Of a stretch of 35,250 nucleotides of DNA, positions 1-35,250 are shown one piece after another (position 1 is the first letter of the stretch; the number at the start of each line of letters is the position of its first letter). Source of the stretch: Synechococcus sp. ARS1019 (lineage in GTDB: Bacteria; Cyanobacteriota; Cyanobacteriia; PCC-6307; Cyanobiaceae); the NCBI GenBank assembly GCA_002690325.1, contig NZED01000038.1:11914-47163 (forward strand), read 5' to 3'. The notes below the pieces were generated by a model that was not told the origin of the DNA, did no database searches, and saw only the letters and a program-made list of their open reading frames with translations. The position numbers and the translations under genes are program-made.

Positions 1-230
1 GCCACGCCAGCCCGGTCACACAGCTGGCGTAAGTCGATGGCGACGGCCTCGCGTTGATACTGACCAGCGATCAGGCCGGGCACCATCCCCGAATAGAGCG
101 TGGTGCTGTTGCGGTTGATCAGGGTGATGAGTCCTGATGGCCGTTGGCGCGGTCGCATCGCCCAGCGCTTCAGCAATAAGGCATGGCTATGACCTCCGCC
201 AGCGAGCAGGATCGGCATCGCATCACTCAT
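1..230 (-). CDS. selD: N-terminal part of FAD/NAD(P)-binding oxidoreductase, probably the fusion form of selenide, water dikinase (partial)
   Basis: Only the first 76 codons are present; the gene continues past the left edge. The protein begins MSDAMPILLAGGGHSHALLL. This is a dinucleotide-binding Rossmann start with a GGGHSHA loop, followed by a segment with LYSGMVPGLIAGQY that is typical of NDH-2-like flavoproteins. From family knowledge, marine Synechococcus and some other bacteria fuse this kind of oxidoreductase to the N-terminus of SelD, which makes selenophosphate from selenide and ATP. The kinase half is outside the window, so the selD name is an inference; a free-standing NDH-2-like dehydrogenase is the alternative. 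The ATG overlaps the galE stop by four bases (ATGA), which suggests translational coupling with galE. Confidence 0.6.
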   Translation of the reverse strand, partial: MSDAMPILLAGGGHSHALLLKRWAMRPRQRPSGLITLINRNSTTLYSGMVPGLIAGQYQREAVAIDLRQLCDRAGV

Positions 231-1261
231 TCCCCCCGATAGCCCATGGGATTGGCCTGTTGCCATGCCCAGCCGTCACGGCACATGTCATCCAGTGTGC
301 GGGTCGCAGTCCAGCCCAAAGTGTCTTTTGCTTTTAGCGGGCATGCTTCCAGTTTTGGCACATCACCTGGCCGTCGCGGAACGACCTTGTAGGGGATGGT
401 GATTCCGGTAGCGCGCTCGAAGCCGTGCACCACCTCGAGAACTGAAAGTCCATGCCCTGTCCCAATGTTCAGGGTCAAGGTTGTGGGCCCTGCTTGCTTC
501 AGCAGATGATCCAGAGTCATTCCATGGGCTTCTGCGAGGTCCATCACGTGGAGATAGTCCCTGATGCCTGTGCCATCGGGCGTCGGGTAGTCATTCCCGA
601 AGATCTGAAGCTGGTCGCGACGCCCAGCTGCGACTTGGGTGATGAAAGGGAAGAGATTGTTGGGGATACCCAGGGGGTCTTCCCCGATTCGGCCGCTTGG
701 ATGAGCACCTACGGGATTGAAATAGCGCAGGCTGGCAATCCGCCAGGCTCCATTTCTGCCTAGAGCGCTGAGCATTTGCTCGACTGCCAGCTTGGTTTGG
801 GCATAAGGGTGAATCGGTGCCGTCGGTGTTTGCTCTCGTAAGGGAAAGATCTCCGGCTCGCCGTAGACCGTGGATGTACTGCTGAAAACCAGCGTTTTGC
901 AGCCGTGGCGTTCCATGGCCGCGGCGAGAACGCGACTGCCATTGACGTTCACGTCCCAATAACGGAGGGGGTCGCGCACTGATTCACCAACCGCTTTGAG
1001 TCCGGCGAAATGAATGACACCATCGATCGGCCCGTTGCTCTGAAAGGCGCGCTCCATGGCATCTGCGTCCCGCACATCACCTTCGACCAACTCCAGTGAT
1101 CCACTCCCGTTAGCGAGTTCCTCCACCCGCAGCAGTGCGTCGGGACTGCTGTTGTCGAAGTTGTCCAAGATCACCAGGGAGTGACCTTGCTCCATCAGCC
1201 CCAAGGCGGTGTGACTGCCGATGAAGCCGGCACCGCCGGTGATCAGGAAGCGATGCCCCAC
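227..1261 (-). CDS. galE: UDP-glucose 4-epimerase
   Basis: This short-chain dehydrogenase/reductase-fold enzyme interconverts UDP-glucose and UDP-galactose in the cytoplasm using bound NAD. The N-terminus reads GHRFLITGGAGFIGSHTALG, with the GGAGFIG dinucleotide-binding loop. The catalytic pair lies in YAQTK (Tyr-x3-Lys), preceded by the SSTSTVYGEP serine region. RYFNPVGAHPSG and DYLHVMDLAEAH are characteristic GalE segments. I chose the GTG at 1261 because the conserved fold starts there. An in-frame ATG at 1336 would add about 25 unrelated residues and overlap the divergent gene at 1330. No strong Shine-Dalgarno sequence supports either start. The stop overlaps the start of the next gene by four bases. 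The product probably feeds surface polysaccharide synthesis together with the sugar-nucleotide genes further right. Confidence 0.9.
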   Translation of the reverse strand: MGHRFLITGGAGFIGSHTALGLMEQGHSLVILDNFDNSSPDALLRVEELANGSGSLELVEGDVRDADAMERAFQSNGPIDGVIHFAGLKAVGESVRDPLRYWDVNVNGSRVLAAAMERHGCKTLVFSSTSTVYGEPEIFPLREQTPTAPIHPYAQTKLAVEQMLSALGRNGAWRIASLRYFNPVGAHPSGRIGEDPLGIPNNLFPFITQVAAGRRDQLQIFGNDYPTPDGTGIRDYLHVMDLAEAHGMTLDHLLKQAGPTTLTLNIGTGHGLSVLEVVHGFERATGITIPYKVVPRRPGDVPKLEACPLKAKDTLGWTATRTLDDMCRDGWAWQQANPMGYRGE

Positions 1262-1329
1262 GTGGATGGTGTGCTGGTGAAAGCAATTCTGCTGGAGGTT
1301 GGCGAATCCGCTTTTGACGTGGTCTGCTA

Positions 1330-2163
1330 ATGCCAAAGATGGATAGGCTCGTGGCCACCAACGATTCGATCACTGAGCTCAAACGTGTGATCGGCCCCGA
1401 GGGGCGTGCCCTTCTTCAGCGCCATCAGTTGTTGACTCCTCTGGTGCAGCAATTAGTGATTCGGGATGCCATTGCTGAAACATCGGTGGACCCGCTGGCA
1501 TTGGATCAGGCCAAGTTGGAGTTGCTGACCGATCGTGGCTATGAGTCTCTTGATCAGTGGCCTGAGGCTTTGCAAGAACTCGGCCATTCTGAGGAGATTG
1601 TTCTCGAGCAGATCAGCCGTGGGCTGAAGTTGAAAGCCACCATGCGCGAAGAGTTTGCAGCGAAGGCTGAGGCTCGTTTTTTGCAGAGGAAGAACGAACT
1701 TGATCAGGTGGTATACAGCCTTCTGCGCCTTGAAAATCGCTTTCTGGCGCAAGAGCTTTATCTCCAGATTGAGTCCGGTGAATCGAATTTTGCTGACCTT
1801 GCCAAACGTTATGCCGAGGGGCCTGAACGGAACACCAACGGCATCGTGGGCCCTGTCCCCTTAACCCAGGCTCACCCTGCCCTCGTCGAGAAACTACGGG
1901 TGTCCCAACCGGGAGTCCTGCAGGAGCCGTTTCGAATCTCTGATTGGTGGCTTGTGGTCCGATTGGAACGCTATTCCCCGGCCACATTCACGGATGCGAT
2001 TTCCGATCAAATGTGCAGGGAGATGTTTGATGAGTGGATTGAGGAGCTCACCGCCACTAGCTTGAGCCGGCTTAGCGGAAGCTCCGAAGTTCAGTACAGC
2101 GATGACGCAGTCTCCGCCGTTTCCCCTGCTGAGGCATCCGGCCTTTCAGAATCTCAGCCCTGA
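1330..2163 (+). CDS. Parvulin-type peptidylprolyl isomerase (PpiC/SurA-like), apparently cytosolic
   Basis: The 277-residue protein has an alpha-helical N-terminal part (about 20-120) and a parvulin-like domain at about 128-222. Recognisable features are a helix leading to SGESNFADLAKRYAEGPE, a GIVGPVPL strand, and the ending EPFRISDWWLVVRLERYSPA. Such domains isomerise prolyl bonds or act as chaperones. SurA and PpiC relatives normally carry a signal peptide or membrane anchor. Here the N-terminus (MPKMDRLVATNDSI) is charged and shows neither, so a cytosolic location is likely. The last 62 bases overlap the downstream exporter gene, implying co-translation. I infer that it keeps or presents the exporter's substrate in a secretion-competent state. 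A second in-frame ATG at 1339 is an equally possible start. The C-terminus (about 250-277) is low-complexity, rich in Ser and Ala. Confidence 0.78.
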   Translation: MPKMDRLVATNDSITELKRVIGPEGRALLQRHQLLTPLVQQLVIRDAIAETSVDPLALDQAKLELLTDRGYESLDQWPEALQELGHSEEIVLEQISRGLKLKATMREEFAAKAEARFLQRKNELDQVVYSLLRLENRFLAQELYLQIESGESNFADLAKRYAEGPERNTNGIVGPVPLTQAHPALVEKLRVSQPGVLQEPFRISDWWLVVRLERYSPATFTDAISDQMCREMFDEWIEELTATSLSRLSGSSEVQYSDDAVSAVSPAEASGLSESQP

Positions 2164-5062
2164 GGGGGCTGAGATTCTCCAAAAGTCCTCGCGGTTCCTC
2201 CGTTTCGAACTGGGGCAGCAGATGTCTGCTCCGGAATCGATCCCAGCCAACATTTTGGTCCTTCTTCAGGGCCAAGCTCGGCTGGTGTCTCGCCATCACG
2301 GCCGGCTCACCACGGTCGGCAAGTTTGGCCCCGGAAGTGTGATCGGTGCCGCGAGCTTGCTTTGCGGCAAGGCCTGCGAAAACGTTGTTGCTTCGGAGGA
2401 GGCAACGGCTTGCGCTCTTGCTGATGAGGTGTGGACCGAGCTTTATGCCTCCGAGATCAGCTTTCGCCGCTGGTGTGACAATCAGGTCTGGCCACAGGAG
2501 CTGTTGCAGCTGATTGAAGCGCTGCGTCAGAACAGTCCGGACGCCACAACTTCATCCGTTGAATTGCTTGAGCAAGGGTTGTCCGTTGCCGTGCACTGTG
2601 CTCCTGAGCAAGGCACGATTGATGCGGAGCTGGCATCAGGTAAAAGGATTTATCTCAGTTCTGAGGCGGGTGATCGCTCGATTGGGCAGCTGATCTCCAG
2701 CCCAGATGATTTGTCTGAAACGCAACGCTTCAACCCAAGGCTGATTGCGCTACCCCAGGAGTTCTTGGATGTAGTGCAAGCTTCCGTCGCGCTGGTGCCG
2801 ACGGAGGTTGTTGATGAGGAGCAGTCCCACGACAGTGCTCTTGAGGCTTTCGGTTCCATCACCGATGCGGAGACCCTGCCACCAGTCAGTCAGTACAGCC
2901 CGGAACGCAATGTTGTTGACAGCCTGCGGTTGATTCGCGGCGAAGGTCCGTTGCAGGAAACGCTGGCGTGTTTCCAGATGCTGGCCCAGCTGTTAAAGCT
3001 GCCTTTCCGCCGCGACTCGATCGACAAGGTGTTGCAAGACAACTTGCGTCGGGGCTTGAAGCCCACATTGCAACTGTGTGGTCAGCTGGCGGCCAGCCTT
3101 GGTTTGCATGTGATGGCAGCGAAGGTTCCTGCATCAGCGGGCACGCGTTTGCAGGTGCCATCGATGCTCCCCTGGGCTGGTGGCTTCGCTCTTGTTGTCG
3201 CGAGCAATGAGCGCGGCCTCACCCTCGCGTCGCCGAGTCAAGGAATTGTCAGCCTTGGTCCGGATGATTTCGACGACAGCTTTCCCGAAGGGATTGAGCT
3301 GCTTTTAATGGAGCGCTCCAATGCCACCCCCGATCAGAAATTCGGTCCGGGTTGGTTTTGGCCAGCTCTGAAGCGCTACCGCGGCGTCTTAACTCAGGTT
3401 CTGGCCGCCAGTTTTGTTGTTCAGTTGTTCACGCTGGCCAACCCGTTGCTGATCCAGGTGATCATCGACAAGGTGATCAGCCAGCGCAGCCTCGACACGT
3501 TGCAAGTGCTGGGGATCGCACTGGTTGTGGTCACCATTCTTGAGGGTGTCTTGGGAAGCCTCAAGACGTTCCTTTTTGCTGAAACCACGAACCGAATTGA
3601 CCAACGCCTCGGCGCTGAGGTGATCGATCACCTGCTTCGTTTGCCTCTCGGTTATTTCGATCGCCGCCCGGTTGGTGAACTCGGAACCCGCGTGGCTGAG
3701 CTCGAGAAGATCCGCAACTTCCTGACTGGTCAGGCCCTCACCACCATCCTCGACGCGGCCTTTTCGGTGATTTACATCCTGGTGATGGTGGTTTACAGCT
3801 GGCTTCTCACCTTGATTGCCTTGTCTGTGCTGCCGATTCAGGTCGGCCTCACGGTTCTTGGTGCACCTCTGTTCCGTCGTCAGTTCCGCGCGGCGGCTGA
3901 AGAGAACGCCAAGACGCAAAGCCACCTCGTTGAAGTTCTCACCGGGATTCAGACGGTGAAGGCTCAAAACGTTGAGATGGTGAGTCGGTGGCGTTGGCAG
4001 GAGTTCTATTCCGCTTACATCGCCAAGACGTTCGAAAAGACCATTACAGGTACGGCGCTGACGCAGACCAGTCAGGTGCTTCAGAAGATTTCTCAGCTGA
4101 TGGTGCTGTGGATTGGCGCTTCTCTGGTGTTGCAGGGTGAGCTCACCCTCGGTCAGTTGATCGCTTTCCGAATCATTTCTGGATACGTAACACAGCCACT
4201 GCTGCGGCTGTCGACGATTTGGCAAAACATCCAGGAATTGCGCGTCAGCTTCGAGCGTCTCGCCGATGTGATCGATACACCGGAGGAATCCGATGAAGTC
4301 GATAAATCCAAAGTGATGTTGCCCCCCATTCAGGGAGCTGTTTCTTTCGAGAAATTGTCCTTTCGGTTCCGGCCAGGTCAGCCAGAGGTTCTCAAGGATG
4401 TGAATTTAGAGATTCCTGCAGGTACCTTCGTTGGCATTGTCGGTCAGAGCGGCAGTGGCAAAAGCACCTTGATGAAGTTGTTACCGCGCCTGTATGAACC
4501 GGGGGAAGGCCGAATCCTGATTGACGGCTATGACATCGCCAAGGTTGAGCTCTATTCCCTGCGTCGTCAGATTGGCATCGTTCCGCAGGATCCCTTGTTG
4601 TTCAGCGGAACTGTCAGTGAAAACATCGCTTTGACCAACCCTGAGGCATCGAGCGAAGAGATCATTCGTGCCGCTCGACTGGCCAATGCCCATGACTTCA
4701 TCATGGAATTGCCGAGTGGTTACAGCACTCCAGTTGGCGAGCGTGGTGCTGCGTTAAGTGGTGGACAACGCCAGCGCGTTGCGATTGCTCGTACGTTGCT
4801 CAGTAATCCGAAATTGTTGGTGATGGATGAAGCCACCAGCGCCTTGGATTACGAGACGGAACGCAAAGTTTGCGACAACCTTTTGGAGAATCTCAATGAT
4901 CAGACTGTCTTTTTTATTACCCATCGACTCTCGACGATTCGGCAGGCCGATTTAATCGTGATGCTGCACCAGGGTGCAGTTGTTGAAATAGGTACTCATG
5001 ATCAGTTGATGCAACATCGCGGCCGTTATTACGCCCTTTATCGCCAGCAGGACAGCAACTAA
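2102..5062 (+). CDS. Type I secretion ABC transporter, HlyB-like, with N-terminal cNMP-binding-like and degenerate C39-like domains
   Basis: This 986-residue inner-membrane exporter has four parts. A cyclic-nucleotide-binding-like beta barrel occupies about 20-135 (ILVLLQGQARLVSR, then FGPGSVIGAASLL). A C39 peptidase-like domain lies at about 275-410. A six-helix exporter membrane domain runs from about 420 to 700. The ATPase domain ends the protein, with Walker A GQSGSGKSTL near 780, signature LSGGQRQR near 885 and Walker B LLVMDEATSALD near 905. The C39-like domain lacks the catalytic Cys, His and Asp expected in leader-cleaving transporters. This resembles HlyB and suggests export of substrates with an uncleaved C-terminal signal. 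The start overlaps the isomerase gene, and the stop shares one base with the ATG of the adaptor gene. No substrate gene or TolC gene is in the window. Confidence 0.9.
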   Translation: MTQSPPFPLLRHPAFQNLSPEGAEILQKSSRFLRFELGQQMSAPESIPANILVLLQGQARLVSRHHGRLTTVGKFGPGSVIGAASLLCGKACENVVASEEATACALADEVWTELYASEISFRRWCDNQVWPQELLQLIEALRQNSPDATTSSVELLEQGLSVAVHCAPEQGTIDAELASGKRIYLSSEAGDRSIGQLISSPDDLSETQRFNPRLIALPQEFLDVVQASVALVPTEVVDEEQSHDSALEAFGSITDAETLPPVSQYSPERNVVDSLRLIRGEGPLQETLACFQMLAQLLKLPFRRDSIDKVLQDNLRRGLKPTLQLCGQLAASLGLHVMAAKVPASAGTRLQVPSMLPWAGGFALVVASNERGLTLASPSQGIVSLGPDDFDDSFPEGIELLLMERSNATPDQKFGPGWFWPALKRYRGVLTQVLAASFVVQLFTLANPLLIQVIIDKVISQRSLDTLQVLGIALVVVTILEGVLGSLKTFLFAETTNRIDQRLGAEVIDHLLRLPLGYFDRRPVGELGTRVAELEKIRNFLTGQALTTILDAAFSVIYILVMVVYSWLLTLIALSVLPIQVGLTVLGAPLFRRQFRAAAEENAKTQSHLVEVLTGIQTVKAQNVEMVSRWRWQEFYSAYIAKTFEKTITGTALTQTSQVLQKISQLMVLWIGASLVLQGELTLGQLIAFRIISGYVTQPLLRLSTIWQNIQELRVSFERLADVIDTPEESDEVDKSKVMLPPIQGAVSFEKLSFRFRPGQPEVLKDVNLEIPAGTFVGIVGQSGSGKSTLMKLLPRLYEPGEGRILIDGYDIAKVELYSLRRQIGIVPQDPLLFSGTVSENIALTNPEASSEEIIRAARLANAHDFIMELPSGYSTPVGERGAALSGGQRQRVAIARTLLSNPKLLVMDEATSALDYETERKVCDNLLENLNDQTVFFITHRLSTIRQADLIVMLHQGAVVEIGTHDQLMQHRGRYYALYRQQDSN

Positions 5063-6267
5063 TGATGAAACTCAATCCATTTAAAAAACTCTTGTCAGCT
5101 GTTTCTCCTGCTGTTAAACAGGATTCATCTGCTTTTGCTAAGTACGACGAATCAGTCCTTCAGCAGGGCCGTTTTTGGATGCGGACTGTCACGTGGACCT
5201 TGATTGGGACGACGGTTTTTGGTGTTGGTTGGTTGGCTCTGGCAAGGACAGAAGAAATTGTTGTTGCGGCTGGAAAGCTGGAGCCGATTGGTTCGGTGAA
5301 GGACATCCAGATGCCGGTCGGCGGGGTTGCTGATTCGATCCTGGTTAAGGAGGGTCAGCGTGTCTCTGCGGGGGATGTGTTGATGAGGCTGGATACCGAA
5401 GCCAGTGAAGAGCAGCGTAAAAGCTTGGAAAAAACGATGTCTTTAAAAGAAGAGCAGCTCACACTCAAAGATCAGGAAAAGCAGCGCTATCTGCAGGTGA
5501 ATGAGGCCGAAGTGGTGATGCTTGAGAAGAATCTCGTGCTTGCTGAAACGATCCTGGGGCGATACGAGCAATTGGTTTTGCAAGGTGCTTCTCCGGAGTT
5601 GCAGCTCCTTCAGCAGCGCAATCAGGTGGAGGAGACCCGGGGGCGTTTGCTTCAGACCAGAGCTGATCGCCTCCGGCAACTCTCCGTGCTCGATCAGCAG
5701 ACAGCTGAGTTGAGTTCTGAGTTGGCTGATCTTCGGGGTCGCCTCGCGGAAAACCGTGTGACGCTTCGCTATCAGACTTTGAAATCCCCAGTGGATGGCG
5801 TGGTGTTCGACCTCAAGCCAACCTCGTCTGGCTACACCGCCCAGTCCACCGAGACCGTGATGAAGGTTGTCCCGCTGGGTTCTCTCGAAGCCAATGTTGA
5901 AGTCCCAAGTAACAAGATTGGTTTTGTCACCTTGCCCCAAGGATGCCCGGAACAGCAGACACGCTGCATGGATGCGGACATCAGCATTGATTCTTTCCCG
6001 GCCACCGACTTTGGAGTGCTCAAGGGCAAGGTGATCAAGATCAGTTCGGATGCTTTGCCACCGGATCAGATTGAACAGCGTGAGCAGCTCAGTTTCCCGG
6101 TCACGATCGCATTGGACTCTCAGCAATTGTCGCTGCGCAGTGGCGAAATGCTGAATCTGCAAGTGGGAATGAGCTTGACGGCGAATATCAAGTTGCGCAA
6201 GGTGTCGTATCTACAATTGTTGCTTGGTGAATTCCAGGATCGCGCGGAATCTCTTCAGCGCATCTAG
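5062..6267 (+). CDS. HlyD-family membrane fusion protein (type I secretion periplasmic adaptor)
   Basis: The 401-residue protein has a cytosolic tail of about 45 residues and one membrane helix (TLIGTTVFGVGWLALA). A barrel-sandwich (lipoyl-like) half follows, with PVGGVADSILVKEGQRVSAG. A long coiled coil rich in Glu, Gln and Leu spans about 110-235. The second lipoyl half contains LKSPVDGVVFDLKPTSSGY, and a C-terminal beta domain ends in a hydrophobic stretch. These are the standard parts of an HlyD adaptor, which links the inner-membrane ABC exporter to an outer-membrane TolC channel. The ATG overlaps the exporter stop by one base (TAATG), so the two proteins are almost certainly made together. 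The second codon is also ATG, so the exact start could be 5065. It belongs to the same transcription unit as the isomerase and exporter genes. Confidence 0.92.
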   Translation: MMKLNPFKKLLSAVSPAVKQDSSAFAKYDESVLQQGRFWMRTVTWTLIGTTVFGVGWLALARTEEIVVAAGKLEPIGSVKDIQMPVGGVADSILVKEGQRVSAGDVLMRLDTEASEEQRKSLEKTMSLKEEQLTLKDQEKQRYLQVNEAEVVMLEKNLVLAETILGRYEQLVLQGASPELQLLQQRNQVEETRGRLLQTRADRLRQLSVLDQQTAELSSELADLRGRLAENRVTLRYQTLKSPVDGVVFDLKPTSSGYTAQSTETVMKVVPLGSLEANVEVPSNKIGFVTLPQGCPEQQTRCMDADISIDSFPATDFGVLKGKVIKISSDALPPDQIEQREQLSFPVTIALDSQQLSLRSGEMLNLQVGMSLTANIKLRKVSYLQLLLGEFQDRAESLQRI

Positions 6268-6277
6268 TTGATTGACG

Positions 6278-7528
6278 ATGAAGTTGCTGTTTGTTCATCA
6301 GAACTTCCCTGGTCAATATCTTCATATTGTTCGGCGATTGGCTCGTATTGGTGGCCATCAGTTGGTTGCTCTTGGAATTAATCCGCTGGATCATGACCGA
6401 TTAATCCCAAAGGAACTGCAGTATTTTCGCTATCGACCGGAACGGGGAAATACTTCAAATATTCATCCATGGGTGCTTGAAACAGAAACAAAGATGATTC
6501 GTGGCGAGGCCTGTGCCGAAGCTGCTTACCAATTGAAGGTTCAGGGTTTTGCTCCTGATCTGATTTGTGCACACCCGGGATGGGGAGAAGCTTTGTTCTT
6601 GAGAACGATTTGGCCGGATGTGCCAATGCTTTGTTATCAGGAGTTTTTCTATAACGAAGCAGGGTTTGATTCGGGCTTTGATCCTGAGTTTGATGTCGAT
6701 CGTACTTGGCAAGATCAAGCGCGATTGATGGCAAAAAATGCTTACCTCTATTTAACACTTGAGCAGGCCACGTGGAATATATCGCCAACACATTTTCAGG
6801 CCAGTAGTTTCCCTGATCCTTGGCGTCAGAAGATCAGCGTGATTCACGATGGAATTGATCTCACGCTGGCCAAGCCCAGTTCCTCTCCGCCGCCGCTCAC
6901 CCTTCCAGACAGCACCGAGTTGTGTGCTGGAGATCAGACCATCACCTTTGTGAACCGCCGACTGGAGCCCTATCGGGGTTGTCACACATTTATTCGTGCA
7001 ATTCCAGAGCTGCAACGTCGTTGTCCAGACGCACGCATTGTTTTGGTCGGCAATCTCAAAGGCGTTAGCTATGGCGCTGAATGCCCCTCCGGCGAATGGA
7101 AAGACCGTTTTCTCGCCGAGATCGAAGGTCGATACGACCCCTCACGGGTGCACTTCACCGGTTCTCTCCCGTATTCCCAATTCATCCCGCTGCTTCAGCT
7201 CAGTGCTTGCCACGTGTATCTCACCTATCCGTTTGTGATGAGTTGGAGTTTGTTAGAGGCGATGGGTTGTGGATGTGCCGTCGTCGGTTCCGACACCGCT
7301 CCGGTGCATGAAGTGATCCGTGATGGTGAAAACGGGTTGCTGGTGGATTTCTTCTCACCCGCTGCCCTTGCCGAAGCGGTCGGAGAGTTGATTCATGACC
7401 GAGATCGGGCTCAGGCCTTTGGTGCAGCAGCACGTCGCACGGTGGAGGGCCGCTACGACATCAACAGCTGTGTGAGCCGTCAACTGGCCTTGATGGATCT
7501 CGTCGCAAACGGCAGCATCGGCGCTTAA
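6278..7528 (+). CDS. GT4-family glycosyltransferase
   Basis: This 416-residue GT-B-fold enzyme begins [14 protein letters not shown], the usual glycine-containing N-terminal loop. Its donor-binding C-terminal half contains [24 protein letters not shown] and HFTGSLPY. The family hallmark is present as [20 protein letters not shown] followed by [14 protein letters not shown] (the E-x7-E region). It should transfer a sugar from a nucleotide donor to a glycan or protein, but the acceptor cannot be read from sequence. It starts about 10 bases after the hlyD-like stop, so it is probably cotranscribed with the secretion genes. That would fit glycosylation of the secreted product or synthesis of an associated surface glycan. 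The first part of the gene (to about 6850) is noticeably more AT-rich than the second. A TTG at 6272 is an alternative start. Confidence 0.85.
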
Positions 7529-7559
7529 CGGCAGACTGGCTCGGCTCCGAGCGCTTGTT

Positions 7560-8852
7560 GTGTCCCAGTTGCAGTGCCTGAGAGGCATGGTTGATCTGCT
7601 GCCAGCTGCCCTGCAGCGTTGGCAGGCGGTGGAGGCGGTGGCTCGGGGTCACTTTCAGCGGTCTGGTTTTGGCGAAATCCGGACGCCTCTTCTGGAAAGC
7701 ACAGATCTGTTTTGCCGTGGGATTGGCGAAGCCACCGATGTGGTCGGCAAGGAGATGTACAGCTTCTTGGACCGGGGGGAGCGTTCTTGCACCTTGCGGC
7801 CGGAGGGAACGGCATCCGTCGTTCGAGCGGCGATTCAACACGGGTTGCTCAGCCAGGGTGCCCAGAAGCTTTGGTACGCGGGCCCGATGTTCCGTTATGA
7901 GCGTCCTCAAGCCGGTCGTCAGCGCCAGTTTCATCAGATCGGCGTCGAGTGGCTGGGTGCGGAAAGTCCCCGCAGCGACGTGGAAGTGATCGCTTTGGCT
8001 TGGGATCTGCTTCAAGGATTGGGCATCGGCGGCTTACAGCTGGAACTCAACAGCCTCGGTTCAACAGACGATCGCCAGGCCTATCGAGATGCCTTGGTTG
8101 CCTGGCTAGAGGTGCGGGTGGATGCACTGGATGACGACTCCCGGTCCCGATTGTCGAGTAATCCTCTGCGCATCCTCGATTCCAAACATCCCTCCACGCA
8201 GGCTCTTCTGGAGGAGGCCCCAACCTTGGCCGATGCGCTCAGCCCGGCCAGTCGAGAGCGGTTTGAGCGGGTGCAGAGCGGTTTGTCTGCGTTGGGGATT
8301 CCTTATCGCTTAAATCCCCGTCTCGTGAGGGGCCTGGACTACTACAGCCATACTGCGTTTGAAATCACCAGCGATCAGCTTGGCGCCCAGGCGACGGTTT
8401 GCGGAGGCGGCCGCTACGACGGCCTGGTTGGGCAGTTGGGGGGACCAGCAACGCCGGCTGTGGGCTGGGCCCTGGGGATGGAGCGGCTGTTGTTGGTGCT
8501 GGAGGCTGCTGCCACCGCCGATCCGCAGGGCGTTGCAGCGCGTCTGACGGCTGGGGCGGTCCCTGCCGCCTACGTGGTGAACCGCGGCGAGCGCGCAGCT
8601 ATCGCGGCCCTGGGTCTTGCACGGGATCTACGCCGTGCTGAGCTGGCTATTGACTTGGACAGCAGCGGTGCTGCTTTTGGGAAGCAGTTCAAGCGAGCGG
8701 ATCGCTGTGGTGCACGCTGGGCGTTGATTCTTGGCGACGATGAGGTGGATCAGGGCATTGTGCGTTTGAAACGCCTGCAGGGTGAGCCGAAGGAGCAGAG
8801 CGTTGCGCTCACAGCGATCTCCGCGATTGTGGATACGCTTCGTTCCAGCTGA
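7560..8852 (+). CDS. hisS: Histidine--tRNA ligase
   Basis: This class II aminoacyl-tRNA synthetase charges tRNA-His. The 430-residue length is normal. The N-terminus [19 protein letters not shown] matches the HisRS start (usually RGTQDILP). Motif 2 appears as [20 protein letters not shown], and the histidine-binding segment as [15 protein letters not shown]. Motif 3 follows, with [11 protein letters not shown]. The C-terminal anticodon-binding domain covers about the last 100 residues. I use the GTG at 7560 as start because the conserved sequence begins eight codons later and no ATG lies upstream. Only one base separates its stop from the ATG of the UDP-glucuronate decarboxylase gene, so this housekeeping gene may drive or share transcription of the nucleotide-sugar operon. 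Confidence 0.95.
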
Positions 8853-8853
8853 G

Positions 8854-9804
8854 ATGGCGATCAACCTTGTCACTGGGGGTGCGGGGTTCCTGGGCTCCCA
8901 TCTGGTCGATCGCTTAATGGAGGCTGGGGAGGAGGTGATCTGCCTGGATAACTATTTCACCGGTCGCAAGCGCAACATCGCCCGTTGGCTTGGCCATGCC
9001 CGCTTTGAGCTGATTCGGCACGATGTCACCGAGCCGATCAAGCTCGAGGTTGATCGGATTTGGCACCTGGCCTGTCCTGCCTCGCCGATTCACTACCAGT
9101 TCAATCCGGTGAAAACGGCGAAAACCAGTTTTCTAGGCACCTACAACATGCTCGGTTTGGCCCGGCGGGTTGGAGCACGCTTGCTGCTGGCGAGCACAAG
9201 TGAGGTGTATGGCGACCCCGAGGTGCATCCGCAGCCCGAGAGCTACCACGGAGCGGTCAACCCAATTGGCATTCGCAGTTGCTACGACGAGGGCAAGCGC
9301 ATCGCTGAAACCCTCTGCTTTGACTACAAACGTATGAATGCAGTGGAGGTTCGTGTGGCCAGGATCTTCAACACCTATGGCCCGCGGATGCTCCCTGACG
9401 ATGGTCGAGTGATCAGTAACTTCATCGTGCAAGCGCTGCGAGGGCAGGATCTGACCCTTTATGGGGATGGCTGTCAGACGCGGTCGTTCTGTTATGTCAG
9501 TGATTTGGTCGAGGGTTTGATCCGTCTGATGCATGGGGATCACACCGGTCCGATCAATCTGGGGAACCCCAATGAGTTCACGATCCGTGAGCTGGCTGAG
9601 CAAGTGCGGTCTCGGATCAACCCAGGGCTGTCTTTGGTGGAACAACCGCTGCCGGATGATGACCCGCGGCAGCGCCGTCCAATGATTGATTTGGCGCGGC
9701 AGCAGCTGGGATGGCAGCCGACCGTGGCACTGGAGCAGGGGTTAGAGGCCACCATCGATTCTTTCCGTAAGGTCCTCGCATTGGAAGGAGCTTCCGGCTT
9801 GTGA
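8854..9804 (+). CDS. UDP-glucuronate decarboxylase (UDP-xylose synthase)
   Basis: This NAD-dependent extended SDR enzyme oxidises and decarboxylates UDP-glucuronate to UDP-xylose. The 316-residue protein starts [20 protein letters not shown]. It carries the family segments [20 protein letters not shown] and [13 protein letters not shown], and [14 protein letters not shown] before the catalytic SCYDEGKR (Tyr-x3-Lys). [20 protein letters not shown] and [13 protein letters not shown] also match UXS closely. It is the short cytosolic form with no membrane anchor. The ATG at 8854 sits right after the hisS stop. The stop overlaps the GTG of the following UDP-glucose dehydrogenase gene, which makes its substrate, so the two form a pathway pair. 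Confidence 0.92.
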
Positions 9805-11204
9805 CGGTCCACCGCATCTGCTGCATCGGCGCTGGTTACGTCGGTGGTCCAACGATGGCGGTCATCGCCGATCGCTGCCCGGAGATTGAGGTCACTGTTG
9901 TGGACCTCAATCAGGCCCGAATCGATGCTTGGAACGATGCAGATCTGAGTCGATTGCCGGTCTATGAACCCGGGCTTGATGCGGTCGTTGGTCGGGCCCG
10001 AGGCCGCAATCTGCAGTTCTCCACAGCCGTGGAAGAGTCGATCGCGGCCGCGGACATGGTGTTCATTTCCGTCAACACGCCCACCAAGACCAAGGGGCTG
10101 GGGGCCGGTCAGGCCAGTGACCTGCGCTGGGTGGAAGCCTGTGCTCGCACTGTCGCGGAAGCGGCTACTGGCCACACGATTGTGGTGGAGAAGAGCACGT
10201 TGCCTGTGCGAACGGCTGCTGCGATTCAGACCATCCTCGAGGCTGCCCAAAGGGATGATCGCGGCCGAAGTTTCACGGTGTTGTCCAATCCCGAGTTTTT
10301 GGCGGAAGGAACGGCGATTGGTGATCTCGAGGCCCCCGATCGAGTGTTGATCGGAGGTGACGATGCCGGCTCGATTGATGCGCTGGCGCAGATTTATGGC
10401 AATTGGGTGCCAGCCGAGCGGATCCTGCGGACAAACCTCTGGAGCAGCGAACTGTCCAAGTTGACGGCCAATGCGTTCTTGGCGCAACGGATCAGTTCGA
10501 TCAATTCGATCGCCGCCTTCTGCGAAGCCACCGGTGCCGATGTTCGGGAGGTGGCTCGTGCCATTGGCACAGACAGTCGTATTGGTCCGAAGTTTCTGCA
10601 GGCGGGTCCAGGCTTTGGGGGCAGTTGCTTCCAGAAGGACATTCTTAATCTGGTGTATCTCTGCCGGCATTTCGGATTGCCGGAGGTGGCCGATTACTGG
10701 GAGAGCGTGGTGGCTCTCAACACCTGGCAGCAGCACCGCATTTCTCGTCTGGTGGTTGAGAAGCTGTTCGGAACCGTGACCGGCAAGCGCTTGGCTGTGT
10801 TGGGGTTTGCCTTCAAGGCTGATACCAATGACACCAGGGAGGCCCCGGCGATTCGGATCTGCCGTGACCTGCTCGAGGAAGGAGCTCAATTGGCGATCCA
10901 CGATCCCAAGGTGTCATCGACACAGATCGCCCGTGACCTCCAGATCGAGGCATCGCCTCACACCGACGCGCTCAGCGGCACAGGCAATTGGGCAATGGCT
11001 GACACGATTGAGCAGGCGGTGGTGGGGGCCGATGCCGTTTTGATCCTCACGGAATGGACGCACTACCGCAGCTTGAATTGGCAGGCTCTCGGTGACTTGA
11101 TGCGACGGCCGGCCTGGGTGTTCGACGCGCGTGCAGTGGCTGACCCCCAGCAGGTGAAGGCATCTGGCCTCAACCTCTGGCGCGTTGGTGATGGGGAAGG
11201 CTGA
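9801..11204 (+). CDS. UDP-glucose 6-dehydrogenase (animal-like form)
   Basis: It oxidises UDP-glucose to UDP-glucuronate with two NAD, via a catalytic cysteine. The 467-residue protein has an N-terminal Rossmann domain ([20 protein letters not shown]), a central helix domain and a C-terminal UDP-binding domain. The catalytic loop reads [20 protein letters not shown], which places the cysteine at residue 276, the same number as in human [19 protein letters not shown] and [16 protein letters not shown] also resemble eukaryotic enzymes more than the shorter bacterial Ugd/TuaD type. It starts at a GTG overlapping the upstream stop by four bases (GTGA), and its stop shares one base with the next ATG. 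This gives a tightly coupled order of decarboxylase, dehydrogenase, epimerase. Confidence 0.93.
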
Positions 11205-12220
11205 TGACGCGAACGATTCTGGTCACGGGTGCCGCCGGTTTCATTGGGGCGGCCCTGAGTCAGAGGTTGCTTCAACGTGGTGACCGGGTGGTCGGTCTCG
11301 ATAACCTCAATAGTTACTACGACCCAGCTCTCAAACAGGCACGGCTCGCTGAGATCGAGTCGCTGGATGGCTCATGGCGCTTCGAGCGGATGGCGCTGGA
11401 GGAGGGTGACGCGCTCAGCCGGCTGTTCTCCGATGAACGGCCGGATGTGGTTGTGAACCTCGCTGCTCAAGCTGGTGTCCGCTATTCCCTTGAGAATCCT
11501 GCGGCTTACATCCAGAGCAATCTGGTGGGGTTTGGCCACATCCTGGAGGGCTGTCGCCACCATGGCGTCGGCCATTTGGTCTATGCCTCGAGCAGTTCTG
11601 TTTACGGCGGCAACCGCAATCTGCCGTTCCATGAGCGCCAGCCGGTTAACCACCCGGTCAGCCTCTATGCCGCCAGCAAGAAAGCCAATGAGCTGATGGC
11701 TCACACCTACAGCCATCTCTATGGATTGCGGGCGACTGGCCTGCGTTTTTTTACGGTCTACGGCCCATGGGGGCGTCCAGATATGGCGCCGATGCTGTTC
11801 GCTAGGGCGATTCTCGCCGGCGAGCCGATCAAGGTGTTCAACCACGGCAAAATGCAGCGCGATTTCACGTACATCGACGACATCGTCGAAGGGGTCCTGC
11901 GCTGTTGTGACAAGCCGGCCACGGTGAACCCGGACTTTGACCCATTGCATCCCGATCCGGCCACGGCGGCAGCTCCTCACCGTGTGTTCAACATTGGCAA
12001 TAGTCAGCCGACGGAGCTGCTTCGTTTTATCGAGGTGATGGAGGAGGCCTTGGGGCGGACTGCCATCAAGGACTTTCAGCCGATGCAGCCCGGTGATGTC
12101 GTGGCAACGGCAGCGGATACGGAGGCTTTGGAGGCTTGGGTCGGGTTCCGTCCTGCAACGCCGATTGAACGAGGCCTCGCCCGATTCGCTGCTTGGTATC
12201 GCCGCTACAACGCGGTTTAG
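11204..12220 (+). CDS. NAD-dependent sugar epimerase, probably UDP-glucuronate 4-epimerase
   Basis: This 338-residue extended SDR protein begins [20 protein letters not shown], followed by GLDNLNSYYDPALKQARL. The latter is a hallmark of UDP-glucuronate 4-epimerases (the CapI/LpsL group). Further matches are NLAAQAGVRYSLENP, SSSSVYGGNRNLPF, the catalytic YAASKKANELMAH (Tyr-x3-Lys), RFFTVYGPWGRPDMA and MQRDFTYIDDIVEG. The enzyme would convert UDP-glucuronate from the preceding gene product into UDP-galacturonate. Substrate choice is inferred from the motifs and operon position; other UDP-hexuronate or UDP-hexose epimerases in this subgroup look similar. The ATG overlaps the dehydrogenase stop by one base (TGATG), so translation is likely coupled. 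Confidence 0.87.
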   Translation: MTRTILVTGAAGFIGAALSQRLLQRGDRVVGLDNLNSYYDPALKQARLAEIESLDGSWRFERMALEEGDALSRLFSDERPDVVVNLAAQAGVRYSLENPAAYIQSNLVGFGHILEGCRHHGVGHLVYASSSSVYGGNRNLPFHERQPVNHPVSLYAASKKANELMAHTYSHLYGLRATGLRFFTVYGPWGRPDMAPMLFARAILAGEPIKVFNHGKMQRDFTYIDDIVEGVLRCCDKPATVNPDFDPLHPDPATAAAPHRVFNIGNSQPTELLRFIEVMEEALGRTAIKDFQPMQPGDVVATAADTEALEAWVGFRPATPIERGLARFAAWYRRYNAV

Positions 12221-12234
12221 CTGTCGTTTGGCCG

Positions 12235-13113
12235 TTGGTCCCAACCCTGTACCTGCATTGGACCGCGACCGGATATCACTGGATCCGGCCAGGTCACTAT
12301 CACGCCATCGTTGGTGGTGATGGACGGGTGCATCGTCTGCACGATTACTCGATCGATCTCACGGCCCATACCTGGCGCCGAAACAGCAATAGCGTCGCCC
12401 TTGCTTGCGCTTGCATGGGAGGACAGCCAGATCCCTGGGACCAGCCGCCGACGGACGCTCAACTGGAGGGTCTTTGCAATGAAGCGGCCACAATCTTGAT
12501 CGATTGGGGACTCGAGGCAGATCAGGTCAGGATTGAGAGAGTGATGACCCACGCAGAAGCTGCCTCCAATCGGGATGGGCGTCAGCCACACGACAATTAC
12601 GGACCCGTGATTTGGGGTGGCAGCGGAGAGCGTTGGGATCTCTTCCAGCTTGAACGGAATGGCGCCATCGATGGTGGCGACCAGCTCCGGAACCGCATTC
12701 GACAACGGATGCACCTGCCTCTGGAGCATGAACCGTTGTCGTTTCGTGGGGGCACCAGTATCGATGTGCGTGGTGATGCCTTCTCAGTGGTGATCGATGA
12801 GACAGGACGGTCTTGGGCGCCGGCTGGCGAGCTATTGGAGCGTTACGAGATCGACTATGTCTGGGATTTGTCCCAGCGTCGTTTGTTGGTGGCTGCTGGT
12901 GATGTGGTTCCAACCTTTCGCGATGACGCGGTGCAGGCGGAGGTTGGATGGCCGCTGGTGGATATGACCTTGAAGACGGACCAGGCTCCGGTGATTCTGC
13001 GCGGAATTCTTCGTGAGGAGCGAGTGTGGTGCCGAGTCGTGGAGTTCGCCGAAGAATTTGGCATCTCGATGCAATTCAATTCTGTGGTCCTTCAGGAGCG
13101 TCGCGGAGGCTGA
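12235..13113 (+). CDS. N-acetylmuramoyl-L-alanine amidase-like (PGRP/amidase_2) protein with unknown C-terminal domain
   Basis: The N-terminal part resembles type 2 amidases that cleave the bond between muramic acid and the peptide stem. It reads YLHWTATGYHWIRPGHYHAI, then GDGRVHRLHDYSIDLTAHTW and RRNSNSVALACACMGG. A THAEAA segment follows with a later DNYGP. The His in HWTATG, the His in THAEAA and the Asp in DNYGP could be the three zinc ligands of this family. From about residue 140 to the end (about 150 residues) I recognise no known domain. No signal peptide is visible, which is odd for a peptidoglycan enzyme. The start is uncertain: I use a TTG at 12235, just before the conserved domain. 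A TTG at 12193 would overlap the epimerase gene by 28 bases. Neither has a clear ribosome site. Confidence 0.65.
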   Translation: MVPTLYLHWTATGYHWIRPGHYHAIVGGDGRVHRLHDYSIDLTAHTWRRNSNSVALACACMGGQPDPWDQPPTDAQLEGLCNEAATILIDWGLEADQVRIERVMTHAEAASNRDGRQPHDNYGPVIWGGSGERWDLFQLERNGAIDGGDQLRNRIRQRMHLPLEHEPLSFRGGTSIDVRGDAFSVVIDETGRSWAPAGELLERYEIDYVWDLSQRRLLVAAGDVVPTFRDDAVQAEVGWPLVDMTLKTDQAPVILRGILREERVWCRVVEFAEEFGISMQFNSVVLQERRGG

Positions 13114-13133
13114 TCTGCACTGGAGTTGCCATT

Positions 13134-13159
13134 AAAAAAACCCGGCTATTGGCCGGGTT
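13134..13159 (-). terminator. Rho-independent terminator of the psbEFLJ operon
   Basis: Read on the minus strand, AACCCGGC and GCCGGGTT form an eight-pair GC-rich stem around a five-base loop (CAATA), followed at once by a run of seven T. It lies about 30 bases beyond the psbJ stop. The T run is on the minus side only, so the site should end the photosystem operon rather than the convergent amidase-like gene. Confidence 0.92.
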
Positions 13160-13167
13160 CGCTGTTC

Positions 13168-13189
13168 AACGATCGATTTGCAAATCGTT
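13168..13189. repeat. Inverted repeat at the psbJ stop codon
   Basis: A perfect 14-base palindrome, CGATTTGCAAATCG (13174-13187), is flanked by AACGAT and ATCGTT arms that also pair with each other in an alternative register. It overlaps the psbJ stop codon edge and lies just upstream of the terminator hairpin. It could fold in the mRNA as a 3' stabilising hairpin or bind a dimeric protein in DNA. Its role is unknown and chance is possible. Confidence 0.45.
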
Positions 13190-13389
13190 TAGGCAGAACC
13201 GACACCGGTGTAGGCGCCATAGAAGAAGAGACCGACAACAAAGAGAACGGCCATACCACCAGCGGTTGCAACCAACCACAGGGGGAGAACACCTTCAGTC
13301 CAGCGGGAGCGCCAAGGCACTGCTGGACGTCCATCAGGAAGACGATCGGGAATGCGACCGTCTGGATAAAGAGACTTCTTGCTGCTCAT
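13189..13389 (-). CDS. psbJ: Photosystem II protein J
   Basis: This 66-residue thylakoid protein has a polar stromal start ([20 protein letters not shown]), then one membrane helix ([20 protein letters not shown]) ending [10 protein letters not shown]. The helix and tail are the typical PsbJ signature. The protein lies near cytochrome b559 and affects electron flow at the acceptor side of photosystem II and assembly of the complex. The N-terminal extension of about 25 residues with [16 protein letters not shown] is, as I recall, normal in marine picocyanobacteria. It is the last gene of psbE-psbF-psbL-psbJ, starting 10 bases after the psbL stop, and is followed by a strong terminator. Confidence 0.97.
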
Positions 13390-13399
13390 AATCAGACCC

Positions 13400-13519
13400 T
13401 CAGTTGAAGAAGTAGCTGGAGAACAGAACTCCCGTGACGAAGACGAACAGCAATCCCAGATAGAGACTGGTGCGGTTCAGTTCAACCGGCAAGTTGTTGG
13501 GGTTGTCGTTACGTTCCAT
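13400..13519 (-). CDS. psbL: Photosystem II protein L
   Basis: This 39-residue protein was read directly from the minus strand. It begins [20 protein letters not shown] and continues into one membrane helix ([19 protein letters not shown]). The [17 protein letters not shown] core is the PsbL signature and the length is normal. PsbL sits at the photosystem II monomer interface near the QA site and is needed for normal quinone function and complex stability. It lies ten bases after psbF and ten bases before psbJ in one operon, so all four are expected on one mRNA. Confidence 0.96.
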
Positions 13520-13529
13520 GGTTTAGCGA

Positions 13530-13667
13530 TCAGCGACGGATGAATTGCATCGCGGCCAGTGCTCCAAGGAAGAACACCGTCGGAACACCGAGGGTGTGAA
13601 GAGCCAGCCAACGCACCGTGAAAATCGGGTAATTGCGCGGTGTTGTGGAAATGGGGGTCTGGGTCAT
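13530..13667 (-). CDS. psbF: Cytochrome b559 subunit beta
   Basis: This 45-residue photosystem II subunit begins [20 protein letters not shown]. It then has [20 protein letters not shown] and ends QFIRR. The histidine in [11 protein letters not shown] is the axial ligand for the haem shared with PsbE. Its single membrane helix pairs with that of PsbE to form cytochrome b559, which is essential for photosystem II assembly and has a protective electron-transfer role. It starts five bases after the psbE stop and is followed by psbL, the usual cyanobacterial and plastid order. Confidence 0.97.
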
Positions 13668-13672
13668 GAGCT

Positions 13673-13921
13673 TTACTTCAGGCGCACATCGAGCTGGGAC
13701 TTGCCTTCGTAGCGCTGGCTCACCACTGGAGCTTTGCTCTCAGTGGCTTGGAAGTAGGTGTCCGGGCGTGGAGTGCCGAAGGCGTCGTACGCCAGGCCAG
13801 TGGACACAAACAGGAAACCTGCAAGAAAGATCGCCGGAAGGGTCACGGCGTGGATCACCCAGTAACGGATGCTGGTGATGATCTCGAAGAACGGTCGTTC
13901 CCCGGTAGAGCCTGCGGCCAT
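13673..13921 (-). CDS. psbE: Cytochrome b559 subunit alpha
   Basis: This 82-residue subunit begins [20 protein letters not shown]. The haem-ligand region is [20 protein letters not shown], and the histidine in WVIHAVTLP is the axial ligand. After the membrane helix come the conserved lumenal segments [16 protein letters not shown] and [11 protein letters not shown]. Length and sequence are typical. It opens the psbEFLJ set and lies 71 bases downstream of ycf48, which encodes a photosystem II assembly factor. The whole run from rubA onward could be one transcript or could have a promoter in that gap; I saw no convincing promoter there. Confidence 0.97.
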
Positions 13922-13992
13922 GGCTTCGGGCGTATCAGCTCGGCGATCCTAGGGCGTGACACCGGATCGCCGCGTTGGCTGAAAGCTCTCAG

Positions 13993-14994
13993 TTACACAG
14001 CGTTGCCGATCCAGCGCAACAGATTTCCGCGTTCGCCGAGAACGAACGCGTGATCTTGGTCAAAAATCATCCGTGTGAAGTTGCTGGGTTGGCGGTCTCC
14101 AACGGGATCGATTTCCCAGCTGTCACCGTTGTCGTGGCTCACCAGCAGCGTTCCATTTCCGCCACAGGTCCAGATGCCACCGTCTGCATCCCAGGCCATA
14201 TCCATGTACCCATATCCATTGGTGATGGGGATGATGGCTTTGCCCCAGCTCTCCACATCTCCGTCCTGATCATTGAGGCGAATTTGGGCACCGCGAGCCA
14301 CCATCCAGAGATTCCCATCGGGTTGATAGCCAATGCTTTGTAGGCGTTGGCTGCTGACGCGTTGGTGGACTTGCCAAACCGAATCGCCGGGCTCCCAGGT
14401 GGCGTAAAAGTTGCCAAGACTGCTGACGCTGACATAGCTACCGCTTTCACTGCGGCGGAGGTCGCGCACGGAGCCTGCGGCATCGGTGACTTTCGCTTCC
14501 CAGCTACTGCCACCATCATTCGTGCTGTAAACCGCTCCAACGTTGGTGGCTAGTTCAGCGGAGTTCTTTCCTTGCGCATTGATCAAGTAGGGCTCACCGG
14601 GAAGCTTGGTGTCCAAAAACAGGCGCGTCCAGTTCTGTCCGCCATCGGTGCTGTGCATCAGGAGGCCGGGCTGACCCGCAATCCAGCCTTCATCACCTTG
14701 GAAATCAATGCTGATTAAGCGGAAGTTTTCCTCATCGGGTAGATCAAGGCTGCGTTGATTCCAGCTGGCGCCGCCATCGTTGGTCTCTTGGATCATCCGA
14801 TTGCTGCCGACCAGAAAACCGTGGGACGGACTGGTAAAGGCGATGTCCAATGGATTGCCTTGGCTTTCAAGCGTCTGGGCTTCCCAAGGGCTAGTGGTGG
14901 CGATCGGCAATCGCGTTGTGACGCATCCGCTGAGGCTGATGCCAAGAACACCAACGAGAAGAAGGTTGAGGAGAGGAGTAAGCAGACGATTCAT
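13993..14994 (-). CDS. ycf48: Photosystem II assembly factor Ycf48/HCF136, lipoprotein
   Basis: This 333-residue lumenal beta-propeller protein stabilises newly made D1 during photosystem II assembly and repair. A lipoprotein signal is clear: hydrophobic residues 8-21, then LSGC with the cysteine at 24. Repeats of the propeller type recur through the protein (NDGGASWNQRSL, TDGGQNWTRLFL, NDGGSSWEAKVT, HDNGDSWE), as in BNR/sortilin-like propellers. The ATG at 14994 follows a GGAG ribosome site, supporting this start. It sits ten bases after rubA and upstream of psbEFLJ. This arrangement places two assembly factors beside the cytochrome b559 genes. Confidence 0.95.
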   Translation of the reverse strand: MNRLLTPLLNLLLVGVLGISLSGCVTTRLPIATTSPWEAQTLESQGNPLDIAFTSPSHGFLVGSNRMIQETNDGGASWNQRSLDLPDEENFRLISIDFQGDEGWIAGQPGLLMHSTDGGQNWTRLFLDTKLPGEPYLINAQGKNSAELATNVGAVYSTNDGGSSWEAKVTDAAGSVRDLRRSESGSYVSVSSLGNFYATWEPGDSVWQVHQRVSSQRLQSIGYQPDGNLWMVARGAQIRLNDQDGDVESWGKAIIPITNGYGYMDMAWDADGGIWTCGGNGTLLVSHDNGDSWEIDPVGDRQPSNFTRMIFDQDHAFVLGERGNLLRWIGNAV

Positions 14995-15004
14995 CGGGCT
15001 CCGT

Positions 15005-15397
15005 TCAGCGCAGTGAGTAGAGGGACAGAAAGAAGGCGAAGGCCAGGGCGAGGCTGCCAAAGATGAGCACGTTTTTTTGTCCGGGCGTCATGCGATTGAC
15101 CCCAAGGCCGTAATTGAGGTTTTCCTCAAAACCACTGGCCTTGGTCGCTGGGCCGATATCGCGGAATGCTGCCACCTTGCTGCGACAGACGGGACAGCGA
15201 AAGCTGAGAGCATCCAAGTCTTCGAATGCCGTGCCGGGTCCGATCCCAACCTTTTTCACCCCTTCATCTGGGTCGTATACATAGCCGCAACTGCGACACT
15301 CAAAGCGGTGGGTTCTGGGGTCGCTGGTCGGTTCGGCCGACTCCTCCATAACCTGCTGATCCGCCTCTTCAAGGGGCTGGAGTTCGTCGCTCAACAC
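15005..15397 (-). CDS. rubA: Membrane-anchored rubredoxin RubA
   Basis: This 130-residue protein has an acidic N-terminal stretch, then a rubredoxin domain. Two iron-binding cysteine pairs are visible, FECRSCGYVYDPDEG and FRCPVCRSKVAAF, followed by a linker and a C-terminal membrane helix (NVLIFGSLALAFAFFLSLYS). The single iron bound by four cysteines carries electrons. From family knowledge, this thylakoid rubredoxin is needed for photosystem II assembly. The start is a GTG at 15397; a TTG one codon later is possible. It is the first gene of the rubA-ycf48-psbEFLJ run and is divergent from ndhC, with 80 bases between the starts that must hold both promoters. Confidence 0.94.
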   Translation of the reverse strand: MLSDELQPLEEADQQVMEESAEPTSDPRTHRFECRSCGYVYDPDEGVKKVGIGPGTAFEDLDALSFRCPVCRSKVAAFRDIGPATKASGFEENLNYGLGVNRMTPGQKNVLIFGSLALAFAFFLSLYSLR

Positions 15398-15477
15398 TCA
15401 GCTGCCGTTCTGAGTGACTCTATCGGCGCCAACTCCTGGCGGTGAATGCCAGACTGGCTCGGTCTACGGGGACGTTC

Positions 15478-15840
15478 ATGTTCGCCCTGCCCGGCTACGA
15501 CGCCTTTCTGGGCTTCCTGTTGATTTCAGCAGCAGTACCGGCTCTTGCGTTGATCACTAATAAGTTGGTCTCGCCGAAGAGCCGAGCAGGCGAGCGCCAG
15601 CTCACCTACGAGTCTGGGATGGAGCCCATCGGTGGGGCCTGGATCCAGTTCAATATTCGCTATTACATGTTCGCGCTGGTCTTCGTCATCTTCGACGTCG
15701 AGACAGTGTTCCTTTATCCCTGGGCGGTTGCTTTTAATCGTTTGGGACTGCTGGCCTTCATTGAAGCGCTGGTGTTCATTGCCATCCTTCTGGTCGCTCT
15801 GGCTTACGCCTGGCGCAAGGGTGCCCTCGAGTGGAGCTGA
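15478..15840 (+). CDS. ndhC: NAD(P)H-quinone oxidoreductase subunit 3
   Basis: This 120-residue membrane subunit of the cyanobacterial NDH-1 complex works in cyclic electron flow and respiration. It starts [20 protein letters not shown]. The conserved loop after helix 1 is present ([20 protein letters not shown]), followed by [16 protein letters not shown]. Three membrane helices are visible, as expected. I chose the ATG at 15478 because it gives the normal length; an in-frame start at 15442 would add 12 atypical residues. ndhK follows after only three bases, forming the conserved ndhC-ndhK-ndhJ operon. Confidence 0.96.
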
Positions 15841-15843
15841 GTG

Positions 15844-16587
15844 ATGCCTGAATCAACCCCGTCACCGTCGATTACGGCGGTCCGCGATCTCCGAGAAGCA
15901 AGTTGCGGTCCGGTTGGTGCTCCTGCGGTCACCAATGACCTCAGTGAGAACGTCATTCTCACCAGTTTGGATGATCTCCACAACTGGGCTCGACTTAGCA
16001 GCCTTTGGCCTCTGCTGTATGGAACCGCCTGCTGCTTCATCGAATTTGCAGCGCTCATTGGGTCGCGCTTCGACTTCGACCGTTTTGGTTTGGTGCCGAG
16101 AAGTTCACCCCGCCAGGCCGACCTTCTGATCGTTGCTGGCACGGTGACGATGAAGATGGCACCTGCCTTGGTTCGGCTCTATGAGCAGATGCCAGAGCCG
16201 AAATATGTGATTGCGATGGGTGCTTGCACGATTACAGGTGGCATGTTCAGTGCTGACTCCACAACAGCTGTTCGTGGAGTCGACAAGTTGATTCCTGTGG
16301 ATTTGTATTTGCCTGGTTGCCCTCCCCGGCCAGAAGCAATCTTTGATGCTGTGATCAAGCTGCGTAAGAAAGTCGGTGATGAATCATTGGCTGAGCGACG
16401 TAAGCATCAGCAGACCCATCGTTATTTCACGGTCTCCCATCGGATGAAGCGGGTGGAAGAGCAGGTCACTGGTTCTTATCTCCGAGCTGAGACCCAACGA
16501 GCTGCGCTCGCTGCAGCTCCTGCCGGCCAAATGCTCGCCACCGATGCTGCCGTGTTGACCCCTGTCGCTGAACCTGTTGAGTCATGA
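15844..16587 (+). CDS. ndhK: NAD(P)H-quinone oxidoreductase subunit K
   Basis: This NuoB-like subunit of about 247 residues carries the terminal 4Fe-4S cluster (N2) of NDH-1. The cysteine ligands are visible in [22 protein letters not shown] and [30 protein letters not shown] and [20 protein letters not shown] are also conserved. The N-terminal 30 residues and the C-terminal 60 residues are variable. Start choice is between the GTG at 15841 directly after the ndhC stop and the ATG at 15844; I use the ATG. The stop overlaps the ndhJ ATG by four bases (ATGA), a sign of coupled translation. Confidence 0.95.
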
Positions 16588-17144
16588 CTGAGAGCCCTGT
16601 TAATCAGCCCTCGGACGATGAGGTTGCACTTCAGGCGCCGCAATCGGGACCTGTGAGTGATTGGTTAAAAACACAAGGTTTTGAGCACAAAGTCCTTCCT
16701 GTTGATCACGTTGGTGTTGAGCAGATTGGAGTTGAGCCAGCACTTCTTCCAATCATCGCCGCGGCGCTGAAGGCCAATGGTTTCGATTATCTCCAATGCC
16801 AGGGTGGTTACGACGAAGGCCCAGGAGCTGATCTCGTCTGCTTCTACCACTTCCTTGCAATGGGAGAACAAGTGGCGGCCATGCAGGACGGCCAGACGCC
16901 AACGTTGCGCGAAGTGCGTCTCAAGGTTTCGTTGAGTCGAGAAGGAACCCCAACAATCCCATCCATTTACGGTCTCTACCGTGGTGCCGATTGGCAGGAG
17001 CGCGAAACCTTCGACATGTTTGGGATTCACTTCGAAGGTCACCCCCATCCCAAGCGTCTGCTGATGCCAGAAGATTGGAAAGGTTGGCCCCTTCGAAAGG
17101 ACTACATCCAACCTGATTTCTATGAAATGCAGGACGCCTATTAA
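16584..17144 (+). CDS. ndhJ: NAD(P)H-quinone oxidoreductase subunit J
   Basis: This 186-residue hydrophilic subunit of NDH-1 corresponds to NuoC, the 30-kDa subunit of complex I. Conserved C-terminal segments are [38 protein letters not shown] and [20 protein letters not shown], which is the characteristic end of NdhJ. It binds in the peripheral arm next to NdhK and NdhH. The ATG overlaps the ndhK stop. It ends exactly where the convergent yvcK-like gene ends, with no bases between, so no terminator separates the two. Confidence 0.95.
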
Positions 17145-18545
17145 TTAGTTTCGGCTCTGCTGATCTTTGCGGTGGCTTCGGTAGAAGCGCATAACAGCCA
17201 AAGCCAAACTGCGTGAGTCGTGGCGGAGTGTTGCCGTCGGACGGGCACCTTGGAGTGGGGCTTGGCTGATGTCGTAGCCGTCTCGTCGGAGATCGTCGGC
17301 ATCGCAAATCACCGGCTCGGCGCCACGGGAGCGGTAATGCTCGATCAAGGGTGAGGTCGTCAGGTCGTTTTGTGCCAGCACAGCGTTAAAGAGCCGCTGT
17401 TGGATGCCAAGGCTGGCGAGTTGGGCTTCGATCGCTCGCAGGTGTCCCCGCACGTCGAGCCCGTCTGTTTCCCCAGGCTGGGTCATCAGGTTGCAGATGT
17501 AGAGCCGTGGGGCGCGACTGCGTTGGATGGCAGCCACAAGCTCCGGGACGAGCAGGTTGGGAAGAAGAGAGGTGTACAGGCTTCCAGGTCCCAAAACAAT
17601 CAAATCGGCATTGGCGATCGCTTCGAGAGCCCTGGGCAGTGCAGGCGGGCGTTCGGGTAGGCAGCCCAGCCTCACGATTGGACTTTGGGCATGACCGATA
17701 TTGCTCTCCCCCTCGATCCGCTCGCCGTTTTCGAGTTCAGCCCAAAGCCGCACATCGGCATTCGTTGCTGGCACCACTTGCCCTTGCACCGCCAGGACGC
17801 GACTTGACGCAGTGATCGCCGTTTCAAGATTGCCGGTGATGGAGGTAAGGGCCGAGAGGAATAGGTTTCCGAAGCTGTGGCCCTCCAGGCCATTTCCTGC
17901 TGAAAAGCGGTACTGGAACAGACGGGTCAGCAGGGGCTCTTCCGTGGACAGTGCCGCCAAGCAATTCCGGATGTCGCCGGGTGGGAGAACGCCCAGTTCT
18001 CTGCGTAGGACACCACTGCTTCCTCCGTCATCGGCGACGGTCACGATCGCAGTGATGTGACTGCTGTAGCGCTTCAGGCCGCTCAACAAGGTGGAAAGTC
18101 CGGTGCCGCCGCCAATGGCGACGATGTTTGGTCCCCGATTCAGACGACTTTTGGCCCGTAAGGCATCGATCAGCACGGTGTCCTTGTCCGGTGCCAGCGC
18201 CTGTTGGATCGCTCCGAAGCTGCGACTTTGCCCCCAAAGCACCAGGCCCATGCCGATGAGCAGCACGAGTGGGCCCGTCACTTCCCTTGGCATCACTGTG
18301 GTGAGAATGCCGAGGAGGTCGCTGAGGGCCTCCAGAATCCAATAGATCGGTTTGAGGTCCGCCCAGACGGCCCCACCCAGGAGGGCCATCATTAATCCGA
18401 GCCCCGAGGTCAGCAGCCAGCGCTTGACGACCAATCCAGGTTGCAGCCAGCGCACTGCCCGGGTCGAGCGCGTCATCAGATCACGGCGCCGTTGCGCCCT
18501 CATCACCTTGGTCTGACGTCGTTGCTGCGGGGTCGCTGGCGCCAA
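17145..18545 (-). CDS. YvcK/CofD-like gluconeogenesis factor with N-terminal membrane segment
   Basis: The 466-residue protein has two parts. The N-terminal 130 residues contain two predicted membrane helices (WLLTSGLGLMMALLGGAVWA and PLVLLIGMGLVLWG) after a strongly basic tail. The rest is the YvcK domain, with IVAIGGGTGLSTLLSGLKRY, VTVADDGGSSGVLRRELGVL and PPGDIRNCLAALS, then ADLIVLGPGSLYTSLLPNLL. YvcK proteins bind nucleotide-linked sugars and influence central carbon flow, cell shape and envelope synthesis in Firmicutes and Actinobacteria. They are related to CofD, but no F420 role is implied here. The membrane extension is, as far as I recall, usual in cyanobacteria. Its 5' end is divergent from the lipid-transport ATPase gene. 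Confidence 0.87.
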   Translation of the reverse strand: MAPATPQQRRQTKVMRAQRRRDLMTRSTRAVRWLQPGLVVKRWLLTSGLGLMMALLGGAVWADLKPIYWILEALSDLLGILTTVMPREVTGPLVLLIGMGLVLWGQSRSFGAIQQALAPDKDTVLIDALRAKSRLNRGPNIVAIGGGTGLSTLLSGLKRYSSHITAIVTVADDGGSSGVLRRELGVLPPGDIRNCLAALSTEEPLLTRLFQYRFSAGNGLEGHSFGNLFLSALTSITGNLETAITASSRVLAVQGQVVPATNADVRLWAELENGERIEGESNIGHAQSPIVRLGCLPERPPALPRALEAIANADLIVLGPGSLYTSLLPNLLVPELVAAIQRSRAPRLYICNLMTQPGETDGLDVRGHLRAIEAQLASLGIQQRLFNAVLAQNDLTTSPLIEHYRSRGAEPVICDADDLRRDGYDISQAPLQGARPTATLRHDSRSLALAVMRFYRSHRKDQQSRN

Positions 18546-18626
18546 GGCCGTTGTGATCTGCCGTTGAGAGAACTGTACGGAGCCCAGGAAGTCACGGCAG
18601 GATGTTGGTGTTTTTCAGACCGACCT

Positions 18627-19412
18627 GTGCCGCAGACCCCGTCGGTTGTTGAGATGCGTGATCTCACGATGCAGTGGGGTGACGGGCCGGTTCTGGATTC
18701 CGTCAATTTGACGATGGAACCAGGAGAGCGCCTGGCGGTGGTTGGACCGTCTGGTGCCGGTAAGTCCACGGTGTTGCGGTTGTTGGCGGGGTTGCAGCTG
18801 CCCACTGCAGGTGAATTGCACTTATTTGGCCAACCTCAGACCTACTTACGGCTCGATCAGACGGCACCGCCCGATGTGCGGCTCGTGTTCCAAAACCCTG
18901 CGTTGCTCGCATCGCTCACGGTGGAGGAAAACGTTGGTTTCCTCTTGCGCAAGGCAGGTCGACTGAGTGCAGCGGAGCGGAGAGAACGGGTTGAGGCTTG
19001 CTTGGAGGCCGTTGGCTTGTATGACGTGGCTGATCGATATCCCGGTGAGCTCAGCGGGGGCATGCAGAAACGGGTGAGCTTTGCTCGGGCCTTAATCGAT
19101 GATCCGGCCAGCGCTGATCAAGCCATGCCATTGCTGCTTTATGACGAACCCACGGCGGGTCTGGATCCAGTGGCCTGCACACGGATCGAGGATCTGATCG
19201 TGAAAACCACCACGGTTGCCCGCGGATGTTCTGTCGTGGTGAGCCATGTGCGGAGCACGATTGAACGCTCGGCTGAACGGGTATTGATGCTCTATGGCGG
19301 CCGGTTTCGCTGGCAGGGCTCGGTTGAGGAGTTTCGCCATACCGACAACCCCTATGTGGAACAGTTCAGGACCGGTAGCCTGCGCGGACCGATGCAGCCA
19401 GCGGAGCACTAA
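18627..19412 (+). CDS. ABC transporter ATP-binding protein, Mla/TGD3-like lipid transport ATPase
   Basis: This 261-residue soluble ATPase has Walker A GPSGAGKSTVLRLLAG, Q-loop VRLVFQNPAL, signature ELSGGMQKRVSFARAL and Walker B PLLLYDEPTAGLDP, followed by VVVSHVRSTIERSAERVLML. LSGGMQKR and the DEPTAGLDP context are typical of MlaF and of the plastid homologue TGD3, which power lipid movement between membranes. The next gene encodes an MCE-domain protein, the usual partner. The matching MlaE-like permease is not in the window. I start at the GTG at 18627, nine codons before MRDLTMQWG; ATG 18654 is the alternative. The divergent yvcK start lies about 80 bases upstream. Confidence 0.87.
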   Translation: MPQTPSVVEMRDLTMQWGDGPVLDSVNLTMEPGERLAVVGPSGAGKSTVLRLLAGLQLPTAGELHLFGQPQTYLRLDQTAPPDVRLVFQNPALLASLTVEENVGFLLRKAGRLSAAERRERVEACLEAVGLYDVADRYPGELSGGMQKRVSFARALIDDPASADQAMPLLLYDEPTAGLDPVACTRIEDLIVKTTTVARGCSVVVSHVRSTIERSAERVLMLYGGRFRWQGSVEEFRHTDNPYVEQFRTGSLRGPMQPAEH

Positions 19413-19417
19413 ACGCC

Positions 19418-20299
19418 ATGCGACGCAGCGTGCGAGACGCGATTGTTGGTTTCACGGTGGTTGGAGGGGTGGTCGCCTTTGTGTCCACCATGTCGTGGAT
19501 GCGCGGCATCCGTCTCGGTGCCGGTGATTGGGCTTTAACAGCGAGTTTTGCGGATGCCAGTGGTTTGGCTGTGCGTTCGCCGGTGACCTATCGCGGAATT
19601 TTGGTCGGTTCGGTCAAGGCGATTCGCGTGACCCCGACCTCGGTTGTGGCCGATTTAGAAATCAACAATGCTGAGCTGCGCTTACCGCTGCCAGTCACCG
19701 CCATGGTCGCGTCAGGCTCCCTGCTGGGTGGTGACGCTCAAGTGTCACTGATGAGCACAGGAGCTCCCTTGGGCGATCGTTCGGCGGATCCAACGTCGTC
19801 GGACTGTCAGCCCACCCTGCAGCTTTGCCATCAAGCGTCGGTTGAGGGGGTGGGGGCCCCGAGCTTGAGCAGCGTGACCGACAGCCTGCAGGCGTTGCTT
19901 TCGGAGGCGAAGGAGGCGCGCTTGGTTCCGAGCCTGGCGAAGTCGACTCAGCAGATCGACGAAACAGCACGGGAGATTGAGGTGCTGACGGTGCAGCTGC
20001 AGAAGGAGCTCACCAAGGTGGAGCCAGTGCTGCGTAACTTGGAGGCTGCGACTGTGAACGCGGTGGACGCGTCTCAGCACGTCATCAACATCGTGGCGGC
20101 CATGGATAATCCTCAGACCATCAATGATTTGCAGCAAACGGCTACCAATGCTGCGGAACTCACGGCCAAGATCGATGCCGTCGGCGGCGACGTGGCCAAG
20201 CTGACGTCGGACCCTGAGTTCATTAAGGGCCTGCGCCAGGTGACCATTGGCCTGGGTGAGCTGTTTGGCGAGATTTATCCAGGCAAGACTGGTAATTAG
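19418..20299 (+). CDS. MCE/MlaD-family lipid transport protein (TGD2-like)
   Basis: The 293-residue protein has an N-terminal membrane helix (AIVGFTVVGGVVAFVSTMSW) followed by one MCE domain at about residues 35-120. Recognisable parts are FADASGLAVRSPVTYRGILV and GSVKAIRVTPTSVVADLEI. A longer helical C-terminal region follows (about 150-290), rich in Ala, Glu and Gln, probably coiled coil. Such proteins form hexameric rings that carry lipids across the periplasm. In chloroplasts TGD2 does this for import of lipid precursors. It begins five bases after the ATPase stop, so both are one operon. Its end lies six bases from the end of the convergent chlD gene. Confidence 0.88.
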   Translation: MRRSVRDAIVGFTVVGGVVAFVSTMSWMRGIRLGAGDWALTASFADASGLAVRSPVTYRGILVGSVKAIRVTPTSVVADLEINNAELRLPLPVTAMVASGSLLGGDAQVSLMSTGAPLGDRSADPTSSDCQPTLQLCHQASVEGVGAPSLSSVTDSLQALLSEAKEARLVPSLAKSTQQIDETAREIEVLTVQLQKELTKVEPVLRNLEAATVNAVDASQHVINIVAAMDNPQTINDLQQTATNAAELTAKIDAVGGDVAKLTSDPEFIKGLRQVTIGLGELFGEIYPGKTGN

Positions 20300-20305
20300 C
20301 GCTCT

Positions 20306-22414
20306 TTAGATCGTGCTGATCGCGTCCATGGCGACGGCGGCAATGGCCTGATCGCTGGCTTTGGGCAGCTGCACATATTTGCCACCCGCGGCTTCAGCGA
20401 GGTCTTTGCCCATGCCGCTACCGATGAATTTCCGCTCGGTATCGATCACCAGAAGCTTGATGCCCAGCATTCGATACCGGGCCGCCACGTCCAGTACTTC
20501 CTGCTTGAGGTCCGGCTTCTCGTCGCCGTCCAATTCTGGTTGGCCAAGCGATGTGCCCAGAGGCACATTGCCCCGTCCATCGGTGATCGCCACGACCACC
20601 ACTTGGCCGAGATCACCGGTTGCAAGAGCGTTGGCGCCCACCCGAGCCGCTTGGGTGAGCCCGTGGGCCAGCGGTGAGCCACCGCCGCAAGGCATCGATT
20701 CCAGGCGGCGGCGGGCCGCCGTGATCGAGCGGGTGGGGGGCAGCAGCACTTCGGCCTGATCACCGCGGAAGGGGATCAGGGCCACTTCATCGCGGTTTTC
20801 GTAGGCCTCGGTGAGCAGACGGATCACGGCACCCTTGGCGCTCTGCATCCGGTTGAGGGCCATCGAGCCGCTGGCATCCACCAGGAACACCACCAGAGCC
20901 CCGGCCTTGCGCTGCAACAACTTGGCGCGAAGGTCCCCCTCCTCCACGATCACCGAACGGCCCGGTTCCCGCTCCCGCCGAATCTTCTGGTACGGCGCAG
21001 CCGCCCGCAGGGTGGCGTCCACCGCGATGCGGCGCACCGGACCGCGGGGCAGCATCGGTTTCACATAACGCCCGCGGCTGTCGCTGAGCACCACCGAACG
21101 GCTGCCGCTGTTGCCGCTCTTGGCCTTGGCGGCATTGAACAGCAGCAGATCAGGGTCCACCTCGATCGCTTCCGGGTCGAGCATGAACTCCTCGGGCACG
21201 GCGGGAGGGGCCTGGTCCTCCTCGCCGTCGCCGTCATCGTCGTCGGTGTTGTCGTCCTCGCTGTTGTCCTCCGGCGGATCGTTGTCTTCCTCACCGGATC
21301 CCTCCGGTGGCGGCGGTGGATTCTCCTGTTGGTCGTCGCCCTGGTCCTGCGGTGGTGGTGGCGGCTCCTGGTCCTGTGGCGGCGGCGGTTCCATCTGCTG
21401 GTCCGGCGGCGGCATTTGCGAAGCGCGCGGTGCAATCACCAGGGCCACGGCCACCTGCAGGTCGTCGGCTTCCACCCGATCCCGGCCGCTGAGGGCGGCA
21501 TGGGCCTTGGCCACCCGCACCGCATAGAGCTCGGAGCGGTGGCCTTCCACGCCGCCGCGGATCGCTTCGGTGACCAGATATGCGATTTGTTCGCGGCTGA
21601 TCTGCACATCCGGCAGCCATTGGCGTGCGAGCAGCAATTGGGTTGCCAGGGCATCGGTTTCTTCACCCCACTTCTCGGCAAAGGAGCGGCTGCATTGGCC
21701 GTGGCTGAGCACCGCTCTGGTGATTTCCACCCGCTGTTCCGTGCTGACGAGCTGATTGGCCGAGAGGGCAATCGCGAAGCGGTCGAGCAGGTGATCGCGA
21801 ACGTTGCCTTCTTCGGGGTTGTAGGTGGCGATCAGCAGCGGCTTGCAGGGGTGGCTGAGGCTGAGGCCTTCGCGTTCCACTCGGTTTTCGCTACTGCCGA
21901 CGGCCGCCAGCATCAGGTTGACGATGCCGTCGTCCAGCAGGTTCAGCTCGTCGACGTACAGCACCCCTCGATGGGCATCGGCCAAGAGCCCGGGTTGGAA
22001 GACGGCGCTCCCGCTTGAGAGCGATGCTGCGACATCAACAGCACCCACCAAGCGGTCTTCCGTGATGCCCAGGGGAATCTGAACAAACGGTGCCGGGATC
22101 ACCTTGGACGGAGGATCTCCCGTGATTTGGGTCCGGGTGGTTGCATCCCATTCCTCGGGATTCTGTGGGTCGAGGTTGCGACCAATACCACTTTCACTGT
22201 CGAGGATGTCGATCGGAGGCAGTAGTGCGTGGAGCCCCCGGGCCAGGACTGACTTGCCGGTGCCGCGACCGCCGGCGATCACCACTCCGCCCAGGCCTGG
22301 ATCAACGGCGGCTAGGAGCAGAGCGAGTTTCAGCGTGCCGTGGCCGGTGATCGCGGCCAGCGGAAAGGCACGGGTTGCCTGGTCGTCTTTTACGACTGCA
22401 CCGCTTGCCACCAT
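20306..22414 (-). CDS. chlD: Magnesium chelatase subunit D
   Basis: With ChlI and ChlH, this 702-residue AAA+ protein inserts Mg into protoporphyrin IX, the first step of chlorophyll synthesis. The AAA+ part includes [60 protein letters not shown] and [21 protein letters not shown] Pro/Gln-rich then acidic linker of roughly 90 residues follows. A C-terminal von Willebrand A domain contains the MIDAS motif DASGSM and [13 protein letters not shown]. The start at ATG 22414 ([12 protein letters not shown]) leaves a 40-base divergent gap to folK. Upstream in-frame ATGs would extend antisense into folK and are unlikely. Confidence 0.95.
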
Positions 22415-22454
22415 GGAGGCGTTCCATCCCGCTTCGTGCGCGCCAGTCTCGCTG

Positions 22455-22946
22455 ATGCTCTCCTCCGATGCTTCAGCACTGGCCATTGCGCTCGGCGCGA
22501 ATCGGCCGAGTGATGTCGGCACGCCCCGCGACACGCTGTTGGCGGTGCGCCCGTTGCTCGAAGCCAGTCTTTTGAGCTGGTCCAGTGAGAGCCTTGGGTT
22601 TCGTTGGTCTGAGCTACTGGCTACCGACCCTGTGGGTGGTCCTCCCGATCAGCCTCGCTACTGCAATGCGGTGGTGCTGGTGGAGGGTCTTGTGGCTTTA
22701 CCAACGGAGACGGCAGCCTTAGATCTGCTGGATGGATTGCAGGGACTAGAGCGCCAATTCGGCCGTGATCGTCGCGTTGAACAACGTTGGGGGCCGCGAA
22801 CGCTGGATCTCGATCTGTTGTTCTGGGGTGAGTTCCGGATGGATCACAGCAGGTTGGTGTTGCCCCATCCCCGGTTGCATCTGCGGGCGTTCGTGATGGA
22901 GCCACTGCTGCAGGCGATGCAGGGTTCGGTGTCGTGGTCTAACTGA
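22455..22946 (+). CDS. folK: 2-amino-4-hydroxy-6-hydroxymethyldihydropteridine pyrophosphokinase
   Basis: This 163-residue enzyme of folate synthesis transfers pyrophosphate from ATP to 6-hydroxymethyl-dihydropterin. It begins [20 protein letters not shown]. The substrate region is [20 protein letters not shown], and the HPPK signature reads [20 protein letters not shown], followed by [18 protein letters not shown]. Length and motifs are normal. It is divergent from chlD, the two starts being 40 bases apart. Its stop lies 13 bases from the end of the convergent ABC transporter gene. Confidence 0.93.
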
Positions 22947-22959
22947 GCCTGGGCGTTGT

Positions 22960-24741
22960 TTATCCCCCAGCTGCTTTTAAAACGATCACCTGATCGGCTT
23001 GTTGGAGTAAGTCCGCGTCGTGGGTACTAATCAAAATCAGCCGTTCCTGGGCGCGTTCGCGAATCACTGCGCGAACCTGCTCAGCAGCTGTTGCATCCAG
23101 AAAGGCTGTGGGTTCATCGAGCACCTCGACGGCTTTGTTTCGCAGCCAGGCGCGTAATAGGCCGAGGCGATGAATTTCGCCTCCAGAGAAGGGATCCTGC
23201 GCTAACGCCAGAGGTGCATCCAGTCCGCCGGGGCGCTGCAGGAGATGCTCCAGCCCTAGCCGTTGCAGCCAGGATTCGATGGTCTGCTGTGGCTGGTCAT
23301 CACCGAGCAGCAGGTTGTCGCGCAAGCTGGCTTCAAACAGCACGGCGTTTTGGGGCGCGTAGGCGATCAGCTGATGCATCTGCCGTGCTCCATCCAGGCC
23401 AAACAGCTGCCAACACTCCCCATCGCACGACACCTCCCAGTGGCTGTCTTCTTCGTTGAGCAATCCACATAGGCGATCGATCAGGCTGGTTTTGCCACTC
23501 CCCGAGGGGCCTGTGATCGCGATTAGTCGGTTGGGGTGTAAAGCAACAGCATCACTGGGGGTTGAAGCCAGATCAGTGGTTCGTCGGGTCCGGTGCCACT
23601 TCAATCCGCTCCAACGCCGTTTGCTGAGAAGTGGCACCATCGTTGCCGCGATAGTTGAGTCGCTGGTCTCAACATCGCTGGGGATGAGTTGCTCTCGGCG
23701 CTGGCAGAGCGCCTCATAGCCAGGCAGATTCCCCAGGCAGAGCCGTCGTGCTTGAACCACTGCGCTCACGGATGCGCTAGCGCGATAAGCCAGCACCAAG
23801 GTGGTTGTGAGCACATCAGCGGTGAGTGCTTCCCCCTTGAAGAGCATCCACAGGCCCGCGACAGCCACGACCAGGGTGTCTCGCCAGGCGTTGTAGCCCG
23901 CCCGGCGGCGGACTCGTTCGCGCAGAAGCCAGCGTCCTTCAGCGGTTTCCTTGGCGAAACGGTCCAGAAGCCAGTCTTCAGCGGCCGCCGCCCGGAGGGC
24001 TTTGAGGCCATGGAGGCCATCGCCAACGGTTCGTTGCAGGGCGGCATTCAGGCGGCTTTGGATCCGGCCCAGTCCCCAACTGCTCGAGCGCTGCATCAAG
24101 GCGGCTGCGGTCGTTGCGAGTAGCGCCAGCAACAGCGGCCAAGCCGTGGTTCGGCCCACGAGCACCACGCTGGCGAGATAGATCCCCATCGCCAAAAGTG
24201 CTTGCCCCATGCGCACGGCCTGATCGAGGCTGAGTGCCGTTCGGTTGATGTCGGCCATCAGCAGGGCGAGCAACTCTCCGCGCCCAAGGCGGTCCAGTTG
24301 TGCTGACGAGGCCGCGAACACCTGGAGCAGCAGCTGCTGCCGAAGCCGATCGGTGAAGCTGGAGCGCAGTTGTTCCCGACGGATCGCGACCTGCGCCTGC
24401 GTCAGTCCACGGAGCAGGATCAAACCCACCAACAGTCCAAGACTGCTAGCAACTGTGAGATTGGCCAGCAGGGGGCCTGCTTCAGCGGACGTTGGGCCCG
24501 ATCCCAACAACAGTGTGACCGCTAAACCAAGCCCTGCAATGTCGAGCAGGCTGCTGATCGTGCTCAACACACTCAGCAGGGCTAAATGTCGCCATCCGGC
24601 TTCCCTGGCCAGTGCTGTCAGCAGCTGGATCTGCCGTCGTCGGGGCAATGGATGTGGAGCTGCTGTGATCAATGGTCGTGAGGCTGAGCGAAGGGGCGAG
24701 CCGTCGGAGCGTGCCGAACGATTGAGCGGTTCACCCGCCAT
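22960..24741 (-). CDS. ABC exporter, fused membrane and ATPase domains (CydCD-like/lipid exporter-like)
   Basis: The 593-residue half transporter has a membrane domain at about 30-340, with helices such as LALLSVLSTISSLLDIAGLG, ASSLGLLVGLILLRGL and DTLVVAVAGLWMLFKG. The C-terminal ATPase has Walker A ITGPSGSGKTSLIDRL, Q-loop YAPQNAVLFEASLRDNLLLG, a shortened signature DPFSGGEIHRLGLLRA and Walker B VEVLDEPTAFLDATAAEQV. It should act as a homodimer, since no partner gene is adjacent. The substrate is unknown; the context gives no clue. Ala-Leu-rich helices and the SGGE signature resemble CydC/CydD and LPS or peptide exporters only at the fold level. The ATG at 24741 is chosen because longer versions would overlap the divergent Nudix gene. 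Confidence 0.82.
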   Translation of the reverse strand: MAGEPLNRSARSDGSPLRSASRPLITAAPHPLPRRRQIQLLTALAREAGWRHLALLSVLSTISSLLDIAGLGLAVTLLLGSGPTSAEAGPLLANLTVASSLGLLVGLILLRGLTQAQVAIRREQLRSSFTDRLRQQLLLQVFAASSAQLDRLGRGELLALLMADINRTALSLDQAVRMGQALLAMGIYLASVVLVGRTTAWPLLLALLATTAAALMQRSSSWGLGRIQSRLNAALQRTVGDGLHGLKALRAAAAEDWLLDRFAKETAEGRWLLRERVRRRAGYNAWRDTLVVAVAGLWMLFKGEALTADVLTTTLVLAYRASASVSAVVQARRLCLGNLPGYEALCQRREQLIPSDVETSDSTIAATMVPLLSKRRWSGLKWHRTRRTTDLASTPSDAVALHPNRLIAITGPSGSGKTSLIDRLCGLLNEEDSHWEVSCDGECWQLFGLDGARQMHQLIAYAPQNAVLFEASLRDNLLLGDDQPQQTIESWLQRLGLEHLLQRPGGLDAPLALAQDPFSGGEIHRLGLLRAWLRNKAVEVLDEPTAFLDATAAEQVRAVIRERAQERLILISTHDADLLQQADQVIVLKAAGG

Positions 24742-24769
24742 GCTGGGCCCCAGCAATGCCCCGTGAACA

Positions 24770-25330
24770 ATGGCGCCTCTGCCGTCACCGGAACGTTTTG
24801 AACTACTGGAAACGGTGGAGGCAGTGGATGCGCGAAAGATTCGCTTCGAGCGCAATCGGATCAAGTTGCCGATGGGGGTGGAAGGCACCTTCGGGATGAT
24901 TCGCCATCCAGGGGCTTCTCTGGCTGTGCCAGTTACGGCGGATGGGCAAGTGGTGCTGCTGCGTCAGTACCGCTTCGCTGTGCAGGCGCGCCTGCTTGAG
25001 TTCCCCGCTGGCACTTTGGAAGACGGCGAAGATCCCCTGGAATCGATGCAGCGGGAGCTTGGAGAAGAAGCTGGTTACAGCGCAGCCAAGTGGGATGTTC
25101 TCGGGCCGATGCTGCCCTGCCCGGGCTATTCCGATGAGGTGATCCACTGCTTCTTGGCTCGGGAGCTCACGGCCCTCGATAATCCACCGGCTGGGGATGA
25201 CGACGAAGATTTGGAGGTGGTGCTGATGACGCCGGCGGCCCTGGATGCCGCCCTCGCCTCCGGCGATGAATGGCTCGATGGCAAAAGCGTCACTGCCTGG
25301 TTCCGCGCTAAGCAGGTGTTGGGTCTCTGA
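24770..25330 (+). CDS. Nudix hydrolase, ADP-ribose pyrophosphatase-like
   Basis: The 186-residue protein carries a complete Nudix box, GTLEDGEDPLESMQRELGEE followed by AGY (G-x5-E-x7-REUxEExGU). It is preceded by VVLLRQYRFAVQARLLEFPA, which is typical of the ADP-ribose pyrophosphatase group (NudF-like). These enzymes split ADP-ribose or related nucleoside diphosphate sugars into monophosphates. The substrate is inferred from the subgroup; other NDP-sugars are possible. It shares one base with the photolyase gene (TGATG), so the two are probably translated together. The start is 28 bases from that of the divergent ABC exporter gene. Confidence 0.88.
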   Translation: MAPLPSPERFELLETVEAVDARKIRFERNRIKLPMGVEGTFGMIRHPGASLAVPVTADGQVVLLRQYRFAVQARLLEFPAGTLEDGEDPLESMQRELGEEAGYSAAKWDVLGPMLPCPGYSDEVIHCFLARELTALDNPPAGDDDEDLEVVLMTPAALDAALASGDEWLDGKSVTAWFRAKQVLGL

Positions 25331-26763
25331 TGGCTTCCTCTCGCGTTCTGTTCTGGCATCGCCGTGATCTGCGTCTAGCAGACAACCTTGGACTGGAGTC
25401 TGCCGTTGCGATCAGCCCCGCCGTGACGGGGATCTACATCCTCGATCCGATGTTGGTTGATCCCCCCCCGGAGCTCCCGCCAATGGCTCCGGCTCGGCTG
25501 TGGTTCCTGATCGAGAGCCTGATTGAACTGCAGCAGCGTTGGCGCGATGCCGGCAGTCGTCTGGTGGTTGTCGAGGGTGACCCAGTCGCGGTCGTGCCTC
25601 AGTTGGCGGATCAGCTTGGTGCTGAGGCGGTGGTGTGGAACCGCGATGTGGAGCCCTATGCCCGCGAACGGGACCGCCAGGTGGCCAAACGTTTGCAGGC
25701 TGATGGCCGCAAGGTGGTGGTGGACTGGGATCAGTTGTTGGTGGCACCGGAGCTGCTCAAAACTGGTGCCGGTGATCCATATCGGGTGTATGGCCCCTTC
25801 CTGCGCAACTGGCGTGGACAGGTGCAGGCGAAGCAGCCCACAACGGTTTCTGCACCAAGGGATTTAGTCGACCTCGACCCCGCTCAGGTGCCGGCGGGGG
25901 ACCCTCTGGCGGCACTGCGAACGAGCCATGGTTTCAAGGGAACCGAGCTCTGCCCCTGCCGTCCCGGTGAGGCGTCAGCCTTGGAGCAGCTCAACAGCTT
26001 CTGTGATCGAGCTTTGTTCCGCTATGAGCCGGATCGGAACTTCCCTGGTGTTGTCGGCACGTCATATCTGAGTGCGGCCCTGAGTGTTGGCACTCTCAGC
26101 CCACGTCAGGCCTGGTGTGCGGCCCAGGAGGCTAGGCAGCAGGTGCGTAGCGATGAGCAACAGCAGGCGATTGCGGTTTGGGAGCAGGAGCTGGGATGGC
26201 GCGAGTTTTACCAGCAGGCCCTCTTTCATTTCCCAGAGCTTGCTGATGGCCCCTACCGGGAGCAGTGGCACCGCTTCCCATGGGAGAACAACAAGGATTG
26301 GTTCGACTTCTGGAAGGACGGCCAGACCGGCATGCCGATCATCGATGCCGCCATGCGTCAGCTCAATCAGACCGGGTGGATGCATAACCGCTGCCGCATG
26401 ATCGTGGCCTCCTTTCTTGTGAAGGATTTGATCTGCGATTGGCGCTGGGGTGAGCGCGCTTTTATGGAATTGGAAGTGGATGGTGATCTCGCTGCCAACA
26501 ATGGCGGTTGGCAGTGGAGTGCCAGCAGCGGGATGGATCCAAAGCCACTCAGAATCTTTAACCCCGCCACCCAAGCCAGCAAGTTCGATGCGGCCGGCGA
26601 CTACATCCGCCACTGGGTGCCCGAACTCCGGCACGTCAACACGAAGGATTTGCTCAGCGGCCAGATCGGGGCACTAGAGCGGCGCGACTATCCCGAACCG
26701 TTGGTGGATCACAAGAAGCAACAGGCGAGCTTCAAGGCGCTTTACGCCACCATCCGATCCTGA
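25330..26763 (+). CDS. phrB: Deoxyribodipyrimidine photolyase (class I CPD type)
   Basis: This full-length 477-residue flavoprotein repairs UV-induced pyrimidine dimers using blue light. The N-terminal antenna domain begins VLFWHRRDLRLADNLGLESA. The FAD domain includes GTSYLSAALSVGTLSPRQAW, WEQELGWREFYQQALFHFPE and DGQTGMPIIDAAMRQLNQTG. It continues with WMHNRCRMIVASFLVKDL and NNGGWQWSASSGMDPKPLRI followed by FNP, all matching class I CPD photolyases. The C-terminus (LVDHKKQQASFKALYAT) is normal. It is cotranscribed with the upstream Nudix gene. Its last 22 bases overlap the end of the convergent aminotransferase gene. It is a useful internal comparison for the split photolyase-like pair at 29167-30533. 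Confidence 0.95.
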   Translation: MASSRVLFWHRRDLRLADNLGLESAVAISPAVTGIYILDPMLVDPPPELPPMAPARLWFLIESLIELQQRWRDAGSRLVVVEGDPVAVVPQLADQLGAEAVVWNRDVEPYARERDRQVAKRLQADGRKVVVDWDQLLVAPELLKTGAGDPYRVYGPFLRNWRGQVQAKQPTTVSAPRDLVDLDPAQVPAGDPLAALRTSHGFKGTELCPCRPGEASALEQLNSFCDRALFRYEPDRNFPGVVGTSYLSAALSVGTLSPRQAWCAAQEARQQVRSDEQQQAIAVWEQELGWREFYQQALFHFPELADGPYREQWHRFPWENNKDWFDFWKDGQTGMPIIDAAMRQLNQTGWMHNRCRMIVASFLVKDLICDWRWGERAFMELEVDGDLAANNGGWQWSASSGMDPKPLRIFNPATQASKFDAAGDYIRHWVPELRHVNTKDLLSGQIGALERRDYPEPLVDHKKQQASFKALYATIRS

Positions 26764-27977
26764 GTGGTGCGCTGGGGCAGTTCTGTGGGAGACGTGGCTC
26801 CCAGAAGTTGCTCCAGGCTGGCCACCACCTGTTGTTGTTGCAGCACGGTTAATTCCGGGAAGATCGGCAGGCTGAGGACAGTCGTACAGAGCTGTTCAGT
26901 GATCGGCAAGGAGCCGGGTTGCAGCCCTAGCTCGGTGTAGGCCGGTTGGCGGTGGATTGGAATCGGGTAGTAAATGATCGTGCTCACTCCCTGTTCTTGA
27001 AGCGCCTGCTTCAGCCAGTCGCGGCAGCTGCTTTCCGGTAGGCCGTGGGTTGAACTGGTGCTGGAGGGTGTGCAACTTGTCCGGCACAGCGATTGACCGT
27101 TCTGGCACTGGCCGATTTGAACAACGAACTGGTTCCAGCTGTGGCCTGCCTGATCGTTGGGGAGTTGGATGCCGTCTAAGTGGCTCAGTAGGTCCTGGTA
27201 TCGCTTGGCAATCGTTCGGCGCTTGTCGATCCAGCCGCTGAGCCTTGGCAGCTTCACGTTGAGGACAGCCGCCTGAATTGCATCCAGTCGGCTGTTGTAA
27301 CCGAGGGAGGTGTGCAGATAACGCTGGGGCATTCCGTGCACAGCCAGCTCACGCATGGTCTGGGCAAGGTCGTCGTTGCTGGTGGTGATGGCGCCACCAT
27401 CTCCGGCGGCACCAAGGTTTTTGGTAGGGAAGAAGCTGAAACAACCGGCATCCCCGAAGCTGCCGACGGGTTTGCCGTTCCAGCTGGCACCGGTGGCCTG
27501 GGCACAGTCTTCGATCACCTTGAGCCCATGGGCCGTCGCGATCGCCATCAATCGATCCATATCAACGGGCCGGCCGAAGAGATGCACCGGCATCAGTGCC
27601 TTCGTGGCTGGAGTGATCGCCGCTTCGATCTGATTGAGATCGATCAGGTACGTCTCCGGGTCCACGTCCACAAACACCGGTTTGGCGCCCACAGCGCTGA
27701 TGGCTTCAGCAGTTGCGAAGAAACTGAAGGAGCAGGTAATCACCTCATCGCCGGGGCCGAGCCCCAATCCCCGTAGCGCCAAAATCAACGCGTCGGTTCC
27801 GCTGTTACAGCCCACGGCATGGCTGGTGTCCACGCTGAGCGCGAAGGCTTCTTCAAAGCGTTTGATCTGAGGGCCGCCGATGTATTGACCACTGCGCAGA
27901 ACATCCAGCACTGCGGCATCGAGGTCAGTGCCTAAATCAGTGATTTGCTGATTAAGGCTGAAGGGAGGCACCTGCAT
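26742..27977 (-). CDS. DegT/DnrJ/EryC1-family PLP-dependent sugar aminotransferase
   Basis: This fold type I aminotransferase of 411 residues probably converts a nucleotide-linked keto-sugar to an amino sugar for surface glycans. Evidence includes GCNSGTDALILALRGLGLGP, GDEVITCSFSFFATAEAI, PVHLFGRPVDMD, EDCAQATGASW and the PLP lysine in SFFPTKNLGAAGDGG (residue 186). GYNSRLDAIQAAVL and the C-terminal YYPIPIHRQPAY also match. An unusual Cys/Ser/Thr-rich insertion sits at about residues 290-316, before CRDWLKQALQEQGV. I start at the ATG at 27977 (MQVPPFSLNQQ); the upstream ATG at 28004 would overlap the redoxin gene. The gene lies downstream of the redoxin gene and overlaps the photolyase end. 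Confidence 0.9.
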   Translation of the reverse strand: MQVPPFSLNQQITDLGTDLDAAVLDVLRSGQYIGGPQIKRFEEAFALSVDTSHAVGCNSGTDALILALRGLGLGPGDEVITCSFSFFATAEAISAVGAKPVFVDVDPETYLIDLNQIEAAITPATKALMPVHLFGRPVDMDRLMAIATAHGLKVIEDCAQATGASWNGKPVGSFGDAGCFSFFPTKNLGAAGDGGAITTSNDDLAQTMRELAVHGMPQRYLHTSLGYNSRLDAIQAAVLNVKLPRLSGWIDKRRTIAKRYQDLLSHLDGIQLPNDQAGHSWNQFVVQIGQCQNGQSLCRTSCTPSSTSSTHGLPESSCRDWLKQALQEQGVSTIIYYPIPIHRQPAYTELGLQPGSLPITEQLCTTVLSLPIFPELTVLQQQQVVASLEQLLGATSPTELPQRTTQDRMVA

Positions 27978-27996
27978 AAAGCAAATCTTACGGGGC

Positions 27997-28566
27997 TCAG
28001 CCAAACCAGTCGGGTTCCTGTCCGGGGTTCCACTTCACATTGCAGCCCACGGATGGTGTCTGGTCGGGATTCACAGCTGTTCCATTCAGCACGGCATCGA
28101 GTGCTGCGCGGAGGTCTTGGCCGTTCAGGATCTGCTCATTGCCTGGGCGGCTGCTGTCCAGTTGACCGCGATAGTGCAGTGTCTGATGGCCGTTGGGATT
28201 CGGGTTGAACAGATAAAACTCTGGGGTGCAGGCCGCACGCAGCGCCTTGGCCAGGCTGTGCTGATCATCCAAGAGGTAAGGAAAGCGCCAGCCCTGTCGC
28301 TCGGCCTGCTCCGCGAGCTGTTTGGGTCCGTCTTGGGGGTGGGTGATCAGGCTGTTGCTGCTGATCCCAATCATTTGGATCCGTGAGCCGTAATCCTGCT
28401 CCAGGCGGCTGAGTTCAGGTTCCACGTGCTTCACGAAGGGGCAGTGGGCACAGAGCACCATCAGCAGCGCAGGCCGTTGATCAAGATCCGCGCTGCTGAA
28501 GCTTCCGTGCAGGTCGTGAACGCTCGGTAGAGCAAACACAGGTAAAGAGCTGCCCAGGGGCAGCAT
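27997..28566 (-). CDS. Thioredoxin-like (AhpC/TSA-type) redoxin
   Basis: The 189-residue protein has a thioredoxin fold with a CxxC active site in LMVLCAHCPFVKHVEPELSR. This resembles the CNHCPFVKH motif of a widespread thioredoxin-family group. Other typical parts are MIGISSNSLITHPQDGP and FPYLLDDQHSLAKALRAACT followed by PEFYLF. The C-terminus ends SVGCNVKWNPGQEPDWF, a segment with a third cysteine that is conserved in this group. It may act as a peroxiredoxin or thiol-disulfide reductase; the substrate is unknown. The ATG at 28566 (MLPLGSSLPVFALPS) is chosen because the domain begins there. It is divergent from the lipoprotein gene and 19 bases upstream of the aminotransferase gene. Confidence 0.87.
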   Translation of the reverse strand: MLPLGSSLPVFALPSVHDLHGSFSSADLDQRPALLMVLCAHCPFVKHVEPELSRLEQDYGSRIQMIGISSNSLITHPQDGPKQLAEQAERQGWRFPYLLDDQHSLAKALRAACTPEFYLFNPNPNGHQTLHYRGQLDSSRPGNEQILNGQDLRAALDAVLNGTAVNPDQTPSVGCNVKWNPGQEPDWFG

Positions 28567-28618
28567 GGTTGATGGAGTGAGGGCCAAATCGCTGCAGCCG
28601 CGAGGAACCTCCAGCAGG

Positions 28619-29170
28619 ATGGCGGTTCGATCGCAGTGGCTGCTGTTGAAGCCAACCATTCCTTTTTGTTTGGGACTTGTTGGAGTGCTGTTCGGCTGCA
28701 GTGCACCGAAGCCCGAAGGCACTTGGCGGGTGCTGCCGTTATCACGCAATGTCGCCCACGACGGCTTGGCCGTGGTGAATCAGCCCGATGGCTATGGGAT
28801 TCATATTTTTCTGGAGACAGACACCAGCGATCCGAACGTCTGCAAACCGCGGTGGCTCCCTGATCCAGCGCGGCTGTTCAACGGAAACGGCAGCACCCCC
28901 TTCAGCTCTGGGCTTGGGAGTCGCCAGGAGTTTTTTGAGGTGGTTCGTCGCCGCGATGTGACCAAAGCCCTGCAACGGGAACTAAAGGCGCTGTGCAACA
29001 CCCGAGCTCCGGAGGCCAACTGGCAATGGTTCGCACCACCCCGCTCAGAGGATGAGGTGGTGCCGGTTCGTCTGCCTGCACTGGAGGAAGAGGACCTCCT
29101 CACCAACCCCGTGGAGGAGCTCAAACGGGTGAAGCAACTGTTGAAGGAGGCTCAGCAGAGGGACGACTAA
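28619..29170 (+). CDS. Hypothetical lipoprotein
   Basis: The 183-residue protein has a lipoprotein signal: basic start, hydrophobic stretch (PFCLGLVGVLFGC) and lipobox LFGC with the cysteine at about residue 27. The rest contains no domain I recognise. It has a mixed alpha/beta start (LAVVNQPDGYGIHIFLETD), three further cysteines, and a charged helical C-terminus (NPVEELKRVKQLLKEAQQRD). The ATG at 28619 is preceded by AGCAGG, a plausible ribosome site. It is likely attached to the inner leaflet of the outer membrane or to the plasma membrane. It overlaps the end of the convergent photolyase-domain gene by four bases. The redoxin gene diverges 52 bases upstream. Confidence 0.7.
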   Translation: MAVRSQWLLLKPTIPFCLGLVGVLFGCSAPKPEGTWRVLPLSRNVAHDGLAVVNQPDGYGIHIFLETDTSDPNVCKPRWLPDPARLFNGNGSTPFSSGLGSRQEFFEVVRRRDVTKALQRELKALCNTRAPEANWQWFAPPRSEDEVVPVRLPALEEEDLLTNPVEELKRVKQLLKEAQQRDD

Positions 29171-29595
29171 AAGCCTTCCCAAACCACGCGTTCCGCTTCT
29201 CGCCAATAGCGACTGAAGCGTCCCAGGCGCGGAGGCCTCGGCAGCTCCACAAAGGGCTCTGGGTCCAAAATGATGAGGGGCAAGTCGCGCTCAATGGAGG
29301 CGGCGATCTGCCTGAGGCGCGGCTCGACGGCAGCGCTGGTCACAACGCCATCAGCGCTATGGCGTTCAGCAAAGCGGAGCACTTCAGTTGCCACGTCTCC
29401 CTTGCGAAGGGTGACGGGCAGTTCCAAGCAGGATTCATAGAGGAACCCAAGCCGTTTACGGCTGATGCGTTGGTCTCGGATCCAGGCCTCATCGAACACA
29501 AAGAGTGCTGCCGCGTTGGGGTAGTCCTGCAGTGCTGGATTGGCGGGGCCAAGGGCTTCCTCGTGCACCCAGAGGATCGGTTGTCGAATGGTCAT
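29167..29595 (-). CDS. Stand-alone photolyase N-terminal alpha/beta (antenna-type) domain protein
   Basis: The 142-residue protein resembles only the N-terminal Rossmann-like domain of photolyases and cryptochromes. It opens with a strand and loop (PILWVHEEALGPANPAL) similar to VLFWHRRDLRLADN of the full photolyase in this window. AALFVFDEAWIRDQRISRKR, LGFLYESCLELPVTLRKGD and VLRFAERHSADGVVTSAAVE follow. It ends YWREAERVVWEGF with no FAD-binding part. In full-length enzymes this domain holds the light-harvesting cofactor. It starts 20 bases after the stop of the FAD-domain gene, so the two are surely cotranscribed. I infer that it supplies the missing domain in trans. The stop overlaps the lipoprotein stop. 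Confidence 0.75.
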   Translation of the reverse strand: MTIRQPILWVHEEALGPANPALQDYPNAAALFVFDEAWIRDQRISRKRLGFLYESCLELPVTLRKGDVATEVLRFAERHSADGVVTSAAVEPRLRQIAASIERDLPLIILDPEPFVELPRPPRLGRFSRYWREAERVVWEGF

Positions 29596-29615
29596 GGATT
29601 GATGGCGTTACTCGG

Positions 29616-30533
29616 TTATCGCTTCGGACGAGCCAGGGCGGCATTCGCACCACCACGCCCCCGGTCTCGGGTTTTGTTGGTCCGTCGGTTGCTGTTGGTC
29701 CGAATCGCGGGCTGGGGGGCAAACAACTGGTTTTCGAGTTGGTCGTAGCTGCCCTCGAATGGGCACTGCTCAGCGCTGGAGCAGACCTTGCAGTAGCGAC
29801 CGTCGCTGTAGCGCTCCAAATTGCCGCGATTGAAGAAGTACGGCTTATGGCTGAAGCTGCTGGCCACCCATTGCCAACTCAGGTGATTGCTGGATGGGTC
29901 GCCATCGAGCAAATGTTCCAGGAACCAGTCGGCTCCAGCTTTCCAGTGCACTCGGCGCCAGTGCACGAGATAGCCCGCCATCCACATCCGTGCGTGGTTG
30001 TGCAACCAGCCGCTGCTGACCAGTTCATCGCGAAAACGATCCATGCAGGTCAGGCCAGTGCGACCTTCGCGGATGTCGTCGGGTAGTTCACGGCTGTAGC
30101 TGGCAGCGTCGTGGCCAGTTTTCATCTCCTCTTGGTCGTCGTGGATTCCGTCACCCAAGTCGTCCCACATCCGCTGCCAGAAGTCCCGCCAGCCCAATTC
30201 ATTGATCAGCTTGCTGCCGTCATCACGCTGCAGCTGGCGATCCTTGAGTTGCTGAAAGACCGCGTCGCGCACCTCTGCGAGGGTCAGCACTCCATGGCGG
30301 ATATAGGGAGATAGTCGGGTGACCGCTCCAGCGAGATGATTTCGGCTGCGCCCGTAGCGCTTGGCATCCATTTGCCGCAGCTGGCGTTCGGCCGCCTTTC
30401 GACCACCTTGCACCGAGCTGAGGCTGCCTTCCGCGTCTGGGAAGGCTGTGGTGAGAAGGGTTTCCAGCGCCTGTCGGCTGGCAAACCGTTTGGGGAGATC
30501 CCCTGGACTGGCTTGAGCTGGATCGGCGGTCAC
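29616..30533 (-). CDS. Short photolyase-like protein: FAD-binding domain only, with four-cysteine iron-sulfur pattern
   Basis: The protein has 305 residues from a GTG start. It lacks the photolyase N-terminal domain but has the FAD and DNA-binding half: YGRSRNHLAGAVTRLSPYIR, LINELGWRDFWQRMW, SGWLHNHARMWMAGYLVHW and GDPSSNHLSWQWVASSFSHK. Cysteines at 163 (LTCMDRF), 248, 251 and 257 (YCKVC and CPFEGSY) match the order and context of 4Fe-4S ligands in FeS bacterial photolyases, as I remember them (YCxxC ... CPF). The C-terminal tail is basic and disordered (RTNSNRRTNKTRDRGRGG). The start is inferred: AGG lies before the GTG at 30533, and longer versions overlap fabI. The separate alpha/beta domain gene follows directly. 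Confidence 0.82.
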   Translation of the reverse strand: MTADPAQASPGDLPKRFASRQALETLLTTAFPDAEGSLSSVQGGRKAAERQLRQMDAKRYGRSRNHLAGAVTRLSPYIRHGVLTLAEVRDAVFQQLKDRQLQRDDGSKLINELGWRDFWQRMWDDLGDGIHDDQEEMKTGHDAASYSRELPDDIREGRTGLTCMDRFRDELVSSGWLHNHARMWMAGYLVHWRRVHWKAGADWFLEHLLDGDPSSNHLSWQWVASSFSHKPYFFNRGNLERYSDGRYCKVCSSAEQCPFEGSYDQLENQLFAPQPAIRTNSNRRTNKTRDRGRGGANAALARPKR

Positions 30534-30615
30534 CGGCCTGATCGTTCCAATGAGCAGTGATCCTGGCGGGGGATGGGGGAGAATCGCGCGATTCCACTTG
30601 ATTCCGGTCCGCCTG

Positions 30616-31398
30616 ATGCTGCTCGATCTCACTGGTAAGAAGATCCTCGTCACCGGCATCGCCAATAACCGTTCGATCGCCTGGGGGATCGCTCAGCAGC
30701 TCAAGGCTGCTGGTGCCGATCTGGGCATTACCTATCTGCCAGACGAGAAGGGTCGTTTCGAATCCAAGGTGCGAGAGCTCACCGCTCCTCTCGAGCCCAG
30801 CTTGTTCCTGCCCCTGAATGTTCAAGATGCTGATCAGATGGCCGGAGTCTTTGCGGAGATCAAAGAGAAGTGGGGCGTTCTCGATGGCCTCGTCCACTGT
30901 TTGGCCTTCGCGGGCAAGGAGGAGTTGATCGGTGACTACAGCGCGACGACGGCAGAGGGTTTTGCCCGTTCTCTCGACATCAGCGCTTACTCCTTGGCTC
31001 CCCTGTGCGCCCATGCCAAGCCGCTCTTCAGTGAGAAAGCCGGCGTGATCACGCTGTCTTACCTCGGTGCTGAACGTGCCATCCCTAACTACAACGTGAT
31101 GGGTGTGGCCAAGGCTGCCTTGGAAGCATCAGTTCGCTATTTGGCAGCTGAGCTTGGCCCCGAGAAGCAGGTGCGTGTGAATGCCATCAGCGCGGGCCCA
31201 ATTCGCACCCTGGCGAGCTCTGCCATCGGCGGCATCCTCGAGATGATCCATAACGTCGAAGAAAAAGCACCGCTGCGTCGCACCGTTACCCAAATGGAAG
31301 TTGGCGGCACGGCTGCATTTCTGTTGAGTGATCTGGCCAGTGGGATCTCTGGTCAAACCATCTACGTGGATGCCGGCTACTGCGTCACCGGAATGTGA
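30616..31398 (+). CDS. fabI: Enoyl-[acyl-carrier-protein] reductase (NADH)
   Basis: This 260-residue SDR enzyme makes the last reduction in each cycle of type II fatty acid synthesis. It begins [20 protein letters not shown] followed by IAWGIAQQL, the FabI cofactor loop. The catalytic Tyr-x6-Lys is in [19 protein letters not shown], preceded by [31 protein letters not shown] and [15 protein letters not shown] also match FabI. The ATG at 30616 gives the normal length. It is followed 34 bases later by hisB. It is divergent from the short photolyase gene, the starts being about 80 bases apart. Confidence 0.96.
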
Positions 31399-31432
31399 GG
31401 CACCATGTGATGACTGGAACAGCCGTGCAGTG

Positions 31433-32041
31433 ATGGAACGTCAGGGTGAGGTGCACCGGGTGACCGGTGAAACCGATGTCAGGGTCCGTTTGGGCCTTGA
31501 TGGCTCTGGTCGTTGCCAGGCCAGCACCGGTGTTCCCTTTTTGGATCACATGCTTCATCAGATCAGCAGCCATGGGCTGATTGATCTAGAGATCAATGCA
31601 GTGGGAGATACCCATATCGATGATCACCACACCAATGAAGATGTGGGCATCGCGGTGGGGCAAGCCCTGAGCAAAGCCCTCGGTGATCGCAAGGGCATTC
31701 ATCGCTTCGGCCACTTTGTGGCTCCCCTCGATGAGGCCCTGGTTCAAGTCGTTCTCGATTGCTCCGGTCGCCCACATCTGAGTTACAACCTGAGCATCCC
31801 GACACAGAAGATCGGCAGCTACGACACCGAATTGGTGAAGGAGTTCTTTGTGGCGGTGGTCAACAACAGTGGTCTCACCCTGCACATCCGCCAGTTGGAT
31901 GGGGTGAATTCTCATCACATCGTGGAAGCTTGCTTCAAGGCTTTTGCACGCGCTCTGCGCATGGCCACGGAGATTGATCCGCGTCGAGCCGGCATGATTC
32001 CCAGCAGTAAAGGGGTGTTGGAGCAAGCCGGCGCCAACTGA
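31433..32041 (+). CDS. hisB: Imidazoleglycerol-phosphate dehydratase
   Basis: This 202-residue single-function enzyme of histidine synthesis dehydrates imidazole glycerol phosphate. It begins [20 protein letters not shown]. The manganese-binding motifs are visible: [40 protein letters not shown] and [20 protein letters not shown]. It ends with the typical IPSSKGVL segment. The start is ATG 31433 or the preceding GTG 31430. Earlier in-frame codons lie inside fabI. It is probably cotranscribed with fabI. No bifunctional phosphatase domain is present. Confidence 0.96.
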
Positions 32042-32095
32042 GGCCAGCCGTTCACGCGCACTTCATAGTCCGTTACGAGAGGATGGCGTGCCCTA

Positions 32096-33574
32096 GTGCT
32101 GCTGCCCGTGACCGTCGCTCCTGCCCGCACATATTCCCGCGACGATTGGGCGAGCTCCTTCGTCAACGTGGAGCAAGAGCTGTCCGACGTTGCTCTGACG
32201 CCCGTTCGCGGCACGGTGCCAGCTGAGTTGTCGGGAACCCTGTACCGCAACGGCCCCGGTCGCTTGGAACGCGACGGCCATCGCGTGCATCACCCCTTTG
32301 ATGGCGACGGGATGATCGCCGCCATGCGCTTTGAGCACGGAGCGGTGTCCTTGAGCAACCGTTTTGTGCGCACCGAAGGATGGCTGGCTGAGGAAAAAGC
32401 CGGAAAAGTCTTGTATCGCGGGGTGTTTGGCAGTCAGAAGCCAGGCGGCCGTTTGGCGAATGCATTTGATCTCCGGTTGAAGAACATTGCAAATACCAAT
32501 GTGGTGCGGCTTGGCGATCAATTGCTGGCCCTCTGGGAAGCGGCCGAGCCCCATGCCCTTGATCCGAGAAGCCTCGACACCCGTGGCCTCTCACGCCTTG
32601 ATGGTGTGCTCAAAAAGGGTGAGGCGTTCAGTGCCCATCCTCGTTTCGATCCCGGACACAACGGCCGTCCTGCGATGGTCACCTTCGGGGTGAAGACCGG
32701 ACCTCGCAGCACGATCCGGTTGATGGAATTCGCCACAGACGGCCCCGATGCCGGTGCCTTGTTGCATGACCGCTCCGACAGCTTCCCTGGATTCGCCTTT
32801 CTCCACGATTTCGCCATTACGCCCAACTGGGCGGTGTTCCTTCAGAACGCCGTTGCTTTCAACCCTCTTCCGTTTGTCACGGGTGAGAAAGGTGCAGCGC
32901 AGTGCCTGTCATCGCAACCTGGTGGGAAGGGACGCTTCTGGTTGATCCCGCGGGACTCTGGCCGTTTCGCTGGGCAAAAGCCACGCATCCTGGAGGCGCC
33001 GGACGGATTCGTCTTCCACCATCTCAATGCTTTTGAGGAGGGCGATCACGTGGTGGTGGAGAGCATCGTCTACGACGACTTCCCCTCGATCGGTCCGGAT
33101 GATGATTTCGCTGCTGTGAACTTCGATGCGATCCCAGAGGGACTGTTGCACCGCAGTCGTTTGGATCTCAGCCGCGAGTCGGTGCAAACCGAACGAATCA
33201 GTGACCGCACCTGCGAGTTCGCGATGGTCAACCCCCAGCGTCAGGGCCTCTCGGCTCGCTACGCCTGGATGGCCGTCGCTGAGCGTGAAACCGGGAATGA
33301 TCCTCTGCAGGCGATTCAGAAGTTGGATTTGAGCAGCGGCGAGAGCACAACCTGGAGTGCTGCGCCCCGAGGTTTTGTGAGTGAACCATTGATGGTGCGG
33401 CGCTCCGGTGCTGTTGCTGAAGACGACGGCTGGGTGTTGGATTTGGTCTGGAACGGTGCGCGCCGGGCCTCCGATCTGGTGATCCTCGAGGCCAGTGATC
33501 TCTCGGAGGTCGCTGTGTTGGAACTGCCTCTGGCCGTCCCCCATGGACTGCATGGCAGCTGGGCTGAGGCTTGA
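32096..33574 (+). CDS. Carotenoid oxygenase, apocarotenoid-15,15'-oxygenase type
   Basis: This non-haem iron enzyme of the RPE65/CCD family cleaves apocarotenoids, in cyanobacteria often to retinal. The 492-residue beta-propeller contains PAELSGTLYRNGPGRLERDG and HHPFDGDGMIAAMRFEHG near the start. The four iron-binding histidines are recognisable in AHPRFDP, FLHDFAIT, VFHHLNAFEEGDHVV and the final PHGLHGSW. RYAWMAVAERET and EPLMVRRSG also fit the family. The start is uncertain between GTG 32096, which has GAGAGGA 12 bases upstream, and GTG 32108 (MTVAPARTYSRDDW). Retinal production would matter if the genome encodes a rhodopsin; none is seen here. Confidence 0.9.
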   Translation: MLLPVTVAPARTYSRDDWASSFVNVEQELSDVALTPVRGTVPAELSGTLYRNGPGRLERDGHRVHHPFDGDGMIAAMRFEHGAVSLSNRFVRTEGWLAEEKAGKVLYRGVFGSQKPGGRLANAFDLRLKNIANTNVVRLGDQLLALWEAAEPHALDPRSLDTRGLSRLDGVLKKGEAFSAHPRFDPGHNGRPAMVTFGVKTGPRSTIRLMEFATDGPDAGALLHDRSDSFPGFAFLHDFAITPNWAVFLQNAVAFNPLPFVTGEKGAAQCLSSQPGGKGRFWLIPRDSGRFAGQKPRILEAPDGFVFHHLNAFEEGDHVVVESIVYDDFPSIGPDDDFAAVNFDAIPEGLLHRSRLDLSRESVQTERISDRTCEFAMVNPQRQGLSARYAWMAVAERETGNDPLQAIQKLDLSSGESTTWSAAPRGFVSEPLMVRRSGAVAEDDGWVLDLVWNGARRASDLVILEASDLSEVAVLELPLAVPHGLHGSWAEA

Positions 33575-33655
33575 GCGTTGGTCGGTTGAGTCACACTCGT
33601 TCAGATTCCTGCTGATGTTCGGTCATCCCTTCAGCTGGAATGCCGGCTAGATCGG

Positions 33656-34390
33656 ATGCAGCGTTGTGGTTTGGCGATGGGGCATCAATTGATTGGTCTT
33701 GGTCTGATCTGGCCGCTCGTCGTCGTCGTCGGTGTGTCGTCTCCAGCATCAGCACTGGCTGCGACGCCTTTGACCGCGTCTTGTTCGGGCACGGTGTTGC
33801 AGTTGTCGATCCAAGAGCAGGGCTTGAGTGCTGTGGATCGTTTCCGCTTTTCATTGGTTGTTTCCGGAGAAGGGTCGACCGAGTCAGCAGCGCTGCAGCA
33901 GCTCAATCAACGCCTCGGAGAGCTCCGCGGTGATTTGAAGCCGTTGTTGCGTGGGCAGCTCACGGTGCCCGCGCCACGCAGCCATCAGCGGGGAGGTACC
34001 AATCCGAACGCTGAGCGTCTGTTTGTGGCCAACACCACCCTGAGCGGTGAGGTGGTGCGTGAGCATTACGACGCCTTGATCCAACTGGCGGGCCGTCGGC
34101 CCGGTGTTCGCTTGCAAGGCATGACAGCGTTGGCCGATGACCGAGACGAGCTCAATCAAGAGCGGGTGGTTGTGAAACGAGCACTCCAGCGGGGGCTCCA
34201 GGAGGCTCAGTGGATTGGCAGAAGCATCGGTCGCTCCAGGGTCAGCCTGCAACACATCGATCGACGAGGCGCGATTCGTCGTCCTCTGCAAGCTCGCCTG
34301 GCAGATCACAAATCGATGGGGTTTGATCCCAATGAGGCGCCCAAGCCGCGAGTGTCGGTTCACTTGCAGCTGACATATTGCCTGAGCTGA
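33656..34390 (+). CDS. SIMPL-domain (DUF541) protein, exported
   Basis: The 244-residue protein starts with a probable signal peptide: a hydrophobic core (LIGLGLIWPLVVVVGV) and a possible cleavage site after ASALA, near residue 35. The mature part has features of the SIMPL/DUF541 family: LQLSIQEQGLSAVDRFRFSL, SAALQQLNQRLGELRGDLK, VANTTLSGEVVREHYDALIQ, and a long helix with ERVVVKRALQRGLQEAQ. It ends in a strand, PRVSVHLQLTYCLS. Members form oligomeric periplasmic assemblies of unclear role, some linked to stress. ATG 33677 is an alternative start that keeps the signal. It follows the carotenoid oxygenase gene by about 80 bases with no hairpin between. Confidence 0.75.
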   Translation: MQRCGLAMGHQLIGLGLIWPLVVVVGVSSPASALAATPLTASCSGTVLQLSIQEQGLSAVDRFRFSLVVSGEGSTESAALQQLNQRLGELRGDLKPLLRGQLTVPAPRSHQRGGTNPNAERLFVANTTLSGEVVREHYDALIQLAGRRPGVRLQGMTALADDRDELNQERVVVKRALQRGLQEAQWIGRSIGRSRVSLQHIDRRGAIRRPLQARLADHKSMGFDPNEAPKPRVSVHLQLTYCLS

Positions 34391-34507
34391 CGATGTTCAA
34401 TCTCGATGCCGGGTAGTTGTTTGTTTCGATGATATTTATGTGCCACTAACTTGAATTCAGTTGCTTAGACTTGTGCATGTTAAATTGCTACTAATTGCGA
34501 GCGTTGC

Positions 34508-35250
34508 GTGCCGGTCTCTTTTGCTCGTCCGGAGATCAAGCGCGATGAGCGGATGCTGTGGATCCATGCTGGTCCACATAAGGCGGCGAGTAGTTATGTC
34601 ACCGAGCGCCTGCGCAAGAACCGGAATGCCCTTGCGGCACAAGGTGTCTTGATGGACGGGGATGACAATCGTCTCGCCAATGCGATTGCACAAAAGCACT
34701 ATGAACCCCTCGAGCAGGCGCTGGGCACTTTGCCCACAGGATTGCATCGCGTTCTGCTGAGTAGTTCATCTCTCGATACCCGCATTCTTAAGAAGAGTGT
34801 GTTGACGCCGTTGCGAGATCTAGCCGCCTCCCATGGCTTCAAATTGGGAGTGAGTTATTTCATTCGGGATCAACAATCTTGGTTGAATTCTGTCTATTGC
34901 CACCGGATCCGTCGTTTCCGCGAAACGCCCGATTTCCCAGAATATTGTGATTACATCATGAATGATCGAGATTCCTGGGATATTGCTTATCCTTCCAAAT
35001 TCAAGGTTTTTAAATCCTTTCCAGACATCACAACGTTGTTTCTGCCCCTTTCAAGGCAGATTGCAACCTCTGACCCATTCCTAGCGTTGGTCGAAGCCTT
35101 GGATCTGGATTCTCCTGAGGGTGAAGATGGTTGGTTGAAGGGTGAATCCTCCAAGCAGAATATTCAACCTGGCGCGAAAGGCATTTGGATGTCGCGCTTG
35201 TGCCGGCAATTGATTGATGAGCTCGGATTTGATTGCGAGCGCTTGGCTCG
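34508..35250 (+). CDS. Sulfotransferase-like P-loop protein (partial, 3' end outside window)
   Basis: An open frame of at least 247 codons runs off the right edge. Near the start is MLWIHAGPHKAASSYVTERL, which resembles the PAPS-binding loop of sulfotransferase-like proteins (commonly HxGxHKTGTT). RKNRNALAAQGVLM and a second strand (GLHRVLLSSSSLD, then GFKLGVSYFIRDQQSWLNSV) are also consistent with that fold. The role would be transfer of sulfate to a glycan or protein, but this rests on fold-level similarity only. The start is GTG 34508 or ATG 34553; an in-frame stop at 34481 limits it upstream. The 117 bases before it and the gene itself are markedly more AT-rich than the neighbours, which may mark the edge of a variable region. 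Confidence 0.6.
   Translation, partial: MPVSFARPEIKRDERMLWIHAGPHKAASSYVTERLRKNRNALAAQGVLMDGDDNRLANAIAQKHYEPLEQALGTLPTGLHRVLLSSSSLDTRILKKSVLTPLRDLAASHGFKLGVSYFIRDQQSWLNSVYCHRIRRFRETPDFPEYCDYIMNDRDSWDIAYPSKFKVFKSFPDITTLFLPLSRQIATSDPFLALVEALDLDSPEGEDGWLKGESSKQNIQPGAKGIWMSRLCRQLIDELGFDCERLA

Follow-up and report, generated by a model that had tools for sequence, protein, structure and literature searches.

A reversed-order pair of photolyase half-genes in Synechococcus sp. ARS1019 and its relatives across bacterial phyla

Two adjacent genes in the 35,250-nucleotide stretch of Synechococcus sp. ARS1019 DNA analyzed here (the window) likely encode the catalytic and alpha/beta subunits of one light-driven DNA-repair enzyme that is assembled in trans. 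The directly supported parts of this reading are the presence of both domains, their strict co-occurrence, their natural fusions and the conserved active-site positions. In the mechanism that we propose, the large subunit would bind FAD and probably a [4Fe-4S] cluster, and would repair UV lesions, most likely cyclobutane pyrimidine dimers (CPDs) to judge from its residues, with excited reduced FAD as the electron donor. The small subunit, with its photolyase alpha/beta fold, would dock in trans on the large subunit at the site where the N-terminal domain of a one-piece photolyase would sit; within such a heterodimer it would make the fold complete and may also hold an antenna pigment. Since SPL proteins are reported to be CPD-repair enzymes that contain an Fe-S cluster and lack an alpha/beta domain (PMC9649867, available text), catalysis may not require the small subunit.

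The gene pair, including the heterodimer idea, is already known. A heterodimeric photolyase was proposed in 2012 from the pair SynWH7803_0267/0266 of Synechococcus WH7803 (PMC3441193), and in 2022 the pair was named phr4/phr5, its reversed order was noted, and either a heterodimer or a frameshift product, together with a (6-4) substrate, was offered for it (PMC9426592; both papers are cited throughout from their accessible portions). The first-pass annotation, which was made from the sequence of the window and named no described neighboring partner, therefore overlooked two accounts of exactly this pair, and its interpretation as a whole was partly supported. As set out below, the pair occurs more widely, and its two genes go together more strictly, than the published accounts found indicate, as far as their accessible text goes.

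The locus and its catalytic protein

The two minus-strand ORFs lie side by side, 20 bases apart, at the coordinates first given for them (Table 1), a spacing that puts them in different reading frames (20 mod 3 = 2). At this pair the FAD domain precedes the alpha/beta domain, the opposite of the order in the one-piece photolyase encoded at 25330-26763. The mechanical ORF of the large gene starts further upstream, at a TTG at 30665; the GTG start is plausible because conservation in relatives starts near residue 10 of the 305-aa version. The source genome (G000) comprises 63 contigs and is 89% complete, with the window lying within contig C33. Among the matches listed, the nearest named relatives at the locus were marine Synechococcus, i.e., WH7803 (locus L034), whose large and small proteins were 79% and 71% identical to those of the window.

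A convergent 201-aa ORF (28565-29170, plus strand), in which no Pfam family was detected at E <= 0.1, shares four bases at its 3' end (29167-29170) with the end of the small gene. Elsewhere in the window, a Nudix hydrolase gene (24770-25330, plus strand; PF00293, E 9.6e-17) ends on the first base of the one-piece photolyase gene (plus strand); a nudix hydrolase-photolyase operon is mentioned for Prochlorococcus MED4 in the available text of PMC9649867.

Table 1. Coordinates of the gene pair and of the putative cluster ligands, in positions of the window.
Feature	Coordinates	Strand	Basis
Gene of the large subunit (Phr4 / SPL type; 305 aa; starts with GTG), photolyase FAD-binding catalytic domain	29616..30533	-	PF03441
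Gene of the small subunit (Phr5; 142 aa; starts with ATG), photolyase-type alpha/beta domain on its own	29167..29595	-	PF00875 E-value, model, structural match
20-base gap, large-gene stop to small-gene start	29596..29615	-	
Cys163 codon, putative [4Fe-4S] ligand 1	30045..30047	-	invariant in 25/25 rows of alignment A2
Cys248, Cys251 and Cys257 codons, putative [4Fe-4S] ligands 2-4	29763..29792	-	invariant in 25/25 rows of alignment A2

In agreement with its initial annotation as the FAD half of a photolyase, the product of the large gene matched PF03441 (E 1.8e-22, 80.2 bits), well above the curated cut-off of 27, and no PF00875 match was found in it. When aligned with the class I photolyase of the window, E112, W115, N179, M183 and W197 of the large protein corresponded to E287, W290, N353, M357 and W371, and D210, D212, N216, W220 and W222 to D384, D386, N390, W394 and W396, every one of these residues being kept; around Asn179 and Asn353 the two proteins read LHNH and MHNR, respectively. 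We take the Glu, Asn and Met positions to be CPD contacts. In the DPRP-type photolyase of this genome (L003; Pfam DPRP, E 1e-49), whose DPRP domain is that of the (6-4)-type Phr2, the equivalent residues are CHHI, with His at the position of Asn179; this one protein, aligned by eye, makes up the (6-4) side of the comparison. Because the active-site residues match those of the class I enzyme and L003 has His at Asn179, these positions favor a CPD over a (6-4) lesion. The numbering offset to the Synechococcus PCC 6301 enzyme, i.e., 4, was taken from the FAD-contact list in PMC9426592. The four invariant cysteines of the large protein (Table 1) probably hold a [4Fe-4S] cluster, a ligand role carried over from PMC9426592, in which the four Fe-S cysteines of Phr4 are noted.

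The class I-like active-site positions, with Asn179 equivalent to Asn353, the CHHI of L003 and the CPD repair reported for SPL proteins, which also contain an Fe-S cluster (PMC9649867), make it unlikely that the pair constitutes a (6-4) photolyase, the activity predicted in PMC9426592 on the grounds of the Fe-S cysteines and of a mutant phenotype biased to UV-C. Three observations speak for that prediction. The four cysteines are invariant; interruption of phr4 lowered UV-C survival 20-30 fold with no effect under UV-B (PMC9426592); and the FAD half of a predicted fusion structure described below (L077) had its top structural matches among bacterial (6-4) photolyases (7ykn, Z 16.8, rmsd 3.3, 244 residues aligned; 5kcm_A, Z 16.4, rmsd 3.4, 245 aligned), the class I enzyme 1iqr scoring about one Z unit lower (Z 15.7, rmsd 3.2, 239 aligned).

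Between the repair enzyme and the photoreceptor that were initially proposed side by side, the CPD active-site positions and the UV-C-sensitive phr4 mutant (PMC9426592) support the former, and nothing was found that favors the latter. A blue-light photoreceptor with no repair function, to which the occurrence of both folds among cryptochromes might point, is improbable given that the CPD-photolyase positions are kept, that the mutant is sensitive to UV-C and that E. coli is protected: in a strain lacking phr and lexA, phr4/phr5 raised UV-C survival 10-20 fold, with no UV-B effect (PMC9426592). This protection did not differ significantly between light and dark, which counts against light-driven repair. 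Transcripts of phr4 and phr5 in WH7803 rise after UV (cited in PMC9426592). In the open-licence literature searched, no biochemistry of the pair was found.

As to the pigment, CofH, a subunit of FO synthase, was absent at E <= 1e-20 from all 34 genomes of the genus, the source genome included (19 of high quality), while the control, Synechococcus elongatus, was positive. Thus, 8-HDF is unlikely to serve as antenna in these organisms unless it is acquired otherwise; Phr3 of the same organisms is assumed by analogy to bind it (PMC9426592).

The small protein as a photolyase-type alpha/beta domain

The likeness of the small protein to a photolyase alpha/beta domain, claimed at first pass, was upheld by family, profile and structural comparisons. 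PF00875 was the one Pfam family that it matched, and here the E-value (1.6e-4) bore out the expected match whereas the score (22.1 bits) fell short of the curated cut-off of 26.6, for which reason we call the protein photolyase-type rather than a member by the Pfam cut-off. No NCBIfam model matched it. A PDB search with the single sequence returned no photolyase; with a profile of 33 small proteins, cryptochromes and photolyases were retrieved (8p4x, the best, E 1.8e-4; 1owl, E 0.0039). By hhalign, the protein was aligned with the full photolyase of the window over residues 23-105 (P 1.8e-7).

The predicted model of the small protein (pLDDT 94.1, pTM 0.84) aligned over residues 4-142 with the alpha/beta domain of CryB (3zxs_A, Z 12.3, rmsd 3.5, 137 residues aligned), so that the same fold extends over the whole domain, and over the same residues with that of the E. 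coli enzyme (1dnp_A, Z 11.9, rmsd 3.7, 137 aligned). Alignments with certain other photolyases ended at residue 113, with 108-110 residues aligned (5kcm_A, 108). Seven residues were invariant in the small-protein alignment (A1), four of them within a C-terminal LxRFSRYW motif, which we take to be the counterpart of the motif that closes the photolyase alpha/beta domain.

Universal stress proteins (Usp) also aligned with the model, over 96-109 residues (the top match being 2z09, Z 10.6, rmsd 3.1, 98 aligned), and Pfam Usp weakly matched 2 of 44 small-protein relatives (best E 0.0091). It is nevertheless very improbable that the small protein is a separate alpha/beta nucleotide-binding protein of universal-stress type, co-regulated with the photolyase and not a structural subunit of it. 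PF00875 was matched at E <= 0.01 by 19 of the same 44 relatives when scanned singly (the other 25 missing that value), and many photolyases and cryptochromes aligned along almost the entire chain, the C-terminal helix that bears LxRFSRYW included; the natural fusions and the strict co-occurrence reported below argue in the same direction.

The small gene is no chance feature of the window: it was present in 30 of 59 relatives searched and in 28 of 34 genomes of its own genus, the six genus genomes without it being assemblies at most 79% complete. Related small domains adjoin or are fused to the large domain as far afield as the Planctomycetota. A scan of IMG/VR with the small-protein profile, based on one peptide pattern, confirmed no relative. 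Comparison with Prochlorococcus Phr7 gave no support for a common origin of its C-terminal (Z) domain and the small subunit (hhalign P 0.45, with 26 of 100 shuffles scoring as well).

Co-occurrence, linkage and fusion across genomes

Both genes co-occurred in related genomes, as the first-pass annotation required. Among 156 Cyanobacteriota genomes (completeness of 90 requested; the window's own genome, at 89%, included), the large protein scored above 400 bits in 28 and the small protein above 150 bits in the identical 28. These thresholds were fixed once it was apparent where strong matches separate from weak ones, the next-best scores being 229 bits for the large protein (G098, with no small match) and 39 bits for the small one (a second match in G148). 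The two genes were adjacent in 14 of the 28 genomes, within 2.5 kb in three and unlinked in 11, i.e., on separate contigs in seven and 0.48-4.9 Mb apart on one contig in four. Presence of the pair was mixed within families f1, f28 and f29; in genus g39, seven of the eight listed genomes had both genes, unlinked, and one (G164) had neither. Since the genomes are not independent, no probability is claimed for the co-occurrence.

The profiles used (A1 and A2) contain cyanobacterial members and are thus most sensitive in cyanobacteria. The scans also covered 119 genomes from the phylum to which a Bryobacter MAG (G263) belongs, with matches listed only to E 1e-40 and 1e-9; two of these genomes had both proteins strongly, one of them (G361) unlinked, and G324 gave an intermediate large-protein match (145.6 bits) with no small match. 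Speaking against the two-subunit reading are the FAD-domain matches of G098 and G324 that lack a small match, the weak PF00875 scores and the core fold shared with Usp.

Two further proteins with SPL-like FAD domains were observed in these genomes. One is encoded at G324:C1:2876654-2877277. The other, a 451-aa minus-strand ORF (L151, G098:C38:8600-11600), continues beyond its FAD domain for some 200 residues, among them RSFSQFWEVA, a stretch reminiscent of the small-subunit motif; the likeness between this C-terminal part and the small protein (P 0.025 by hhalign, a value that 1 of 100 shuffles equaled) is a lead only.

Linkage was assessed on loci found with the large protein alone, loci L005-L033, found with the small protein, being excluded. 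In the best 80 of at least 574 such loci, the small gene was next door in 41, fused in 25 and not linked in 14; tblastn placed the small domain downstream in 62 of the 80, and the profile added four (L094, adjacent; L108, L110 and L112, fused). The FAD domain came first in every linked or fused locus counted among these 80, and the fused ORFs among them belonged to Planctomycetota, Acidobacteriota and Pseudomonadota (Methylotenera). Thirteen of the 14 loci without linkage (Scytonema, Brasilonema, Fischerella and kin) had a full small gene elsewhere in the genome (E 1e-53 to 1e-64), and the fourteenth, from a Chloroflexi MAG (L066), had a partial match (profile positions 54-141, E 8.8e-32). A second, full-length photolyase-like gene was seen near the pair or fusion in several Acidobacteriota and Pseudomonadota (L076, L078, L082, L094, L108, L110 and L113).

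On a tree of FAD domains (quick method, 84 rows, 41 loci judged redundant by hand left out), the fused label changed at least twice on starred branches, and four times at the fewest; L066 carried the label 'adjacent' despite having no small gene in its locus. Fusion or fission has thus recurred; the root of the tree is unsafe because of long branches among the full-length photolyases. For a natural fusion from Acidobacteriaceae (L077, 422 aa), structure prediction with 41 sequences gave a model of pLDDT 92.5 and pTM 0.92, in which both domains are therefore confidently placed relative to each other; structural matches of this model mostly span the FAD half only. Taken together, co-occurrence even where the genes are unlinked, natural fusions and the confident two-domain model lend good support to the initial proposal that the alpha/beta domain is supplied in trans.

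The least probable reading, by our estimate a very remote one, is that programmed frameshifting at the junction produces a single reversed-order photolyase, as raised in PMC9426592: fused genes do exist (phr6, PMC9426592, and the 25 among the best 80 of at least 574 loci) and the small gene of the window is out of frame with the large one, but across 42 distinct pairs from picocyanobacteria (start codons set by script; source loci of at most 28 pairs from L005-L033) the spacing ranged from -104 to +30 bases, with frame classes 2, 0 and 1 represented by 22, 13 and 7 pairs, and the genes are unlinked in 11 of the 28 cyanobacterial genomes and in G361. Since every one of the three relative frames is represented, one kind of frameshift could not join all of the pairs, and frameshift fusion was rejected as a general mechanism. 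The three frames and the unlinked genes together argue for two polypeptides.

Wider meaning and comparison with known systems

Beyond the two-subunit enzyme itself, we lean slightly toward the view that SPL proteins, proposed to be the single-domain forms from which all photolyases descend, serve as the catalytic subunit in an obligate two-component system, a photolyase whose parts are kept or lost together, and whose reversed-order halves have been repeatedly fused, split and unlinked across Cyanobacteriota, Acidobacteriota, Planctomycetota and Proteobacteria. If so, the missing alpha/beta domain of SPL would reflect gene structure and not a primitive state, which would weaken the argument for SPL as the primitive single-domain form, and a DNA-repair flavoenzyme would be built from two separately encoded halves. 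The natural fused and unlinked versions allow direct tests of the role of the alpha/beta domain, and the same reading would help settle the question left open in the accessible portions of PMC9426592, i.e., whether there is one polypeptide or two.

The class I CPD photolyase of the window shares with the pair both domain families and the active-site positions. It differs in having the alpha/beta domain first, in being a single chain and in lacking all four cysteines where these would align. The Phr7 / NewPHL single-stranded DNA CPD photolyases (Emmerich et al. 2020, via the accessible portions of PMC9426592 and PMC13274461) resemble the pair in that the FAD domain comes first and is accompanied by an extra C-terminal domain; in these enzymes, however, that Z-domain lies within the chain and shows no detectable similarity to the small subunit, which here has a gene of its own, and the Fe-S cysteines are lacking (PMC9426592). 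The fused ORFs described above, like Phr6 in two strains of Cyanobium (PMC9426592), carry both domains in the reversed order, albeit within a single polypeptide where the window has two.

By description, the large protein fits the published SPL proteins (Xu et al. 2021, via the accessible portions of PMC9178010, PMC9649867 and PMC9498864), with which it shares a short length, an FAD domain with no N-terminal alpha/beta domain in the chain, and cysteines for a putative Fe-S cluster (C163, C248, C251 and C257). It differs in that those descriptions, in the portions accessible, include no alpha/beta partner gene, whereas one accompanies each of the 28 strong Cyanobacteriota matches; a pairing of SPL-type proteins with an alpha/beta partner across phyla was not found in the accessible open-licence literature searched.

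The closest known system is Phr4/Phr5 (PMC9426592; PMC3441193), which is the same in gene pair, order, domain content and cysteines, and which is present in all marine Synechococcus and in half of the six Cyanobium strains of the published set (PMC9426592). The adjacent genes in this order in marine Synechococcus and the Fe-S cysteines are found here as well. The spacing differs, being seven bases in all strains according to PMC9426592 and 20 bases in the window, and a seven-base gap occurred in only two of our 42 distinct pairs, with starts chosen by script.
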